Source: Flavobacterium notoginsengisoli (GTDB lineage Bacteria > Bacteroidota > Bacteroidia > Flavobacteriales > Flavobacteriaceae). Taken from it: DNA of 64,000 bases. The notes under the pieces are model-generated. The model had not been told where the DNA came from, made no database searches, and worked only from the letters and a program-made list of their open reading frames with translations. The stretch spans positions 186,001 to 250,000 of the forward strand of contig NZ_JACHLB010000005.1 in assembly GCF_014207905.1 (NCBI RefSeq), written 5' to 3'. The translations under genes were made by a program, and so were the position numbers. Below, one piece after another: positions 1 through 64,000 of this stretch (position 1 is its first letter; each line of letters begins with the position of its first letter).

Positions 1-192
1 AATAAGAAAGGCATAAATGCAATCTCCAAGAGAAAAAGGGATTTTGCCAAGACCAATTCTTAAGAAATGTGAAATTCTTAGAAATATATTATTGCTGTAA
101 AAGCCTTCTACGTAATCTGGAAAATATCTCAAAAATCTTAAAAAGATGATTTGAACTAAAAGAAATAGGGGAAGAATATATTTTGATTTCAC
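1..192 (-). CDS. DUF3810 family membrane protein, N-terminal part (runs off the window)
   Basis: Reading the minus strand from 192 to 1 gives 64 uninterrupted codons. A GTG start at 192-190 is used, with an in-frame TAA two codons upstream, so the start is well bounded. The peptide begins VKSKYILPLFLLVQIIFLRF and continues through a segment with PDYVEGFYSNN and a second hydrophobic stretch ending GKIPFSLGDCIYAFLI. This matches the N-terminus of DUF3810 proteins of Flavobacteriia, which are membrane proteins with a metallopeptidase-like HExxH region further on; that part lies outside the window. The gene diverges from the toxin-antitoxin pair at 278. Function is unknown. The family call rests on recognising this short N-terminal pattern. 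Confidence 0.7.
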   Translation of the reverse strand, partial: MKSKYILPLFLLVQIIFLRFLRYFPDYVEGFYSNNIFLRISHFLRIGLGKIPFSLGDCIYAFLI

Positions 193-277
193 AGTTTAGG
201 TTTTTTATAAAAATAATAATTTAAAAATGGTTTGAAATTATTTTTTGTAAATTTGTTTTTCAATAATTAAGAAAAAA

Positions 278-490
278 ATGACACAGATTACTTTAAATAT
301 TCCAGATAATGAATTGTCATTCTTTATGCAATTAATAGAAAAATTCAATTATGAAACCGTGATAAATGAATTTTCTATAACTGAAGAAATGAAAAATTTG
401 TTGGATGAGAGAAGATCGACTTCAAAAGTGGACGATTTTCTTCCTTGGAATGAAGCAAAAAAACAATTGCGATTTAAATCTGGAGAATGA
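278..490 (+). CDS. Type II antitoxin-like protein, partner of ParE-family toxin
   Basis: This is a 70-aa acidic protein with no membrane segment. It begins MTQITLNIPDNELSFFMQLI, a short beta strand plus helix typical of small antitoxins, followed by a helical middle and a charged C-terminus that would wrap the toxin. Its TGA stop overlaps the ATG of the next gene in an ATGA arrangement (487-490), implying translational coupling. Order (antitoxin first), size and overlap fit a ParD/RelB-like antitoxin. It should bind and neutralise the downstream protein and repress its own promoter. A TAAATTTG promoter-like element lies at 248-255 but has no well-placed TTTG upstream. The antitoxin family itself is not identified; the role is inferred mainly from its partner. 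Confidence 0.7.
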   Translation: MTQITLNIPDNELSFFMQLIEKFNYETVINEFSITEEMKNLLDERRSTSKVDDFLPWNEAKKQLRFKSGE

Positions 491-780
491 TTTATAATGT
501 TGTAATTGAGCCAAGAGCAATTCTTGATATTCAAGATGCAATTAATTATTATGACTCTAAACGAGTTGGGTTGGGTGAACATTTTTACGAAATAGTTGAT
601 GAATATTTAAATATATTAGCGAAGAATCCTTTTTTTGAAATTAGATATAAGGATTATCGCTCTCTTCCCATTAGAAAATTTCCATTTATTATCTTTTACT
701 TTATTGATGAAGAAATTAAAACGGTATATATTATGACTGTTTTTAATACATCATTAAGTCCTTCTAAATATCCTCAGTAA
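487..780 (+). CDS. RelE/ParE family type II toxin
   Basis: This 97-aa protein begins MIYNVVIEPRAILDIQDAIN and continues with YYDSKRVGLGEHFYEIV, the strand followed by two helices seen in ParE toxins. A C-terminal beta region contains YRSLPIRKFPFIIFYF, matching the family pattern in which Arg and hydrophobic strands form the active sheet. Members poison gyrase (ParE) or cleave mRNA on ribosomes (RelE); this one looks closer to ParE by its helical N-terminus. Its ATG overlaps the antitoxin stop, so the pair is one operon. Full length, with no sign of decay. The target cannot be decided from sequence alone. Confidence 0.85.
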   Translation: MIYNVVIEPRAILDIQDAINYYDSKRVGLGEHFYEIVDEYLNILAKNPFFEIRYKDYRSLPIRKFPFIIFYFIDEEIKTVYIMTVFNTSLSPSKYPQ

Positions 781-943
781 AATCGTCTCGTTTTGTATTT
801 AAATTTTTGGTTTAATTAGATATTTGTGTAAGATAACTTTAGAGCCATTATAATTTGTGCTTATTCGTGAAATTCGTATCTAAAAAAGCAATTAAACTTT
901 GTAACTTTGAAGCTCTTAATTGTTAAACATCAAACAAAATATA

Positions 944-2404
944 ATGAGTCAAGAAATAAGAAATCTGGAACCAAAAGCACTTTGGAATAAATTCGCGGAT
1001 TTAAATGCTGTTCCGCGTCCTTCTAAAAAAGAAGAACGTGTAATCGAGTTTATGAAAAATTTTGGAAACAGCTTAGGTTTAGAAACTTTTGAAGATGAAA
1101 TCAGAAATGTAATCATTAGAAAGCCAGCTACTCCAGGAATGGAAAATCGTAAACCAATTGTTATGCAAGGACATTTGGATATGGTGCACCAAAAAAATGC
1201 AGACACAGTTTTTGATTTCGATACGCAAGGAATTGATATGTATGTTGATGGTGATTGGGTACGTGCTCGCGGTACAACACTTGGAGCTGATAATGGGTTA
1301 GGAGTGGCGACTATTATGGCTATTTTAGAAAGCAAAGATATTCCGCATCCAGCAATTGAAGCTTTGTTTACAATTGATGAAGAAACAGGAATGACTGGTG
1401 CTTTAAATCTAAAAGGAGGTATTTTGCAAGGACAGATTTTATTAAATCTGGATACAGAAGAAGACGATGAAATAGATATCGGATGCGCTGGAGGAATAGA
1501 CGTAACAGCAACAAGAACATATCATGAAGAAGAAGTTCCAGAAGGTTCTGTTGGATATACGATTATTGTAAAAGGTCTAAACGGAGGTCATTCAGGAATG
1601 GATATTCATAAAGGTTTAGGAAATGCTAACAAAATTATGAACCGTTTGTTGTTTGACGGATTTGAAAACTTTGGTTTGCAGATTGTTGAAGTTAACGGAG
1701 GAAGTCTTCGAAATGCAATTCCAAGAGAAAGTGTTGCGAAAGTAATCATTTCTCAAATGTTTGATGAAGCTTACGTATACGATATGCAGGAAATCATTTC
1801 TAATATCAAAGCGGAATATAAAACTACAGAACCAAACTTGTCGATTGAAATCGTAAAAGGCGATTTGCCTGAAAAAGTAATGGATTTAGGGGTTCAAGAG
1901 GGAATTATTAGAGCGATTTACGCTGCACATAACGGAGTTTACAAAATGAGTGCTGATATGGCCGATTTGGTTGAAACTTCTAATAACATTGCTCGTGTAA
2001 TTATTAAAGATGGCGAAATCTCGATTGGTTGTTTAACGCGTTCTTCTGTTGAATCATCAAAATTTGATTTAGCCAATTCGTTACGTTCTGCTTTTGAACT
2101 AGTTGGATGTGAAGTTGAGCTTTCGGGATCTTATCCAGGATGGACACCAAATGTTAACTCTGAGATTTTAGAAGTTTTGAAAGAGATTTATGAAAAACAG
2201 AATGGAGAGCAACCAAAAGTTGTAGCTTGTCACGCTGGTTTAGAATGTGGAATTTTAGGAACGAATTATCCAGATATGGATATGATTTCTTTCGGGCCAA
2301 CAATTCACGCTGCACATTCTCCAGATGAAAGAGCAAGTATTTCTTCTGCTCAGAAATATTGGAAATTTGTGCTTGAGATCTTAGAAAATATTCCAGTTAA
2401 ATAA
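944..2404 (+). CDS. pepD: Aminoacyl-histidine dipeptidase (PepD, M20 family)
   Basis: A cytosolic zinc dipeptidase that cleaves Xaa-His dipeptides such as carnosine. I chose the ATG at 944 (MSQEIRNLEPKALW, 486 aa, the usual PepD length) rather than a TTG at 920. Metal and catalytic motifs are all visible: MQGHLDMVHQ (His and Asp), the bridging Asp in TLGADNGLG, the catalytic and metal Glu pair in TIDEETGMTG, Asp in LLNLDTEEDDE, and a C-terminal metal His in GPTIHAAHSPDE. The dimerisation domain lies in the middle third. It stands alone; a TAACTTTG promoter-like element sits at 902-909. A strong terminator follows at 2481-2510, shared with the convergent gene. Confidence 0.93.
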   Translation: MSQEIRNLEPKALWNKFADLNAVPRPSKKEERVIEFMKNFGNSLGLETFEDEIRNVIIRKPATPGMENRKPIVMQGHLDMVHQKNADTVFDFDTQGIDMYVDGDWVRARGTTLGADNGLGVATIMAILESKDIPHPAIEALFTIDEETGMTGALNLKGGILQGQILLNLDTEEDDEIDIGCAGGIDVTATRTYHEEEVPEGSVGYTIIVKGLNGGHSGMDIHKGLGNANKIMNRLLFDGFENFGLQIVEVNGGSLRNAIPRESVAKVIISQMFDEAYVYDMQEIISNIKAEYKTTEPNLSIEIVKGDLPEKVMDLGVQEGIIRAIYAAHNGVYKMSADMADLVETSNNIARVIIKDGEISIGCLTRSSVESSKFDLANSLRSAFELVGCEVELSGSYPGWTPNVNSEILEVLKEIYEKQNGEQPKVVACHAGLECGILGTNYPDMDMISFGPTIHAAHSPDERASISSAQKYWKFVLEILENIPVK

Positions 2405-2407
2405 AAT

Positions 2408-2474
2408 AGTTTTCAGTCGCAGTGACAGTTTTCAGTTCTAACGGACTGGAAACTGTGACCGAAAACTGTGACTA
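2408..2474. repeat. Dispersed ACTGAAAACTGTGACT-type repeat, inverted pair
   Basis: An imperfect inverted repeat built from the words GTGACAGTTTTCAGT and ACTGGAAACTGTGAC, located between convergent pepD and the 2520 gene, just before their shared terminator. The same words recur at 17110-17138, 38084-38113, 38169-38192 and 53666-53694, always between genes. Confidence 0.75.
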
Positions 2475-2480
2475 TAAAAA

Positions 2481-2512
2481 AAATCCCCAATTTGTAAATT
2501 GGGGATTTTTTT
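2481..2512. terminator. Bidirectional Rho-independent terminator
   Basis: A perfect 13-bp stem (AAATCCCCAATTT and its complement) with a 2-nt loop, flanked by A-runs and T-runs on both sides. It can end both pepD (+) and the convergent gene (-). Confidence 0.9.
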
Positions 2513-2519
2513 TATAAAA

Positions 2520-3293
2520 TTAATTTCTTTTTAAGACTTTGTATTGTTCGTAACAAGCGCTAATTGCGTCCATTATCTGTAAATCATTTGCTGTCTGTAT
2601 GAAAGAATCAGAATAATTGCATCGATGCATAATTTCTGGAATTTCATCCTTGCTGATGCCTAATAATACAGCGACCGTTTCTCGGTCATATTTTGATTCT
2701 AGAAGATTTCGAACAGTATCGTCTTTCTTCATTTCTTTTAATTTCTTGAGCTCCTTTCCGTTTTTTCCGAAGAAATTATAAAGCATATCTGCCGGATTAA
2801 AAATGGACCCAAGAACTTTGCCAAAGGCATTTGGCGCATATTCTCCGGCTTCATAGCCTTGTGTAAGACCAGAAATGCTGTATCTGTAGTTTTCTTTTGT
2901 TGGAATTAATTTAGAATCAATTTCAAGATATCCAGTTAAAGTAAAAGGAGCGATAATAACTTCTTCTAATGCAATTGCTTTTTCAGTAAGCTGAATTCGA
3001 GTTACTTTGTTTTTTACCCAGTCATTTGTTACTCTAATTCTTAGCGATTGAAATCCTAAAATAGAGAAATGAAGTGTATCATTAACTTGTACATCAATTT
3101 CAAAATATCCTTTTTCATCAGATTTTGCACCACGCACTTTGTTGGTGTTAATAATGTTTACGCCGGCAAGGGGTTGTTTGCTATTGTCATTAATAATATA
3201 ACCTGAAACTCTTTGTGGAACTGTTGGTTGCGTATCTTGCGCAAAACCAAAGTTGGCTAGTAATGTAAAAAAGAAAACTGCGAAATATTTCAT
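2520..3293 (-). CDS. Exported protein with carboxypeptidase-like regulatory (CarboxypepD_reg) domain
   Basis: This 257-aa protein has a signal peptide (MKYFAVFFFTLLANFGFAQ). It is followed at about residues 28-105 by a CarboxypepD_reg-like beta sandwich: VSGYIINDNSKQPLAGVNI, then SDEKGYFEIDV, then LHFSILGFQSLRI. The rest is a basic and acidic helical region without recognised motifs, containing KNGKELKKLKEMKKDD. Unlike TonB receptors there is no plug or barrel, so it is a free-standing periplasmic or cell-surface protein. Function is unknown; the fold usually serves as a binding or structural module. It is transcribed alone and ends at the shared terminator with pepD. Confidence 0.8.
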   Translation of the reverse strand: MKYFAVFFFTLLANFGFAQDTQPTVPQRVSGYIINDNSKQPLAGVNIINTNKVRGAKSDEKGYFEIDVQVNDTLHFSILGFQSLRIRVTNDWVKNKVTRIQLTEKAIALEEVIIAPFTLTGYLEIDSKLIPTKENYRYSISGLTQGYEAGEYAPNAFGKVLGSIFNPADMLYNFFGKNGKELKKLKEMKKDDTVRNLLESKYDRETVAVLLGISKDEIPEIMHRCNYSDSFIQTANDLQIMDAISACYEQYKVLKRN

Positions 3294-3486
3294 ATCCTGA
3301 TTTAAAGCACTAAAAGTAGTAAATCGGGATTAAATATCTCGTAGTCTTGGAATTTAATTATAAGAAAATTAACAAAGGCTACGTTATTGCTTTTTTATAT
3401 TAAATAAAAAGTGATATTGAAGACTGAATTACACTGTTTTGAATTGTAAAGCTCATTGATAAAGAATAAAACTCTTAGCATAAAAA

Positions 3487-3527
3487 AAATCCCAAGTTCC
3501 AGATATGTCTGGAATTTGGGATTTTAT
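3487..3527. terminator. Rho-independent terminator of the DEAD-box helicase gene
   Basis: A 17-bp stem with one internal mismatch (AAATCCCAAGTTCCAGA and its partner), loop TATG, with A-runs on the left that become a T-run on the minus strand. It lies 20 bases downstream of the minus-strand stop at 3547. Confidence 0.85.
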
Positions 3528-3546
3528 ATTTTAAGAAATTAAATTA

Positions 3547-5451
3547 TTAATCTCTTCTTGATCTTCTTGGTCGTGAATTATCGCCAAAGTTTTCTGAACG
3601 TCTTGGAGCTCTATCAGAACCACCATTTTCGCCTCTTGGAGCAGAGCTTCTAAAACCACCTTCTCTTCTTGAAGATGAATTTCTATCACCTCTGAAACCT
3701 CCTTCGCGAGAACCTCCGTCTCTTGAAGAGTTTCTGTCACTTCTGAAGCCTCCTTCACGTCTTGGAGCAAAGTTTCCTTCTCTTCTTCCAGAATCACGTC
3801 TTCCTCCACGGTTGTTGTGGTCACGTCTTCCTCCACCATCATTTTTAGAAATTTCAACATTGATACGACGACCTTCTAATTGTACGTTGTTCAAAACATC
3901 CATTACTTTATCAGTGTGCTGAGGATCAGTATTGAAGAAAGAGAATCCTTCTTTTACATCTACTTTAAAGATGTCATCACGACCTAAATCTAATGTTTCT
4001 TTTAAGTAATCTTTCAATGACATCCAGTCGAAGTTATCTCTAGAACCGATATTTACGAAATAACGAACAGCTCCATTATTACTGAATTCTCTTGGTTCAG
4101 AATCACCTCTTTCACGTCTTTCGCCACCAGATACAGAAATATCTCTGTTCTTTTTGTAGTAAGCGATGAAACGGTTAAATTCTACTGAAACCATTTTCTT
4201 AATCAATTCTTCTTTAGATAAATCTTCAAGAACATTATTGATTGCTGGTAAGTAGTTGTCAATTTCGTGATCAACTTCAGTATCTTTAATTTTGTTTGCT
4301 AAGTGTAATAACTGAATTTCGCAGATTTCAATTCCAGATGGAATAGATTTTTCTTCAAATTTCTGTTTGATGATTCTTTCGATAGAAGAAATTTTACGTA
4401 ATTCACTTTTTGTAACAATTACAATAGAAGTACCTAATTTTCCTGCTCTACCTGTACGACCAGAACGGTGGTTGTAAGTTTCGATTTCATCAGGTAATTG
4501 GTAGTTAACAACGTGCGTTACGTTATCAACGTCAATTCCACGTGCAGCAACGTCAGTAGCAACAAGCATCTGAATTTGTCTTCCACGGAAAGATTTCATT
4601 ACACCATCACGTTGTGCTTGAGATAAATCTCCGTGTAACGCAGCGGCGCTATATCCATCCTCAATTAACTTCTCAGCGATAGCTTGTGTGTCTCTTTTTG
4701 TACGACAGAAAACTACAGAAAAGATATCTGGATTAGCATCAGCTAAACGTTTCAAAGCTTCGTAACGGTCACGAGCGTTAACTAAATAAAATTCGTGAGA
4801 AACTGTAGAAGAACCTGAGTTTTTTGTTCCAACAGTAATTTCTAATGGATCGCTCATGAATTGTTTTGCAATTCTAGCAACCTCTTGCGGCATAGTTGCA
4901 GAAAACAACCATGTGCTTTTTTCGTCTGGAGTATCTGATAAAATAGATACGATATCATCATAGAATCCCATGTTTAACATTTCGTCAGCCTCATCAAGAA
5001 CACAGTAATCTATGTTTTTAATGTTTACCAAACCTCTATTAATCATGTCTTGCATTCTTCCTGGAGTAGCCACAATAATTTGTGCTCCTCTTTTTACTTC
5101 TCTTGCTTGTTCTGTTATACTAGCTCCTCCGTAAACTGCTACCACATTAATACCTTTTTCGTATTTTGAGTAGTTTTTAAGTTCGTTAGTAATCTGTAAA
5201 CATAACTCGCGTGTTGGCGATAAAACTAATGCCTGTGTATTTCTGTTGTCAGCATCAATTTTTTGAATTAGCGGAAAACCGAAAGCTGCCGTTTTCCCTG
5301 TCCCTGTTTGAGCCAACGCAACCATATCCGTGTCTTTTTCCAATAATAGGGGAATCGCCTTTTCCTGTACCTCTGACGGATTTTCAAATCCTAGATCTAA
5401 AATCGCCTTCAGTAACGATTCATTCAATCCTAATTGTTCAAATTTATTCAT
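3547..5451 (-). CDS. DEAD-box ATP-dependent RNA helicase with DbpA-like RNA-binding domain and RG-rich tail
   Basis: Start chosen at the ATG at 5451 (MNKFEQLGLNES, 634 aa); an upstream ATG at 5475 adds eight unlikely residues. The helicase core carries the Q motif, motif I AQTGTGKTAAFGF, DEAD in VLDEADEMLN, SAT in FSATMPQ, and motif VI HRSGRTGRAG. At about residues 460-550 there is a DbpA/CsdA-type RNA-recognition domain (VRYFVNIGSRDNFDW). The last ~90 residues are Arg/Gly/Ser-rich repeats (GGFRSDRNSS, GGFRGDRNSS), a disordered RNA-binding tail. It is likely to act in ribosome assembly or cold adaptation, like CsdA/DeaD. A TAATTTTG element reads on the minus strand at 5480-5473. A different protein from the second helicase at 44016. 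Confidence 0.93.
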   Translation of the reverse strand: MNKFEQLGLNESLLKAILDLGFENPSEVQEKAIPLLLEKDTDMVALAQTGTGKTAAFGFPLIQKIDADNRNTQALVLSPTRELCLQITNELKNYSKYEKGINVVAVYGGASITEQAREVKRGAQIIVATPGRMQDMINRGLVNIKNIDYCVLDEADEMLNMGFYDDIVSILSDTPDEKSTWLFSATMPQEVARIAKQFMSDPLEITVGTKNSGSSTVSHEFYLVNARDRYEALKRLADANPDIFSVVFCRTKRDTQAIAEKLIEDGYSAAALHGDLSQAQRDGVMKSFRGRQIQMLVATDVAARGIDVDNVTHVVNYQLPDEIETYNHRSGRTGRAGKLGTSIVIVTKSELRKISSIERIIKQKFEEKSIPSGIEICEIQLLHLANKIKDTEVDHEIDNYLPAINNVLEDLSKEELIKKMVSVEFNRFIAYYKKNRDISVSGGERRERGDSEPREFSNNGAVRYFVNIGSRDNFDWMSLKDYLKETLDLGRDDIFKVDVKEGFSFFNTDPQHTDKVMDVLNNVQLEGRRINVEISKNDGGGRRDHNNRGGRRDSGRREGNFAPRREGGFRSDRNSSRDGGSREGGFRGDRNSSSRREGGFRSSAPRGENGGSDRAPRRSENFGDNSRPRRSRRD

Positions 5452-5655
5452 ATGTGTTTTAAAAATAGGGTGCAAAATTACTGCTAATTATTCAGATAAA
5501 CTAATGCAATTTTAAGAATTATATATTTGTTAAGATTTGATTGTCAAAAAGTTACGTTTTTATTAAAATAATTTTTTTACTAAAAATGAGAAAATGCTGA
5601 AAAAAAACGCTAGAAAATGTAAAATTTAGCGCTTAAAATGTTGTATTTTAAACAA

Positions 5656-6234
5656 TTATTTCGTGTTATTCAGAAAATCAATTAGTTGCTTTACTGCTTT
5701 TCCGCGATGACCAATAGTATTTTTAGTCTCCAAAGGCAATTGGGCAAAGGTTTCGTTATAATTTTCTGGCTGGAAAATTGGATCATATCCAAAGCCATTT
5801 GTACCTATTTTTTCTAATGTAATATTTCCAGAGGCAATTCCTGTAAATAAATATTGTTTTCCGTTAAGGTTTAATGTAATAACAGTTTTGAATTGAGCTC
5901 TTCTATTTTCTTCGTTTTTTAATGCATCTAGAAGTTTGTTCATATTATCGTCTGCATTTTTTTGCTCTCCGGCATATCTCGCAGAATATACTCCTGGTTC
6001 GCCATTTAATGCAAAAACTTCTAAACCAGTGTCATCTGCAAAACAATCATAACCATATTTTTGAGTAACATAATCGGCTTTTAAAATCGCATTTCCTTCT
6101 ATAGTGTCAGCAGTTTCAGGAATATCTTCAAAACAATTAATGTCTTCTAAACTTAATATTTTGATGCTTTCGGGAAGCATACTTTGAATTTCGGCTATTT
6201 TGTTTTTGTTGTTTGAAGCGAAAACGAGTTTCAT
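5656..6234 (-). CDS. rdgB: Non-canonical purine NTP pyrophosphatase, RdgB/HAM1 family
   Basis: This 192-aa cytosolic enzyme hydrolyses dITP, ITP and XTP to monophosphates, cleaning the nucleotide pool. It opens with the nucleotide-binding motif MKLVFASNNKNKIAEI (usual form TxNxxKxxE). It also carries the acidic metal-binding site DDTGLEV, the GVYSARYAG loop, and the C-terminal GYDPIFQPE and HRGKAVKQL motifs. Length is normal. It diverges from the ABC transporter gene at 6312, with only 77 bases between the starts. A TATATTTG element (6280-6287) points toward the transporter. Confidence 0.93.
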   Translation of the reverse strand: MKLVFASNNKNKIAEIQSMLPESIKILSLEDINCFEDIPETADTIEGNAILKADYVTQKYGYDCFADDTGLEVFALNGEPGVYSARYAGEQKNADDNMNKLLDALKNEENRRAQFKTVITLNLNGKQYLFTGIASGNITLEKIGTNGFGYDPIFQPENYNETFAQLPLETKNTIGHRGKAVKQLIDFLNNTK

Positions 6235-6311
6235 AGAATTAATGTGTTTAAATGATTTTCAACACAAATTTAGAATTCTTATATTTGATATGTAGCCTAA
6301 AAGTGAAATAA

Positions 6312-8090
6312 ATGCAATTATCGGTATTATATAAAAAAATCCTGCCTTTTGTAAAACCTTACAGAAAAATGGTAATTGCGACTTTACTGCTTACATTTTT
6401 AGGTTCGTTTGCAGCTCAGGTAAATGCAGTAATCTTAAAATATACTGTTGATACAATCAATAATTTAATGGTGGCGCATGAACCTTTATCAAAAGGATTT
6501 CATTTGTTAGGAATTATTAGTGTTGTATTGTTGACGAAGGAGTTGGTAAATTCGATTGTGCAATTTGGGCAAAAATTCTACGGAGAGAAACTTCGTATTT
6601 TTATCACTCGCGATATTTCTCAAACAATTGTCGAAAAAATTCTGAGCTACAGAATGGAATTTTATACTTCTGACGAAAATGAAAGTGGTAAACTTCAAAC
6701 CAGAATTGATGCTGGAATTAGTAGCTTAACAAGATTGGTTCAAAACTTTTTTATCGACATTCTTCCGTTATTTGCCAATGCTTTTGTGGCTCTAGTAATT
6801 ATGTTTTATGCTAATGTTTATGTCGGTTTGGTGAGTTTATGTATTATTCCGATCTATTTTTATATCAGTCAGTTACAGGCAACAAGATTAAGCGGGTTTA
6901 GACGAAGAATGCGTAATTATCGCGAAACGAAGAATAACGGAATTATCAGTCTAATCGAATCAATTACTGTCATTAAATCTTTTGTACGCGAATCTACAGA
7001 AGCCGATCGCCATGAAAAGATACAATATGAAATGACCGAAAATCAATTGGAAACACGAAAAACTAGTTTCATTTTTGAAAGTATTAAAAGTTTTGTTGAG
7101 CAGATTGGAGTTGTAATTATTATAATCTTGACGGCTTATTTTGTATTAAATAATCAGATGACAATTGGAGCCATTATGTTTCATATTATGTTGTTTAATA
7201 ATGTTTCGTCCCCAATTCGACAATTGCATCGAATTTATGATGAAGTAAACGATGCGTTGATTTATTCTGAAGGTTTCTTTGATATTTTAGAAGCAGAAAA
7301 AGAAATAGAAACCAGCGGTAATTATATTCCAGAAAAAATTAAAGGTTTAATTGAAGTTAAAAATGTTGATTTTGTTTATCCAAACGGAACTCAAGCATTG
7401 TTTGATATTAATTTTACGGTTAAACCAAATGAAACATCTGCTTTGGTTGGATTAAGCGGTGCAGGAAAAAGTACGATTATCAATTTATTGGATAAATTTT
7501 ATTTGCCGTCGTCAGGTCAGATTTTTTTAGATGGAGTAGATTTAGCCGATTATAACACCGATTTTCTTCGTAAAAATATCGGATTGGTGTTGCAGAAAAA
7601 CCATATTTTCAAAGGAACAGTTGCTGAGAATATTTTATACGGAAATCCTGAAGCTTCTCAAGAAGAAATTATCGAAGCTGCCAAACAAGCTTATATTCAC
7701 GAACAAGTTGTTCAATTGCCAAAAGGTTACGATTCTGATGCGCATTTGCTTTCAGGCGGACAGCAGCAACGAATTGCCATTGCAAGACTTTTTCTTAAAA
7801 ATCCGCCAATTATTTTTCTGGATGAGCCAACGGCGAGTTTAGATGCTATTGCTACGGAGCAAATTAAAAAATCGCTGGATGCCATTAAAAAAGACAGAAC
7901 CGTCATTATCATTTCGCATAGTATTTCTCAAATAATTGATTCCTCCAATATTATTGTTTTAGAAAAGGGAAGATGCGTTGAAAATGGAACTCATGATCAA
8001 TTGTTTGATAATAAAGGAACCTATTATCAAATATTTATGGCAATGGCAAATAGTTTAAATATTGATAAAATCACTCAGACTTTTGATTGA
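6312..8090 (+). CDS. ABC transporter, fused permease and ATP-binding protein (exporter type)
   Basis: This is a 592-aa half-transporter. Residues ~20-310 form an ABC exporter transmembrane domain with six predicted helices. The nucleotide-binding domain begins near residue 345, with Walker A GLSGAGKST, signature LLSGGQQQRIAIAR, Walker B IIFLDEPTASLD and the switch His in IIISHSISQ. It should work as a homodimer exporting a lipid, drug or peptide; the substrate cannot be told. Its last 20 bases overlap tail-to-tail with the convergent DUF2809 gene (8071-8090). It has no accessory protein nearby that would indicate a secretion system. Confidence 0.9.
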   Translation: MQLSVLYKKILPFVKPYRKMVIATLLLTFLGSFAAQVNAVILKYTVDTINNLMVAHEPLSKGFHLLGIISVVLLTKELVNSIVQFGQKFYGEKLRIFITRDISQTIVEKILSYRMEFYTSDENESGKLQTRIDAGISSLTRLVQNFFIDILPLFANAFVALVIMFYANVYVGLVSLCIIPIYFYISQLQATRLSGFRRRMRNYRETKNNGIISLIESITVIKSFVRESTEADRHEKIQYEMTENQLETRKTSFIFESIKSFVEQIGVVIIIILTAYFVLNNQMTIGAIMFHIMLFNNVSSPIRQLHRIYDEVNDALIYSEGFFDILEAEKEIETSGNYIPEKIKGLIEVKNVDFVYPNGTQALFDINFTVKPNETSALVGLSGAGKSTIINLLDKFYLPSSGQIFLDGVDLADYNTDFLRKNIGLVLQKNHIFKGTVAENILYGNPEASQEEIIEAAKQAYIHEQVVQLPKGYDSDAHLLSGGQQQRIAIARLFLKNPPIIFLDEPTASLDAIATEQIKKSLDAIKKDRTVIIISHSISQIIDSSNIIVLEKGRCVENGTHDQLFDNKGTYYQIFMAMANSLNIDKITQTFD

Positions 8091-8454
8091 GAAAACGCAA
8101 AGTAAATCTTTCTACAATAAAAGCAGTAATTATTCCAAAAGTATAAGCTATAATATCCGACCATAAAAATCCCTGACCTAAAACGTATCTTCCGAAAAGC
8201 GTTTTTCTGAGTTCAACCATCCATTCGCCTTGATACAATTGTAAAAATTCGATGCTATAACAAGTAATAAGAGATAGCAAAAAGATTATTGAAGCTTTTT
8301 TAAAAGGAAGAAAAATTCTAATCAAAAAATAAATCATTACAGCATATAAAAAATCGCCTATCCATAACGGAATGAAAGAGATTTTTCTTGAAAGGATTCC
8401 AAGGAAAATGATGGAGAAGAAAATTAAGGTGTAGTAGATTCTTGTTTTTTTCAA
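8071..8454 (-). CDS. DUF2809 family membrane protein
   Basis: This 127-aa protein has about four hydrophobic segments. It matches the DUF2809 pattern: GILSRKISFIPLWIGDFLYAVMIYF near the start in pieces, SIEFLQLY in the middle, WMVELRKTLFGRYVLGQGF, and WSDIIAYTFGI before the last helix. Inner membrane location is predicted; no function is known for the family. The stop region overlaps the end of the convergent ABC transporter by 20 bases. Divergent from the RAYT region, which begins just beyond its start. Confidence 0.82.
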   Translation of the reverse strand: MKKTRIYYTLIFFSIIFLGILSRKISFIPLWIGDFLYAVMIYFLIRIFLPFKKASIIFLLSLITCYSIEFLQLYQGEWMVELRKTLFGRYVLGQGFLWSDIIAYTFGIITAFIVERFTLRFLNQKSE

Positions 8455-8500
8455 GTTTATGAAAGGTTTAGTTGGAGCAAATTTATATTAAAACAATGGT

Positions 8501-8541
8501 AATTTCTCTTTGTCAAAGTTTTAAACTTTGACAAAGATTCT
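8501..8541 (+). repeat. REP-like palindrome, copy 1 (left of the RAYT gene)
   Basis: The 29-bp core at 8508-8536 consists of the 14-nt arm CTTTGTCAAAGTTT, one central base (T) and the exact complement arm. Each arm also contains its own small palindrome, CTTTG-T-CAAAG. With flanks AATTTCT on the left and ATTCT on the right, the 41-bp unit is repeated in inverted orientation at 9303-9343 with only the central base differing. Confidence 0.92.
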
Positions 8542-8587
8542 GGTCTAACGCAAATCAAGTTTTCTAATAGCATATATGATAGTTTCT

Positions 8588-8616
8588 CTTTGTCAAAGTT
8601 TAAAACTTTGACAAAG
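8588..8616 (-). repeat. REP-like palindrome, copy 2
   Basis: The same 29-bp palindrome with central A, which is the inverted orientation of copy 1, 51 bases away. Copies 1 and 2 together resemble a REPIN (two inverted REPs with a short spacer). It lies 76 bases before the RAYT start. Confidence 0.92.
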
Positions 8617-8692
8617 ACTTATTTGTATTTTTTTTAAGAAAAATCTTGTTTTTTTAATATTTTTGATTTGCAATTTTTAAAGAAACTAATCA

Positions 8693-9295
8693 GTGGATAT
8701 CAGAATTCAAAATTTAGAACCAAATTGTTTCTATCACATTTATAATAGGGGAGTCAATGGAGATATAGTTTTTCAAAATAATGATAATTATATGTTTTTT
8801 ATGGTGCAATTTCGTAAATACTTAAATGAGGTTTGTGATCTCTATGCTTACTGTTTAATGCCAAATCATTTTCATTTTGTAATTAAAATTAAATCTAAAA
8901 AAGAATTATTAGATTTCTTCGAGGAAAAAAATAAAAGACTAATTAAAAAAGGATTGCACGCAATGGAGAGTCTTGCAAGTAAGCAACTAAGTAAGTTTAT
9001 AAGCTCTTATACACAGGCTTACAATAAAGTTTTTGATAGACATGGGCCATTGTTTGAATCTCCTTTTAAAAGAAAAAAAATAGATTCTGAAAAGTATTTG
9101 AGAAATTTAATTATTTATGTTCATCAAAATCCAAGCGATATTGGCAAGGATTTTAGAACTTACAGGTTTTCGTCATATATAACTGTCTTATCAACCTTAA
9201 AAACTAGTTTAAAGAGAGATGAAGTAATTGAGTGTTTTGAAGATTTAGAGAATTTTGTGTTTTGTCACAACAGTGTGATTGATTTTAAATTTTAG
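8693..9295 (+). CDS. REP-associated tyrosine transposase (RAYT, Y1_Tnp family)
   Basis: This 200-aa single-strand DNA transposase-like protein starts at a GTG at 8693; the peptide from residue 1 already matches the family, with CFYHIYNRGVNGDIVF. The HUH metal motif is His59-Phe-His61 in YCLMPNHFHFVIKI. The nucleophilic Tyr is probably Tyr106 or Tyr110 in SYTQAYNKVFDRHG, followed by GPLFESPFKRKKI and YVHQNPSDIGKDFRTYRFSSY. RAYTs nick REP hairpins and are usually single-copy, domesticated genes. The 41-bp inverted repeats (8501-8541 and 9303-9343) immediately flank it, and three more palindromes are near or elsewhere in the window. It looks intact. Activity cannot be judged from sequence alone. 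Confidence 0.93.
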   Translation: MDIRIQNLEPNCFYHIYNRGVNGDIVFQNNDNYMFFMVQFRKYLNEVCDLYAYCLMPNHFHFVIKIKSKKELLDFFEEKNKRLIKKGLHAMESLASKQLSKFISSYTQAYNKVFDRHGPLFESPFKRKKIDSEKYLRNLIIYVHQNPSDIGKDFRTYRFSSYITVLSTLKTSLKRDEVIECFEDLENFVFCHNSVIDFKF

Positions 9296-9302
9296 CATTC
9301 TA

Positions 9303-9343
9303 AGAATCTTTGTCAAAGTTTTAAACTTTGACAAAGAGAAATT
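9303..9343 (-). repeat. REP-like palindrome, copy 3 (right of the RAYT gene)
   Basis: The 29-bp core is at 9308-9336, with flanks AGAAT on the left and AGAAATT on the right. This is the reverse complement of the 8501-8541 unit except for the central base. It starts eight bases after the RAYT stop codon. The open frame of the following hydrolase gene reads through it only if an unlikely upstream start is used. Confidence 0.92.
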
Positions 9344-9447
9344 CAAAGAAGTATTTCAATAATACATTTTTAGGTGTCAAAAAATACAAAACCCCATTAG
9401 ATCTACTTTATTTCCTAAATTTATCGATTAAACAAACTATCGACCAC

Positions 9448-10626
9448 ATGAATACAAAATTTTTCTGCCTGATTGTTACTTTATTTATTTTAGGAAATCA
9501 AGGTTATTCTCAAAAAGACAATTCGTTTAATATCAAAAAGCAACTAGAATATTGTGCGGAACAAGCTTCAAAAACATTAAAAGTAATACCAAACGACGGA
9601 ACATCGCCTCGAACAGTTCCAAATGGAAGCAGTGAATGGAAATTTGTTACTTATAAAGACTGGACAAGCGGATTCTGGCCTGGAGAATTATGGTTTTTAT
9701 ACGAAGCAACTAAAGATAAAAAATGGGAAAAAGAAGCCGATAAATTCAGCCGCTTTTTAACGCCTTTATCAGTTAGTAAAGCTGGAGATCACGATTTAGG
9801 TTTTCAGGTTTTCAATAGTTTTGGAAATGGATATAGACTGACTAAAAATCCAGAATACAAAGAAATAATTCTAAAAACTGCCGATACATTAGCAACACTT
9901 TTTAATCCAAAAGTAGGAACAATTCAGTCATGGCCTCATAATAAAATGGGCGGTCATAATACCATTATCGATAATATGATGAACTTGGAATTGCTATTTT
10001 GGGCTTCAAAAAATGGCGGAAATAAAAAGTTGTATGATATTGCCGTAAAACACGCTGAAACTACTATGGCGAATCACTTTAGACCAGATAACACTTCTTA
10101 TCATGTTATTATTTACGATTTTGAAACCGGTAAAAAAATAAAAGGAAGAACGGCTCAAGGATATAGTGATGATAGTATGTGGGCGCGTGGACAAGCTTGG
10201 GCTATCTATGGATTTACAATGACTTACAGAGAGACAAAAGACGCTAAGTTTTTAGATTTTGCTCATAAATTGGCGAGAGTGTATTTAGATAAATTGACAA
10301 CTGAAGATTTAATTCCGTATTGGGATTTTAATGCGCCTAATATTCCGAACGAACCAAGAGACGCTTCAGCTGCTGCAATTGTTTCTTCAGCACTTTTAGA
10401 GCTGAGTTCTTATACGAAAGACAAAAATCTGAAAGCAGAATATTTGACAAAAGCAAAAAAAATGATTGTTTCACTATCAGATAATTACCAAAGTCATGAT
10501 GTAAATTCAGCATTTTTATTGCATTCTACAGGGCACAAACCTGCAGGAAGCGAAATAGATTGTTCTATAAATTACGCAGATTATTACTATCTTGAGGCAT
10601 TATTAAGACTTCAAAAATTAAAATAA
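9448..10626 (+). CDS. Glycoside hydrolase family 88-like (unsaturated glucuronyl hydrolase type)
   Basis: Start chosen at the ATG at 9448 (MNTKFFCLIVTLFILGNQGYSQ, a clear signal peptide; 392 aa); the open frame extends upstream into the REP palindrome but without signal-peptide sense. The alpha/alpha-barrel pattern includes WTSGFWPGELWFLYEA, the putative catalytic Asp in GDHDLGFQVFNSFGNGYRLT, a second Asp in TIIDNMMNLELLFWA, GYSDDSMWARGQAWAIYGF, and SEIDCSINYADYYYLEAL at the end. GH88 enzymes release 4,5-unsaturated uronic acids left by polysaccharide lyases. It is exported, probably periplasmic. GH105 is the main alternative. Seven bases separate it from a lipoprotein gene. A secreted pectate lyase lies at 47857 but is not linked. 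Confidence 0.87.
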   Translation: MNTKFFCLIVTLFILGNQGYSQKDNSFNIKKQLEYCAEQASKTLKVIPNDGTSPRTVPNGSSEWKFVTYKDWTSGFWPGELWFLYEATKDKKWEKEADKFSRFLTPLSVSKAGDHDLGFQVFNSFGNGYRLTKNPEYKEIILKTADTLATLFNPKVGTIQSWPHNKMGGHNTIIDNMMNLELLFWASKNGGNKKLYDIAVKHAETTMANHFRPDNTSYHVIIYDFETGKKIKGRTAQGYSDDSMWARGQAWAIYGFTMTYRETKDAKFLDFAHKLARVYLDKLTTEDLIPYWDFNAPNIPNEPRDASAAAIVSSALLELSSYTKDKNLKAEYLTKAKKMIVSLSDNYQSHDVNSAFLLHSTGHKPAGSEIDCSINYADYYYLEALLRLQKLK

Positions 10627-10632
10627 AAGATT

Positions 10633-11040
10633 ATGATAAAGAAAATAAGTCAAATTGCCTGTTCATTATTAGTTGTGTTAATGCTAGTGAGCTGTAAAAA
10701 CACCAAACAAAAACTGCAAGAATTTGTGGTAACTTATAATAAAACGATTGCTCCAAGTTTTAGAGCAGATAATATAACACTTACAACGGCAAGAGGTTAT
10801 ATTAATGATGGTAAAATTGAATTGCGTTTTGAGACAGATTTAGAACAAAATGAAGCTAATAAATCTGCAGCTGTTACTTCTTTTCCAAAATTGATAAAAT
10901 TGATGATTGATAAAGATCAAATTCCAAGACAATTAATTGAAGAAGGAGTTCAGTTTGATGTTTATTTTCTCGCAGATGATAATACAGTTTTAGATAAAGA
11001 AGTTTTAACGGGAGAATCTCTAAAAGATTTTTTGAAATAA
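10633..11040 (+). CDS. Putative lipoprotein, paralogue of the 11306 gene
   Basis: This 135-aa protein has a lipoprotein signal peptide: basic start MIKKISQ, hydrophobic core, and lipobox LVSC with the acylated Cys near residue 21, followed by KNTKQK. The mature part is a small domain with no family I recognise. It starts seven bases after the GH88-like gene and probably shares its transcript. The next gene encodes a clear paralogue with the same CKNTKQK opening and aligned DxFPxLxKxMIxxDQI region, so the pair arose by tandem duplication. Function is unknown; likely anchored in the inner or outer membrane. Confidence 0.75.
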   Translation: MIKKISQIACSLLVVLMLVSCKNTKQKLQEFVVTYNKTIAPSFRADNITLTTARGYINDGKIELRFETDLEQNEANKSAAVTSFPKLIKLMIDKDQIPRQLIEEGVQFDVYFLADDNTVLDKEVLTGESLKDFLK

Positions 11041-11088
11041 AATCAGAATAATTAGAAAAAAATAAATCTGTGTAATTCTTACATATTA

Positions 11089-11128
11089 AAATCTCTTTGA
11101 GTTTTAACTTAGAGAGATTTTTTCTATT
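11089..11128 (+). terminator. Rho-independent terminator
   Basis: AATCTCT and AGAGATT arms around an A/T-rich loop, followed by TTTTTTC. It lies 50 bases after the first lipoprotein gene and separates the two paralogues. Confidence 0.7.
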
Positions 11129-11305
11129 TATAAGTAAAAGTTGAACCTAAAGATGTTTTCTTGATTCTTACAAAAATGTAGAGGGATTAGCTATAATTGA
11201 TTTGTATTCAAATAATTATAAAGTGATTTTTTGTAATTCAATGTTGTTTTTATGTTATAAATTATTTATGTTTGAGTTAAAAAATAACTATAAAACCAAT
11301 AATTT

Positions 11306-11740
11306 ATGAAAAAAATTACCCAAATCGCATTTGCATTGGCTTTTGCCCTATTTTTAATTAGCTGTAAAAACACAAAGCAGAAAATTCAAGAACATGTAAG
11401 TAATTACAATAATTCTTCTTCAATAAAAGGGAATGGTATTACGAGCACAACCGCAAAAGCTTTTCTAAATGACAATAAAATTGAGATTAGAATTGAAACG
11501 AATTTAGAAGAAAATGATGCAAACAAATTAGCCTACAAAGAGTCATTTCCAGATTTGTTAAAAGAAATGATTAAAAATGATCAGATTTCGACTGCATTAA
11601 TCTCAGAAGGAGTAAAGTTTGATGTTTACTTTTTAGCTTATAATAATGCTATTTTAGCACAGCAATTAGTAGACCAGCAAGAATTAGCCGTTTTAGAAGG
11701 AGGAGCTGCAGCACAAAATAAAGAAACAGCAAAATTGTAA
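11306..11740 (+). CDS. Putative lipoprotein, paralogue of the 10633 gene
   Basis: This 144-aa protein begins MKKITQIAFALAFALFLISC; Cys20 is the lipobox cysteine and is followed by KNTKQK exactly as in its neighbour. The middle parts also align, with a shared KIEIRIETNLEENDANK-like stretch and ISEGVKFDVYFLA. The C-terminus differs, with extra AVLEGGAAAQNKETAKL. It is separated from the first copy by a terminator and about 260 bases, so it probably has its own promoter. No function is recognised. Confidence 0.75.
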   Translation: MKKITQIAFALAFALFLISCKNTKQKIQEHVSNYNNSSSIKGNGITSTTAKAFLNDNKIEIRIETNLEENDANKLAYKESFPDLLKEMIKNDQISTALISEGVKFDVYFLAYNNAILAQQLVDQQELAVLEGGAAAQNKETAKL

Positions 11741-11760
11741 TATAAAAATAGATTTAAAAG

Positions 11761-11793
11761 AAAAAGCCTCTTTAGTTTTAAAGAGGCTTTTTT
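11761..11793. terminator. Bidirectional terminator
   Basis: A 13- to 14-bp stem (AAAAGCCTCTTTA and complement) with a GTTT loop and T/A runs on both sides. It lies between the lipoprotein gene and the convergent glutamate-synthase-like gene. Confidence 0.9.
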
Positions 11794-11795
11794 GT

Positions 11796-13310
11796 TTATG
11801 AGAATTGCGTAACGTTTTTGAGATTATCTGGGAAATACTGATCAGATAAATTGGCAAATTCATCGCCACGCATAAAAATGTTAATGTCAACATCTGCAAA
11901 ACTGCTTTTTCCTGCGGCAGCTAAAAGTTCATTTGCTGAGTGAAGCGTGTTTTTATGAAAATGATAAACTCGATCTGATTTGTCTGTTACAACCAAACCT
12001 TTCATTAGCATTTTATTCTGTGTGGCAACTCCAGTTGGACATTCATTATTATGACAACGTAACGCCTGAATACAACCCAAAGAAAACATAAAACCTCTGG
12101 CGCTGTTACACATATCTGCGCCCAATGCAATTGCATGAAGAATAGAATAACCGGAAATGATTTTACCGCTTCCTATAATACGCATTTTGTCGCGTATGCC
12201 TAGTCGAACCAAAGTTTGATTTACGAATATTAATGCAGGTTCGAAAGGCATTCCTACGCCATCAGCAAATTCTAAAGGAGCAGCTCCAGTTCCGCCTTCT
12301 GCACCGTCAACGGTAATGAAATCTGGATAAATATCTTCATTTATCATTTCTTGGCAAATAGCTTCAAATTCGGTAGTGTTTCCAATACATAATTTAAAAC
12401 CGATTGGTTTTCCGTTAGATAAATCACGTAGTTTTTTAATAAAATGAATTAATCCTTTTGCATCAGAAAAAGCATGATGACCAGGAGGAGAAAGAATCAT
12501 TGTGTGTGGTTTTACACCTCTGATTTTAGCAATTTGTTCCGTGTTTTTTGCCGCAGGAAGAACACCTCCGTGACCAGGTTTTGCACCTTGAGAAAGTTTA
12601 ATTTCAATCATTTTCACGTTTGGAAGATTGGCTTTTTCGGCAAAATTTTCTGGGCTGAAATTTCCTTCTGCATCACGGCATCCAAAATATCCTGTACCTA
12701 TCTGCCAAGTGATGTCTCCACCTCCTGCTAAATGGAATTCGGTTAAACCACCTTCGCCAGTATTTTGGTAAAAATTTCCTTTTTTTGCACCAATATTGAT
12801 AGCACGAACAGCATGTTCACTCAACGAACCAAAACTCATAGCCGAAACATTAAACAAAGAAGCTGAATAAGGCTGTTTGCAATCTTTTCCACCAACTAAA
12901 ATTCGAGGTAATTCTTCATTAACTTTTGCTGGAAAAATAGAATGTTTTATCCCTTCGTAGTTTTCTGTATTTAAGTTTAATTGTGTACCAAAAGGAGTGC
13001 TGGAATCTATATTTTTAGCTCTTTGATAAACCAAAGAGCGCTGATTTCTAGAAAAAGGTTTTCCGTCTGTAGATCTTTCAATAAAATATTGCTGAATTTC
13101 GGGCGCTATCATTTCAAATAAGTATCTAAAATAACCCAAGACAGGAAAATTTCGTAAAATAGCATGTTTCTTTTGTGAAGCATTATATGCTCCAACAATC
13201 AACAAAATAGGGATGGCAAAAACGAGTAAATAACCTCGTCCGGTATAATAATAAATTGCAAGAACAATAAGAAACAATAAGAATCCGTAAATAAAGAATT
13301 TTTTTCTCAT
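11796..13310 (-). CDS. FMN-binding glutamate synthase-like protein, membrane-anchored
   Basis: This 504-aa protein has one or two N-terminal hydrophobic helices (FFIYGFLLFLIVLAIYYYTG and LLVFAIPILLIVG), then the glutamate synthase central FMN-binding TIM barrel. Visible motifs are SQGAKPGHGGVLPAAK, the FMN-binding region PDFITVDGAEGGTGAAP and GSGKIISGYSI. A C-x5-C-x4-C cysteine set near GCIQALRCHNNECPTG matches the [3Fe-4S] site. No glutamine amidotransferase domain is present, so it is not a complete GltB. Related stand-alone proteins occur widely in bacteria, but the substrate is unknown. It may use ammonia or another donor, or be a membrane-attached oxidoreductase. Confidence 0.88.
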   Translation of the reverse strand: MRKKFFIYGFLLFLIVLAIYYYTGRGYLLVFAIPILLIVGAYNASQKKHAILRNFPVLGYFRYLFEMIAPEIQQYFIERSTDGKPFSRNQRSLVYQRAKNIDSSTPFGTQLNLNTENYEGIKHSIFPAKVNEELPRILVGGKDCKQPYSASLFNVSAMSFGSLSEHAVRAINIGAKKGNFYQNTGEGGLTEFHLAGGGDITWQIGTGYFGCRDAEGNFSPENFAEKANLPNVKMIEIKLSQGAKPGHGGVLPAAKNTEQIAKIRGVKPHTMILSPPGHHAFSDAKGLIHFIKKLRDLSNGKPIGFKLCIGNTTEFEAICQEMINEDIYPDFITVDGAEGGTGAAPLEFADGVGMPFEPALIFVNQTLVRLGIRDKMRIIGSGKIISGYSILHAIALGADMCNSARGFMFSLGCIQALRCHNNECPTGVATQNKMLMKGLVVTDKSDRVYHFHKNTLHSANELLAAAGKSSFADVDINIFMRGDEFANLSDQYFPDNLKNVTQFS

Positions 13311-13345
13311 GTTTTAAAAATTAAATAGGTAATAAATGCGATAAT

Positions 13346-14125
13346 CTAGTTGAATCGTAAACGTACATAAACGTGTTTGATTCCTTTTTTGTCCGACTCT
13401 CTTTCATCAATTTCTAAAATGTCGGTTAATGATTTTAACATTGGAGTCAATTTTGAATAACCATAATTTCGAGGGTCGAATTCAGGTTTTTTCTTTACAA
13501 TTAAATTCCCGACATCTCCAAGAAATGCCCATCCATCATCATCTTCAATATCTTCAATCGTGGCTTCAATTAATTCGATGGTTTGTTTGTCAACTTTATG
13601 AAGTGCTTTTTCGGCTGGTTTTTCAACTGGTTTTTTGGTATCGGCGGCGACAGTTTTTGGCTTTTTCTTTTGAGTTGCTCCATCCAAAACTTCAATATAA
13701 ATAAATCTGTCGCAGGCAACAATAAAAGAATTTGGTGTTTTCTTTTCTCCGATTCCGATTACTTTCATTCCAGATTCACGAAGTCTAACGGCGAGACGTG
13801 TAAAATCACTATCGCTAGAAACAATGCAGAATCCGTCCAATTTTCCAGAATAAAGCAAATCCATAGCATCAATAATAAGAGCAGAATCTGAAGAGTTTTT
13901 TCCAACCGTATAACTATATTGTTGAATAGGAGTAATGGCATGTTCTAATAAAACACCTTTCCATCCATTTGCATTTGGTTTTGTCCAGTCGGCGTAAATC
14001 CTTTTTGTAGTTGGCGTTCCAAGTTTTGCAATTTCTTCCATCATGCCTTTTACATTGCTGTATGGCACATTATCTGCATCAATGAGAACTGCCAGTTTTA
14101 AATCTTTTGAATTGCTTAAAGGCAT
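13346..14125 (-). CDS. NYN-domain protein with C-terminal LOTUS/OST-HTH domain (LabA-like)
   Basis: This 259-aa cytosolic protein has an N-terminal NYN (PIN-like) nuclease fold: LAVLIDADNVPYSNV with the first Asp pair, then RIYADWTKPN, and SDSALIIDAMDLLYSGKLDGFCIVSSDSDF with the remaining acidic residues. A linker at ~150-175 is rich in Lys and Pro. The last ~75 residues form an OST-HTH/LOTUS RNA-binding domain (WAFLGDVGNLIVKKKPEFDPRNYGYSKLTPML). Together this predicts an RNA-binding, possibly RNA-cleaving, protein. It lies 35 bases behind the glutamate-synthase-like gene on the same strand, so the two may share a transcript. Confidence 0.88.
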   Translation of the reverse strand: MPLSNSKDLKLAVLIDADNVPYSNVKGMMEEIAKLGTPTTKRIYADWTKPNANGWKGVLLEHAITPIQQYSYTVGKNSSDSALIIDAMDLLYSGKLDGFCIVSSDSDFTRLAVRLRESGMKVIGIGEKKTPNSFIVACDRFIYIEVLDGATQKKKPKTVAADTKKPVEKPAEKALHKVDKQTIELIEATIEDIEDDDGWAFLGDVGNLIVKKKPEFDPRNYGYSKLTPMLKSLTDILEIDERESDKKGIKHVYVRLRFN

Positions 14126-14398
14126 TATTTTAATATTAAAAATTAAATACTCTCAAAGTTAAAATTAAAATTGGTTTTTATCAGAATTGAATGATGAATA
14201 AGTCTTTAGAATACTCTTAATTAGAATCTCTTTAAATAAGAAAAATGTTTTAAAATAGCAATAAATGATTCTCTAATATATTTTGATAGATTTGTTGAAA
14301 ATTAAGCAATAGCTGTTGTTTCTGAGATTTGTAAACAAGAATTAAAGCTTTTGGTTTAATTGAAAAACAATGGATTTTTTAATTTTAATTATATAAAA

Positions 14399-14923
14399 AT
14401 GAATAAAAAAGTGAAATTCTCGACAATACTCCTAATGGGATTTTTAGCAGTTACTTCTTGTGGTAAAAAAGAAACAGCTCCAGCTGATCAAACTGAAACA
14501 ACAGAACCGTCTACAGAAGGAGAAGCAGCGCCAGTAACATCAACTGAAGAAAATGTATTAGTTATTGAAGGAAACGACCAAATGCAGTTTAATGTAAACG
14601 AATTGAGAGCTGTTGCTGGAAAACCAATCAAATTGACTTTGAAGCACGTTGGGCAAATTCCGAAAGAAGCAATGGGGCATAATTTGGTAATTTTAAAAGA
14701 AGGAACAGATCAGGCTGATTTTGCTTTGAAAGCGAATGATGCGAAAGCGACAGATTATATCCCTGAATCTGAAAAAGCTTCTATTATTGCTCATACTAAA
14801 TTGTTAGGTGGAGGAGAAGAAGACACAATCGAATTTACAATTGATAAAAAAGGATCTTATCCGTTTGTTTGCTCTTTCCCAGGTCACGTGGCTATGATGA
14901 AAGGCGTGCTAATTGTTGAATAA
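14399..14923 (+). CDS. Azurin-like cupredoxin lipoprotein
   Basis: Start chosen at the ATG at 14399 (MNKKVKFSTILLMGFLAVTSC, 174 aa); a TTG at 14360 would add 13 residues before a normal lipoprotein signal. The lipobox Cys is followed by a Thr/Glu/Pro-rich linker to about residue 50. The azurin domain follows: NVLVIEGNDQMQFNVNELRA, the first copper-ligand His in AMGHNLVILK, and the C-terminal ligand set Cys, His and Met in FVCSFPGHVAMMKG. It would carry electrons on the periplasmic face of a membrane, for example to cytochrome c peroxidase or a terminal oxidase, though no partner gene is adjacent. A TAGATTTG element lies at 14287-14294. Confidence 0.92.
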   Translation: MNKKVKFSTILLMGFLAVTSCGKKETAPADQTETTEPSTEGEAAPVTSTEENVLVIEGNDQMQFNVNELRAVAGKPIKLTLKHVGQIPKEAMGHNLVILKEGTDQADFALKANDAKATDYIPESEKASIIAHTKLLGGGEEDTIEFTIDKKGSYPFVCSFPGHVAMMKGVLIVE

Positions 14924-14942
14924 ATTAGAAAGAATAAATAAT

Positions 14943-14981
14943 AAAACTCCAAATGCTTTAATTAGGTTTGGAGTTTTTTTA
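14943..14981 (+). terminator. Terminator after the azurin gene
   Basis: An 11-bp stem AAAACTCCAAA and its complement with a 13-base loop, followed by a run of T. Confidence 0.82.
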
Positions 14982-15173
14982 TTGTAATAAATCATGTTTG
15001 TAGATGATCCTAATTAAGGTGAGAGTATGATTTTAGATTTATTTATAGGTTAAATATTACAATAAAAATCCTGTTGATTATTTTTAAATAAAAATAATTG
15101 AGGCTCTTCATTTTAAATTAATATTGATTATTTTTGCTCGCTGATAAAGTAAAAAAAATTACTACAATATATT

Positions 15174-16433
15174 ATGGTAAAAGATTTATTCGAAAGAATT
15201 CAGGACAATAAAGGACCTTTAGGAAAATGGGCTTCTCAAGCAGAAGGTTATTATGTTTTCCCAAAGTTAGAAGGAGAGTTGGGTCCTAGAATGACTTTTC
15301 ACGGAAAAAATATTTTAAACTGGAGTTTAAATGATTATTTAGGTTTAGCAAATCATCCAGAAGTTCGTCAGGCAGATACAGATGCAGCAATTCAATTTGG
15401 TGCAGCTTATCCGATGGGAGCTCGTATGATGTCTGGACACACTACGTATCACGAACAATTAGAAAATGAATTGGCTGATTTCGTAATGAAAGAATCTGCT
15501 TATTTATTGAATTTTGGTTACCAAGGAATGGTTTCTATCATTGATGCTTTGGTTACTAAAAATGATATTATTGTTTATGATGTAGATTCACATGCTTGTA
15601 TCATTGATGGTGTTCGTTTACACATGGGTAAACGTTTCACATACAAACACAATGATTTGGAAAGTATGGAGAAAAACTTGCAGCGTGCTACTAAAATGGC
15701 AGAAGAAACAGGTGGAGGTATTTTATTTATTACTGAAGGTGTTTTCGGAATGCGTGGACAGCAAGGGAAATTAAAAGAAATTGCTGAATTAAAGAAAAAA
15801 TACAATTTCCGTTTATTAGTAGATGATGCTCATGGTTTTGGTACATTAGGTAAAACTGGTGCTGGAGCAGGTGAGGAGCAAGGAGTTCAAGATCAGATTG
15901 ATGTTTACTTCTCTACTTTTGCAAAATCAATGGCAAACATTGGGGCTTTCGTAGCAGCTGATAAAACAGTTATTGATTATTTAAAATATAACTTACGTTC
16001 TCAAATGTTTGCAAAAGCATTACCAATGATTCAAACAATTGGTTCTTTGAAACGTTTAGAGTTATTGCGTAAATCTTCTGAAATTAAAGATAAACTTTGG
16101 GAAAATGTAAATGCATTACAAAGTGGTCTTAAAGAAAAAGGATTTAATATTGGAGATACAAACACTTGTATTACACCAGTTTACTTAGAAGGAAGTATTC
16201 CAGAAGCAATGGTAATGGTGAACGATTTAAGAGAAAACTACGGTATTTTCCTTTCTATTGTTGTTTATCCAGTTATTCCAAAAGGAATTATCTTATTAAG
16301 AATGATTCCTACAGCTTCGCATACAATAGCTGATATTGAAGAAACGTTAACTGCTTTCGAAGCAATTCGTGAGAAATTAACAAACGGAACTTATAAAGAA
16401 ATTGCAGAGCGTACAACTGTAGACGTGTCGTAA
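15174..16433 (+). CDS. PLP-dependent alpha-oxoamine synthase (candidate cysteate-fatty acyltransferase or serine palmitoyltransferase)
   Basis: This 419-aa fold-type I enzyme condenses an amino acid with an acyl-CoA. The family signature is complete: WSLNDYLGLANHPEV, GARMMSGHTTYHEQLE, VDDAHGFGTLG with PLP-binding Asp217 and His220, and TFAKSMANIGAF with the putative Schiff-base Lys251. The group includes BioF, Kbl, serine palmitoyltransferase and cysteate-fatty acyltransferase. There is no biotin or threonine-catabolism gene nearby, which argues against BioF and Kbl. In Flavobacterium an enzyme of this class makes capnine, the sulfonolipid base needed for efficient gliding, so that is a real possibility. 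The substrate (cysteate versus serine) cannot be read directly. Monocistronic, with a terminator at 16473. Confidence 0.88.
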   Translation: MVKDLFERIQDNKGPLGKWASQAEGYYVFPKLEGELGPRMTFHGKNILNWSLNDYLGLANHPEVRQADTDAAIQFGAAYPMGARMMSGHTTYHEQLENELADFVMKESAYLLNFGYQGMVSIIDALVTKNDIIVYDVDSHACIIDGVRLHMGKRFTYKHNDLESMEKNLQRATKMAEETGGGILFITEGVFGMRGQQGKLKEIAELKKKYNFRLLVDDAHGFGTLGKTGAGAGEEQGVQDQIDVYFSTFAKSMANIGAFVAADKTVIDYLKYNLRSQMFAKALPMIQTIGSLKRLELLRKSSEIKDKLWENVNALQSGLKEKGFNIGDTNTCITPVYLEGSIPEAMVMVNDLRENYGIFLSIVVYPVIPKGIILLRMIPTASHTIADIEETLTAFEAIREKLTNGTYKEIAERTTVDVS

Positions 16434-16472
16434 TTGACTTTAAAAATAGAAATTCCATAGTGGGAATTATGT

Positions 16473-16509
16473 AAAAAAATCCATTCGTTATGCGAATGGA
16501 TTTTTTTTA
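16473..16509 (+). terminator. Terminator after the oxoamine synthase gene
   Basis: Stem AAATCCATTCG with loop TTATG and a T8 tail. The same stem sequence is reused in the next terminator at 17062-17100. Confidence 0.88.
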
Positions 16510-16556
16510 TTTAGGGTAACTTTATGTAATAAATCACAAAATAAAAATAAAGAATT

Positions 16557-17045
16557 ATGAAGAAAGTACTAACACTAACAGCTGTACTTGCTTTGTCTGT
16601 TTTTGCTTCTTGTAAAAAAGAAACAACAACGACAGAGCCAGTACAAATTACGCCAAGTCCGCCAAAAGAAGCTGAAATTGTTGAACCTGCTGGAGATCAA
16701 TGTTATGCTTTGAGATTAAATGGAAGCGTTATTGAAATGAGTTTTAACGTAAACTCACATCAGGAAGTAAACGGAAAACTGAGTTATAACTTGGTTGGAA
16801 AAGATAAAAATGAAGGAAGCCTTATCGGAAATATGAAAGGTGATACTTTAATTGCCGATTATACATTTATGTCAGAAGGGGTTTCTTCTGTTAGAGAAGT
16901 AGCTTTTCTGCAAAAAGATGGAGCTTTTATTGAAGGTTACGGAGATGTAGTAGAAGCAAACGGTAAATTTTCTTTTAAAGATAAAAAAACGTTGAAATTT
17001 GATGCAAAAAATACATTATCAAAAGTAGATTGTAGAGTAGAGTAA
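16557..17045 (+). CDS. Putative lipoprotein of unknown function
   Basis: This 162-aa protein has a lipoprotein signal: MKKVLTLTAVLALSVFASC with the lipobox Cys at residue 19. It is followed by a Thr/Pro/Glu-rich linker (KETTTTEPVQITPSPPKEAE) to about residue 45. The mature domain holds CYALRLNGSVIEMSFNV, then LSYNLVGKDKNEGSLIGNM and YTFMSEGVSSVREVAFL, consistent with a small beta barrel. No family is assigned. It is surrounded by a terminator on each side, so it is transcribed alone. Location is a membrane-anchored periplasmic protein. Confidence 0.75.
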   Translation: MKKVLTLTAVLALSVFASCKKETTTTEPVQITPSPPKEAEIVEPAGDQCYALRLNGSVIEMSFNVNSHQEVNGKLSYNLVGKDKNEGSLIGNMKGDTLIADYTFMSEGVSSVREVAFLQKDGAFIEGYGDVVEANGKFSFKDKKTLKFDAKNTLSKVDCRVE

Positions 17046-17061
17046 TATGTGTTTATAAAGT

Positions 17062-17101
17062 GAAAAATCCATTCGTTTTGGGGAACGAATGGATTTTTTT
17101 A
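17062..17101. terminator. Bidirectional terminator
   Basis: Stem AAATCCATTCGTT with loop TTGGG and a T-run on the right, A-run on the left. It serves the lipoprotein gene and probably the convergent GNAT-like gene. Confidence 0.87.
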
Positions 17102-17109
17102 CGATTAAT

Positions 17110-17138
17110 ACTGATAACTGCAACTGAGACTGAAAACT
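17110..17138. repeat. Dispersed ACTGAAAACT-type repeat, single copy
   Basis: ACTGATAACTGCAACTGAG followed by ACTGAAAACT, a copy of the family found at 2408, 38084, 38169 and 53666. It ends just before the stop of the minus-strand gene at 17143. Confidence 0.7.
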
Positions 17139-17142
17139 AAAA

Positions 17143-18261
17143 TTAAAGATTCTTCAAATAAGTCTTTCTTTGACAGTGAATAATCGGGTCAAAATTTTTC
17201 CACAATAAATGAATTGCATTATTTTCTAATAATTCTGGAGTTCTGATGCAGTTTTGAATACCTTTTTCTGAGAAAGTTTTATAATATTCATCAAAAATAA
17301 TAGCTGTTACACCTTTATTTTGATATTCTGGATGAACTCCAATCAAGTAAAAAACAACATCTTTACTATGCTTTTTCGCTTTCAATAATTGAAGGAATCC
17401 AAAAGGAAATAATTTACCTTTTATTTTCTGTAAAGCTTCAACAAAACTTGGCATCACAATACTAAAAGCTACTAAGTTATCCTCTTTGTCGACAACAAAC
17501 TTGATATATTCTGGATTAATAAAGCTGATATATTTCTTTTTAAAATACTCTTTTTGAACATCGGAAATCGCTACAAACGAAGCCAGATTCGCATACGTTT
17601 CATTAAACAAATCAAACATTTTGTCTACATGAGGCATAATGTCTTTTGTTTTAGTGAAATTTAGTGCTTTCAACTCATAACGCTTTTTAATTAAAGCTTG
17701 GGCTTTTTGGAAAAATTCTGGTTTTACATTCGAAAAAGGGAAAATACTTTCGATGTATTGTTTTTCGACCTGAAATCCTAATTGTTCTAAATGTGTTACA
17801 TAATACGGATGGTTATACCATGTAATCATAGTTCCAACTTGATCGTAACCTTCTGTAAGAACACCAACTTTGTCTAAGTTCGAAAATCCCATCGGACCTT
17901 CGGCGTGCTCTAAATTGTGTTTTCTTCCTAATTCGAATACTTTTTCTAAAAGAGCTTTTGTAACCTCAATATCATCAATAACATCAAACCAGCCAAAACG
18001 AACTTTCCTTTTGTGCTGATTATTTACTTCAGTCCAATTGATGATCGCTGTAATACGCCCAACAATTTGATTGTCTCTGTAAGCCAAATAGAAATAAGCT
18101 TCAGCATTATCAAAAGCAGGATTTTTTGTTTTATCAAAAGATTCTAATTCATCTGCGATAATTGGCGGTACCCAATATGGGCTGTCTTTGTACAGTGAAA
18201 AAGGAAATTTAATATATTCGGTTAATTCTTTTTTGCTTTTGGCTTCTTTAATTGTAATCAT
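17143..18261 (-). CDS. GNAT-like N-acyltransferase protein of unknown substrate
   Basis: This 372-aa cytosolic protein has two alpha/beta halves. The N-terminal half holds FPFSLYKDSPYWVPPIIADE, AYFYLAYRDNQIVGRITAII, FGWFDVIDDIEVTKALL and GPMGFSNLDKVGVLTEGYD. The C-terminal half holds YIKFVVDKEDNLVAFSIVMPS and FYLIGVHPEYQNKGVTAIIFDEYY, the latter resembling a GNAT acyl-CoA-binding motif (Q-x-x-G-x-x). It is a conserved protein in Bacteroidota without known function. It lies one gene away from the oxoamine synthase but convergent with it. Because bacterial ceramide synthase is also GNAT-like, an N-acyl transfer role in sphingolipid or sulfonolipid assembly is conceivable but unproven. Confidence 0.72.
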   Translation of the reverse strand: MITIKEAKSKKELTEYIKFPFSLYKDSPYWVPPIIADELESFDKTKNPAFDNAEAYFYLAYRDNQIVGRITAIINWTEVNNQHKRKVRFGWFDVIDDIEVTKALLEKVFELGRKHNLEHAEGPMGFSNLDKVGVLTEGYDQVGTMITWYNHPYYVTHLEQLGFQVEKQYIESIFPFSNVKPEFFQKAQALIKKRYELKALNFTKTKDIMPHVDKMFDLFNETYANLASFVAISDVQKEYFKKKYISFINPEYIKFVVDKEDNLVAFSIVMPSFVEALQKIKGKLFPFGFLQLLKAKKHSKDVVFYLIGVHPEYQNKGVTAIIFDEYYKTFSEKGIQNCIRTPELLENNAIHLLWKNFDPIIHCQRKTYLKNL

Positions 18262-18305
18262 TAAGGTGGTATTGAGTATCTCTTAAATAAGAGTGTTTGG
18301 TTATT

Positions 18306-19271
18306 TTATTCGTATTTAGCTTTTCGTCTTCTTTCTTTTTCTTGATAATCGATGCTTTTTTCGTTATCTGTATTCTTTTTGGCTTTTTCTTCTGCTTTAT
18401 TTGCGGCTAGCCTGTTTTTATACCATCCATCATAACGCCATGACACTCCAACTCCTCCATACAGAATTGATGGCGTATTCTTAAAGTTCGTACTTATGGA
18501 AGCATCAACTTGCATATTTGGAGAAAGCAGATAAGCTGCTCCGCCACGAACGATTGCATCGCTGTAGAAATCGCTTTTATAGCCTTGATTTTCAAAAAAA
18601 CCAGACCATTTTTCGTTAAATCCATGCGTCAAAGTTAAGATATATCCGTAACTTGGGTAATCTGTACTAATATAATCAGCAATAATATTGGTTACAAAAA
18701 CCCATTTTCCTCCTCCAAATTGATTTTGAGTAATTAAGGAAATTTTAGGTGAAATAGCACCGTCTGGAGAAAAATAGTAAGGATTGTCTGCGCCAACAAA
18801 ATTAGCACCAGCAAATACCGAAACAGCAGGAATTAATTCGCGCCAATTAAAACTATGATTGGCTTTATAACTGTAAATATTTACTTCTCTTTTATTTTTA
18901 TAAGGATCGTAAATCAAATATTTAGCACCAAGAACCGTTTGTCTGAAATTGTTTTTCTTGTAGCTTGTATATGGCGTGTCGTAATTAGCCATTTGATATT
19001 GTACGTCTAGGATAAATTCAAGTTTTTCTAAGAAAGCACCATATCTAAGGGAGAAATCGGTTCCGAAACCACTACCGTCATAATCTAATAGATCATGTTT
19101 TTCTTTAATGCCGTAAACACCAAGTTCGGCCTGAATTACTGATTTTCCAACACCATAAGCAGACATGGTTTCGCCTGGACGGTTGGAATTAATAACGTCT
19201 GTATATTGCGCAAAAAACAGTTGTGGAATAAAAAAAAGTACCGGGGCAAGTAAGTTTTTAATTTTGAACAT
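18306..19271 (-). CDS. Outer-membrane beta-barrel protein, transporter-like (Phenol_MetA_deg type)
   Basis: This 321-aa protein has a signal peptide, MFKIKNLLAPVLFFIPQLFFAQ, and a predicted mature beta barrel of alternating strands: VIQAELGVYGI, FSLRYGAFLEKLEFILDVQY, WVFVTNIIADY, YILTLTHGFNEKWSGFFENQG, ADAIVRGGAAYLLSPNMQVDA-like segments. The motif RPGETMSAYGVGKSVIQAE near the start and the VGVSWRYDG ending are typical of barrel proteins annotated as 'transporter' in Flavobacteriia. The last 35 residues are charged and may be periplasmic. Substrate unknown. Probably cotranscribed with the GNAT-like gene 44 bases downstream. Confidence 0.78.
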   Translation of the reverse strand: MFKIKNLLAPVLFFIPQLFFAQYTDVINSNRPGETMSAYGVGKSVIQAELGVYGIKEKHDLLDYDGSGFGTDFSLRYGAFLEKLEFILDVQYQMANYDTPYTSYKKNNFRQTVLGAKYLIYDPYKNKREVNIYSYKANHSFNWRELIPAVSVFAGANFVGADNPYYFSPDGAISPKISLITQNQFGGGKWVFVTNIIADYISTDYPSYGYILTLTHGFNEKWSGFFENQGYKSDFYSDAIVRGGAAYLLSPNMQVDASISTNFKNTPSILYGGVGVSWRYDGWYKNRLAANKAEEKAKKNTDNEKSIDYQEKERRRKAKYE

Positions 19272-19394
19272 AATTTTCTTTTAGGATTAAAAAGTGATAA
19301 CGCATTTCAAATGTACATATTTTATTATTTATTTAAGATTCATATTTTATTTTTAAGCAACGGATTTATTAATTTTGGAAAAAAATATATAGTT

Positions 19395-19688
19395 ATGCAA
19401 GAAGCATCATTTTCAGGTTTGTTTAAAACCATCATGTGGGTTATAGCTTTTTATTACATTTTTAAATTTTTGGCTAGAATCTTTTTGCCGGTATTGGTTA
19501 AAAAGGCAGTAGAAAATGCTAGTGAAAATTTTCAAAGACAACAACAGCAATATAATCAAGGTAACACTTATCAAAATAATCGCAATAACAATAATAATGA
19601 CGAAATAATCATTAATACTGCTAATGCTAAAAACCCGCGCGAAACCAAAAAAGTGGGAGAGTATGTTGATTACGAAGAAATAGATTAG
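19395..19688 (+). CDS. DUF4834 family small membrane protein
   Basis: Start chosen at the ATG at 19395 (MQEASFSGLFKTIMWVIAFY, 97 aa); a longer open frame from 19311 has a hydrophobic, unnatural extension. It has one transmembrane helix (KTIMWVIAFYYIFKFLARIF), then a Gln/Asn-rich segment (FQRQQQQYNQGNTYQNNRNN) and a C-terminal KKVGEYVDYEEID. This combination is the DUF4834 pattern of Bacteroidota. Function is unknown. It lies 49 bases upstream of the YfhO-like gene and is likely its cotranscribed neighbour. A TAATTTTG element is at 19370-19377. Confidence 0.82.
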   Translation: MQEASFSGLFKTIMWVIAFYYIFKFLARIFLPVLVKKAVENASENFQRQQQQYNQGNTYQNNRNNNNNDEIIINTANAKNPRETKKVGEYVDYEEID

Positions 19689-19737
19689 ATTTGTGTCCTG
19701 AAAATTTAGGATTCATTTTAACCCAAACCAGCCAAAA

Positions 19738-22179
19738 TTGAAAATAGTAAATAAGTTCTACGTGCACGCCCTTGTTATCTTGGGCTTTATTCTTGTTTCA
19801 TTAATTTATTTTTATCCTGTTCTGCAAGGAAAACAAATTTTCCAGTCAGATATTGCTCAATACACCGGAATGGCAAAAGAGCAAAATGACTTTAGAGCGG
19901 TAGAAAATGCAGAACCTTATTGGACGAATTCAGCTTTTGGCGGTATGCCTACCTATCAGCTTGGAGCAAATTATCCAAATGATTTTGTGGGTAAAATAGA
20001 TGATGTACTGCGTTTTCTTCCAAGACCTGCAGATTACTTATTCCTATACTTCTTAGGATTTTACGGATTGTTATTGGTTTTAAAAACAGATCCATTAAAG
20101 GCTTTTATTGGCGCCATTGCTTTTGGTTTTTCAACTTATTTAATCATTATTTTAGGCGTTGGTCATAATGCCAAGGCACATGCAATTGCATATATGCCGT
20201 TAGTTGTTGCCGGATTTATACTTGTCTTTCAGAAAAAGTATGTTTGGGGAGGCTTGCTCACCATGTTTGCTGTGGCATTAGAAATTAGTGCCAATCACTT
20301 TCAGATGACCTATTATTTATTGATTTTCTTATTGATACTTTCAGGTTATTTTGCCTTCAACTTTATTAAAGAAAAAGATTTTAAAGGGCTCTTAATTTCA
20401 AGTGCAACTTTAATTGTGGCGGGAATTTTTGCAATTGGAGCTAATGCTGGAAATTTATTGGCAACAAGCGAATATGCTAAATTTAGTACACGAAGCAATA
20501 GCGAATTGACTTATAATCCTGATGGAACTAAAAAGACAAATGAAAATGCTTTAAGCCGCGAATATATTACCGAATACAGTTACGGAATTGCAGAAAGTTT
20601 TAACCTTATTGCGCCGAGACTTTTTGGAGGATCAAATCACGAAAATTTAGGTCCAGATAGCAGAATGTATTCTTTTTTTATTGAGAAAGGAGCTTCACCA
20701 TCTCAGGCACAAGAATATGCTTCAGGAATGCCAACTTATTGGGGAGATCAGCCTATTGTCGCTGCTCCTGCATATATTGGTGCTGTAGTATTCTTTTTGG
20801 CAGTTTTAGCACTATTTATAGACGACAGAAAAATTAAGTATGTATTTTTAGGAGGAGCATTATTTTCACTAGTTCTTTCTTGGGGTAAAAACTTTTCGTT
20901 ACTGACTGACTTTTTTATAGACTACGTGCCAATGTACGATAAGTTTAGAGCGGTATCTTCTATTCAGGTAATTTTAGAATTATGTTTTCCTGTTTTAGCA
21001 GTTATGGGAATCCAGTCCTTTTTTAAAGCTAAAGAAGAGCCTAAATTACAGCAGAAAGCACTTGTGCAGACAGGAGTTTTTGGAATTGGAGTAATTTTGA
21101 TTTTAGCTATTGCTAAAGGTTTTTTCCATTTTTCTGGAAGCAGCGATCAATATTTCATGGAAACTTACGGACCTGATTTTGTTGATGCTCTTAAAGAAGA
21201 CAGAATGACAATGTATTATGCTGATTTATTGCGTTCAGGTTTTCTAATTATAATCACTTTTGGAGTACTTTGGCTTTTCATTAAAAATAAATTTTCTCAA
21301 AGCACAACTCTAATAATCGTTGGACTTGTAATGATTTTTGATTTGTTCTTTGTAGACAAAAAATATGTATCGGCTAAAGATTTTGTAAGCCCAGTTCAGA
21401 TTGCAGCCCCTTTTCAGGAAACACCTGCTGATGCCGAGATTTTGAAAGACACAACGCACTACAGAGTTTTTGAAGTAAACGGAAATATGTCTAGCGCAAG
21501 AGCTTCTTATTTCCATAGTTCTATAGGTGGATATCACGCTGCAAAACCTCGCAGAATGCAACAGCTTTTTGATTATCAAATCGCTAAGAATAATCTTGAG
21601 ATACTTAATATGTTGAATGTTAAGTACGTGATTCAGACGGATAAAGAAGGAAAAGAAATTCCGACTATTAATCCAGATGCTAATGGAAATGCTTGGTTTG
21701 TAAGTTCTGTAAAATTGGTAAACAAACCAGATGATGTAATGAAAGCATTAAATACAATCGATACTAAAAATGTTGCTATTTTTAATGTTCATGAGCATGA
21801 AAGCAAGTTTCAAAATGCTAGATTAAAGAAAGCTTTTGATACAACAGGAACAATTAAAGTTGTGACATACAAACCAAATTATATCAAATACAAATCTGAA
21901 AATGAGAAAGATGGTTTAGCTGTTTTCTCTGAAATGTATTATAAAAATGGATGGAATGCATATGTTGATGGTAAATTAACCGATCATTTCCCAGTTGACT
22001 ATGTTTTAAGAGCAATGGAAGTTCCTGCTGGAAAACATACAATTGAATTTAAATTTGAGCCTCAGGTTATTAAAACTGGTGGTACAATAACTTTAATGAG
22101 TTCAATCGGAATGCTGTTGCTTTTGGCCGGAGGAATCTTTTTTGAGAGTAGAAATTCTAAAAAGAAAAAAGAAGTCTAG
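19738..22179 (+). CDS. Large YfhO-like polytopic membrane protein
   Basis: This 813-aa protein starts at a TTG (MKIVNKFYVHALVILGFILV). It has about 12 hydrophobic segments, a conserved N-terminal luminal-type loop YWTNSAFGGMPTYQLGANYP, and the motif ILGVGHNAKAHAIAYMPLVVAG in an early helix. A large C-terminal soluble region (about residues 560-780) ends VDGKLTDHFPVDYVLRAMEVPAGKHTIEF, which resembles the YfhO family tail. YfhO-family proteins act like GT-C glycosyltransferases, transferring sugars from polyprenyl carriers. The neighbours, a GT4 glycosyltransferase and a flippase, support surface-glycan or lipid-linked sugar assembly. Acceptor unknown. Spacing to the next gene is 48 bases. Confidence 0.8.
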   Translation: MKIVNKFYVHALVILGFILVSLIYFYPVLQGKQIFQSDIAQYTGMAKEQNDFRAVENAEPYWTNSAFGGMPTYQLGANYPNDFVGKIDDVLRFLPRPADYLFLYFLGFYGLLLVLKTDPLKAFIGAIAFGFSTYLIIILGVGHNAKAHAIAYMPLVVAGFILVFQKKYVWGGLLTMFAVALEISANHFQMTYYLLIFLLILSGYFAFNFIKEKDFKGLLISSATLIVAGIFAIGANAGNLLATSEYAKFSTRSNSELTYNPDGTKKTNENALSREYITEYSYGIAESFNLIAPRLFGGSNHENLGPDSRMYSFFIEKGASPSQAQEYASGMPTYWGDQPIVAAPAYIGAVVFFLAVLALFIDDRKIKYVFLGGALFSLVLSWGKNFSLLTDFFIDYVPMYDKFRAVSSIQVILELCFPVLAVMGIQSFFKAKEEPKLQQKALVQTGVFGIGVILILAIAKGFFHFSGSSDQYFMETYGPDFVDALKEDRMTMYYADLLRSGFLIIITFGVLWLFIKNKFSQSTTLIIVGLVMIFDLFFVDKKYVSAKDFVSPVQIAAPFQETPADAEILKDTTHYRVFEVNGNMSSARASYFHSSIGGYHAAKPRRMQQLFDYQIAKNNLEILNMLNVKYVIQTDKEGKEIPTINPDANGNAWFVSSVKLVNKPDDVMKALNTIDTKNVAIFNVHEHESKFQNARLKKAFDTTGTIKVVTYKPNYIKYKSENEKDGLAVFSEMYYKNGWNAYVDGKLTDHFPVDYVLRAMEVPAGKHTIEFKFEPQVIKTGGTITLMSSIGMLLLLAGGIFFESRNSKKKKEV

Positions 22180-22227
22180 AACTTCAAAATTCTAAATTTG
22201 CACTTTTAAATAGTAAACACATTTTCC

Positions 22228-23514
22228 TTGGAACAAAAAAAACTCTTAATAATCACTTATTATTTCCCACCCGCAGGTGGACCAGGTGTACAGCGTTGGT
22301 TGAAATTTGTAAAATATTTGCCAGATTTTGATGTACAGCCAATAGTTTATGTTCCGGAAAATCCAACTTATCCAATTGTTGATGAAGGTTTAGTAAGCGA
22401 AATATCGGATAAAGTAATTGTTCTGAAAAATAAAATTTGGGAGCCTTACCAATTGGCTTCTATTTTTTCAAAAAATAAAACAAAAAAAATCAGTTCTGGA
22501 ATTTTTCCGCAAAAGAAAAAACAGACTTTTTTAGATAAAACATTTCTTTGGGTTCGTGGAAATCTTTTTATTCCAGATGCTCGTGTATTTTGGGTAAAAC
22601 CTTCAGTTTCTTATCTCGAAAAATACATTAAAGAAAACAATATTGATACAATTGTAACTTCTGGACCTCCTCATAGTTTGCATTTAATTGGTTTAGAATT
22701 ACAGCAAAAATTGAAAGTAAAATGGTTTGCCGATTTTCGCGATCCATGGACTACAATTGGTTATCATAAAGCACTTCGTTTGTCTTCTTATGCTGAAAAA
22801 AAACATAAAAACTTAGAATATAAAGTGCTTAATTCTGCAGATGAAATCATAGTAACGAGTAAAACTACAAAAGCAGAGTTTGAAGCAATTACTAATAAAC
22901 CAATTGCTGTAATTACAAATGGTTATGATGTTGAAACTGTCGAGAAACAGACTTTAGACAGTAAATTTACATTAGCACATATTGGTTCGTTTTTATCCGA
23001 TCGAAACCCGCCATTTTTTTGGGAAGTTTTAGTTGAATTATTACAAGAAGTTTCAGAGTTTAAAACTCATTTAGAAATTAAATTAATTGGCGCTGTAAGT
23101 CAAGAAGTTTTAGACGCAATACAAGAGCATAAACTCAATGAATATTTGAATTTAGTTGGTTATGTTTCTCATAAAGAAGCTGTTGCTCATCAGAGAAAAT
23201 CTCAGGTTTTGCTTTTAATCGAAATTAATTCTGAAGATACAAAAAGTATTATTCCAGGTAAATTGTTTGAATATATGGTTTCAAACCGCCCAATAATTGC
23301 TATCGGACCACAAGGTTCTGATTTTGCAGATATTGTAACGCAAACAAATACTGGAGTATTTTTTGATTATTCTGAAAAAGCGAAACTAAAAAGTGTAATT
23401 TTGGACTTTTTTAATCAGTTTTTAGAAGGGAAATTGCAATCTCATGGAATTGGTTTGCAGCAATATTCTAGAAAAAATCTAACGCAACAATTAGCACAGC
23501 TGATTAAAAAATAA
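22228..23514 (+). CDS. Glycosyltransferase family 4
   Basis: This 428-aa protein begins at a TTG codon (MEQKKLLIITYYFPPAGGPG). It shows two Rossmann halves: the N-terminal half with PAGGPGVQRWLKFVKYLP and TIVTSGPPHSLHLIGLEL, and the C-terminal half with LAHIGSFLSDRNPPFFWEV, YLNLVGYVSHKEAVAHQR and the nucleotide-sugar site SIIPGKLFEYMVSNRPIIAIG, where E of the EX-type motif is retained. It should transfer a sugar from a nucleotide donor to a lipid-linked or polymer acceptor on the cytoplasmic side. It lies between the YfhO-like gene and the flippase and is very likely cotranscribed with both (36 bases to the flippase). Confidence 0.87.
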   Translation: MEQKKLLIITYYFPPAGGPGVQRWLKFVKYLPDFDVQPIVYVPENPTYPIVDEGLVSEISDKVIVLKNKIWEPYQLASIFSKNKTKKISSGIFPQKKKQTFLDKTFLWVRGNLFIPDARVFWVKPSVSYLEKYIKENNIDTIVTSGPPHSLHLIGLELQQKLKVKWFADFRDPWTTIGYHKALRLSSYAEKKHKNLEYKVLNSADEIIVTSKTTKAEFEAITNKPIAVITNGYDVETVEKQTLDSKFTLAHIGSFLSDRNPPFFWEVLVELLQEVSEFKTHLEIKLIGAVSQEVLDAIQEHKLNEYLNLVGYVSHKEAVAHQRKSQVLLLIEINSEDTKSIIPGKLFEYMVSNRPIIAIGPQGSDFADIVTQTNTGVFFDYSEKAKLKSVILDFFNQFLEGKLQSHGIGLQQYSRKNLTQQLAQLIKK

Positions 23515-23549
23515 TTCATTAAATCTAAATTACAATCTAAACTCAAGAA

Positions 23550-25019
23550 ATGGGTGTTGTCTTAAATCAGTCTTTCAAAAATACAATTATTACTTACATT
23601 GGTTTTGCTATTGGTGCAATCAATACATTATACCTTTATCCTGTATTTCTTGGAGCAACTTATTATGCTTTAACTAATTACATTACTTCGGCAGCAAACG
23701 TTATTATGCCTTTGTTTGCAATTGGAATGCAAAATACGCTGGTTAAATTTTATTCGCAATACAAAACAGAAGAAGAGCGAGAACAGTTTTTATCGTTTAC
23801 AGCGCTATTTCCTATTTTAATGTGTATTCCTTTAGGAATTATAGGGTTGCTGTTTTTTGATGATATTACAGCTTTCGTAACAAAGAAAAACCCTGTCGTA
23901 AAAGAATTTATGCTTTTAATTCCGTTTATCGGAATCTGTATGGCATATTTTGAGATTTTCTACGCATGGGCAAGAGTGCATATGCATTCGGTTTTTGGAA
24001 ATTTTATTAAAGAAGTTGGGTTAAGACTCCTTTCTACAATTGCTTTAATAGGATTATATTTTAACTGGATCACTTTAGTTCAGTTTGTATACGTTACGGC
24101 CGCTATTTATTTCTTGGCTTTTATTGTTACGATGTTTTATGCGTTTTATATCAAAAGACCTAATTTTCAAATTACAATTCCAGAAAATGTAAAAAGTGTA
24201 ATGGAATATACTTTCTATATTATTTTATCAGGAAGTGTTGCCAATTTATTATTAGACGGTGATAAGCTTATGCTGAATCAATATATGCAAATTGAAAATA
24301 TTGCTTATTATTCGGTGGCAACTTATATTGCGTTAGTTATCTCGGTTCCAAGCCGTGCCATGCACCAAATTGTATACCCGATTACGGCCAAATTAATGCA
24401 TGAAAACAAACATGATGAATTAAATCAGCTTTATAAAAAGACATCCATAAACTTGCAAATTGTGGGTGGATTTGTAATGCTTTGTATTTTTGTCAATATT
24501 AATCAATTGTACGAATTAGTTCCAAAAGAATACAGTGGAGGAATTTCCGTAGTATTTATGATTGGTCTTTCTAAATATTTTGATTTAATATTAGGAAACA
24601 ACAACGCTATTATTTTTAATACCAAATATTACAGAATGGTATTGTATTTAGGTTTAATGCTTGTTGTGTTGACCATCATATTAAATATGATTTTCATTCC
24701 AATTTTTGGAATTTTTGGTTCTGCTTTTGCGACACTTTTGTCTATTACTTTGTATAGTTTGGCAAAACTGCTTTTTGTAGTGAAAAAACTTCATTTATAC
24801 CCATTTACAAAACAGACAATTCATTCGATGGCACTTACTTTCGCTTTGTTTTTGTTGTTTTATTTTTGGGAATTTCCATTTTTTCAATTAATCAGCATTG
24901 CTTTAAAATCGATTTTGGTTACTATTCTTTATGTTTATTTGAATTATAAATTCAAAATTTCGCCAGACATTAATAAAGTAATTAATTCTATTTTTAAGAA
25001 GATTGGTATTAAAATATAA
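23550..25019 (+). CDS. Polysaccharide/lipid-linked oligosaccharide flippase (MATE-like, Wzx type)
   Basis: This 489-aa polytopic protein has 12-14 predicted helices, with MGVVLNQSFKNTIITYIGFA at the start, VANLLLDGDKLMLNQYM in the middle, and repeated hydrophobic blocks of the polysaccharide biosynthesis protein family (e.g. FIPIFGIFGSAFATLLSITLY). Wzx proteins move undecaprenyl-linked sugar units across the inner membrane. Its position after a GT4 glycosyltransferase and YfhO-like protein supports this, although no Wzy polymerase or large sugar cluster follows. It ends 95 bases before the MscS gene. Confidence 0.87.
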   Translation: MGVVLNQSFKNTIITYIGFAIGAINTLYLYPVFLGATYYALTNYITSAANVIMPLFAIGMQNTLVKFYSQYKTEEEREQFLSFTALFPILMCIPLGIIGLLFFDDITAFVTKKNPVVKEFMLLIPFIGICMAYFEIFYAWARVHMHSVFGNFIKEVGLRLLSTIALIGLYFNWITLVQFVYVTAAIYFLAFIVTMFYAFYIKRPNFQITIPENVKSVMEYTFYIILSGSVANLLLDGDKLMLNQYMQIENIAYYSVATYIALVISVPSRAMHQIVYPITAKLMHENKHDELNQLYKKTSINLQIVGGFVMLCIFVNINQLYELVPKEYSGGISVVFMIGLSKYFDLILGNNNAIIFNTKYYRMVLYLGLMLVVLTIILNMIFIPIFGIFGSAFATLLSITLYSLAKLLFVVKKLHLYPFTKQTIHSMALTFALFLLFYFWEFPFFQLISIALKSILVTILYVYLNYKFKISPDINKVINSIFKKIGIKI

Positions 25020-25113
25020 TTTAAGAATTAGCAAAAGTCAAAGTAATTTAAAATTGTAACTTTTTTGTTTTTATATTTGTTAGAAAGGATAACTAATTTA
25101 TTTCTAGCAGAAT

Positions 25114-26736
25114 ATGAAAATAAAATTACTTAGGTTATTAGCATTCTTTCTTATTTTGTTTTCTTCAATATTATTTGCTCAAACAAATAAAAAGCAGACT
25201 ACAGATAAATCAATTCAAGCCGTAAAACTTAAAGGTTATCCTGTTAGTCCGTTTAAAGACACACTTTTCTATGTGTATAATAATGTCGGATCTTTTTCGG
25301 CTAGTGAACGGGCAAATTATATTTCCAGTAAAATAAAAAGGCTTTATGAAGAGTCTTTTTTTGAGAAAGATTCTCTAAATGTTATTCCTTCAGGAGTTTC
25401 TGAAGATATTGTTTATAAAAATGATTTGATAATAATGTCTGTTTTAGAAACCGATGCTAAAGCAGAGAATAAAACAATGTCTTTTATTGCCAAACGTAAT
25501 CTGGCATCAATTAGGAAAGCTATAGTTTATCAGAATGAAAATTATTCCCAATTGCCCAAACGTGTTGGTTATACGGCACTTTTAGTCCTAATAATTAGTT
25601 TGGTTTTATTTTTGGCGGGTAAGCTCTTTAATTTGCTGAAAAAATATATCATTAGAAACAATTCAAAATATTTTAGAGGTGTTAGCTATAATTCTATAAA
25701 AATATTATCTCCCCAAAAACAAGAGTTTATATTTCTTCGCTTTTTTGGATTTGTAAAGACTGTAACTCTTATTTTTATTGTTTATCTATCTCTACCTGTT
25801 TTATTTAGCATTTTTCCTGCGACAAAAGAATATACTACAACGTTGCTTCAATGGATTTTAACTCCAGCGAAATCGGTCTTAATGGGGCTAATTGATTTTC
25901 TGCCGAGTTTAATTACGATTATCGTAATCATTATCATCTTTAAATATGCGCTAAAACTAATCAAGTTTTTCTTCTACGAAATAAAGTCTGAAAACATTAA
26001 AATTGAAGGATTTTACAGTGATTGGGCTTTGCCTACATTCAATATCATCAGATTATTAATGTATGCTTTTATGCTCGTAATTATTTTCCCTTATTTACCA
26101 GGTTCTGATTCTCCAATATTTAAAGGAGTTTCTGTATTTGTGGGAGTTCTATTCTCACTTGGTTCTTCTAATGCAATTGCAAATATGGTGGCAGGTTTGG
26201 TTATTACATATATGCGTCCATTTAAAATTGGAGATTATATAAAAATTGGAGATGTAAGTGGAGAAGTAATTGAAAAAACGGCTTTGGTAACTAGAATAAG
26301 AACACCAAAATTTGAAGATATTACAATTCCGAACGCAACAGTATTATCGAGTACATCAACAAATTATTCTGCAAATACACAACGTTCTACAAACGGATTA
26401 TTGATTCATACTACCGTGTCAATTGGTTATGATGTTCCTTGGGCAGATATTCATAAAGCTTTGATAGATGCAGCGTTAAAAACAGAAATGATTGAAAAAG
26501 AGCCTAAACCATTTGTGCTTCAAACAAGTTTGGATGATTTTTACGTATCGTATCAAATTAATGTTTATACAAAAGAACCAACCAAACAGCCGAGAATCTA
26601 TTCATCGCTTCATCAAAATATTCAAGACTCATTTAATGCAGCTGGTATCGAAATTATGTCTCCACATTATAGTGCTTTGAGAGATGGTAATGCTTCAACA
26701 GTTCAATTTGATAAAAAAAGTAACGATAAATTATAG
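25114..26736 (+). CDS. Mechanosensitive ion channel, MscS family
   Basis: This 540-aa protein has a signal peptide (LRLLAFFLILFSSILFAQ), a periplasmic domain to about residue 145, and four to five transmembrane helices at ~150-365. The pore helix FVGVLFSLGSSNAIANMVAGLVI has the Gly/Ala/Ser pattern of MscS TM3. It is followed by the beta domain YMRPFKIGDYIKIGDVSGEVIEKTALVTRIRTPKFEDITIPNA. The C-terminal cytoplasmic cage ends with ALRDGNAST. It is the large, YnaI- or MscM-like form and should protect against osmotic downshock. Own promoter likely, with TATATTTG at 25072-25079. Confidence 0.92.
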   Translation: MKIKLLRLLAFFLILFSSILFAQTNKKQTTDKSIQAVKLKGYPVSPFKDTLFYVYNNVGSFSASERANYISSKIKRLYEESFFEKDSLNVIPSGVSEDIVYKNDLIIMSVLETDAKAENKTMSFIAKRNLASIRKAIVYQNENYSQLPKRVGYTALLVLIISLVLFLAGKLFNLLKKYIIRNNSKYFRGVSYNSIKILSPQKQEFIFLRFFGFVKTVTLIFIVYLSLPVLFSIFPATKEYTTTLLQWILTPAKSVLMGLIDFLPSLITIIVIIIIFKYALKLIKFFFYEIKSENIKIEGFYSDWALPTFNIIRLLMYAFMLVIIFPYLPGSDSPIFKGVSVFVGVLFSLGSSNAIANMVAGLVITYMRPFKIGDYIKIGDVSGEVIEKTALVTRIRTPKFEDITIPNATVLSSTSTNYSANTQRSTNGLLIHTTVSIGYDVPWADIHKALIDAALKTEMIEKEPKPFVLQTSLDDFYVSYQINVYTKEPTKQPRIYSSLHQNIQDSFNAAGIEIMSPHYSALRDGNASTVQFDKKSNDKL

Positions 26737-26995
26737 TTTTTATAATTTGAAAAGCTTAAAGTTAATTAATTGAAAACGAGTGATTAAATTTAAAATTTTA
26801 ACACATGAATATTTTGTAATTAATCGAATTAAAATTAACTTTAACATGAAAAGTTTTCAGTAGTTCGTTGTAATAGCCGTTTTTTTTCTAACAAAATCAC
26901 TAAATGTAGGTATTTTTTTATTTTTTAGAATTTGGTATTTTTGCAAGAAATTACAAATGAAAGTGTAATTTAGAATTAATTGTAGAGTAATAATT

Positions 26996-27295
26996 ATGAA
27001 GGACAATCATCTCAGCCATGAACAAAGCATGCAGGTATTTTCCAATATGATCTCCAAGAAAGTTCATAAAGGTTTTACGCTGGAAGAAAGAAACGATAAA
27101 TTGCTTTTTGCAGTTTTATCTAAAGGAGGGAAAGTGGTTAACCACAGTTTAAATTTCATGATTTTTTGTTTAACTCTTGGTTTGTGGTCATTTGCATGGC
27201 TTTATCTTACTTTTGAGGCATCAAAACAGAAAAAGATTTTAGTAGCTATTGATGAAGACGGTTTTCCTTTTGAGGAAAGATGTTTAGTAGCTTAA
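26996..27295 (+). CDS. Small conserved protein with one membrane segment
   Basis: This 99-aa protein is soluble and basic in its first half (EQSMQVFSNMISKKVHKGFTLEERND), has one strong hydrophobic segment near residues 52-70 (SLNFMIFCLTLGLWSFAWLYL), and ends FEERCLVA. It has no signal peptide. The pattern is a lone membrane-anchored small protein; no family is recognised. A terminator at 27318-27357 separates it from the convergent UvrA gene. Confidence 0.7.
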   Translation: MKDNHLSHEQSMQVFSNMISKKVHKGFTLEERNDKLLFAVLSKGGKVVNHSLNFMIFCLTLGLWSFAWLYLTFEASKQKKILVAIDEDGFPFEERCLVA

Positions 27296-27317
27296 ATATT
27301 GAAAAAAGAAAAATTTA

Positions 27318-27357
27318 AAGCCATAAATACAAACTAATCAATTGTATTTATGGCTTA
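27318..27357. terminator. Bidirectional terminator
   Basis: A 13-bp stem AAGCCATAAATAC and its complement, with a 13-base loop, between convergent genes (26996 and UvrA). Confidence 0.75.
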
Positions 27358-27381
27358 ATTATTTTTGAAAGAAATTAAATT

Positions 27382-30177
27382 TTATAATTTATCCTTTAAA
27401 TAGATTCCTGTAACCGATTCTTTAACTTTTACAATGTCTTCTGGAGTTCCAGAAGCCAATAAATAGCCTCCGTTTTCACCACCTTCTGGGCCAAGGTCTA
27501 GAATCCAATCTGCGCATTTTATCAGATCAAGATTATGCTCGATAACAATTATAGAATGTCCTTTTTCGATTAGAGCATCAAAAGAAGCTAAAAGTTTTTT
27601 GATATCATGAAAGTGAAGACCGGTTGTTGGTTCATCAAATACAAATAAAGCCTTTTCTTTTGTAGCACCTTTAACTAGAAAAGAAGCTAATTTAATACGT
27701 TGCGCTTCACCTCCAGAAAGGGTAGAAGAAGATTGTCCTAATTGTACATAACCCAAACCAACATCCTGTAGAGGCTGCAATTTTTGCGTGATTTTAGATT
27801 GTTTATTTTTCTCGAAAAATGCAATCGAATCATCAATAGTCATCGTCAGAATGTCATTGATGTTTTTGTTATCAAAAGTGACTTCTAGAATTTCTTTCTT
27901 AAAACGTTTTCCCCCACAAGTTTCGCAAGGCAATGAAACATCCGCCATAAACACCATTTCAACATTTATTGAGCCTTCTCCTTTACAAGTTTCGCATCGG
28001 CCGCCATCAACATTAAAAGAAAAATGTTTGGCTTGATAGCCTCTTATTTTTGATAATTTTTCTTTGGCATATAAATCACGAATATCATCGTAGGCTTTAA
28101 TGTAAGTTACAGGATTCGATCGAGAACTTCTTCCAATTGGATTCTGATCTACATATTCGATGTGTTTGATCTGAGAAAATGAACCTTTTAGTTCTGTAAA
28201 TTGCCCTGCTTTTTCAGATGCGCTTTCCAGTTTTTTCTGCATTGCAGGAAATAAAATTTTCTTAATAAGCGTACTTTTTCCACTTCCAGAAACGCCCGTA
28301 ACAACAGTTAAAACGTCTAAAGGAAAAGTAACATCGATATTTTTCAAATTGTTTTCGCGTGCGCCAACAATATCAATATGGTTTTTAAATTTTCTTCTTT
28401 TCTTCGGAACAGAAATTTCTAAATCGCCATTTAAGTATTGAGCAGTAAGCGAATCCGATTTTAAAATTTCATCATAAGTTCCCTGAGCAACTAGTTTTCC
28501 TCCAAAAGTTCCAGCTTCGGGTCCGATATCGATAATCATATCAGCAGCTTTCATGATGTCTTCATCGTGTTCAACCACGATAACAGTGTTGCCCAAATCG
28601 CGAAGAGAAAGCAGTACTTTAATCAATCTTTCAGAATCTTTAGGATGCAAACCAATACTTGGCTCATCTAGAATATACATAGAGCCAACTAAACTACTTC
28701 CTAAAGAAGTAGCAAGGTTTATACGTTGAGATTCTCCTCCAGAAAGTGTCGCAGAATTTCTATTTAGAGTAAGATAATCTAAGCCGACTTCGGTTAAAAA
28801 TGATAAACGGTTATTTATTTCAACCATCAAACGTTTTGCAATTTGCTGTTCGTAAACGTTCAATTCAATGTTTTTAAAGAAAGTTACCAAATGTTTAATC
28901 GGTAAATCGACTAAATCGGAAACAGTTTTGCCATTAATTTTTACATAAGATGCTTCTTCTCTCAGACGTTTTCCTTTACAAACATGACATTTTGTTTTTC
29001 CGCGATAGCGAGATAACATTACTCGATTTTGAATCTTATAATTTTTTTCTTCTAATTCTCTAAAGAAATCATTTAAACCTTGAAAATATTGATTTCCAGT
29101 CCAAATCAAATCTTTTTGTTCTTCGGTTAATTGAAAATAAGGTTTATGAATTGGGAAATCAAACTTATAAGCATGTTTTACAAACTCATCTTTATACCAA
29201 CTCATGCTTTCGCCGCGCCACGGATAAATTGCACTTTCAAAAATAGATAAAGAAGTATTTGGAACTACTAAATCGGCATCAATACCAATTATATTTCCGT
29301 AACCTTCACAAACCGGACAAGCGCCATATGGATTGTTGAAACTAAATAAATGGACGTTTGGTTCTAAAAACGTAATTCCGTCCAATTCAAATTTATTAGA
29401 ATATGAAAATCTTTTATCTGAATTTAATTCTTGTAAATAGCAAATTCCTTTCCCTTCAAAAAAAGCAGTTTGAACAGCATCAGAAAGACGATTGTAGAAT
29501 TCCTCTTCTTCTTTTACAACAATACGGTCAATAATCAATAAAATGTCTTTATTGTCAAATTGATGCAAATCAGAAGCATTAAATTCATCTAAACGAACCA
29601 TTTCATTTTCTACCAGAATACGTGCAAATCCTTGCTGTAAAAGCACTTTAAGTTTGTCTTCTAGTTGTCTTCCTTCTTCTAAGTGAATAGGAGCAAGTAA
29701 CAGCCATTTACTGTCGATTTCTAGATTTTTTACATCTGAAATAACATCAGTTACAGTGTTTTTTTTAACCTCTTGTCCGGATACTGGAGAATAAGTTCTT
29801 CCAATTCTAGCAAACAAAAGTTTAATATAGTCGTAAATTTCTGTAGAAGTTCCAACTGTCGAACGCGCGTTAGTTGTATTTACTTTTTGCTCAATTGCAA
29901 TTGCTGGGGCAATACCTTTTATATATTCTACTTTTGGTTTGTCTAGACGTCCTAAAAACTGTCGTGCATATGAAGATAAACTTTCTACATAACGGCGCTG
30001 TCCTTCAGCATATAAAGTATCAAAAGCTAAACTCGATTTTCCTGATCCAGAAAGACCTGTTATAACAACAAGTTTGTTTCTAGGAATGACCACATCTACA
30101 TTTTTTAAATTATGTACTTGTGCTCCTTTTATTATAATATTTGATTTTGGGTCTATTGTAGAAAGGTCAATTTGCAT
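27382..30177 (-). CDS. uvrA: UvrA-family excinuclease ABC subunit A, with reduced zinc-finger cysteines
   Basis: Start chosen at the ATG at 30177 (MQIDLSTIDPKSN, 931 aa); a TTG at 30207 is unlikely. The protein has two ABC ATPase halves. The first half carries Walker A GLSGSGKSS and signature TLSGGESQRINLA. The second carries GVSGSGKST, TLSGGEAQRIKLA and LFVFDEPTTGLHF. The C-terminal zinc finger is intact (CETCKGEGSINVEM...LPCETCGGKRFKKE, C-x2-C-x19-C-x2-C). However, the first CxxC pair of zinc finger 1 is missing (only CPVC at about residue 287 remains), and a CPxCG motif near residue 130 is SPVSG here. It should bind damaged DNA with UvrB; no other excinuclease gene is nearby. Probably a paralogue or lineage variant of canonical UvrA. 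Confidence 0.88.
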   Translation of the reverse strand: MQIDLSTIDPKSNIIIKGAQVHNLKNVDVVIPRNKLVVITGLSGSGKSSLAFDTLYAEGQRRYVESLSSYARQFLGRLDKPKVEYIKGIAPAIAIEQKVNTTNARSTVGTSTEIYDYIKLLFARIGRTYSPVSGQEVKKNTVTDVISDVKNLEIDSKWLLLAPIHLEEGRQLEDKLKVLLQQGFARILVENEMVRLDEFNASDLHQFDNKDILLIIDRIVVKEEEEFYNRLSDAVQTAFFEGKGICYLQELNSDKRFSYSNKFELDGITFLEPNVHLFSFNNPYGACPVCEGYGNIIGIDADLVVPNTSLSIFESAIYPWRGESMSWYKDEFVKHAYKFDFPIHKPYFQLTEEQKDLIWTGNQYFQGLNDFFRELEEKNYKIQNRVMLSRYRGKTKCHVCKGKRLREEASYVKINGKTVSDLVDLPIKHLVTFFKNIELNVYEQQIAKRLMVEINNRLSFLTEVGLDYLTLNRNSATLSGGESQRINLATSLGSSLVGSMYILDEPSIGLHPKDSERLIKVLLSLRDLGNTVIVVEHDEDIMKAADMIIDIGPEAGTFGGKLVAQGTYDEILKSDSLTAQYLNGDLEISVPKKRRKFKNHIDIVGARENNLKNIDVTFPLDVLTVVTGVSGSGKSTLIKKILFPAMQKKLESASEKAGQFTELKGSFSQIKHIEYVDQNPIGRSSRSNPVTYIKAYDDIRDLYAKEKLSKIRGYQAKHFSFNVDGGRCETCKGEGSINVEMVFMADVSLPCETCGGKRFKKEILEVTFDNKNINDILTMTIDDSIAFFEKNKQSKITQKLQPLQDVGLGYVQLGQSSSTLSGGEAQRIKLASFLVKGATKEKALFVFDEPTTGLHFHDIKKLLASFDALIEKGHSIIVIEHNLDLIKCADWILDLGPEGGENGGYLLASGTPEDIVKVKESVTGIYLKDKL

Positions 30178-30600
30178 AAAAAAGTCAATTTTTACAAAAG
30201 TAATCAATTTTGACTTGGATTTTGTTACAGATTTAGTTCCAAATAATAACTATTTGAACATGCTAAACAGTTGAATAAAGTGGTTTTGAAGTCGAGATTC
30301 AAGAAAAAATGGAATTATTAGTGATTTTGTTTTATTGTAATAAATATAAAGATCAAGTTAATTTTAAGATTTTTATGAATGTTTTTGGGCTTTTTGGTGT
30401 AAATTTTAGGTTTATTCTATATTATTAAATGTTTTTTCGATAATTATTACTGAATTAATTTGGTTTTTAAAATAAATATTTGTTAAATTTGGCCATAACA
30501 TTATTCAAACTCTTAAAAAAAGAAAAGCCTATATAAAAAAACTACTTTTTAGAAAATTTACTCCAAATTTTAAAACAGAAACTAAAAAAGTAGTTATTAT
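30178..30600 (+). other. Gene-poor region upstream of the sigma-factor gene
   Basis: About 420 bases between the UvrA start and the sigma-factor start. It contains the promoter described separately and a long A/T-rich leader. I see no ORF with protein-like character, no RNA gene and no repeat I can name. Confidence 0.6.
30459..30491 (+). promoter_or_regulatory. Putative Bacteroidota promoter of the sigma-factor gene
   Basis: TTTG at 30459-30462, 21 bases, then TAAATTTG at 30484-30491; the consensus is TTTG - 17 to 23 - TAnnTTTG. The leader to the ATG at 30601 would be about 105 bases, rather long. Confidence 0.6.
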
Positions 30601-31183
30601 GGCTGATCTGCATACTCCAGACGCTCTATTGGTGAAAAATTATGTTGAAGGCAATGAGGCGGCCCTTGCAACATTAATTAGAAGGCATGAATCTAAGATA
30701 TATGGTTTTATATATTCTAAGATTGCCGATAGAGATATTTCAAATGATATTTTTCAAGATACTTTCATTAAAGTAATTAAAACTTTAAAAGGTAATTCTT
30801 ATAACGAAGAAGGTAAATTTTTACCTTGGGTTATGCGTATTTCCCATAACCTAATCGTAGATCATTTTAGAAAAACAAAAAAAATGCCTATGTATAGAGA
30901 AACAGAAGAATTTTCTATTTTCTCTATCATGTCAGACGATTCATTGACAATTGAAGGCAAAATGATTGTAGATCAGGTAGAACTTGATCTAAAAAAATTA
31001 GTTGAAGAACTTCCTGAAGATCAAAAAGAAGTTTTAGTAATGCGTATGTATCAGGATATGAGCTTTAAAGAAATATCTGAAATTACAGGCGTAAGCATCA
31101 ATACAGCATTAGGAAGAATGCGCTATGCATTAATGAATTTGAGAAAAATAATTGACAAACATCAAATTATTTTAACCAACTAA
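30599..31183 (+). CDS. RNA polymerase sigma factor, sigma-70 family (ECF type)
   Basis: Coding begins at the ATG near 30600 (MADLHTPDALLVKNYVEGNE); 194 aa. Region 2 is DISNDIFQDTFIKVIKTLKG and FLPWVMRISHNLIVDHFRKTK, which fits sigma-70 region 2 helices. Region 4 is ELPEDQKEVLVMRMYQDMSFKEISEITGVSINTALGRMRYALMNLRKI, a full helix-turn-helix. There is no anti-sigma factor (FecR type) or TonB receptor downstream, unlike the classic CarH/FecI arrangement. The gene is followed by a 47-aa ORF at 31234 that is probably cotranscribed. Regulon unknown. Confidence 0.9.
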   Translation: MADLHTPDALLVKNYVEGNEAALATLIRRHESKIYGFIYSKIADRDISNDIFQDTFIKVIKTLKGNSYNEEGKFLPWVMRISHNLIVDHFRKTKKMPMYRETEEFSIFSIMSDDSLTIEGKMIVDQVELDLKKLVEELPEDQKEVLVMRMYQDMSFKEISEITGVSINTALGRMRYALMNLRKIIDKHQIILTN

Positions 31184-31233
31184 TACTATTTTGATAATAA
31201 GCTCGTTATACTAGTATAAATCATTTTGAAAGT

Positions 31234-31377
31234 ATGGCGAAAATTTACTCAAAAAAAGCATTAGCTTCTAAAGATCTTAAACCAAATAAAGAAGTTGTTT
31301 CTTTTATTCTAAACTATTCTCAGGCCTTAACTGTAGTTAAAGTTCAAGAGAAAAGTTTCGAGATCATAGCTAATTAA
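31234..31377 (+). CDS. Small conserved-looking protein (47 aa), downstream of the sigma factor
   Basis: A 47-aa ORF from the ATG at 31234 to the TAA at 31375-31377, too short for a usual 60-aa ORF cutoff. It reads MAKIYSKKALASKDLKPNKE, then a hydrophobic beta-like middle and ends SFEIIAN. It has protein-like composition and starts 50 bases after the sigma-factor stop on the same strand, before a terminator. It may be cotranscribed and could modulate the sigma factor, but no family is recognised. Confidence 0.6.
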   Translation: MAKIYSKKALASKDLKPNKEVVSFILNYSQALTVVKVQEKSFEIIAN

Positions 31378-31775
31378 ACCCCTCACTCTTAAGTCGGAGG
31401 TTTATTAAAATATAGCCAAATGGTCGTTTTGGCTGACAGACTCACTATTTGTACGTTTTGTACTAATAGTGAGTTTTTTTATTTCCATTTGAGGATAGTT
31501 TTTTTCGATCCGATAAACCAAAAAGCTGATTTTTTAGAGAATAAATTTTTTATAAGTTTTTTATTCTATTTTTTCTAAGTTTTGTTAAAATTTAATAATT
31601 AGATTCGATTTTGTATGTTTATTTAGTTTTTAATTTTATTTTAGTTAAAAACTAATCTTTTATTCATTAAAAAAGCCTTTAATGAAATTTTTTCTTAATC
31701 TGATGTTTATTAAAGCAAAGAGTAAGAAAAATTAATGAATTAATAATTAAATACTTAACCAAAACCAAAACATTT
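31378..31775 (+). other. Gene-poor region with two hairpins downstream of the 47-aa ORF
   Basis: About 400 bases with no convincing ORF. The left part holds two hairpins, AGCCAAA/TTTGGCT near 31413-31434 and the terminator at 31441-31480. The right part is A/T-rich with no strong repeat or promoter I can define. Confidence 0.6.
31441..31480 (+). terminator. Rho-independent terminator
   Basis: Stem CTCACTATT and AATAGTGAG around a 15-base loop, followed by T7. It likely ends the sigma-factor and 47-aa ORF transcript. Confidence 0.8.
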
Positions 31776-31907
31776 ATGAAGAAAAACTACCCTGCTTTGT
31801 TAAGTTGATGTTTATTTGATTTTGTGCAGAAAATATTTGAACCAGAAGATATTGATGCGCTAATTAATTTCAGTAACCAGATGGAATTAATGCCTCGAAT
31901 AAAATAA
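31776..31907 (+). pseudogene. Mini-ORF with an in-frame TGA at codon 11
   Basis: From the ATG at 31776 the frame reads MKKNYPALLS, then TGA (31806-31808), then CLFDFVQKIFEPEDIDALIN and on to a TAA ending at 31907. The part after TGA looks protein-like, for example FEPEDIDALINFSNQMEL. A leader rich in A lies just upstream. It could be a small gene broken by a point mutation, or a chance ORF. Recoding of TGA is less likely, and a +1 shift at TGA gives a poor peptide. Confidence 0.4.
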
Positions 31908-31941
31908 AAAATCATTTAATCAACCAAAACTTAACCGCAAA

Positions 31942-33006
31942 ATGAAAGAGAACATTAGAATGCTATCATGTCTGTTCATGATTAGTGTGGGTGCTTTTGC
32001 CCAAAAAGAACAAATTAAGGAAGCACAATCTTTGTATGATAAAGGAAAAAGCCAGGAATCTTTGGCGATTTTAAAAAAAGCAGAATACTTAATCCTTAAC
32101 GCTTCCGATGAGGATAAATCAGATTATTATTTCTTAAAAGGAAATGTTTACAAAGATCTTGCTACAAAAGATATAGATGCTGTAAATAACTTCACATTAG
32201 CATCGCAAGCTTATCAAGATGTCTTTTTGTATGAAAACGAATCAGGGAAATATAAATCTACTGTTAAGGCAAATATGGCTTTAAAGGATATGAAAGGTAG
32301 TCTTGTAAATGGTGCCATGGCCGATTTTAAAGCTGGTAGATTTAAAGAAAGCGCTGAAAAAAGTTATAAAGTGTATTTATTTGACAAGAAAGATACTTTG
32401 AATTTATACAACGCCGCGTCTTCCTCTATAAATGCGAGAGATTATAATGCGGCGGTGATGTATTATGAAACTTTGAAGAAAATCAATTATTCTGGAAAAG
32501 GAGTTTTGTATTTTGCAACAAATAAAAAAACAAAAGAAGAAGATAATTTTATTTCTCCAAAAGCTAGAGAATCTGCTATTCAGCAAGGTTTGTACGAAAA
32601 GCCAAGAACAGAAACGGTTCCTTCAAAAAGAATTGAAGTTGTGAGCAATTTAGCATATGCCTATTTAGAGAAAAAAGATTACCCAAAAGCAGAAGCTACT
32701 TATAATTCTGTTTTAGAAATTAACCCAAATTATACAGATGCTTACATTAATCTTGCTTATTTGAAATTACAAATAAAGAAAGATTTAGCTGATGAAATTT
32801 CGACATTAGGAACGAGTCCTTCAGAAATGAAAAAATACGACAAACTGAATGCACAAAAAGATGATGTGACAAGAAGTGCTATTCCGTATCTGAAAAAAGT
32901 TTTAGCTCTTGAACCTAAAAATGAAGATGCAACAAAAACATTATTAGGTGTATACAGATCACTTGATATGACAAATGAATATAATGCTTTAAAAGCTGGA
33001 AGATAG
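31942..33006 (+). CDS. Exported tetratricopeptide-repeat protein
   Basis: This 354-aa protein begins with a signal peptide (MKENIRMLSCLFMISVGAFAQ) and continues with helical repeats. TPR-like units include KEAQSLYDKGKSQESLAILKKAEYL, YAYLEKKDYPKAEATYNSVLEINPNYTDAYINLAYL and IPYLKKVLALEPKNEDATKTLLGVY. It is a likely periplasmic or outer-membrane-associated scaffold protein. It follows the mini-ORF at 31776 by 34 bases and may share its leader. A terminator at 33034-33069 follows. No specific partner is known. Confidence 0.85.
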   Translation: MKENIRMLSCLFMISVGAFAQKEQIKEAQSLYDKGKSQESLAILKKAEYLILNASDEDKSDYYFLKGNVYKDLATKDIDAVNNFTLASQAYQDVFLYENESGKYKSTVKANMALKDMKGSLVNGAMADFKAGRFKESAEKSYKVYLFDKKDTLNLYNAASSSINARDYNAAVMYYETLKKINYSGKGVLYFATNKKTKEEDNFISPKARESAIQQGLYEKPRTETVPSKRIEVVSNLAYAYLEKKDYPKAEATYNSVLEINPNYTDAYINLAYLKLQIKKDLADEISTLGTSPSEMKKYDKLNAQKDDVTRSAIPYLKKVLALEPKNEDATKTLLGVYRSLDMTNEYNALKAGR

Positions 33007-33033
33007 TTTTCTTAAAGTATAAAAGAATAAAGA

Positions 33034-33069
33034 AAAGGCACAAAGATTTATTTTTGTGCCTTATTTTTT
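33034..33069. terminator. Bidirectional terminator
   Basis: Stem AAAAGGCACAAA with its complement TTTGTGCCTTATTTTTT, between the TPR gene and the convergent endonuclease III gene; its right arm overlaps the last codons of the latter. Confidence 0.7.
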
Positions 33070-33728
33070 GAAATTACAGAAGCTTTTTCCATTTCCTCAA
33101 TAATAGATTTTTTTCCAATTGTTTTGGTAATAATATCTTTTTCAAGACTCCAGCCACGCGCAGGAGAATATTCTCGTCCGTACCAAATAATTTGAAGATG
33201 TAAGTCATTCCATAAATCTCTCGGGAATAATCTTTTTGCATCTTTTTCAGTTTGTGCTACATTTTTTCCGTTCGATAAATTCCATCGATACATTAACCTA
33301 TGAATATGAGTATCAACAGGAAATGCAGGAACGCCAAAAGCCTGAGACATGACAACGCTCGCTGTTTTATGTCCAACGGCTGGCAAAGCTTCCAATGCTT
33401 CAAAACTCTGTGGAACTTCTCCATTATGTTTTTCAATTAAAATTTCAGATAAGCCGTAAATTCCTTTAGATTTCATTGGCGACAAACCGCAAGGACGAAT
33501 AATCTCTTTAATTTCTTCCACAGACATTTTTACCATGTCATACGGATTATCTGCTTTTGCAAACAACAAAGGGGTAATTTGGTTCACACGCACATCTGTA
33601 CATTGTGCAGAAAGCAAAACCGCGATTAAAAGTGTGTAAGGGTCTTTGTGATCAAGAGGAACAGGTATAGTAGGGTAAAGTTCTTTTAAAGTATCAATAA
33701 CAAATTGTACACGAGCTTCTTTATTCAT
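33048..33728 (-). CDS. nth: Endonuclease III homologue (Nth/HhH-GPD) lacking the iron-sulfur cysteines
   Basis: Start chosen at the ATG at 33728 (MNKEARVQFVIDTLKELYPT, 226 aa); the longer frame to 33797 adds an odd basic segment. The helix-hairpin-helix LPAVGHKTASVV carries the catalytic Lys121. The GPD Asp is Asp139 in FPVDTHIHRL. In place of the usual C-terminal C-x6-C-x2-C-x5-C cluster motif, the sequence reads HLQIIWYGREYSPARGWSLE with no cysteine; the only cysteines are at 43 and 80. It should still act as a base-excision repair glycosylase/AP lyase, but its cluster-based DNA-charge role would be lost. A terminator follows at 33034-33069. Confidence 0.87.
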   Translation of the reverse strand: MNKEARVQFVIDTLKELYPTIPVPLDHKDPYTLLIAVLLSAQCTDVRVNQITPLLFAKADNPYDMVKMSVEEIKEIIRPCGLSPMKSKGIYGLSEILIEKHNGEVPQSFEALEALPAVGHKTASVVMSQAFGVPAFPVDTHIHRLMYRWNLSNGKNVAQTEKDAKRLFPRDLWNDLHLQIIWYGREYSPARGWSLEKDIITKTIGKKSIIEEMEKASVISKNKAQK

Positions 33729-33803
33729 TTCTGTAGTTTTATTGCTGTAAAAATAGTATAATTTTAATGATGTGCCTAATCCAGCTTTCCGTTTCAACTC
33801 CTC

Positions 33804-33885
33804 ATTTTGTTTGCAACATTTTTAAGCAATAAAAAGAGCTTCCGTTGGTCGCTTTTTTATTGCAAAAAATGCAAGCAAACAAAAT
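33804..33885. repeat. Long imperfect inverted repeat upstream of bcp
   Basis: ATTTTGTTTGC...GCAATAAAAAG is mirrored by CTTTTTTATTGC...GCAAACAAAAT, forming an imperfect stem of about 30 bp. It lies between the nth start and the bcp leader. It could be a transcribed structure, but I see no named family. Confidence 0.6.
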
Positions 33886-34006
33886 TCCGGGGTTTCCACT
33901 TCAATCTGGGGCAAAAAAGTAGTTTATGGTTTTAAAGTGTTCAGAAGAAATCATAATTTTGAAATAAATCTAAAATCCACAATCTAAAATCTAAAATTAA
34001 AAATAT

Positions 34007-34459
34007 ATGACAACATTAAAAGCAGGGGATAAAGCACCAAATTTTTCAGGAACAGATCAAGACGGAAAGACACATAAATTGGCAGATTATGCTGGAAAAA
34101 AATTAGTAGTTTTCTTTTACCCAAAAGCAAGTACGCCAGGTTGTACAGCCGAAGCTTGTGATTTGAGAGATAATTTTCACCGTTTCCAAGCTAATAATTA
34201 TGAGCTTCTTGGAGTAAGTGCCGATAGCGCAAAAGCGCAAGTAAAATTCAAAGAAAAATACGAATTGCCATTTCCGTTAATTGCTGATGAAGATAAATCG
34301 GTAATCAATGCTTTTGGAGTTTGGGGACCAAAGAAATTTATGGGAAAAGAATACGACGGAATTCATAGAACAACTTTCGTAATCGATGAAAAAGGAATCA
34401 TCGAAGAAGTAATCGAAAAAGTGAAAACAAAAGAACACGCTTCGCAGATTTTGAAATAA
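34007..34459 (+). CDS. bcp: Thioredoxin-dependent thiol peroxidase (Bcp, peroxiredoxin Q)
   Basis: This 150-aa cytosolic peroxiredoxin reduces hydroperoxides with thioredoxin. It starts MTTLKAGDKAPNFSGTDQDG. The peroxidatic Cys46 is in YPKASTPGCTAEACDLRDNF, and Cys51 is the resolving cysteine of the atypical two-Cys Bcp type. VVFFYPK and GVSADSAKAQVKFKEKYELPFPLIAD complete the thioredoxin-like fold. The leader contains CTAAAATCTAAAAT words related to the heptamer array at 47328. A TAATTTTG element lies at 33954-33961. Confidence 0.93.
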   Translation: MTTLKAGDKAPNFSGTDQDGKTHKLADYAGKKLVVFFYPKASTPGCTAEACDLRDNFHRFQANNYELLGVSADSAKAQVKFKEKYELPFPLIADEDKSVINAFGVWGPKKFMGKEYDGIHRTTFVIDEKGIIEEVIEKVKTKEHASQILK

Positions 34460-34462
34460 CAG

Positions 34463-34749
34463 TTTTTTGTTTCAGGTTTTCTTTGTTTCAAGTTTCAAGT
34501 TTGATGTTGTCACCCTGAGCGAAGTCGAAGGGCGCTCCAATTGATGTGTTGGCTTCGACTTCGCTCAGCCTGACATATGATGATTCAATTAAAAACAAAC
34601 AAAAAAGTTCGCAAAGCTTGATCAACTTAAAGCTTTGCGAACTTTGGTTTTTTATAAAGTTTGTCTTGTCAAAAATAACTTAGCGCACTTTGCATTAAAA
34701 TAACAGGCGCAACTTGAAACTTGAAACAAAGAAAACCTGAAACAAAAAA
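34463..34749. repeat. Nested inverted-repeat element between bcp and the 34776 gene
   Basis: A perfect 39-bp outer inverted repeat lies at 34463-34501 and 34711-34749 (left arm begins TTTTTTGTTTCAGG). Inside it, a 22-bp inverted pair of the GTCAnnCTGAGCGAAGTCGAAG family occupies 34509-34530 and 34553-34574. Inside that, a 15-bp hairpin with arms AAAGTTCGCAAAGCT runs over 34606-34646. All three nest in order. The region has no ORF and occupies most of the junction of two convergent genes. Confidence 0.88.
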
Positions 34750-34773
34750 AAGCCTCAATGAAGAGGCTTTTTA
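34744..34773. terminator. Terminator of the 34776 gene
   Basis: Stem AAAAGCCTC and GAGGCTTTT with a short loop, with an A-run left and T-run right, directly beside the minus-strand stop codon. Confidence 0.8.
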
Positions 34774-34775
34774 TA

Positions 34776-36236
34776 TTATACGTTTTGTTCTAATTCTTTT
34801 TGAGGGTGATATCCAAAAAGGTGGTGTTCTTTGATGATTTCTGCAATACCAGAAGGTAACATTGATTCCCATCCTTTTTTACCTTGATTAATCATTTTCA
34901 AGACTTCTCTAGAGAAAACATCAAGAATAGTTGGGTCATAATCTTCAATATCAACTACTTTTCCGTTGAATTTAAAGAACTTGTACAATTCTTTCATTCT
35001 AGGATGAACTTTTAAGTTGTTTGAATTCATTAATTCACCATTTTCATCCAACATCGGATATAAGAAAACTTTCATGTCGCGATAGAATAATTTTCCGAAA
35101 GCTTCTAAAATTCCACCACTTAAATGACGATAGTATTTCTCGTCAAAAATATCGACAAGGTTATTTACACCCATTGCCAATCCCATACGGGCTTTAGTAT
35201 AATTAGCAAAGTATTCGACAACTTTGTAATATTCCTGGAAATTCGAAATCATTACCGTTTGTCCTAACGAACAAAGTAACTCAGCTCTATCCATAAAGTC
35301 ACGTTCGTCAATTTCACCATCCGAACGCAAGTTTGAAAGCGTAATTTCAAAAACAACCAGTGTATTGTTTTTTTCAACCTTATTTTCTTTGAGAAACATT
35401 TCTAATGACTTCTCATACATGTCCATATTAACTTTTGTTACAGGACGGAAACTTCCTCTTAAAGCTAAAAGGTTCTTTTTGTATAAAATCGCCGCAGGTA
35501 AAATGTTTTTTCCTTCTGGATTAAACATTACGGCATCTGTCATTCCGTTTTTAACCAATTGCAAACTCATCAAACGATTGTCTACATCAGCAAAACGAGG
35601 ACCAGAAAAGTTAATAGTGTCGATCTCTAATTGATCTTTGTCTAAGTGATCGTATAAATAACGAAGTAATCGTTTTGGATCGTTGTATTTGTAAAAAGCA
35701 CCGTAAATTAAGTTTACACCTAAAATTCCCAGTGTTTCTTGTTGTAATCTTGCGTCGGTTTCTTTAAAACGAATGTGAAGAATAATTTCGTTATAAGCTT
35801 CGTCTGGTTCAATTTGGTATCGAATTCCAACCCAGCCGTGACCTTTAAATTGTTTTGCGAAATCTATTGTAGCTACCGTATTGGCATAACTGAAGAAAAG
35901 TTTTGTAGGGTGTTTTTCGCGGCTCAAACGTTCTTCAATAATTTGGCCTTCATGGGTAAGCATTTTTTTTAAACGCTCTTCGGTAACATATCTTCCGTCG
36001 TTTTCAGCTCCGTAAACGGCGTCACTAAAATCTTTATCGTAGGCAGACATTGCTTTTGCGATAGTTCCCGACGAACCTCCGGATCTGAAAAAGTGTCTAA
36101 CAGTCTCTTGTCCAGCACCAATTTCAGCAAATGTTCCGTAAATATTTTCGTTTAAATTAATGCGTAACGCTTTGTCTTTTATAGAAGGAATCTGTTCGAT
36201 GACCTTGTCACCCTTGAGTTTTATTTCTGTACCCAT
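34776..36236 (-). CDS. Uncharacterised conserved Bacteroidota protein (486 aa)
   Basis: This 486-aa protein has no signal peptide or membrane segment, so it should be cytosolic. Conserved-looking stretches include GTFAEIGAGQETVRHFFRSGG, KMLTHEGQIIEERLSR, GWVGIRYQIEPDEAYNEIILHIRF, LGILGVNLIYGAFYK and GLAMGVNNLVDIFDE. I do not recognise its family. The high content of intact conserved motifs suggests a core housekeeping gene. It is convergent with bcp and divergent from the metallo-beta-lactamase-fold gene at 36326. Function is unknown. Confidence 0.7.
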   Translation of the reverse strand: MGTEIKLKGDKVIEQIPSIKDKALRINLNENIYGTFAEIGAGQETVRHFFRSGGSSGTIAKAMSAYDKDFSDAVYGAENDGRYVTEERLKKMLTHEGQIIEERLSREKHPTKLFFSYANTVATIDFAKQFKGHGWVGIRYQIEPDEAYNEIILHIRFKETDARLQQETLGILGVNLIYGAFYKYNDPKRLLRYLYDHLDKDQLEIDTINFSGPRFADVDNRLMSLQLVKNGMTDAVMFNPEGKNILPAAILYKKNLLALRGSFRPVTKVNMDMYEKSLEMFLKENKVEKNNTLVVFEITLSNLRSDGEIDERDFMDRAELLCSLGQTVMISNFQEYYKVVEYFANYTKARMGLAMGVNNLVDIFDEKYYRHLSGGILEAFGKLFYRDMKVFLYPMLDENGELMNSNNLKVHPRMKELYKFFKFNGKVVDIEDYDPTILDVFSREVLKMINQGKKGWESMLPSGIAEIIKEHHLFGYHPQKELEQNV

Positions 36237-36325
36237 TTTGTTTTAAATAGATTTGTTACAAAGTTAGTAAATTAGCAGTCTAATGAAAGAGAAATAATCT
36301 ATTTTTGTAAAAAAATTAAGTTCAA

Positions 36326-37090
36326 TTGAAGGTTTATTTTTTAGGTACAGGTACTTCTCAAGGCATTCCGATTATCGGAATCGATCATCCAGTTTGTAAA
36401 AGCACTGATGCTAAGGACAAAAGGCTTCGTGTATCCATCTGGATTACATGGGATGAGCATTCATTTGTAATCGATTGTGGCCCTGATTTTAGACAGCAAA
36501 TGCTTTCATGCGGATGCAGAAAATTAGATGCAATTCTATTTACTCATGAACACGCAGATCATACAGCAGGATTAGACGATATTCGCCCTTTTAATTTTAG
36601 ACAAGGTGAAATTCCGATTTACGGACATAAACGAGTTTTGGATAATCTAAGACGTCGTTTCGATTATGTTTTTGAAACTGTAAATAAATATCCTGGTGCA
36701 CCAAGCGTAAAAACAATCGAAGTTGAAAACAATGTTTCTTTTCCTGTTGGAGATAAAACTGCTATTCCAATAAATGTAATGCATGGCGAATTACAGGTTT
36801 TTGGTTATAGAATAGATGATTTTGCGTATTTAACGGATGTAAAAACAATAGACAAAGTTGAAACCGAAAAACTCAAAGGTCTAAAAGTTTTGGTTGTAAA
36901 TGCTTTACGTGTAGAACCTCACGATACTCATTTTAACCTTCAAGAAGCACTTGATTTTATAAATCTGGTCAAGCCAGAAAAGGCTTATTTAACTCATATT
37001 AGCCACGTTTTAGGTTTTCATGAAGAAGTGCAAAAACAACTTCCAGAAAATGTTTTTCTGGCTTACGATAATTTAGAAATTACCATTTAA
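36326..37090 (+). CDS. MBL-fold metallohydrolase
   Basis: This 254-aa protein begins at a TTG (MKVYFLGTGTSQGIPIIGID), a typical beta-strand plus GTGTSQG start. The zinc motif THEHADHTAG (HxHxDH) is followed by VMHGELQVFGYRI, YLTDVKTID and LTHISHVLGFHEEVQ, which supply the other metal ligands. The layout matches the PhnP-like cyclic phosphodiesterase or tRNase-like subgroup of MBL hydrolases. A TATTTTTG element lies at 36300-36307. The next gene starts 12 bases later and is probably cotranscribed. Confidence 0.87.
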   Translation: MKVYFLGTGTSQGIPIIGIDHPVCKSTDAKDKRLRVSIWITWDEHSFVIDCGPDFRQQMLSCGCRKLDAILFTHEHADHTAGLDDIRPFNFRQGEIPIYGHKRVLDNLRRRFDYVFETVNKYPGAPSVKTIEVENNVSFPVGDKTAIPINVMHGELQVFGYRIDDFAYLTDVKTIDKVETEKLKGLKVLVVNALRVEPHDTHFNLQEALDFINLVKPEKAYLTHISHVLGFHEEVQKQLPENVFLAYDNLEITI

Positions 37091-37102
37091 TTATACCACA
37101 CA

Positions 37103-37606
37103 ATGAAAAAATCCTTAATGCTTTATCTTTTTATTTTAGCAATTTTAATGAATGTTTTTACTTACGCATTTTACAGCGGAGAGGTGAAATTTGCACAAAA
37201 TAGATACGATAAAACTACTAAGAAGCTTAGAGACAGCATTAATCTAGTAAAAACGCAATTAGCAGAAGCAGATTATTTTTCTTTAGAACATAATGAAAAT
37301 GCGCAAAACTATTTTGACAACAGTGCATCTGGAGGAAAAGTAATTTTATACGAAAAACTGATTCCGGTTGTAACAGAAAAGTTATTAGATTTTAATTCAG
37401 ATCCAAAAGGGAATCCGTATACAGGTCAGGATCAAATTGGGCCAACAAAATTCGTTATAAATAAAGTAAAAATTTTAAACCACAGATGGATTATTGCAGA
37501 TTATAGCAATGGTGAATTATGGGGAGAAGTCTTGTTAAAATACTTTGTTGATAACGATGATAATATTACCTTTGAAGTAAATCAAACTTGGTTATATCAA
37601 AAATAG
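37103..37606 (+). CDS. Small membrane-anchored protein of unknown function
   Basis: This 167-aa protein has an N-terminal hydrophobic helix (LMLYLFILAILMNVFTYAF) with no clear cleavage site, then a coiled-coil-like segment (FAQNRYDKTTKKLRDSINLVKTQLAEA). The globular end holds GEVLLKYFVDNDDNITFEVNQTWLYQK. No family is recognised. It starts 12 bases after the MBL-fold gene and may share its transcript. It probably sits in the inner membrane with a periplasmic domain. Confidence 0.7.
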   Translation: MKKSLMLYLFILAILMNVFTYAFYSGEVKFAQNRYDKTTKKLRDSINLVKTQLAEADYFSLEHNENAQNYFDNSASGGKVILYEKLIPVVTEKLLDFNSDPKGNPYTGQDQIGPTKFVINKVKILNHRWIIADYSNGELWGEVLLKYFVDNDDNITFEVNQTWLYQK

Positions 37607-37632
37607 GATTTTTTAAATCCTATTTTTTTTTG
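37600..37632 (+). terminator. Terminator after the 37103 gene
   Basis: Stem AATAGGATTT and AATCCTATT with a short loop and T9 tail; its left arm includes the gene's last codon. Confidence 0.83.
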
Positions 37633-37653
37633 ACCTTTAAATAAATTAGGATT

Positions 37654-38079
37654 ATGAAAAAGATGTTTTTGTTTTTGATTATTGCAAGTATATTTTCTTG
37701 CGCTAAGAAAGTTTCTCAGGAAAAAGTCGTTACAAAAGAACCACAAAAAGAAAAAGTTGTAGTAGGAGGAGATTCTGATTCTCACGGTTGTAAAGCTTCT
37801 GCAGGATATACTTGGTCGATACTTAAAAAGGAGTGTATAAGAGTTTTTGAAAATAGCACCAGATTAAATCATGCTGAAGATGGTAAAACGTATTCTACAG
37901 TTTCTTACGTTATTTTTGACGGAGATAAAGCGGAACTTTTCTTAGATACTCAAAAAGAATCAATTATTTTAGAAAGAAAATCTGAAGGTGATTCCTGGAA
38001 AAAAGACGATTTGGAATTAATTCCTTGGAAAGGTTATGTTTTGAAGAAAGGTGGGAAGATAATTTATACAGGAGAATAG
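37654..38079 (+). CDS. Putative lipoprotein (141 aa)
   Basis: Signal MKKMFLFLIIASIFSC with the lipobox Cys at residue 16, followed by AKKVSQEKVVTKEPQKEKVV, a charged linker. The domain includes HGCKASAGYTWSILKKECIRV, containing a Cys pair that could form a disulfide, and WKGYVLKKGGKIIYTGE at the end. No family is assigned. It is convergent with the esterase gene, separated by a nested repeat element. Confidence 0.72.
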   Translation: MKKMFLFLIIASIFSCAKKVSQEKVVTKEPQKEKVVVGGDSDSHGCKASAGYTWSILKKECIRVFENSTRLNHAEDGKTYSTVSYVIFDGDKAELFLDTQKESIILERKSEGDSWKKDDLELIPWKGYVLKKGGKIIYTGE

Positions 38080-38083
38080 TTTT

Positions 38084-38192
38084 AGTTTTTAGTCTCAGTC
38101 ACAGTTTTCAGTCTAGAACGAAAAAAAACTTTGTCAAAGTTTTAAACTTTGACAAAGTTCTAAATTGTAAACTGTGACTGAGACTGAAAACT
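38084..38192. repeat. Nested repeat: ACTGAAAACT-type inverted pair around a REP palindrome
   Basis: The outer inverted pair is 38084-38113 and 38169-38192; the arms AGTTTTTAGTCTCAGTCACA and its partner agree over 24 bp with one mismatch. Nested inside at 38129-38157 is an exact 29-bp RAYT-type palindrome (copy 4, central T). The right arm overlaps the stop codon of the minus-strand gene. Confidence 0.85.
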
Positions 38193-38835
38193 ACAAAGCC
38201 AGCCAGTTTTTAAAATCAAAGAAATTTTGCGGAGCAACACCATGTCCAACAGGATATTCTTTATAAGTAATCGGAATATTTAGTTTTTCTAAAATGTCAG
38301 GAGTTTTTCTCGCCCATTCAATTGGAATAACTTGATCTACAGTTCCATGAGAAGCGAAAAATTTTAAGTTTTTAAAGTCGTTATTTTTAAAGCCTTCTTT
38401 GATGATTTCTTCATTAAAATAACCGCTCATTGCTACAACTCGCTGAATTTTTTCTGGATAAGAAAGTGCTGTTGCATAACTTAAAATTGATCCTTGGCTG
38501 AATCCGATTAAAGTTACATTATTAGCATCAATTGGATAATTTGCTACTAATTCATCAATAAACTTTGCAATTAAATCTCTTGAAGTTTTTGCTTGTTCAT
38601 TATCTGAAAATTTATTCTGATCTGCATCAAAGTTGATTGCATACCAAGCATAAGCTCCGTATTGCAAATCGTAAGGTGCTCTTGCTGAGATGATATAATA
38701 ATTATCTGGAAGCTCAGAAGCAAAAGAGAATAAATCGGCTTCATTACTTCCGTATCCGTGTAACAACAATAAAAGCGGATTCTTGTCTAAAATTACTTTT
38801 GGTTCTCTTATTTTATATTCTAATGATAGATTCAT
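38191..38835 (-). CDS. Alpha/beta hydrolase, phospholipase/carboxylesterase type
   Basis: This 214-aa cytosolic serine hydrolase has the family's catalytic triad: nucleophile in VTLIGFSQGSILS, Asp in FASHGTVDQVIP and His in YPVGHGVAPQNF. The oxyanion region is LLLLLHGYGSNEADLFSF near the start. It resembles the small PF02230 esterases. It ends in a repeat element and lies 39 bases downstream of the DUF4870-like gene, so it is probably the last gene of a four-gene minus-strand operon beginning with the BatA-like gene. Confidence 0.88.
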   Translation of the reverse strand: MNLSLEYKIREPKVILDKNPLLLLLHGYGSNEADLFSFASELPDNYYIISARAPYDLQYGAYAWYAINFDADQNKFSDNEQAKTSRDLIAKFIDELVANYPIDANNVTLIGFSQGSILSYATALSYPEKIQRVVAMSGYFNEEIIKEGFKNNDFKNLKFFASHGTVDQVIPIEWARKTPDILEKLNIPITYKEYPVGHGVAPQNFFDFKNWLAL

Positions 38836-38874
38836 TTTAATTGTGAATTGTAAGTGTTGAATTGTGAATTTTTA

Positions 38875-39201
38875 CTATCCGATACTTTTTAATAGTTTTT
38901 GATATAGATTTCCAACTAATGGCATTGGTCTTGTTTGGCCTTGTATAGCGCTGAAAATTCCATAAGTCCATAAAACAGACATGAAAATCCACATTGGAAA
39001 TGTGATGTAAAAACTATCAAAAGGGCTAATAATTAAAGCTAGAGAAATAAAAGTAACAGATAAACCTGCTGCCTGACGAATGTGAAAAGAAGCAAAACTA
39101 TTTTTATTTTCAGAATTCATACTCATCGCGATTAAAACACCAACTATTAGAATGTAACTGGTAATTGCGATAGGTTTTCCTTCTTCGACTGAATTCTTCA
39201 T
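38875..39201 (-). CDS. DUF4870-like small membrane protein
   Basis: Start chosen at the ATG at 39201 (MKNSVEEGKPIAITSYILIV, 108 aa). It has three hydrophobic segments and the DUF4870 pattern FHIRQAAGLSVTFISLALII in the middle. It lies four bases after the dihydroorotase homologue's stop, so translational coupling is likely. Inner membrane; function unknown. Confidence 0.75.
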   Translation of the reverse strand: MKNSVEEGKPIAITSYILIVGVLIAMSMNSENKNSFASFHIRQAAGLSVTFISLALIISPFDSFYITFPMWIFMSVLWTYGIFSAIQGQTRPMPLVGNLYQKLLKSIG

Positions 39202-39205
39202 TATA

Positions 39206-40456
39206 TTATTTTGTAACAAGTTGATTTTGATTATATATTCCGTAAACAGAACCCTTTAATTCAGTTCCTAAGAAAGCTGAATTTTTAGATTTTGAAAGAA
39301 TATTTTCTTTAGTAAAAGTTGAATGATGTTCTGGAGTAAAAAGTGTCAGATTAGCTTTTGCACCTTCTTGAATTGTATTGCTTTCTAATCCAAAAATTTT
39401 TCTTGCTGAAGTTAATTTTGCAACAATAGTTTCAACTGGTAAAACGGTCAATAAAGCTCCAAAAGCACTTTCTAATCCGATAGTTCCGTTTTTGGCTGTA
39501 TCAAATTCCATTTTTTTGAATTCAATATCAATCGGATTGTGATCTGAAGTAATTGTGTCAATTGTTCCGTCGGCAACTCCGTTTAGAAGAGCTTGTCTGT
39601 CAACTTCTGTGCGTAACGGTGGTGTTACTTTAAAACGAGTGTCAAATCCGTCCAGTTTTTCATCTGTTAAAGCTAAATGATGAACAGAAGCGCTACAAGT
39701 TACATTCAAACCTTTAGCTTTAGCTTCTCTAATCAATTCAACCGATTTTGCTGTAGAAATAGTCGGAATATGAAGTTTACCGCCTGTATATTCCAATAAA
39801 AATAAGTTTCTTGAGATTTGAAGCTCTTCTGCAAGATTTGGAATTCCTTTTAATCCTAATCTTGTAGAAACAATTCCTTCGTTTGCCACACCATTTCCTT
39901 TGATATTCGGATCTTGTGAATATGCGATTACCAAACCGTCAAAATCTTGAACGTATTGTAGAGCGATTTTCAGGATATTAGCGTTATCAATACTTTTGTT
40001 ATAATCTCCAAAAGCAATTGCTCCGGCATTTTTCATATCGTAAAGTTCTGCCATATCTTTTCCTTCACTCGCTTTAGTTAAAGCTCCAATTGGGAAAATT
40101 TCTGTTGCAAAACCATTTGCTTTGCTTTTTACAAAACTTACTTGAGATTGATTATCTATAATTGGTAAAGAGTTAGGTTGTAAGCCAATTGCAGTAAAAC
40201 CGCTTTTTGCAGCCACATTTAATCCGTTTGCAATGGTTTCTCTGTCTTCGTAACCTGGCTCTCCAAGAGAAACACTGCTATCAAACCAGCCTTGAGAAAC
40301 ATGAAGGTTATCAAATCGAACAACTTCTGCATCGTCGTTTGGAAGAGAAATTCCTATTTTTTCTATTAAACCATCTGCAATTAAAAGATCAACGGTCTGA
40401 TTGTGAAACGGACTTTTAGAGTCGATAATTTTGGCGCTTTTGATGATTATTTTCAT
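39206..40456 (-). CDS. Dihydroorotase family homologue lacking the metal-binding HxH motif
   Basis: This 416-aa amidohydrolase-fold protein resembles PyrC class I. The expected D-x-H-x-H at the end of strand 1 reads as FDSSVSLGEPGYEDRETI, with both His replaced by Ser (residues 61 and 63). Further regions are present: LYDMKNAGAIAFGDYN, a double His in SASVHHLALTDE, and TITSDHNPIDIE with the conserved Asp-His. Without the HxH it cannot hold the binuclear zinc site normally, so it is probably inactive or works on another principle. Such 'pseudo-dihydroorotases' (PyrC' type) are known partners of aspartate carbamoyltransferase in other bacteria. It sits in an operon after the BatA-like gene. Confidence 0.83.
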   Translation of the reverse strand: MKIIIKSAKIIDSKSPFHNQTVDLLIADGLIEKIGISLPNDDAEVVRFDNLHVSQGWFDSSVSLGEPGYEDRETIANGLNVAAKSGFTAIGLQPNSLPIIDNQSQVSFVKSKANGFATEIFPIGALTKASEGKDMAELYDMKNAGAIAFGDYNKSIDNANILKIALQYVQDFDGLVIAYSQDPNIKGNGVANEGIVSTRLGLKGIPNLAEELQISRNLFLLEYTGGKLHIPTISTAKSVELIREAKAKGLNVTCSASVHHLALTDEKLDGFDTRFKVTPPLRTEVDRQALLNGVADGTIDTITSDHNPIDIEFKKMEFDTAKNGTIGLESAFGALLTVLPVETIVAKLTSARKIFGLESNTIQEGAKANLTLFTPEHHSTFTKENILSKSKNSAFLGTELKGSVYGIYNQNQLVTK

Positions 40457-40525
40457 ATGTAGATATTTTTTTGTCGTAAAATGATTTTTGTAAAAAGTAA
40501 AATGCTTTTAAGTCAAACGCAAATT

Positions 40526-42454
40526 CTATTTCACAAATTTTATTATTGCCATTTCTAATGCTAAAAATAACAGTGCAAAGATAACAAACCATTTCCAAAT
40601 TTGGCTGTCAGTTCGCTCAGTTTGTAGGGTATTAAAAATGGTGGATATGGTATCGGCGGTTTTGAAATCTGAAACTACATTTGTATTTACTTGGCTCAAA
40701 TCGCTTTCGGTTCTGTTGTAATTAAAACTTATGTTTTCGACCCATTCTTTTTTATCGAAAATTCCGTAGTTGCCAGCCGTTTCAGGGAAATCGTTAAAAG
40801 TGAGTTTTACTTTATTGTTTAAAATCTGCTGAACCGGAATAAAAGAATCTTCATTTCCTTTTACTTCCAAAATTGCATCTTTCGTTAGTAAAACATCCAC
40901 AAAATAAGGCTGATTGTTTCCAATTGTTAAAGCATTTACTCCAGTTTTTTGATTGTTCTGAGCTATTTTATAAAATAACGGAACAATTAAAGGAGATTGC
41001 TGAAAATTAGAATTTCCACTATTTATTGGTGCTGTAAAAATTGTTATTCCAGAAACCTGATTTTGAACAGCAGTTACAAAAGGAGTCTGATCTTCAAACG
41101 AAAGAACAGCTGGATAAGAGCTTGAAACAGCAAATGAACTGTTTACTTTAGGGTATTGAAAATTCGAAATTTTATTCTCAAAAACTCCCGAAAACAAAGG
41201 ATGATCGAAGTTAATTTTAGTGATTAATTTGCTGTTACTTTCTAAATTTCCGAATTGAACTTTCCCAAAATTACTTAGTAAAGCATTCAAATTCGAAATA
41301 GAACTTTTTTCATTAGGAATTACAACCAGATTTCCTCCCTTAGAAACAAAAGCTTTTAAAGTAGTCTGTAGGGCTTGCGGAATTTCAGTTAATTCATTTA
41401 AAATAATCGTATTCTGTTTTTCTAAACTATTGTAATCCAGAGAATTTAGAGGGTAATTATGATAGCTGAATTCAGTAGGAGTATAAATTCTCGATAAGAA
41501 ATTGCTTTTTTCAGGTTCTCCAATGCTGATTACATTTGTTTTTTTGCTTTTAGAAATGCTGAAAAACAATTTATTATCATAAGTCAAACCATTGTCTTCA
41601 ATAGCTACATATCCGTGAAAAGCTTCTTTCGGAATCGTGAAATTGATTTTCTTTTTCTTCGTATCAAAATTGACAATAGTTTTGGCAATCAGTTTGTTTT
41701 GATTGTATAAGGCTGTTGAAACTGGTTTGAAATCTTCACCGTAAGCTGATAAGTTGATACCGATTTCATAGAAGTTTTCCAAAGTCTGATTGATGTAAAC
41801 GCTGTCAATAGAAACGTTGTTTTTTTGTTCAGCTTCAGGAATTATAAAATATGGTTTTTCTTCAAAGTCGATGTTTTTAATATCTTTTTCCTTCAGACCA
41901 ACCGCATCAGTAATAATGACAATATCTTTTTTGTGCGCCGATTTATGCGCTTTGATTTTAGCCGTAATAGCAGAAAGATCAAATGGAGAAGCGCTGTATT
42001 TTAAATTTTGTAAAGCGCTTTTAGAAGATTTAATATCGGTATTCCAGAAATTTTCGGTGTTGGTTAAAAGTGAAAATGGAGTGTTTTCTGGAGTGTTTTC
42101 CAATAATTCCTGAACGGCTCTTTTTAATAATTCTCCTTTTTTGCCTTTTGCCTGCATGCTGAAGGAATTATCCAAAACAATGTACATTTCGTTTGAAGCG
42201 TTTTTGCTGTCAACAGCTTCAAAAAAGGGTTGTGCAAAAGCTAAAATAATGCAGGTTAATAATAATAAACGAGTGGCTAATAAAAGTCTTTTTTTGATTT
42301 TAGAACTTTTACGAGTCTGAATAGCAAGTTCTTTTAAGAATCTAACGTTGGTAAAATAGGAAGTTTTAAAACGTCTTAATTGAAATAAGTGAACCAAAAT
42401 TGGAACGATCAATAAAAACAGAAAGTATAGAATTTCGGGATGTTTAAAATGCAT
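40526..42454 (-). CDS. BatA-type aerotolerance-like membrane protein with vWA-like domain
   Basis: This 642-aa protein starts with the BatA N-terminal membrane motif (HPEILYFLFLLIVPILVHLF then RRFKTSYFTNVRFLKEL). A second helix follows near residue 60. The vWA-like domain has the MIDAS-like set VLDNSFSMQAKGKKGE. A C-terminal helix IWKWFVIFALLFLALEMAI anchors the other end, so both ends lie in the inner membrane with a large periplasmic middle. BatA/B proteins relate to oxidative and envelope stress. It is the first gene of the minus-strand run leading to the dihydroorotase homologue, DUF4870-like protein and esterase. Confidence 0.83.
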   Translation of the reverse strand: MHFKHPEILYFLFLLIVPILVHLFQLRRFKTSYFTNVRFLKELAIQTRKSSKIKKRLLLATRLLLLTCIILAFAQPFFEAVDSKNASNEMYIVLDNSFSMQAKGKKGELLKRAVQELLENTPENTPFSLLTNTENFWNTDIKSSKSALQNLKYSASPFDLSAITAKIKAHKSAHKKDIVIITDAVGLKEKDIKNIDFEEKPYFIIPEAEQKNNVSIDSVYINQTLENFYEIGINLSAYGEDFKPVSTALYNQNKLIAKTIVNFDTKKKKINFTIPKEAFHGYVAIEDNGLTYDNKLFFSISKSKKTNVISIGEPEKSNFLSRIYTPTEFSYHNYPLNSLDYNSLEKQNTIILNELTEIPQALQTTLKAFVSKGGNLVVIPNEKSSISNLNALLSNFGKVQFGNLESNSKLITKINFDHPLFSGVFENKISNFQYPKVNSSFAVSSSYPAVLSFEDQTPFVTAVQNQVSGITIFTAPINSGNSNFQQSPLIVPLFYKIAQNNQKTGVNALTIGNNQPYFVDVLLTKDAILEVKGNEDSFIPVQQILNNKVKLTFNDFPETAGNYGIFDKKEWVENISFNYNRTESDLSQVNTNVVSDFKTADTISTIFNTLQTERTDSQIWKWFVIFALLFLALEMAIIKFVK

Positions 42455-42532
42455 TCTGGCTTCGATTTACTTCACTACGTTTTGTTTTTCGCGAAGATGC
42501 TCGTCAAAAATACGAATTAAAAATATAATTGA

Positions 42533-42649
42533 AACCATATAAGTTCATATAAGAGATTATAAGTATTATGTGAATGAATTTAAAAGTAAAGTAATGAGCT
42601 TATATTAGCATTATAAAAGCTAAAATGGACTTATATAACTTATATGGTT
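42533..42649. repeat. Inverted repeat in the divergent BatA/lactonase intergenic region
   Basis: AACCATATAAGTTCATATAAG at 42533-42553 is mirrored by its near complement at 42630-42649, spaced 76 bases, with one base gap. The word ATAAG(T) is repeated in between. It lies upstream of both divergent genes; it could be regulatory. Confidence 0.65.
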
Positions 42650-42746
42650 AGTAAAAAAAATGTAACTTTTGTAATTTCTTTTGTAACAAAGATGCTGTTT
42701 CAAAACGATATTATTCCTTATTTTAGCTGATTCAAAAAAACAAACT

Positions 42747-43859
42747 ATGAAAAAAATATATCTAGTCTTATTTTCAGCTTTATCATTGACCGCGGTAAAA
42801 GCTCAAAATAAATTCAATTTATTAGTTGGAACGTACACTAACACTTGCCAAAGCAACGGAATTTATGTTTATGAATTTGATTCTACCAATGGCAGTTTTA
42901 AATTGAAAAATTCTTCTGAAAATGTAATTAGTCCGAGTTATTTATCGGTTTCTGCGGACAATAAATTTGTATATGCAGTAAATGAAAACGGAAATCAAAG
43001 TGCTGTGAGTGCTTTTGGATACGATTCGGCTTCAGGAAAACTGAAGTTTTTAAATAGTAATGACGCTTTAGGAGCAGATCCTTGTCATTTGATTAATGAT
43101 GATAAAAATGTAATTGTTGCTAATTATTCAGGTGGAAATATCGTTGTTTTTAAGAAAAAGGCAGATGGAAGCATTACAGAAGTACAGCAATTAATTCAGC
43201 ACGAAGGAAAAGGGCCAAACGCAGCGCGTCAGGAAAAAGCACACGTTCATATGGTGATGTTTTCTCCAGATAAAAAATTCGTTTTATCTAATGATTTAGG
43301 TTTAGATAAAGTGTTTATTTATAAATATAATCCAGATTCTAAAAATGAAATGTTGACATTGAAAGGTTCTGTAGATGTAAAACCAGCAAGCGGACCTAGG
43401 CATTTGACTTTTAGCAAAGACGGTAAATTTGTTTATTTAGTTCAGGAACTAGATGGAACTTTGACGACTTTTAGCTACGACAAAACTGGAAATTTAAAAG
43501 TAATTGCAGAAACTAGCATTTTGCCAAAAGGTTTTACAGGTGGAACAGGAGCTGCAGCAATTAAAATTTCGCCAGACGGAAACTTTTTATATGTTTCTGA
43601 CCGTGTAGACGCAAATGCAATTTCAGTTTACAAAATTCTTAAAGATGGAAAAATCGAATTGGTAGAACAGCAAAGTACATTAGGAAAAGGCCCAAGAGAT
43701 TTTGCTATTGATCCAACAGGAAATTATCTTTTGGTTGGACATCAATATACTAATGATATAGTTATTTTTAAAAGAAATAAAACAACAGGTAAAATCGAAG
43801 ATACCGGAAAAAGAATTGAATTATGTTCGCCAGTTGGGCTTGTGTTTACGAAAATTTAG
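42747..43859 (+). CDS. Exported lactonase, 6-phosphogluconolactonase-like seven-bladed propeller
   Basis: This 370-aa protein has a signal peptide (MKKIYLVLFSALSLTAVKAQ) and is otherwise all beta. The repeated propeller blades hold FVYAVNENGNQSAVSAFGYD, VIVANYSGGNIVVFK, FVLSNDLGLDKVFIYKY and NYLLVGHQYTNDIVIFKR. It belongs to the lactonase family PF10282, which includes Pgl of E. coli; the exported location suggests a different lactone substrate than cytosolic 6-phosphogluconolactone. It is transcribed alone, convergent with the second DEAD-box helicase. Confidence 0.88.
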   Translation: MKKIYLVLFSALSLTAVKAQNKFNLLVGTYTNTCQSNGIYVYEFDSTNGSFKLKNSSENVISPSYLSVSADNKFVYAVNENGNQSAVSAFGYDSASGKLKFLNSNDALGADPCHLINDDKNVIVANYSGGNIVVFKKKADGSITEVQQLIQHEGKGPNAARQEKAHVHMVMFSPDKKFVLSNDLGLDKVFIYKYNPDSKNEMLTLKGSVDVKPASGPRHLTFSKDGKFVYLVQELDGTLTTFSYDKTGNLKVIAETSILPKGFTGGTGAAAIKISPDGNFLYVSDRVDANAISVYKILKDGKIELVEQQSTLGKGPRDFAIDPTGNYLLVGHQYTNDIVIFKRNKTTGKIEDTGKRIELCSPVGLVFTKI

Positions 43860-43867
43860 GAAAAGGT

Positions 43868-44005
43868 ACTAAGGTTCTGAGATACTAAGATTCTGAGAAA
43901 TTGAGTATAAAAAAGTAAAAAGGGTAAAGATTCATATTGAATCTTTACCCTTTTTTATTTGCTGAAAAGAAACTTAGAACCTTAGTCCCTTAGAATCTTA
44001 GCATC
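43868..44005. repeat. CTAAGnTTCTnAG-type inverted repeat pair around a terminator
   Basis: The left arm is at 43868-43897 and the right arm at 43973-44005, both built of the 13-mer unit CTAAGRTTCTRAG and its complement. The terminator at 43917-43957 sits between them. The same arrangement recurs at 51833-51966. Confidence 0.75.
43917..43957. terminator. Bidirectional terminator
   Basis: A 17-bp perfect stem AAAAGGGTAAAGATTCA with a 3-base loop, with A-runs and T-runs outside, between convergent genes. Confidence 0.9.
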
Positions 44006-44015
44006 TAAAAAAATA

Positions 44016-45362
44016 TTATTTTTTTTTCTTCTTCTCATTTCGAGTTTTCAGCATATTTCTGTTAACAGAGCCATGCGTTTTCTTTTTGGTTTTAGATGGT
44101 CCTCCAAGATTAACTTTCTGATTCTTTTTTGATTTTTCGTGAAAAGCACCTTCACCTTCCAGTTTAGGTTTTTTCATTAAAAACTTTCTTGGAAGTCTGT
44201 CTTTTTCAGGTTCGATTAATTTTTCTGAAATTTCAACTTCTTCTGGGAAATCAGCAATTTCAAGTTCCTGATCCATTAAAAGTTCTGTTTCAATTTTATA
44301 TTCTTCTTCTCTTGGAGTAACAAAACTAATTGCAGTTCCTGTTGCATCTGCACGACCAGTACGACCAATTCTGTGCATGTACAATTCTGGTTCTTCTGGA
44401 AGCTCAAAGTTAATTACGTGGGTAATATTGGAAATATCCAAACCTCTTGCCATAACGTCTGTTGTAATTAAACCGCGAAGATTTCCTTCCTGAAATTCAG
44501 CCATTGTGCTCAAACGATAATTTTGAGATTTGTTGGAGTGAATTACACCAAATTGTCCTTCAAAAAGCTCATCAATACGATTGAAAAGCATATCTGAAAT
44601 CTTTTTATTGTTTACGAAAACCAAAATACGACTCATGCTTTCGTCATTTTCTAGTAAATGTTTTAAAAGATTTACTTTGGTATTGAAATTCGGAACATTA
44701 TAAGTAAGCTGAGTAATTTTTTCTAATGGAGTTCCTGATGGAGCTAACGTTACTTCTTCAGGAAATTCAAAATAATCATTTAAAAGATCATCAACTTCAT
44801 CTGTCATTGTTGCCGAGAATAAAATGTTTTGGCGTTTGGTTTTCATCATTGCAAAAAGTGAAGTTAGCTGTGGTCTGAAACCTAAATTCAGCATTTCGTC
44901 AAATTCGTCAATAACCAGTTTTTGAGTTTCATCAAAACGAACAACTGCGTCAAGCGCTAAATCCATTGTACGTCCAGGTGTTCCAACTAAAATGTCTACA
45001 CCTTCGTAAACCGCTTTTTTTTGTGTATTGATGTTTACGCCTCCATAAATACCTAAAGTTTTAACCGACATGTATTTAGTTAGTTTTTCTACTTCTTCAA
45101 CCACCTGAACCACTAATTCACGGGTTGGAACCAGAATCACAATTTTAGGAGTATTGGTATGAGTAAACTTGTAAAGTTTTAAAAGAGGCAGTAAATAAGC
45201 AAATGTTTTACCAGTTCCGGTTTGTGCAATTCCCATCATATCGCGTCCAGACATGATTACAGAAAAAGATTTTTCCTGAATAGGAGTAGGCGTAACAAAT
45301 CCTAATTCGTCAACTGCTTTTTGTAATGATTTTGGAAGATTGAATTTTTCGAAAGTGCTCAT
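44016..45362 (-). CDS. DEAD-box-family RNA helicase with a DEFD variant motif II
   Basis: This 448-aa helicase carries Q motif GFVTPTPIQEKSF, motif I AQTGTGKTFAYLLPL, SAT in LFSATMTDE and motif VI HRIGRTGRAD. Motif II reads VIDEFDEMLN, so the box is D-E-F-D instead of D-E-A-D. The C-terminus is a short, strongly basic tail (KKTHGSVNRNMLKTRNEKKKKK) that would bind RNA. It is a second RNA helicase beside the one at 3547, and lacks the DbpA-like domain. Likely a ribosome-assembly or mRNA-decay helicase. Ends beside the repeat pair at 43868-44005. Confidence 0.9.
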   Translation of the reverse strand: MSTFEKFNLPKSLQKAVDELGFVTPTPIQEKSFSVIMSGRDMMGIAQTGTGKTFAYLLPLLKLYKFTHTNTPKIVILVPTRELVVQVVEEVEKLTKYMSVKTLGIYGGVNINTQKKAVYEGVDILVGTPGRTMDLALDAVVRFDETQKLVIDEFDEMLNLGFRPQLTSLFAMMKTKRQNILFSATMTDEVDDLLNDYFEFPEEVTLAPSGTPLEKITQLTYNVPNFNTKVNLLKHLLENDESMSRILVFVNNKKISDMLFNRIDELFEGQFGVIHSNKSQNYRLSTMAEFQEGNLRGLITTDVMARGLDISNITHVINFELPEEPELYMHRIGRTGRADATGTAISFVTPREEEYKIETELLMDQELEIADFPEEVEISEKLIEPEKDRLPRKFLMKKPKLEGEGAFHEKSKKNQKVNLGGPSKTKKKTHGSVNRNMLKTRNEKKKKK

Positions 45363-45436
45363 TTGCTTTAAATTTTGTGCAAATGTACGTTAAATTCATG
45401 GTTTTTTGTTGAATTTGTAATTTTTGATGTCTTTTT

Positions 45437-45502
45437 GTCACTCTGAGCGAAGTCTGAGAGTATTTCAAATAAAACGTAAGCTTCGACTTCGCTCAGCCTG
45501 AC
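45437..45502. repeat. GTCA..CTGAGCGAAGTC inverted pair
   Basis: The left arm GTCACTCTGAGCGAAGTC is at 45437-45454; the right arm CTTCGACTTCGCTCAGCCTG runs from 45481 and ends in AC at 45502. Same family as at 34509-34574 and 63429-63518. It lies between two minus-strand genes. Confidence 0.8.
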
Positions 45503-45531
45503 AATGTGAGTTTTATGTGAATTTCTAAGTT

Positions 45532-46296
45532 TTAAAAACCTTCGAAAACCCCTAATCCAAACAAAGCAAAATCATATTTTACAGGGTCATTCGGATCCAT
45601 TTCTCTTAATTTTGTATCTAATTCTAATAATGCTTTTGCATCATTTTGCTTTCGCGAAAGAATTTCGAGTTTTCGAGCTACATTTCCAGAATGAACATCG
45701 AGCGGACAAGAAAGAACAGCAGGAGAAATGCTTTTCCAAATTCCTAAATCTACTCCTTTTGCATCTTGACGAACCATCCATCTTAGATACATGTTAATTC
45801 TCTTCGCGGCAGAATTATTTAAAGGATCGGAAATGTGTTTTTGAGTTCTTGCTAAATGATCGGTTTCAAAGAATATTTTTTTGAATTCGCTAATGCTTTT
45901 TTGTAAACTATCTTTTTCTTGATTTTTAGCGAAGACATTTTCTAATCCGTTGTGGTTTACATAAATGTTTTTTAGACCTTTTATAAAACCAGCGAAATCG
46001 TGTCCATTGAAAGTTCTGTGAACAAAAGTTTCCAGCCTAGCCAAATCTTCATCAGAATGTGACATAACGAAATCGTATGGCGTATTACCCATTAATTCCA
46101 TCATTCTGTGTGAATTCTTGATAATCATTTTACGATTTCCCCAAGCGATAGATGCGCTCAGAAAACCAGCAATCTCAATATCTTCTTTTTGAGTAAAAAG
46201 ATGCGGAATCTGAACAGGATCACTTTCTATAAAATCCTGATTATTATATTGAATGACTTTCTCATCTAGAAAATCTTTAAGTTCTTTTTGATTCAT
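45532..46296 (-). CDS. TIGR02757 family protein
   Basis: This 254-aa cytosolic protein matches the TIGR02757 family of Bacteroidota by the opening LKDFLDEKVIQYNNQDFIESDPVQIPH, the central NRKMIIKNSHRMMELMGNTPYDFV, and WMVRQDAKGVDLGIWKSISP with LSCPLDVHSGNVARKL near the end. The fold is related to HhH-GPD-like DNA glycosylases in this family's description, though I see no clear catalytic Lys. Function unknown. Its start is 36 bases from the stop of the LolD-like ATPase gene on the same strand. Confidence 0.82.
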   Translation of the reverse strand: MNQKELKDFLDEKVIQYNNQDFIESDPVQIPHLFTQKEDIEIAGFLSASIAWGNRKMIIKNSHRMMELMGNTPYDFVMSHSDEDLARLETFVHRTFNGHDFAGFIKGLKNIYVNHNGLENVFAKNQEKDSLQKSISEFKKIFFETDHLARTQKHISDPLNNSAAKRINMYLRWMVRQDAKGVDLGIWKSISPAVLSCPLDVHSGNVARKLEILSRKQNDAKALLELDTKLREMDPNDPVKYDFALFGLGVFEGF

Positions 46297-46332
46297 ATAA
46301 AAATGAAATATTCTTATTTACAGGCAGAGATT

Positions 46333-47211
46333 TTAATTACTAATTTGCCCATCGACCATAACCAATTTTCTATCTGCCATATTCGCTAATTCTTCGTTAT
46401 GTGTTACAATAACAAATGTCTGTCCGAATTCGTCGCGAAGCTGAAAAAATAATTGATGCAGATTTTCTGCAGAATGTGTATCTAAATTTCCAGAAGGTTC
46501 ATCAGCAAAAATAACATCTGGTTTATTGATTAAAGCTCTTGCAACAGCCACACGCTGCTGTTCTCCTCCAGAAAGTTCACTTGGTTTATGATTTATTCTA
46601 TGAGAAAGTCCAAGATAGGTAAGCAACTTTACGGCTTCTTTTTCTGTTTCTGATGGTTTTTTACCTGCAATATGAGCTGGAATACAAACATTTTCTAGCG
46701 CTGTAAATTCTGGTAAAAGTTGATGAAACTGAAAAATGAATCCCAAATTTAAATTTCTAAAATCAGATAGTACTTTGTCTTGTTTGCTTTTCTTTTTAAA
46801 ATAACGATTGTAATAAAAAAGCATTGAAATTATAGGTAAAAAAAGCGATATACTTGCAACTAATCGAAGTGTGTCATCGAAGATTTTTGTTCTAAAAAAC
46901 AATAAATAAACTGCTAGAAGTATGATATAAATAGAACCCGTCCAAGTAATAATTTTAAAATTCCTTTCTTGTTTTGAACTCTTGTTCTGAACATTTTGCA
47001 ATTCAAGAATGTCTCTTCCGTTAATGGTTAAAGAAGAATCTGCATTATGGTCTGGTTTGTCTAAAGTTCCTAAAATTTGCAATAAAGTTGTTTTTCCAGC
47101 ACCTGAAGCACCAACAATAGAAACAATTTCGCCTTTTTTAATATGTAAATCAACTCCCTTTAAAACTTCTAGTTTGTCGTAAAATTTATGTATGTTTTTT
47201 GCGTGTATCAT
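46333..47211 (-). CDS. LolD-like ABC ATPase with an inserted two-helix membrane hairpin
   Basis: This 292-aa protein has a normal LolD/MacB-type ATPase: Walker A GASGAGKT (about residues 34-41), Q-loop [18 protein letters not shown] (159-175), signature [15 protein letters not shown], Walker [13 protein letters not shown] and the switch His in IVTHNE. Between DILELQN and [10 protein letters not shown], where relatives have only a few residues, there are about 73 extra residues (74-146). These hold two hydrophobic helices, near 89-106 and 115-134, with Lys/Arg-rich segments on both outer sides. The frame is unbroken. The hairpin could anchor the ATPase to the membrane. No partner permease is next to it. 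The intended transporter may be a lipoprotein or peptide exporter. Confidence 0.87.
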
Positions 47212-47292
47212 TTGGTGAAACTGTTTTTACAAAGAAACGAAGATTATAGTCAATATCAAATTACAATAATTAAATTCCAAATTCCAAGCGAA

Positions 47293-47321
47293 CTTTGTCA
47301 AAGTTTTAAACTTTGACAAAG
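47293..47321 (+). repeat. REP-like palindrome, copy 5
   Basis: Exact copy of the 29-bp core, arms CTTTGTCAAAGTTT and complement, central T. Eighty-one bases upstream of the LolD-like ATPase start. Confidence 0.92.
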
Positions 47322-47327
47322 TTGTAG

Positions 47328-47424
47328 AAAATCTAAAATCTAAAATCTAAAATCTAAAATCTAAAATCTAAAATCTAAAATCTAAAATCTAAAATCTAAA
47401 ATCTAAAATCTAAAATCTAAAATC
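47328..47424 (+). repeat. Tandem heptamer array AAAATCT, 13 full copies plus a partial
   Basis: The 7-base unit AAAATCT repeats 13 times without a mismatch, then AAAATC. It begins six bases after the palindrome at 47293-47321. Similar words occur singly before bcp (33966-34001) and near 63646. Such a perfect array is prone to slippage and so may vary between strains. Confidence 0.93.
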
Positions 47425-47533
47425 ATTAATCGGCATATTTATTGGTATGGGAATTTAGAAATTAAATTAGAAAATGAAATAATAGAATTTGGCAGATTCT
47501 TTTTAATTTCGATAAACTAAAAACAAATGTAAG

Positions 47534-47818
47534 ATGCAGGATTTGAATGTTGTAGAAGATGATAAGCTGTCAAAACTAATTATCGGATTGGTTTTGGATG
47601 GAATTGGAATGATTTCTTTTTCTATTCCGCTTCTTGGTGAATTTTCAGATGTAATCTGGGCGCCAATTGCAGCTTTTTTAATGACAAGAATGTATAAGGG
47701 AAGAGTAGGAAAGGTGGCTAGTGCTTTAACTTTTATTGAAGAGATACTGCCTTTTACAGATTTAATTCCGTCATTTACCTTGACATGGATTTATACCTAT
47801 TTCTTTCAGAGAAAATAA
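47534..47818 (+). CDS. Small membrane protein (94 aa)
   Basis: This 94-aa protein starts MQDLNVVEDDKLSKLIIGLVLD. It has two or three hydrophobic segments (LDGIGMISFSIPLLG, VIWAPIAAFLM, and a final SFTLTWIYTYFF). The Asp/Glu-rich beginning and the membrane segments suggest an inner-membrane protein; similar small proteins are common in Flavobacterium, function unknown. Its upstream region contains the heptamer array. A terminator follows at 47819. Confidence 0.7.
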   Translation: MQDLNVVEDDKLSKLIIGLVLDGIGMISFSIPLLGEFSDVIWAPIAAFLMTRMYKGRVGKVASALTFIEEILPFTDLIPSFTLTWIYTYFFQRK

Positions 47819-47848
47819 AAAAAAGGACGGTTTTAAACCGTCCTTTTT
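47819..47848. terminator. Bidirectional terminator
   Basis: Stem AAAAAGGACGGTTT with its exact complement and no loop bases to speak of, flanked by A and T runs, serving the 94-aa gene and the convergent pectate lyase gene. Confidence 0.88.
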
Positions 47849-47856
47849 GATTTGTT

Positions 47857-50637
47857 TTACTGTACAATAATTTTTTTAGTATACTGCGTTTTTTTAGTTT
47901 GTGGATCAGTGACTTTAATTAGAAAAACTCCTTTAGAATGCAATTGAATTGTTTCTGCGGTATTTCCTCTAATTTTTTGTCTTAATAATTCTTTTCCAGA
48001 AATATCATATATTTTAAGATCCGAAACTTCTGATTCTTCATTATCAATAAATACCGAGAATGCGCCATTGCTCGGAACTGGCCACACATTAAAAGAATTA
48101 TTTTTTATTTCTTTGTTAATTTCTGCTGTTGCTAAGTTAATGCTCTGTCCGCTTATTATATTTACTTTTCTTTTCATTGTACCGCCTTCAGAATCGGTTA
48201 CTGTAAATTCAAAAGAACATAAACCATTTGATGCTGGAGTAAAAGCTACGGTATTTGTGTTTAACACAGCGCCTCCGTTTACAACATTTGAAATAGAATA
48301 AGAAACTCCGCTAGTAAATCCTTGCGATAATTTTTGGATGTTAATATCTATTTTTTTTCCGTCAGGAGATTCATAATGTGGCAAAGACATCCATTGTAAA
48401 TATTTATCTAAGTTTGTGTAGCCATCTTGATCTGTATCAGCATTTGCATCTGAAAAATCACCAGCGCCAGAATTTAAATTTGTACCGATTAGAGTTTCCC
48501 ACCAATTTGGAAGTCCATCTAGATCTGTATCCCAATTTGCATCTCTATTCACTATCGGATATATTTCAAAACCGCCTACATCAGATTCTTTGTCTGGAAA
48601 TCCTGGTTTGCCTGTTACGCTTCCAACAGCAGAATAAGTTCCGTTTAAAGTTTCATTAATAATTCTTTGGTCATGATCATCAAATATTGGCTGGGTACAT
48701 CCAACATCTGAAAGAACAATTTTGTAGGCATTTTTGGCAGATTGTGTTGTTACGTAAGAAGGGAAAAAGGGTGTGTTTACAAAGTTTTCAAATGTTATGG
48801 CAACTCCAGAAGCTTTTCTTCCAGCAGTTTGATTGCTTTCGTCAAAATATCCAGGCATTACGTTTCCGCTAAAATAACATTGCTGTGTTCCAGTTCCAGC
48901 TCCTTCATTTTGTTGGTTGAATGCCGTAAATATTTTAGAACCTGCACCTGGTTTATAGTAATTGTTTACAAAGTTTACTTCTTTAGTTCCTCCGTCTGTA
49001 GTTCTTCCGCCCCAGTTGTAAACGACATTATTAGTAATATCCATTCTTCCTGCATAAGCACCGCTTCCATCTAAACCTCCTCCAAGACTCCAGTTTCTAC
49101 CATAACAATGTGCAAGTAAATTGTGGTGAAAACTTCCAATATCACCGCCAATTGTTGCTGCATAACCGTGTTCTGTTCCAGCAGGATAATTTTGGTGATT
49201 TGCTGCGTTTAACGCTTCAGAAATAAGTGTTCTTTGCAATGTGATGTTTTTTCCAGATCTTGAGCTAAAAGATTCATCAATTGTCCAGCTGATAGAACAA
49301 TGATCAATAATACTATTGTCTGCACCAGTTAATCCCATTCCGTCATAAGTAGGTCCAGCACCAATTCTCACTCTCAGATTTTGTACCACGGCATCGTTTC
49401 CAGTAACGCCGAAAGGAGCAGAACGTATGCAGATTCCTTTTCCAGGAGCAGTTTGTCCCGCAACTGTTACGTAAGGTTGGCTTAAAACTAGACGTGATTG
49501 TAATTGGATAATTCCAGAAGTATTAAATACAATAGTTCTTGGTCCGATATCATTTGTAACAGCTTCGCGGAAACTTCCTGGACCACTGTCATCTAAATTA
49601 GTTACTACTACGACTTTCCCGCCGCGTCCGCCTCTTGCGAAACGTCCGTAACCCTCAGCGTCAGGAAAAGCAAGTTGTGCAGGGCGAAAACGCCATACAT
49701 TTCCTTTTTCAACTCCATTTGCTAAAACTTCATCGATGCGCCAGAAATAAGTTTCTCCTGTGTATAATCCGTTTATTTGATAAGTATTGCTTGCTAGAGC
49801 TTGGTTTCCTTTGTATTCTGGAGAAGATGTTGTAGCGGCGTTTACTGCTGCTTGGTCAGTTCCAAAATAAATATTATGCGAAACAGCATTGGCAGCGGCT
49901 GTCCATTGCAATAATTTGCCTCCAGAAGTTAACTCCACATGTTCGTCATTTTGTTTTGGATTTGGATTTGTCGCTTGATAAAAAATGTTTGGTGTATTCA
50001 ATTCAAATCCATTGAACATAATGTTTTTAATATTTTCTGTACCTGAAGTTTCTGCAGCCATTAATATCACAACATCGGTTCCTGTCGTGGCTTGAAATTT
50101 TAAATAAACAGATTTTGCATCAGCAGTTTTTAAAGCTCTCACTGTTGGAATCAAATTATCGACAACCAAATTTCCATTTATAGAAATATCTATTGGACTA
50201 AAATTATTTCCTGATGGACTGTCTACAGCATTGAAGAAGCCTAAAAATGTATGTTCGCCAGTTGTTAATCCGCTTATTTTAAGTTCAATTTGAGCTCCTA
50301 AATTGGCTGTAGTCCCTTTTACGGTAAGTCCGTCACTTACTAATCTTGCGTAATATGGAGCTTGTATTCCGGCTTTGTACCAATTTGTTCCTAAGGCATC
50401 TCCATTATTTCCAACTCGCGTTACGGTAAACGTTACACCATTTTCTGTATAAGTACTTGTGTTTCCTGAAGCTACTACCCAAGTGCTGTAATCGGGATCG
50501 TTAACTTCTGTTTTAGGTCTTCCTGACTGGTCAAAGTCAATTTTTACAATCGGATTTTGGGCAAAAATCTTTGTTTTCGGTGCAATGAGACAGATTAAAG
50601 TCGCCATTACGGAGAGTTTTAAGTAGTTTTTCAGCAT
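47857..50637 (-). CDS. Secreted pectate lyase-like protein with T9SS sorting domain
   Basis: This 926-aa exported protein has a signal peptide to about residue 26 (LICLIAPKTKIFAQ), then a beta module (~28-215), a fibronectin-type segment (~225-315, YFWRIDEVLANG), and a pectate lyase (PL1-like) beta helix beginning at GYGRFARGGRGGKVVVVTNL. The lyase motif is in VRIGAGPTYDGMGLTGADNS, with HCSISWTIDESFSSRSG following. A type 3 thrombospondin-like calcium region has DTDLDGLPNWWETLIGTN and DANADTDQDGYTNLDKY. The C-terminal T9SS type A sorting domain (about 850-926) ends GVFLIKVTD and YTKKIIVQ. It should be surface-exposed or released to degrade pectin. Monocistronic. Confidence 0.9.
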   Translation of the reverse strand: MLKNYLKLSVMATLICLIAPKTKIFAQNPIVKIDFDQSGRPKTEVNDPDYSTWVVASGNTSTYTENGVTFTVTRVGNNGDALGTNWYKAGIQAPYYARLVSDGLTVKGTTANLGAQIELKISGLTTGEHTFLGFFNAVDSPSGNNFSPIDISINGNLVVDNLIPTVRALKTADAKSVYLKFQATTGTDVVILMAAETSGTENIKNIMFNGFELNTPNIFYQATNPNPKQNDEHVELTSGGKLLQWTAAANAVSHNIYFGTDQAAVNAATTSSPEYKGNQALASNTYQINGLYTGETYFWRIDEVLANGVEKGNVWRFRPAQLAFPDAEGYGRFARGGRGGKVVVVTNLDDSGPGSFREAVTNDIGPRTIVFNTSGIIQLQSRLVLSQPYVTVAGQTAPGKGICIRSAPFGVTGNDAVVQNLRVRIGAGPTYDGMGLTGADNSIIDHCSISWTIDESFSSRSGKNITLQRTLISEALNAANHQNYPAGTEHGYAATIGGDIGSFHHNLLAHCYGRNWSLGGGLDGSGAYAGRMDITNNVVYNWGGRTTDGGTKEVNFVNNYYKPGAGSKIFTAFNQQNEGAGTGTQQCYFSGNVMPGYFDESNQTAGRKASGVAITFENFVNTPFFPSYVTTQSAKNAYKIVLSDVGCTQPIFDDHDQRIINETLNGTYSAVGSVTGKPGFPDKESDVGGFEIYPIVNRDANWDTDLDGLPNWWETLIGTNLNSGAGDFSDANADTDQDGYTNLDKYLQWMSLPHYESPDGKKIDINIQKLSQGFTSGVSYSISNVVNGGAVLNTNTVAFTPASNGLCSFEFTVTDSEGGTMKRKVNIISGQSINLATAEINKEIKNNSFNVWPVPSNGAFSVFIDNEESEVSDLKIYDISGKELLRQKIRGNTAETIQLHSKGVFLIKVTDPQTKKTQYTKKIIVQ

Positions 50638-51026
50638 TTCAAATTGTGGTTTGGTTAGTAAGTAATTTTAGTTAGAAAATAAAAAATCTTCAATAGCTTG
50701 ATTTTCAATAGAAAATTCATTTCTAACTATTGTAAAGTTTGGAATTACTTAAAATAAAACTATCCTGCACCATCCTGTTCTGGTTGTTGATTTATTATAA
50801 ATTTTAGAATAAAAAAACGTATTGTATTTTTTTAATCTAAATTTTTTATGATGTTTATATCTTATTAATATTAGGATGGAATGAATATTGAACCTAAAAG
50901 ATAGTTTTGTAGAATAACTATTTTTGAAATTGAATTAATTTAAAAATAATAGAAAAATCATGATCAAGAAAGGATTCTGACCAGAACGGATTTTAAGAAT
51001 AGTGGTGTAAAAAAATGTAAATGAAA
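50638..51026. other. Gene-poor region upstream of the pectate lyase gene
   Basis: About 390 bases without a convincing ORF. It is A/T-rich, with a TAGTTTTG element on the plus strand at 50902-50909 that has no target gene. I find no operator or repeat I can define. Confidence 0.55.
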
Positions 51027-51332
51027 TTAGTCTTTAAATAAGAAGCCAAGTCCCATTCTTTTTAGCATTTTCTTTTCGAAATTCCAAAAGAAACGGAATT
51101 GTCCAAAAAGAGTTCCGATAGCGACTAATAAAACTTGATAAACAGGAAGGATAATCAATAAACGAATAAGGGTAAACCAAACAGCGCCTAAATCTTCTTT
51201 GTGAATTCCAACCCAGTCACAGAAAGGTCTAGAAATCCATGCAGATGCCGATCCGGTGATGGCAAAAACAATTAGTATGATTATGGCTTGTAGGTTGGAA
51301 GTAATTCCCCAACGTTTTTTTAATTTGTCCAT
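51027..51332 (-). CDS. DUF6787-like small membrane protein
   Basis: This 101-aa protein starts MDKLKKRWGITSNLQAIIIL. It has two hydrophobic segments, AIIILIVFAITGSASAWI and LIRLLIILPVYQVLLVAIGTLFGQF, and a basic C-terminus (FRFFWNFEKKMLKRMGLG). The pattern fits the DUF6787 family of Bacteroidota, from recollection. It lies 33 bases from the DUF6146-like gene and is probably cotranscribed. Function unknown. Confidence 0.72.
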   Translation of the reverse strand: MDKLKKRWGITSNLQAIIILIVFAITGSASAWISRPFCDWVGIHKEDLGAVWFTLIRLLIILPVYQVLLVAIGTLFGQFRFFWNFEKKMLKRMGLGFLFKD

Positions 51333-51365
51333 TATTTATTTATAACCATTACAAATATACTAACA

Positions 51366-51800
51366 TTATCGTAATGGCACATAGCCAGCGAGCTTTTGTT
51401 TGTAAGTATTTTGAAAATAAATCATATAATTGTAAATTAAGTAATTCACTTCGTAACCGTAATGGATTTGGGGTTGATAATCAATCCTCATTTCGTATAA
51501 ATTCGGACTGTATCGATTTGGCTGTAAAACCCTATTATTCCATTCTGTCACATATTGATAGTTTTTATTTTCGAGGAAAGCCAATGTGTGATAATTTCTC
51601 GGAAGAGCCATAGCGTTTAGCCAGTAATTAAACCCATTGTCAATAATGATAACTTCATATTCTAATGAGTCATTCGCAATTCTAACCGTGTCATTTGCTT
51701 TTTTATTTGAAACATTGTCATTGCCAGCAATATTTTGCGAAGCAGTAGAGCATGCAATTATTGTTAATAATATAATTAATATGGAAACGATTTTTTTCAT
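51366..51800 (-). CDS. DUF6146-like lipoprotein
   Basis: This 144-aa lipoprotein has signal MKKIVSILIILLTIIAC with the lipobox Cys at residue 17. The conserved part is YEVIIIDNGFNYWLNAMALPRNYH and LQPNRYSPNLYEMRIDYQPQ, then YLIYNYMIYFQNTY near the end, which is the DUF6146 pattern. It neighbours the DUF6787-like gene, with which it appears paired in Flavobacteriia. Function unknown. Confidence 0.75.
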   Translation of the reverse strand: MKKIVSILIILLTIIACSTASQNIAGNDNVSNKKANDTVRIANDSLEYEVIIIDNGFNYWLNAMALPRNYHTLAFLENKNYQYVTEWNNRVLQPNRYSPNLYEMRIDYQPQIHYGYEVNYLIYNYMIYFQNTYKQKLAGYVPLR

Positions 51801-51832
51801 GACTTAAATTTACGAAATTTTTTTTAAAGGGG

Positions 51833-51966
51833 CTAAGGTTCTAAGTATCTAAGGTTCTGAGTTTTTTTTACAAAAAAAGCCGTTTATATAAATAAACAGC
51901 TTTTTGTATTTCAAAAAAAATATTATGTTTTTAAATCTTAGTTCCTCAGAACCTTAGAATCTTAGA
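51833..51966. repeat. CTAAGnTTCTnAG-type inverted repeat pair around a terminator
   Basis: Arms at 51833-51861 and 51937-51966 use the same 13-mer units as at 43868-44005. Between them a hairpin at 51872-51905 (AGCCGTTTAT and ATAAACAGCT, one mismatch, T tail) acts as a terminator-like element. Confidence 0.72.
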
Positions 51967-51972
51967 GTCTTT

Positions 51973-52536
51973 TTATTTGCTTCCAAACAATTTTCCAATA
52001 AATCCTGCAATTCCGCCTTTACTTTTTGTTACGACTAAAACATCTGCAACGTCGACTTTTCCGTCGTTGTTTTGGTCTAGTCCGAATTGCATTCCATATT
52101 TAGAAATAGTATCCATTATTCCAGAAGCTTGTCCGCTATTTCCGGAAATTGAATTTATGATGTCTGAAATTTGAAAACTACTATCATTAGGATCTTTGGC
52201 TTTATTAACTAAAGAACCTAAAATTTGTGGAATTAAATTAGATGCCACTCCGTTAGAATCGGCACTGCTTAAACCAAATTTTTGTCCAAGATTACCGCTT
52301 AATTGCTGTTGAATTTGCTGTACTACTGGATTTGAACTATCAATTGCAGAGCTTCCATTAAATAATCCTGCAATTTGATCCGTACCGCCTTCAGAGACGA
52401 TTTTTTTTAATCCTTCAAAAATAGAATTGCTGGTTTCGCCAATTACAGCTTCATTATGTTCGTTTGGGACTGCACTATTGTTTACAACAGCATCTCCTCC
52501 GTATTGTTGTACTAATTGGGTTAATTGTTCAAACAT
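51973..52536 (-). CDS. DUF937-like protein with an EF-hand-like loop
   Basis: This 187-aa protein begins MFEQLTQLVQQYGGDAVVNN and is helical and rich in Asn, Ser and Gln. Low-complexity helical segments are followed near the C-terminus by FGLDQNNDGKVDVADVLVV, a calcium-binding-like DxNxDGxxD loop. The first part resembles DUF937 (a YidB-like family). It has no signal peptide, so it is cytosolic as far as can be seen. Sits downstream of serA on the same strand, 102 bases away with a terminator between. Confidence 0.72.
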   Translation of the reverse strand: MFEQLTQLVQQYGGDAVVNNSAVPNEHNEAVIGETSNSIFEGLKKIVSEGGTDQIAGLFNGSSAIDSSNPVVQQIQQQLSGNLGQKFGLSSADSNGVASNLIPQILGSLVNKAKDPNDSSFQISDIINSISGNSGQASGIMDTISKYGMQFGLDQNNDGKVDVADVLVVTKSKGGIAGFIGKLFGSK

Positions 52537-52572
52537 GATATTAAGGATTTAGATTAGAACTCAAATTTAAAC

Positions 52573-52615
52573 AAAAAAAGAAAGGGATTTATTAAACAAT
52601 GTTAATAAATCCCTT
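52573..52615 (-). terminator. Terminator of serA
   Basis: Stem AAGGGATTTATTA and TTAATAAATCCCTT with a 6- to 7-base loop; the A-run on the left is the T tail on the minus strand. Confidence 0.82.
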
Positions 52616-52638
52616 GCAAGTAATTTAATTATAGTTAA

Positions 52639-53589
52639 TTAGCTTAACAAAGTAATGATTTGTGATGCTAATTCAGTACCAATTCTATCTTGTGCTTCTC
52701 CAGTTGCAGCTCCGATGTGTGGAGTCAATGAAATTTTAGAATGCATTAAGATTGCCATTTCTGGTTTTGGTTCGCTTTCGAAAACGTCTAAACCTGCAAA
52801 AGCAACTTTTCCTGAATCTAAAGCTTTTACTAGCGCCACTTCATCAATAACGCCACCACGAGCACAGTTTACGATTCCTACACCATTTTTCATGATTTCA
52901 AGTTCTTTTTCTCCAATGATATAACCATCTTGTGCAGGAACGTGTAATGTAATGAAATCAGCTTCTTTGAATAAAGATTCTAAAGATTGAGAAACGATTT
53001 TAGTTGTGATTGATTGTCCGTCGAAAAATTCAACTTTTACATCAACTTCTGGAATAAAACTATCAGCAGCGATAACTTTCATTCCTAAACCAAGAGCCAT
53101 TTTTGCAGTAGCTTGTCCGATACGACCAATACCAACAATACCTAAAGTTTTTCCTCTTAATTCAGTTCCGTTAGCGTATGCTTTTTTCAAACCGTCGAAG
53201 TTTGAATCTCCTTCAAGAGGCATGTTTCTGTTAGAATCATGTAAAAAACGAACACCAGAAAATAAGTGTCCGAAAACTAATTCAGCAACAGATTCTGAAG
53301 ATGAAGCAGGAGTGTTGATTACATGAATTCCTTTGCTTTTTGCGTAATCAACATCGATATTATCCATACCAACACCACCACGTCCGATGATTTTGATTCC
53401 AGGACAAGCATCGATAATGTCTTTACGCACTTTAGTTGCGCTACGAACTAAAATTACGTCAATGTTGTTTTCGTTTATATAGTTAGCTACTTGTTCTTGA
53501 GCTACTTTTGTAGTGATAACTTCAAATCCGCCTTTTTCTAAGGCTAGAATTCCACTTTTAGAAATTCCGTCATTTGCTAATACTTTCAT
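52639..53589 (-). CDS. serA: D-3-phosphoglycerate dehydrogenase (no ACT domain)
   Basis: This 316-aa cytosolic dehydrogenase catalyses the first step of serine synthesis, 3-phosphoglycerate to 3-phosphohydroxypyruvate with NAD. Visible motifs are the substrate-site ILVRSATKVRKDII, GRGGVGMDNIDVDYAKSKG, the NAD motif GIGRIGQATAKMALGLGMKV, catalytic Arg in NCARGGVIDE, Glu in VFESEPKPE and His in LTPHIGAATGEAQ. It ends after the catalytic domain; the regulatory ACT domain seen in the long forms is absent. It lies 103 bases downstream of serC on the same strand, with a repeat in the gap. Confidence 0.92.
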   Translation of the reverse strand: MKVLANDGISKSGILALEKGGFEVITTKVAQEQVANYINENNIDVILVRSATKVRKDIIDACPGIKIIGRGGVGMDNIDVDYAKSKGIHVINTPASSSESVAELVFGHLFSGVRFLHDSNRNMPLEGDSNFDGLKKAYANGTELRGKTLGIVGIGRIGQATAKMALGLGMKVIAADSFIPEVDVKVEFFDGQSITTKIVSQSLESLFKEADFITLHVPAQDGYIIGEKELEIMKNGVGIVNCARGGVIDEVALVKALDSGKVAFAGLDVFESEPKPEMAILMHSKISLTPHIGAATGEAQDRIGTELASQIITLLS

Positions 53590-53665
53590 TGTATTTATTT
53601 TGTTTATTTGGTTAATCGTTTAATTGTTTAATCGATACACCAATTTTAATTTTTTCTTTTTTTGT

Positions 53666-53694
53666 ACTGAAAACTGTTACTGCGACTGAAAACT
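53666..53694. repeat. Dispersed ACTGAAAACT-type repeat, single copy
   Basis: ACTGAAAACTGTTACTGCGA followed by CTGAAAACT, between serC and serA and overlapping the serC stop codon by two bases. Same family as at 2408, 17110 and 38084. Confidence 0.7.
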
Positions 53695-54763
53695 AAACTT
53701 TAGTTTCAAGTGCTTTCATTACATCAACTAAAACCTGAACGCTTTCAATTGGCATAGCGTTGTAGATAGAAGCTCTGTAACCACCAACAGAACGGTGTCC
53801 AGGTAATCCTGAAATTCCAGCTTCTTTCCATAAAGCGTCAAATGTTGCTGTATGATCAGGGTTTGTCAACAAGAAAGTTACGTTCATGTTAGAGCGATCT
53901 TCTACGTTTGCAGCACCTTTAAATAATGGATTTCTGTCGATTTCAGCGTATAACAATTCTGCTTTAGCGTTGTTTAATTTTTCAACAGCAGCGATTCCAC
54001 CTTTCTCTTTAATCCATTGTAAAGTTAAAAGAGAAACGTAAACAGCAAATACAGATGGAGTATTGTACATACTTTCTGCTTTGATATGTTTAGCGTAATC
54101 TAACATGCTAGGAATAGTTCTTCCGTTTTTGCCTAAGATTTCTTCTTTAACTACAACTAAAGTTGTTCCTGCTGGTCCCATATTTTTTTGAGCACCTGCA
54201 TAGATTAAGTCGAATTTAGAGAAATCTAATTCGCGTGAAAAAATATCAGAACTCATATCGCAAACAACTGGAATGTTAGTTGCTGGGAATTCTTTCATTT
54301 GAGTTCCAAAAATGGTATTGTTACTTGTACAGTGAAAATAATCAGCATCAGCTGGAATTTCGTAACCTTTTGGAATATGAGTATAATTGTCTTCTTTTGA
54401 AGAAGCTACAACGATAGTTTCTCCGAAAAGTTTAGCTTCTTTGATCGCTGCGGTTGCCCACGTTCCTGAATCTAAATAAGCTGCTTTTCCGTTTTCTTTT
54501 AATAAATTGTATGGTGCCATTAAAAATGCTGTACTTGCACCACCTTGTAAAAATAAAGCCTGATAACCTTTTCCTTGAAGTCCTAATAATTCTAAAGCAA
54601 GGGAGCGAGCTTCTTCCATTACCGCAACAAAATCTTTACTTCTGTGCGAGATTTCAAGAATAGATAATCCTGAATCATTAAAATTTAAAACTGCTTTTGA
54701 TGCCTTCTCAAAAACTTCCTGAGGTAAAATACTTGGTCCTGCGCTGTAGTTGTGTTTTTTCAT
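53693..54763 (-). CDS. serC: Phosphoserine aminotransferase
   Basis: This 356-aa PLP enzyme converts phosphohydroxypyruvate and glutamate to phosphoserine. The start is MKKHNYSAGPSILPQEVFEK, the SerC signature. Conserved parts are GGASTAFLMAPYNLL, HCTSNNTIFGTQ, the Schiff-base Lys in YAGAQKNMGPAGTTLVVV and GLPGHRSVGGYRASIYNAM at the end. Serine biosynthesis in this window thus has steps 1 and 2 (serA, serC); the phosphatase serB is not here. It lies 93 bases downstream of the acyl-CoA reductase gene on the same strand. Confidence 0.95.
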   Translation of the reverse strand: MKKHNYSAGPSILPQEVFEKASKAVLNFNDSGLSILEISHRSKDFVAVMEEARSLALELLGLQGKGYQALFLQGGASTAFLMAPYNLLKENGKAAYLDSGTWATAAIKEAKLFGETIVVASSKEDNYTHIPKGYEIPADADYFHCTSNNTIFGTQMKEFPATNIPVVCDMSSDIFSRELDFSKFDLIYAGAQKNMGPAGTTLVVVKEEILGKNGRTIPSMLDYAKHIKAESMYNTPSVFAVYVSLLTLQWIKEKGGIAAVEKLNNAKAELLYAEIDRNPLFKGAANVEDRSNMNVTFLLTNPDHTATFDALWKEAGISGLPGHRSVGGYRASIYNAMPIESVQVLVDVMKALETKV

Positions 54764-54856
54764 GGTTGTTGTTAATAGTCGAAAATTTTAAAGACGCAAA
54801 TTTCGGCAATAAGAGCCGAAAAAGCGTTAAAATATTCGAAATAATTAAACAATTTA

Positions 54857-55924
54857 TTACTTTGTTGTTAACAAAAACGTTATAGTATCGACATTATCTG
54901 CGTAATCCCACAATTGCGGTTTTTGAGTTTCTCCGAATGCAATGCTATTTGGTGTCAAATTACTGCTTACAATACACTGAATTTGTTCTGAATCGTTTTT
55001 TAGTCGTTCTTTAAGTTCTTCAAGGTTTTCGTAGTATTCATAAAAAACGCTCGAAATAGGAGAGGCGTAGCTTGAATCTTCTTTTATGGTTAAAAAACCG
55101 TTGTCAAGCAACTTAAAATTACTCATTAAAAATACGGCCTTATTGTAATCATAATTGTTGGCATATTTTTCATAATGAATAACGTCTTGATATTTAAACA
55201 TAGCTTGAAAAAAAGCATCAAAAGAATAGTCTTTAGGAACATAAAGTTTAGAAACATTTCGGCATCCTAAACCAAAATATCTGAAAATATCTTCACCTAA
55301 ATTTTCTAATTCTTGAGTAGTTTCTATTCCTGTCAAAACTGCAGTAGAATTTCTGTTTTTGCGAATAATTGAAGGTTTGTCTTTAAAGTAATATTCAAAA
55401 TAGCGAGCTGTATTATTGCTTCCTGTTGCAATTACTGCGTCAAAATTTTCTAGTTTTCCATCAACGAAAGTGATTTTATCTTTAAAGTTTTCATCAACAG
55501 CAATTAAATATTTGGCCAAAAATGGCAATAAATGCTGATCATTTGAAGACGTTTTGATTAAAGCTTTGTAACCCGTTATTAAAACAGACAGAAAATCATG
55601 AAAACCTACTAAAGGAATATTTCCAGCTAAAATTAAAGCAACTGTTTTAGAATTATCGTTATTTTCATCAATTGTATAAACAGAAAGCCATTTGTTAATG
55701 TTCTCTTCTGTTAAAGCTTCTGCCCAAGATTGTATCGAAAAATAAACCTGTTCGGGCGTATACCATCCATTATGTGATTGCGATAAATGTATCAGATTTT
55801 CGAAATCATCAAAAAAGATATCATTATATAAGACGTCAGATTTTCTTGCAGAAGCTCCTTCTGAAAATTGACTTAAAAATTTTCCTAATTCAACAAAAAC
55901 ACTTTTTTTTGTTTCTAATGTCAT
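54857..55924 (-). CDS. Acyl-CoA reductase (LuxC-like family)
   Basis: This 355-aa protein has the LuxC-type aldehyde-dehydrogenase-like layout: NIPLVGFHDFLSVLITGYKALIKTSSND, the site VIATGSNNTARYFEYYFKDK, STAVLTGIETTQELENLGEDIFRYFGLGCRNVSKLYVPKDY with the catalytic Cys in GLGCRNVS. It should reduce an acyl-CoA or acyl-phosphate to the aldehyde. No LuxD/E partner is nearby, so it is not a luciferase operon. It is divergent from the ferredoxin gene and upstream of serC-serA on the same strand. The electron donor may be NAD(P)H; ferredoxin next door is only a possibility. Confidence 0.87.
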   Translation of the reverse strand: MTLETKKSVFVELGKFLSQFSEGASARKSDVLYNDIFFDDFENLIHLSQSHNGWYTPEQVYFSIQSWAEALTEENINKWLSVYTIDENNDNSKTVALILAGNIPLVGFHDFLSVLITGYKALIKTSSNDQHLLPFLAKYLIAVDENFKDKITFVDGKLENFDAVIATGSNNTARYFEYYFKDKPSIIRKNRNSTAVLTGIETTQELENLGEDIFRYFGLGCRNVSKLYVPKDYSFDAFFQAMFKYQDVIHYEKYANNYDYNKAVFLMSNFKLLDNGFLTIKEDSSYASPISSVFYEYYENLEELKERLKNDSEQIQCIVSSNLTPNSIAFGETQKPQLWDYADNVDTITFLLTTK

Positions 55925-55928
55925 AATG

Positions 55929-55960
55929 TTTGCTTATGAATTGTTTTGATTGTAATTTTG
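55929..55960 (+). promoter_or_regulatory. Putative Bacteroidota promoter of the ferredoxin gene
   Basis: TTTG at 55929-55932, 20 bases, then TAATTTTG at 55953-55960, an almost ideal TTTG/TAnnTTTG pair. It begins five bases beyond the divergent acyl-CoA reductase start, so the two genes share a compact promoter region. The ferredoxin leader is about 140 bases and filled with AAAGTCGAAAGTCC-type words (55981-56100). Confidence 0.65.
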
Positions 55961-56106
55961 CACAAAAATAAGCATAATTAAGTCGAAAGACAAAAGTCCA
56001 AAGTCGAAAGTCCAAAGTTGAAAAGACTTTAAAAACTTTTACTTTAATACTTTCAAACTTTATGGCTTTAGACTTTATGATTTTTAAACTTTAAGACTAA
56101 AAAACG

Positions 56107-56457
56107 ATGGCAATTATTATAACTGACGAATGTATCAATTGTGGGGCTTGCGAACCAGAGTGCCCAAATACAGCAATATATGAAGGAGCGGATGATTGGA
56201 GATATAAAGACGGAACAAGTCTTTCTGGAACAATAGTTTTACCTGACGGAACTGAAGTGGATGCAGATGATGCGCAAACTCCAATTTCTGATGAGATCTA
56301 TTATATTGTACCAGGAAAATGTACAGAATGTAAAGGTTTCCATGATGAACCTCAATGTGCTGCTGTTTGTCCGGTTGACTGTTGTGTGCCAGACGATAAT
56401 CACGTTGAAGATGAAGAAACTTTATTAGAAAGACAATCTTTCCTACACGGAGAGTAA
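56107..56457 (+). CDS. 4Fe-4S dicluster ferredoxin
   Basis: This 116-aa protein has two cluster motifs: [12 protein letters not shown] near the start (C-x2-C-x2-C-x3-CP) and a second set [22 protein letters not shown] (C-x2-C-x8-C-x3-C), then a C-terminal acidic tail. It matches the bacterial 2[4Fe-4S] ferredoxins with an extra loop between the clusters. It should carry electrons at low potential in the cytosol. Divergent from the acyl-CoA reductase gene. Terminator at 56480-56511. Confidence 0.92.
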
Positions 56458-56479
56458 GTATTTCTGATATTTTAAATAT

Positions 56480-56511
56480 AATCCTGAGTCAAAAGCTCAG
56501 GATTTTTTTTT
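56480..56511 (+). terminator. Terminator after ferredoxin
   Basis: Stem AATCCTGAG and CTCAGGATT with loop TCAAAAG and a T8-9 tail. Confidence 0.85.
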
Positions 56512-56625
56512 ACCCTGATATCAGGTATTTACAAAGGTTAATTTGTTGATAACGAATGTTTTGTTTTTTGACTATTGCTTTATTGTTAAAAAAATAATAC
56601 TTTAGTTAAAAAAATAACAATGCTT

Positions 56626-57789
56626 ATGAAGAAATTGCTACTTCTATTTGTGGTTTTATTTAGCTATGTAAGTGTTTTGGCACAAAGTGAGGAGTATTCT
56701 ATTATTGTTAAGGATATAGAAACTTTGGAGCCAATACAAAATGCTACGGTTAAAATAATGAAAACCCAACAGATTTTATTAAGCAATGAAGATGGAAAAG
56801 TTACTTTTATGCTAACTGGAGGATCTAATGTTCAGGTTTCTGAAACTGATTATGAAGATTTGACTGTACGCTGGACTTCTTTAAATGGAGAACAAAAATT
56901 TGTTATTTATTTAAAGAGTAAAAAAAACAAATTAGATGAAGTAGTATTATCTAAAGAATCTCCAGAAAAAATACTGCAGAAATTGGTAAACAATTCTAGA
57001 AAGAAAATTAGTGTTTCTCATAGACAGAAAGTATATGTTAGAGAATTTTTTATGCTCGACAATCAGTATACCTATTATAATGATGGATTGGTAAATTTTC
57101 AGTTTGATAAAAATAATAAAGCGACCACTTTATTGGTTGAGCAAAATAGATCCTACGGATTATTGGAAGCTGATGTAAGTGCTGATTTAAAAGGATATAA
57201 TTTGAATGATATAATGGAAAATTATTCAAATTTTAAATATTTAGAGCCTTTATTAAATCCAAAATCCAAAAAGGAATATGATTTTACTACCAAAGGACAT
57301 TCAAAAAATAAAGATTATTATGTAATGTCTGTTGTTCCTTTGGATAAATCGAAAGAAGCAATCGACAATTTTGAAATTATTTACGATCCTATAAAAAAGA
57401 TTATTTTAGAATATACGATTTCGGTAACTCCAGCTAGTTTGGATAAAATAGAGGAGAAAACGAACGTAGGAGATAAAAATATTACGAAATCCTTTGTAAA
57501 TGTAAATTACCGATTAGACGGAGATGATTATTACATTTTAAACTCTAATGAGGAAATTGGGTATACAGTTATAGAAAAGGAAAAGTCGAAAAATATTCAG
57601 GTTAGAAATAGTTTTGTGACAACAGGTTTCAATAAGCAGAATTTTACTTATAAGGAAAGCGATGTTTTTAAAGAAAAATCACTTTTCAATAAAAAGAACA
57701 AAATTTTGACCAATTATTGGGATATTTCTGGTTTTACCGCTACAGATGAAGAAAAAGCCATTATTGCCTCTTTAGAATTTAAATTGTAA
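56626..57789 (+). CDS. Exported CarboxypepD_reg-like protein (387 aa)
   Basis: Start preferred at the ATG at 56626 (MKKLLLLFVVLFSYVSVLAQ); another ATG lies two codons upstream. After the signal peptide comes a beta-sandwich, roughly residues 21-105 (IIVKDIETLEPIQNATVKIM and FMLTGGSNVQVSETDYEDL). The rest, with VYVREFFMLDNQYTYYNDGLVNFQFD and LDGDDYYILNSNEEIGYTVIEKE, has a repeating beta character and no signature I know. It resembles other CarboxypepD_reg proteins in Bacteroidota that bind or move substrates at the cell envelope. Transcribed alone; terminator at 57804-57841. Confidence 0.78.
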   Translation: MKKLLLLFVVLFSYVSVLAQSEEYSIIVKDIETLEPIQNATVKIMKTQQILLSNEDGKVTFMLTGGSNVQVSETDYEDLTVRWTSLNGEQKFVIYLKSKKNKLDEVVLSKESPEKILQKLVNNSRKKISVSHRQKVYVREFFMLDNQYTYYNDGLVNFQFDKNNKATTLLVEQNRSYGLLEADVSADLKGYNLNDIMENYSNFKYLEPLLNPKSKKEYDFTTKGHSKNKDYYVMSVVPLDKSKEAIDNFEIIYDPIKKIILEYTISVTPASLDKIEEKTNVGDKNITKSFVNVNYRLDGDDYYILNSNEEIGYTVIEKEKSKNIQVRNSFVTTGFNKQNFTYKESDVFKEKSLFNKKNKILTNYWDISGFTATDEEKAIIASLEFKL

Positions 57790-57803
57790 TTAAATATAAA
57801 TAG

Positions 57804-57841
57804 AAAAAAAATCCTGAACGATTACGTTCAGGATTTTTTTT
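57804..57841. terminator. Bidirectional terminator
   Basis: Stem AAATCCTGAACG and complement with loop ATTA, A and T runs on both sides; the same CCTGAACG stem is reused at 59141-59174. Confidence 0.88.
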
Positions 57842-57850
57842 GGTTCTAAA

Positions 57851-59047
57851 TTACTTAACTATCACATATCCCAATATTTTTTTATTAAGACCGACGGCAT
57901 CTCTATTGATTATTGAAAATTCCTGATGATATGCTATTTCTCTATATTGACGCCATAATTTTGCGTCCATAGTTTCATAACTATAAAGTGGAGTTGTTCC
58001 AGGTTGCTGTGTTGGGTACAAATATCCTTCAATTCTGTTTGATGATGGAGATGTACTTGTATAATAATTATAATCACTTATATTAGTTTTGTAGATTCGA
58101 TATAAAGGCACAGTGCCTGGGAGTGCGCTGGAATATAAATAGCAAATATCTCCATTAAAATTAAATTGGCCATCTCCGCTACCTTTTTCACAAGGATCTG
58201 TTGTATATAGATTACTGATTCCTTTGGTATATCTATATAGTTTTTTTGTATTAAGACCAAGTGGATATAATGTACTTATGGCAATATTATCATAAGGACT
58301 AAAATTGATCCAATTACTAACTACAGCATTCATTACAGAATTAGGATCAGATGTTGGAGTGCATGGAATTAATTCAGATGAAGTTGAATTGTCGGTATGG
58401 GTAAAGCCAAAATTGTGTCCCATCTCATGTGTAATTGCGAATGTTTTTTGTGTTGCCGATAAAGAATTATAGTAAGTATTGATAGTTATACTGTTCCCTG
58501 AATTACCGTTCGCATCGGGGAAATTTGCAAAAGCTATTACACTAGTGGCAGAATCAAAGTAAATTTGAATATTTATACTAGTGGGAGTAGGTGAATTTAC
58601 TGAACTTACTGTGATATTAGAATTTATATTGTTCCAGTTAATAATAGCTTGATTTATTGCAGTTTTCCAATCGTTTGGCACATCTGGAGAAACATAAATT
58701 TGAATTGTAGAGGAATAGCCAGGTGTCATTGTAAATGGCGATTTTCTTTGTGCGGTTTTTCCAGTGTTGTTTGAATTTGAGTTTGTATAATGTTCGCGGG
58801 CATCTTTTAATGATATAAAAGCGTCTCCGTCAATAACAAAATTATTCTTTGCTTTTTGAAAAGAGATTTTACTAAGTTCTATGTTTAATGATTTAGAGAT
58901 AAAGTTGCTTAAAGTTGCAACTTCATTTGGGTCTGTAACTGAAGCTGCCGTTGAGTTACTTTTTGTTTTCTCTTCGTCGCTACATTGAATAAATGTCAGA
59001 GCGCTAAAAACGAGAATGAATTTAAATAATCGTGTAAAATTTTTCAT
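57851..59047 (-). CDS. M57-like zinc metalloprotease lipoprotein
   Basis: This 398-aa protein has a lipoprotein-like start (FILVFSALTFIQC, Cys at residue 22). The propeptide-like part runs to about residue 105. The catalytic region has HEMGHNFGFTHTD (H-E-x-x-H-x-x-G-x-x-H-x-D), the metzincin-like zinc motif of the PF12388 'HEIGH' family, preceded by TINTYYNSLSATQKTFAI. Its last ~130 residues have repeated Tyr-rich motifs (KLYRYTKGISNLYTTDPCEKG, PLYRIYKTNISDYNYYTS, PLYSYETMDAKLWRQY), which matches a DUF5648-like lectin or binding module. Probably a surface-exposed protease, attached via its lipid anchor. Confidence 0.85.
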   Translation of the reverse strand: MKNFTRLFKFILVFSALTFIQCSDEEKTKSNSTAASVTDPNEVATLSNFISKSLNIELSKISFQKAKNNFVIDGDAFISLKDAREHYTNSNSNNTGKTAQRKSPFTMTPGYSSTIQIYVSPDVPNDWKTAINQAIINWNNINSNITVSSVNSPTPTSINIQIYFDSATSVIAFANFPDANGNSGNSITINTYYNSLSATQKTFAITHEMGHNFGFTHTDNSTSSELIPCTPTSDPNSVMNAVVSNWINFSPYDNIAISTLYPLGLNTKKLYRYTKGISNLYTTDPCEKGSGDGQFNFNGDICYLYSSALPGTVPLYRIYKTNISDYNYYTSTSPSSNRIEGYLYPTQQPGTTPLYSYETMDAKLWRQYREIAYHQEFSIINRDAVGLNKKILGYVIVK

Positions 59048-59140
59048 AAATTTGTTTTTTTATTTAAGGTTATTCTTAATAAAGATATTAATTTTTTATT
59101 GTATGTAAAAAAAAGTTTACTTATTTACCTAATTGATATA

Positions 59141-59174
59141 AAAAAACCTGAACGATTAAGTTCAGGTTTTTTTG
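59141..59174. terminator. Bidirectional terminator
   Basis: Stem AAAAACCTGAAC and complement with a short loop and T8 tail. Located between the divergently ending TonB receptor and the upstream side of the metalloprotease gene. Confidence 0.78.
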
Positions 59175-59182
59175 TTTTTTTT

Positions 59183-59218
59183 GTCAGGCTGAGATATCCC
59201 GAAACTTCGGAGAAGCCC
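59183..59218. repeat. Variant of the GTCAGGCTGAG repeat family
   Basis: GTCAGGCTGAG followed by ATATCCCGAAACTTCGG, a variant of the family at 34509 and 63429, just before the TonB receptor stop. Confidence 0.6.
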
Positions 59219-59225
59219 AATATTT

Positions 59226-61931
59226 TTAGAAATTAAATCCAAGTCTTGCGTAGTAATATGCGCCGTTGAATCCCATTTGTACGGCATCCCAATAACCACC
59301 AGCTTCAACCCAGTCATCTTGCTGATCAGGATAGATGTTTAATAAGTTATTGGCACCAAGAGTTATTTTGGTTGATTTAGAAAGCTTGAAGCCTAAAGTT
59401 AAATCAGTTACAATTTTAGCGCCGTAAGTGTCTGTAGCAGCTTGTTTCTGAATTGCATATAATTCTGCATCTGTTTGTGATGGAGAAGTTCTAAAATCTT
59501 CAGGAGTTAAATCACTCATTTGATAATCTAATAATTTGACTTCGCTAAATCTTGTGAAAGATAATCCAGCGTCAAACCATTTTCTAGCATAATTTAGATT
59601 TAAGCCAAATTTATTCGCTGGAGCAGAAGCTAATAAAAAAGCTCTGTCGCGTTCTCCAAAGAATGTTTTTTCATCTAAATCGCCATTTTTTATTTTATCA
59701 ATTTTCATATGATTAATGTTTCCAACAAGAGTTGCTTCAAATCTATTGCTGTCAAAAGTTTTTTTCCAAGCCAAAACGATGTCAAGTCCTGTTGTTTTTG
59801 TGTCTACTCCATTTACGAAAAACTGTGCTTTGTCTACATTCATTCCTAAAGCAGTCGCGTCAAAATAACCAGTTAACACAATTCTGTCTTTTACATTAAT
59901 TAAATAACCGTCTACGGTTGCTGTAAAATCTCCAAGAGAAGCGGTAAAACCAAGAGAAGCATTTACAGCTTTTTCTTCATTTAATTTATTAATTCCAAAA
60001 GCTCTTGTCACTGGACTATCATTTGAAGCAAGCAAAACTTCTGTTGCACCGCCAGAACTGAAGTTTGTAAAACGTAAATTATAATAAATCTGTGCTAAAG
60101 AAGGTGCGCGAAACCCTGTACTTACAGAACCTCTTAAATTAATTTTGTCTGTTAATTTAAGTCTCGAAGCAAACTTACCATTCAAAGTACTTCCGAAGTC
60201 ATTGTAATTTTCATAACGAACAGCACCGCTTACCATCCATGTTTCTGTAACATCTAATTCTGCGTCGGTATATAAAGAGAAGTTGGTACGGCTTTTATTT
60301 ACTTCGTTTGCAGGGCTGTATCCAGGAAAACCTTGTGATCCTCCAGGTCTTGGCTCGCCAGAAATTGGATCAATTGGCGCGCTTTGTGTTGTTGGATCAG
60401 TAATTGGCACGCCATTAGTGTCGTAAGTTGCATAAGAACCTACTTCTCCAGCAAAAATTTCAAATTGTTCTACTCTAAATTCAGTTCCAAATGCAATGTT
60501 TAGTCCGCCAAGGATATCTCCATAATTTTTAGAAACATCTAAATTAGTTGTGTTTTGAAGTAAGCTGTGACCTCCAGCATCAAATTCTGTTGGAGAATTT
60601 TCTTCAAGCGAAGCATTTAAAGTCCCTTTGATATTATAATGAAATTTATTTTTACCTAAAGTATTGCTAAAATCCCATTTCCATCCTCCTGAAGTTTCTG
60701 TTCTAATTCCGGCAGCAATTGAATTATCATTAATTTTTGATGTAATTCTTGGTGTAAACCCGCCTGGATATATCGCTTCTACAACTCTTTCGCCGTCATT
60801 TCTGGTAAAGGCGTAAGCATCAGTATCTCTGAAATTACTTCCTCCAAAAGCATAAAATTGTGTTTTTTCTGAAATAGGAATAGCAAGATTGGCAAATAAA
60901 TTCACACCTTGGATTTCTGCTTCCCCAAATCCTTTTCTAAAATCAAAACCAGGTCTTAAAGTTTTGTTTTTGTTTAAAAATTCTCCAGTAACATTTACAT
61001 ATCCACCTTTGGTTCCAATTTTAGTTCCATAATTGGCCGCAATTTTTACAGAGCCACCATCAAAATCTTGGTCTTTTCCAAATGAGTTACCATAACCATG
61101 TTGATCCAATCTGTAACCTTTTGTATTAGCTGTGCCTTCAGGAAAATCTCCTTTTGCATTTGTGTTAAATGCTCCATAAGTGACAGATCCTGTAAATTCA
61201 TCTACACTATCATTTGTTACAATATTGATGACTCCAGCAATAGCATCAGAACCATATTGGGCTGCAGCACCATCACGAAGGATTTCAATTCTTTTAATAG
61301 AAGCTGCAGGAATAGCATTTAAATCGGTTCCAGTATTTCCGCGTCCGCGAGTACCAAATAAATTGATTAATGAAGATTGGTGTCTTCTTTTGCCGTTAAT
61401 CAAAACCAAAGTTTGGTCTGGTCCCATACCTCTTAAAGAAGCAGGGTCAACGTGATCGGCTCCGTCTGAACCAGATTGTTTATTAGCATTAAAAGAAGGA
61501 GCAACATATTGCAATAATTGGTTGATTTCAATTTTTCCACTTTGAGTTGTAACATCTTTTACGTTGATTACATCAATTGGTACAGCAGAATTTACAACTG
61601 TTCTTTTTGAATTTCTAGAACCAACGACAACAACATCATTTAAAACCTGACCATCACTTTCATCTAAAACCACATCAATTTTATCTCCAGAAACGATTTT
61701 TTCTACAGAAGAAAATCCGACATAGCTAAAAATTAACGTTGCACCATCTTTTACTTTTATTCTGTAACTCCCCTCAAAATCAGTAGAAACTCCGTTTGAT
61801 GTTCCTTTTTCGACAATATTAACACCTGGAAGCGGCGCTCCAGTTTTGTCTTTTACAAAACCCGAGACCTCTTTCTGGGCAAAAATAAATGCTGAACTCA
61901 GCAGAAATAGTAATAATGCAATCTTTTTCAT
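59226..61931 (-). CDS. TonB-dependent outer-membrane receptor with N-terminal CarboxypepD_reg domain
   Basis: Start chosen at the ATG at 61931 (MKKIALLLFLLSSAFIFAQ, 901 aa); the frame continues 46 codons upstream without signal-peptide character. Domains: signal peptide; CarboxypepD_reg (about 22-100: VSGFVKDKTGAPLPGVNIVE, GSYRIKVKDGATLIFSYVGF); plug with SLRGMGPDQTLVLINGKRRH and EILRDGAAAQYGSDAIAGVIN; then a 22-strand barrel ending YYARLGFNF with the terminal aromatic residue. It lacks a SusD partner in this window, so it is not a polysaccharide utilisation SusC by context; it may take up a metal chelate, vitamin, or oligosaccharide. Transcribed alone. Confidence 0.92.
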   Translation of the reverse strand: MKKIALLLFLLSSAFIFAQKEVSGFVKDKTGAPLPGVNIVEKGTSNGVSTDFEGSYRIKVKDGATLIFSYVGFSSVEKIVSGDKIDVVLDESDGQVLNDVVVVGSRNSKRTVVNSAVPIDVINVKDVTTQSGKIEINQLLQYVAPSFNANKQSGSDGADHVDPASLRGMGPDQTLVLINGKRRHQSSLINLFGTRGRGNTGTDLNAIPAASIKRIEILRDGAAAQYGSDAIAGVINIVTNDSVDEFTGSVTYGAFNTNAKGDFPEGTANTKGYRLDQHGYGNSFGKDQDFDGGSVKIAANYGTKIGTKGGYVNVTGEFLNKNKTLRPGFDFRKGFGEAEIQGVNLFANLAIPISEKTQFYAFGGSNFRDTDAYAFTRNDGERVVEAIYPGGFTPRITSKINDNSIAAGIRTETSGGWKWDFSNTLGKNKFHYNIKGTLNASLEENSPTEFDAGGHSLLQNTTNLDVSKNYGDILGGLNIAFGTEFRVEQFEIFAGEVGSYATYDTNGVPITDPTTQSAPIDPISGEPRPGGSQGFPGYSPANEVNKSRTNFSLYTDAELDVTETWMVSGAVRYENYNDFGSTLNGKFASRLKLTDKINLRGSVSTGFRAPSLAQIYYNLRFTNFSSGGATEVLLASNDSPVTRAFGINKLNEEKAVNASLGFTASLGDFTATVDGYLINVKDRIVLTGYFDATALGMNVDKAQFFVNGVDTKTTGLDIVLAWKKTFDSNRFEATLVGNINHMKIDKIKNGDLDEKTFFGERDRAFLLASAPANKFGLNLNYARKWFDAGLSFTRFSEVKLLDYQMSDLTPEDFRTSPSQTDAELYAIQKQAATDTYGAKIVTDLTLGFKLSKSTKITLGANNLLNIYPDQQDDWVEAGGYWDAVQMGFNGAYYYARLGFNF

Positions 61932-62055
61932 GGTAATTGGTTTTTTGGTTTGTTTTTTATTGATTAGTTTTATAAAAGTAATGTTTTTTAACAAAAACTT
62001 AAGGAAATGTTTAAAAATTTTCCAGAACAGCTTTAAAATTATATTATTGAACATT

Positions 62056-62091
62056 TTTGCTTCGTGCAAGAGCTATTAAATCTTATATTTG
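62056..62091 (+). promoter_or_regulatory. Putative Bacteroidota promoter of ychF
   Basis: TTTG at 62056-62059, 24 bases, then TATATTTG at 62084-62091. Spacing is one base above the usual range. Leader about 130 bases. Confidence 0.5.
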
Positions 62092-62226
62092 CAAAATTTT
62101 AAAGCCAAAAAATAGTATTTTGGCAGAAATCGAAAAAACAGATAAATCATAATACATTAAATTACAGCATTTAGTGTTTTAGGTCTAAATAATAAAGGCC
62201 GAATAAAATAATATAGAAACAAACAG

Positions 62227-63321
62227 ATGAAAGCAGGAATTGTAGGATTACCAAATGTTGGAAAATCAACATTATTTAATTGTTTATCTAATGCAAAAGC
62301 GCAAAGTGCAAACTTTCCTTTTTGTACAATCGAACCAAATATTGGTGTTGTAAACGTTCCAGATCCAAGAATTAATAAATTGGAAGAATTGGTAAAACCA
62401 GAGCGCGTTCAAATGGCAACTGTAGATATCGTTGATATTGCGGGTTTAGTAAAAGGAGCAAGTAAAGGTGAAGGTCTTGGAAACCAGTTTTTAGGAAACA
62501 TTAGAGAGTGTAATGCTATTATTCACGTTTTGCGCTGTTTTGATAATGATAATATTGTTCACGTTGACGGAAACGTAAATCCAATTCGCGATAAAGAAAC
62601 AATTGATATCGAATTGCAGTTAAAAGATTTAGAAACAATCGAAAAACGCTTAGAAAAAGTAAAACGTGCTGCAAAAACTGGAAATAAAGAAGCTCAAGCT
62701 GAAGAAGCTTTATTAAACAGAATTAGAGAAGCTCTTTTGCAGGCAAAATCTGCAAGAACAATTGTTCCTCAAAATCAAGACGAAGAAGTTTTATTGGAAA
62801 GTTTCCAATTAATTACGGCAAAACCAGTTTTGTACGTTTGCAACGTTGACGAAAGTTCTGCAGTAAGCGGAAATAAATATGTAGATCAAGTTCGTGAATT
62901 AGTGAAAGATGAAGATGCTGAAGTTATTGTACTTTCAGTAGGAGCAGAAGCTGATATTACAGAATTAGAAAGCTACGAAGAGCGTCAGGTTTTCTTAGAA
63001 GACATGGGATTAGAAGAGCCAGGAGCATCGGTTTTAATTCGTGCGGCTTACAAATTATTAAAGCAACAAACTTACTTTACAGCTGGTGTAAAAGAAGTTC
63101 GTGCTTGGACAATCAATATTGGAGCAACTGCACCACAAGCAGCTGGAGTTATCCATACTGATTTCGAAAAAGGATTTATCCGTGCTGAGGTAATTTCATA
63201 TGATGATTACGTTCAATACGGTTCTGAAGCAAAAGCAAAAGAAGCTGGAAAATTCAGAGTTGAAGGAAAAGAATATGTTGTAAAAGATGGTGATGTAATG
63301 CACTTCCGTTTCAACGTTTAA
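62227..63321 (+). CDS. ychF: Redox-regulated ATPase YchF (Obg-family)
   Basis: This 364-aa cytosolic P-loop protein is the universal Obg-related ATPase YchF. The P-loop is GLPNVGKSTLFN near the start; FPFCTIEPNIGVV, DIVDIAGLVKGASKGEGLGNQFL and the NVDE motif (in place of NKxD, explaining the ATP preference) follow. The C-terminal TGS-like domain has VRAWTINIGATAPQAAGVIH and FEKGFIRAEVISYDDYVQYG. It binds the ribosome and affects translation fidelity and stress response. Length is normal. Confidence 0.95.
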   Translation: MKAGIVGLPNVGKSTLFNCLSNAKAQSANFPFCTIEPNIGVVNVPDPRINKLEELVKPERVQMATVDIVDIAGLVKGASKGEGLGNQFLGNIRECNAIIHVLRCFDNDNIVHVDGNVNPIRDKETIDIELQLKDLETIEKRLEKVKRAAKTGNKEAQAEEALLNRIREALLQAKSARTIVPQNQDEEVLLESFQLITAKPVLYVCNVDESSAVSGNKYVDQVRELVKDEDAEVIVLSVGAEADITELESYEERQVFLEDMGLEEPGASVLIRAAYKLLKQQTYFTAGVKEVRAWTINIGATAPQAAGVIHTDFEKGFIRAEVISYDDYVQYGSEAKAKEAGKFRVEGKEYVVKDGDVMHFRFNV

Positions 63322-63369
63322 TTTTTTTTTCTGAGAGAAGAATAAGATTTTAGAAGAAAGAATAAAGAC

Positions 63370-63402
63370 TAAACTGCTGGAGAGATTCAGCAGTTTTTTT
63401 TA
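63370..63402 (+). terminator. Terminator after ychF
   Basis: Stem AAACTGCTG and CAGCAGTTT with an 8-base loop and T8 tail. Confidence 0.8.
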
Positions 63403-63428
63403 TGTTTAAAAACTTAAGACTTAGTGTT

Positions 63429-63518
63429 GTCAGGCTGAGCGAAGTCGAAGCCCACGCAAAGATTGTCGACTTTCTTTGCGGAGCTTCTAGCGTGTCCTTC
63501 GACTTCGCTCAGGATGAC
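63429..63518. repeat. GTCA..CTGAGCGAAGTCGAAG inverted pair with an inner hairpin
   Basis: Arms at 63429-63450 and 63497-63518 repeat the family at 34509-34574. Inside, CGCAAAG and CTTTGCG at 63455-63480 form a hairpin. A CGCAAAG-containing hairpin also lies inside the 34463-34749 element, beyond its own GTCA pair. Confidence 0.82.
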
Positions 63519-63668
63519 AATTGGGATAAAAAAAGAATGATGTAAATCTGAGCTTTCACGAAAGCGAATCGGTAAAATTTGTGTACTATTTTTAGTGTTA
63601 TAATTTTTGGCTCAAAATTTGGTTACAGAAAAAATAACCAATTACTAATCTAAAATCAACCAATCAAA

Positions 63669-64000
63669 ATGCTAAAAAGAACTTTCAAATTTCTAGGCTG
63701 GACACTGTTCGGAATCTTTAGTTTTATTGCTTTATATGTTACTGCCGTTTTAATAATTTCAAAAATCACAGTCAATTCAGATGTTGCTCAAGTTGAAGAG
63801 CAAAATGCAATTCCAATTTACATTCTTTCAAACGGCGTTCATACCGATATTGTCGTTCCAATCAAAAACGAAATTAAAGATTGGCGAAACGAAATTCAAT
63901 TCAATCAAACCCAATCTAAAGATTCCTTAATGAATTATATCGCTTTTGGTTGGGGCGACAAAGGTTTTTATTTAGAAACGCCAGAATGGGCAGATTTGAA
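63669..64000 (+). CDS. TIGR02117/DUF2459 family protein, N-terminal part (cut by window end)
   Basis: From the ATG at 63669 the frame stays open to the window end, about 110 codons. It starts MLKRTFKFLGWTLFGIFSFI, a membrane-anchoring helix, then the characteristic IYILSNGVHTDIVVPIKNEI, then IAFGWGDKGFYLETPEWADL. The SNGvHTD and GWGdkgFYleTp motifs are the DUF2459 signature. The family consists of predicted exported or membrane-attached proteins of unknown function. The rest of the gene lies beyond the window. Confidence 0.87.
   Translation, partial: MLKRTFKFLGWTLFGIFSFIALYVTAVLIISKITVNSDVAQVEEQNAIPIYILSNGVHTDIVVPIKNEIKDWRNEIQFNQTQSKDSLMNYIAFGWGDKGFYLETPEWADL

Follow-up and report, generated by a model that had tools for sequence, protein, structure and literature searches.

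The window analyzed here, a 64,000-nucleotide stretch of a Flavobacterium notoginsengisoli contig, carries on its reverse strand a lolD-like ABC ATPase gene (46333..47211, stop codon included) encoding a protein of 292 amino acids. Its downstream neighbor on the same strand is a DUF2400/TIGR02757 gene (45532..46296), followed by a gene that presumably resembles a DEAD-box helicase, whereas the upstream neighbor, on the forward strand (47534..47818), encodes a 94-aa protein with no Pfam or NCBIfam match. The 7-mer AAAATCT is repeated perfectly ~13.9 times at positions 47328-47424, just upstream of the lolD start.

The best curated family for the ATPase is LolD (TIGR02211, E 9e-75), which ranks first among 189 NCBIfam matches and matches the protein in two stretches. 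The score of 251 bits lies below the whole-protein cut-off of this model (307.75), as does that of an orthologue lacking the inserted segment described below (271.1 bits), and we therefore refer to the protein as LolD-like. The curated cut-offs of the FtsE model (TIGR02673; 181.8 vs. 264.85 bits) and of the MacB model (PRK10535; 188.9 vs. 966 bits) were not reached either, the best stretch of the latter match covering only the NBD part of the model. At least 195 of 199 Flavobacterium genomes yielded a LolD match at E ≤ 1e-60, one apiece among the best candidates scored; in the genome of F. notoginsengisoli, where all 104 candidates were scored, the next match after lolD was at 8e-36. The first part of the NBD (residues 1-72; 46996..47211) contains what we take to be the A-loop region, Walker A (G34-T42), and the first beta subdomain, and the second part (residues 162-292; 46336..46728) presumably contains the LSGGE motif (213-217), Walker B (FADE, 235-238), the D-loop, and the H-loop (H271), with Q161 as the likely Q-loop glutamine between the two. 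As read from the translation, all these motifs lie in one frame, and the predicted fold is that of a normal NBD, so that the window protein combines the predicted NBD fold and the full motif set of LolD (TIGR02211), in agreement with the original prediction that the ATPase motifs are intact.

Anatomy of the inserted segment

Between Walker A and the Q-loop, the protein contains a segment of ~74 residues (73-146; 46774..46995, reverse strand) that is absent from all 40 uninserted orthologues fetched and present in the window and in 56 further loci. At the insertion point, the 40 uninserted orthologues read (N/S/K)DKxLSxFRN or a close variant, and the ten closest of them are 220-230 aa long, compared to 292 aa in the window. 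The insertion anticipated by the original prediction is real and extends one codon further at its 5′ end than proposed there. The parts of the segment, all on the reverse strand, are a first stalk (residues 76-87; 46951..46986), which forms the start of a helix predicted by AlphaFold2 at residues 76-106 and is also apparent from pN/pS; hydrophobic helix 1 (88-106; 46894..46950), with the invariant Y95, recognized from hydropathy, pN/pS, and exclusion of charge; a short polar loop (107-115; 46867..46893), predicted to be periplasmic from the putative topology; hydrophobic helix 2 (116-135; 46807..46866), with the invariant P126, recognized from pN/pS and exclusion of charge; and a second stalk (136-147; 46771..46806), with a net charge of +5 and the lowest pN/pS within the insert. 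From here, the second predicted helix (113-155) enters residues 148-161 (46729..46770), which comprise alpha2 and the strand leading to the Q-loop glutamine and for which a role in the coupling cavity is suggested by analogy with FtsE (PMC7468199).

The two hydrophobic helices and the short loop between them, both part of the original prediction, are borne out by hydropathy as well as by the AlphaFold2 model. In 19-residue windows, the insert yields two hydropathy peaks (2.13 and 1.94), with no scored window outside the insert above 1.33, and none of 20,000 shuffles of the insert's own residues, which address the arrangement and not the composition of the segment, reproduced two such peaks. 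As originally suggested, the hairpin would return to the cytosol. The accompanying claim that both flanks are rich in lysine and arginine describes the window (net charge +3 on the N side, residues 74-88; +1 in the loop, residues 106-116; +5 on the C side, residues 136-149) but, in general, only the C side: across 55 sequences of equal length, the mean charge is +5.04 for residues 136-147 and +0.07 for the N-side stretch 73-86.

The insert is AT-richer than the core of the gene (GC content 0.261 vs. 0.335), a difference in composition that does not settle its origin. A repeat scan detected a 13-nt tandem duplication (92% alike) at 46967-46992, within the 5′ stalk region, and reported no repeat pair flanking the insert. 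The search for a mobile element or a domain of known origin yielded no convincing family. The commonest Pfam match, to the 40-residue model DUF3149 (E ≤ 1 in 17 of 20 members, best 2.1e-06), is read as a matter of composition; in the window, this match scores 13.5 bits against a cut-off of 23.2 and is confined to the stalk and the last part of helix 2. Comparison of the insert with the PDB gave a single weak match (E 0.027), and no second copy was found in the same genome at E ≤ 0.01. Length variation in the first half of the NBD is also seen in uninserted LolD proteins, in which the loop following GTLDKP differs in length between species (e.g., loci L142, L156, L159, and L165).

Distribution of the insert

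Among the 199 Flavobacterium genomes, at least 20, including that of F. notoginsengisoli, encode a LolD match that runs through the insert (79-100% identity), and the other matches listed start at residues 131-145. Scanning of genome contigs from another collection with two peptide patterns recovered 56 insert-bearing loci, a lower bound given the method, of which 53 are titled Flavobacterium (at least one of them Flavobacterium johnsoniae, strain CI04, locus L079), two “Flavobacteriaceae bacterium,” and one “[Flexibacter] sp.” Every one of these loci encodes a full-length, in-frame protein (292 residues in 53 loci, 291 in two, and 295 in one). The insert has the same length in 55 of the 57 sequences, the window included; the other two are one residue shorter, and these two one-residue losses aside, no truncation or frameshift of the insert was found in the 57 sequences. 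Scans of viral contigs for further sequences returned 0, 1, and 9 loci.

Searches with the insert beyond the genus gave two strong matches in 397 genomes of the family, both from Flavobacterium, and seven matches in 395 genomes of the phylum, all from Flavobacterium (one of 170 genera). Eighteen weak matches in family genomes outside Flavobacterium (E 1.2e-4 to 9.5e-3), several of them with stop codons, are read as chance hydrophobic matches. The uninserted orthologue used as a query in 249 family genomes had at least 237 strong matches, essentially end to end among the matches listed. The insert is thus seen only in part of Flavobacterium and is not the lineage-wide feature of Flavobacteriia that had been considered initially. 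The same surveys bear on the concern that the segment is an assembly or cloning artefact or, alternatively, a hydrophobic stretch buried in the soluble core. We found no point in support of this explanation and consider it extremely improbable: the occurrence of the in-frame insert in related genomes and in loci of a second collection, that is, in independent assemblies, refutes the former half, and the predicted NBD core, complete without the insert, argues against the latter.

Evolutionary history

To be read with their sampling in mind, phylogenies of LolD computed after removal of the insert columns place the 57 inserted sequences on one side of a branch (support 100/98) opposite 18 uninserted sequences that were hand-picked from 40, the 22 distant or long-branched ones having been dropped after quick trees. 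One of the dropped sequences (L166) had grouped among the carriers in the quick LolD tree; for the full set of 97 sequences, a single clade of carriers is not rejected (p 0.94). Quick trees misplaced some sequences (for the 97-sequence set, trees in which the carriers were held together were ~50 log units higher), and careful trees were used instead. For comparison with other genes, 30 genomes were chosen by hand (18 of the 20 carriers and 12 non-carriers). In the LolD-core tree of this set, the starred branches force two changes, because genome G159 is placed among the carriers; a single clade comprising all 18 carriers is not rejected (p 0.32). The rpoB+gyrB+dnaK tree, on the other hand, needs five changes, all of them imposed by branches with good support, and a single carrier clade is rejected (p 5e-69); in this tree, the carrier G004 groups with the non-carrier G175. 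Each of the rpoB, gyrB, dnaK, and DUF2400 trees also rejects the carriers as one clade. Vertical descent with one loss, a scenario considered at first, was abandoned in view of the rejection of a single carrier clade in the DUF2400, rpoB, gyrB, dnaK, and three-gene trees.

LolD does not reject the grouping of G004 with G175 (p 0.16) but rejects another grouping of the three-gene tree, that of G103 with G052, G114, and G075 (p 0.005), and support for exchange between lineages is accordingly partial. The simplest reading of these trees is that the segment originated once and that lolD alleles were subsequently exchanged, that the segment was repeatedly lost, or both; one early gain followed by repeated loss would also be compatible with the trees. 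Across the 30 genomes (loci L178-L267), the rpoB, gyrB, dnaK, lolD, and DUF2400 trees differ from one another, suggesting that homologous exchange is common in this part of the genus.

A candidate for loss is G159, whose lolD (locus L162) has no insert. In 31 of 34 windows, this locus scores best with Flavobacterium collinsii (L116) or its relative L117, both of which bear the insert. The exceptions are two windows at the end of the locus and one inside lolD (at 4000), the latter being biased against inserted sequences because the insert breaks their alignment. With the insert columns taken out, the first 75 bases of lolD are 99% identical between G159 and F. collinsii, the next 285 are 68-81% identical, and the rest 87-91%. 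Of the sub-windows, one (75-150) is closer to other carriers, and a single one (150-210) clearly resembles uninserted alleles more (0.92 vs. 0.87). The mosaic appearance of lolD in G159 may mean that other DNA has locally replaced the inserted segment, i.e., a possible loss, but the LolD tree test, in which the placement of G159 with its inserted relatives is not rejected (p 0.39), does not confirm this.

Gene neighborhood and permeases

The DUF2400 gene adjoins lolD in most loci, inserted and uninserted (a DUF2400 ORF is present in 94 of 97 loci), and the order lolD, DUF2400, helicase-like gene recurs in both kinds of loci with local changes; the gene for the 94-aa protein is likewise found beside lolD in other inserted and uninserted loci. 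In four carriers (L072, L073, L089, and L113; ~4660-6360), an extra ORF of ~563-565 residues lies between lolD and DUF2400; its product has a hydrophobic start and is probably a polytopic membrane protein. The window has no such ORF at that place.

The F. notoginsengisoli genome has 12 FtsX-domain permease matches, all of them on contigs other than that of lolD. Two stand-alone permeases encoded elsewhere match LolCE (TIGR02212) best, with scores of 173.1 and 171 bits that fall short of the cut-off (362.45), and homologues of both of these LolC/LolE-like proteins are present in all 30 genomes, with or without the insert. The original prediction had linked the absence of an adjacent permease to the insert; since uninserted orthologues have the DUF2400 neighbor too and the permease homologues occur with or without the insert, the orphan state of lolD is not due to the insert. 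The dispersed arrangement is itself noteworthy, given that lolF-lolD operons are described as the rule (PMC11784454).

In an exploratory scan for permease alignment columns associated with the insert, with significance gauged by 60 label shuffles that ignore kinship, the best column of the LolC-like permease had a phi of 0.77 (27 of the 30 genomes) and was reached by none of the 60 shuffles. The best column of the LolE-like permease (phi 0.68, 30 genomes) was reached by ~2% of shuffles and that of the gyrB control (phi 0.63) by ~8%. No column in either permease separates inserted from uninserted genomes perfectly (27-30 genomes).

Selection on the insert

Among 20 carriers, mean pairwise identity is 59% in the insert (minimum 41%) and 92.5% in the core (minimum 87%), and over 57 close pairs the pN/pS ratio is 0.176 in the insert vs. 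0.036 in the core. Within the insert, this ratio is lowest in the stalks (0.091 for residues 73-86 and 0.053 for 136-147), intermediate in the loop (0.155), and highest in the helices (0.204 and 0.305). Departures from the consensus to charged residues, counted over related sequences and hence not as independent cases, make up 1.0% of 307 departures in residues 88-106, where single-base changes would be expected to yield 9.2%, and 0 of 444 in residues 117-134, with an expectation of 13.7%. This count did not include column 116, where helix 2 meets the loop; this column is mostly R or G (R in 28 of 55 sequences, E in two). Charged residues amount to 0.3% in residues 87-106 and to 2.9% in 116-135, nearly all of the latter at column 116. 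Y95 and P126 are invariant in all 57 sequences. Judging from these substitution patterns, selection keeps the helices uncharged and the stalks conserved. Helices that exchange hydrophobic residues but exclude charged ones, a fixed length, and conservation of the polar stalks together form the pattern expected of a membrane hairpin on a structured stalk.

An alternative to a functional hairpin is that the segment is a tolerated passenger, which arose once and persists because it is harmless, with selection acting only against misfolding or clashes with the membrane. The elevated pN/pS of the insert relative to the core, the patchy occurrence with a possible loss in one genome, and the lack of a recognizable origin would all fit such a scenario. 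Nevertheless, we consider it quite improbable in view of the intact reading frame in all 57 sequences with only two one-residue losses, the low pN/pS of the stalks, and the two invariant residues.

Predicted structure and the coupling site

An AlphaFold2 model computed from 42 sequences (that of the window, those of 35 of the 56 loci, and six viral-contig ABC proteins) has a mean pLDDT of 88.5 and a pTM of 0.79. An earlier run with 57 similar sequences reached a pLDDT of only 53 and is taken as a first sign, although the two long helices were present there too. The model superimposes on the LolD of Aquifex (2pcj) with a Z score of 33.5 and an rmsd of 1.0 Å over 216 residues, close to the 218 that remain without the insert, with 48% identity over the alignment. 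Foldseek also ranked 2pcj first, and among the 50 entries listed by VIA-align no chain aligned over more than 217 residues. The predicted fold is that of a normal NBD with two helices added on; the original prediction had named placement of the segment in the soluble core as the outcome that would speak against it, and in the model the segment is instead an addition to a complete NBD.

According to the model, the second helix of the hairpin continues into alpha2, the helix preceding the Q-loop. In pneumococcal FtsE, the N-terminus of alpha2, the Q-loop, and a third region shape a modeled cavity for the coupling helix, and HisP is described as having a beta-hairpin insertion in the same beta5-alpha2 loop (PMC7468199), which provides a precedent for insertion there. 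Residue 81 of FtsE aligns with residue 154 of the window protein, so that FtsE residues 71-79 correspond approximately to residues 144-152, where the insert ends. The insertion site thus corresponds to the edge of the cavity modeled for FtsE, consistent with the coupling interface invoked in the original prediction. Since the second helix is predicted to enter alpha2, a part of that cavity, the insertion site plausibly faces the permease, beside the coupling-helix groove, with the caveat that the FtsE cavity is itself a model.

This geometry raises the possibility that the hairpin is a coupling or regulatory element: with the second helix as an extension of alpha2, membrane position, lipid state, or a partner could feed mechanically into the coupling groove, or the hairpin could pack on the permease as extra transmembrane helices and change the stroke. 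The unbroken predicted helix 113-155, the contribution of alpha2 to the cavity modeled for FtsE, the low pN/pS of the stalks together with the invariant Y95 and P126, and permease columns whose association with the insert exceeds that in simple shuffles, more so than in gyrB, are all in line with this possibility. However, the gyrB control comes close to the best permease columns, none of which separates the genomes perfectly, and the patchy presence of the insert among related species suggests that the cycle works without it; a coupling role therefore strikes us as possible but rather unlikely. We also regard as unlikely the reading in which the NBD has become an integral membrane subunit through an internal transmembrane hairpin continuous with alpha2, which would bring four extra helices to each transporter and a second mechanical link from the membrane to the coupling groove beside the coupling helix of the permease, the allele being gained or lost among Flavobacterium species, perhaps by exchange.

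A putative membrane tether in LolD

Collectively, sequence comparison and structure prediction establish a segment of two predicted hydrophobic helices of ~19-20 residues on polar stalks of ~12 residues, apparently added to a complete NBD and maintained by selection. The LolD-like motor protein probably anchors itself in the membrane. The explanation we prefer, with slightly better than even confidence, is that a LolD-like subunit of Flavobacterium gained an in-frame segment in the loop just before alpha2 and that the resulting hairpin tethers LolD beside permeases encoded elsewhere. The helices would form a hairpin across the inner membrane, its two ends in the cytosol, giving two extra membrane helices per LolD, and the stalk would, by analogy with FtsE, emerge next to the coupling-helix groove, on the side of the NBD that faces the permease. 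Such a tether could hold LolD next to the LolC/LolE-like permeases, help to recruit it, and stabilize the complex, but would not be obligatory. In LolCDE of E. coli, the two LolD subunits close in an ATP-driven motion, which shifts the coupling helices and drives TM2 upward (PMC8333309). The ATP-driven cycle of lipoprotein extrusion would itself stay as in LolCDE, with each LolD additionally gripping the bilayer by its own hairpin beside the coupling helix, which might favor finding and keeping the permease. The patchy presence among related species makes the insert optional and speaks for a helper or add-on rather than rebuilt coupling or the partial replacement of the coupling interface that the original prediction had raised as a possibility. 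Conversely, the N-side flank, which is not net positive on average (+0.07), counts against the tether, as do the LolD scores below the curated cut-off for the inserted and the uninserted protein alike. Uninserted species placed close to carriers by the rpoB+gyrB+dnaK tree, together with the possible loss in G159, likewise give no sign that a tether is strongly needed.

LolCDE is essential in E. coli (PMC8333309). Related species with uninserted alleles at the same locus offer a natural comparison, with and without the insert, of the effect of tethering on NBD recruitment and coupling, and lipoprotein transport (lolA, lolB) has already been studied genetically in F. johnsoniae (PMC11885536).

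Among known systems, the window protein has the NBD fold and the best-matching family model in common with LolD of LolCDE (TIGR02211; Aquifex 2pcj; E. coli 7arh and 7v8l), from which it differs in the membrane-type hairpin before alpha2, the absence of a permease gene next to its own, and a score under the curated cut-off. FtsE of FtsEX (6z4w, 6z63) has an NBD of the same type, with the N-terminus of alpha2 in the modeled coupling-helix cavity, but it works with FtsX, and no helical insertion at that loop of FtsE is mentioned in the accessible portion of the report describing the cavity (PMC7468199). The insertion of HisP lies at the same loop of the NBD, but it is described as a beta hairpin (PMC7468199), as opposed to two hydrophobic helices here. 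ABC proteins with a fused membrane domain, MacB among them, carry the NBD and membrane helices in one chain, as does the window protein; however, the NBD of MacB is fused N-terminally to a membrane domain that is the permease (PMC5985334), whereas here two helices interrupt the NBD itself. Within the open-access literature searched, we found no account of LolD or any other ABC NBD containing a membrane hairpin. ABC transporters are, as a basic architectural rule, built from soluble NBDs that dock onto membrane permeases, and a conserved NBD interrupted by a putative membrane hairpin of its own would depart from that rule.
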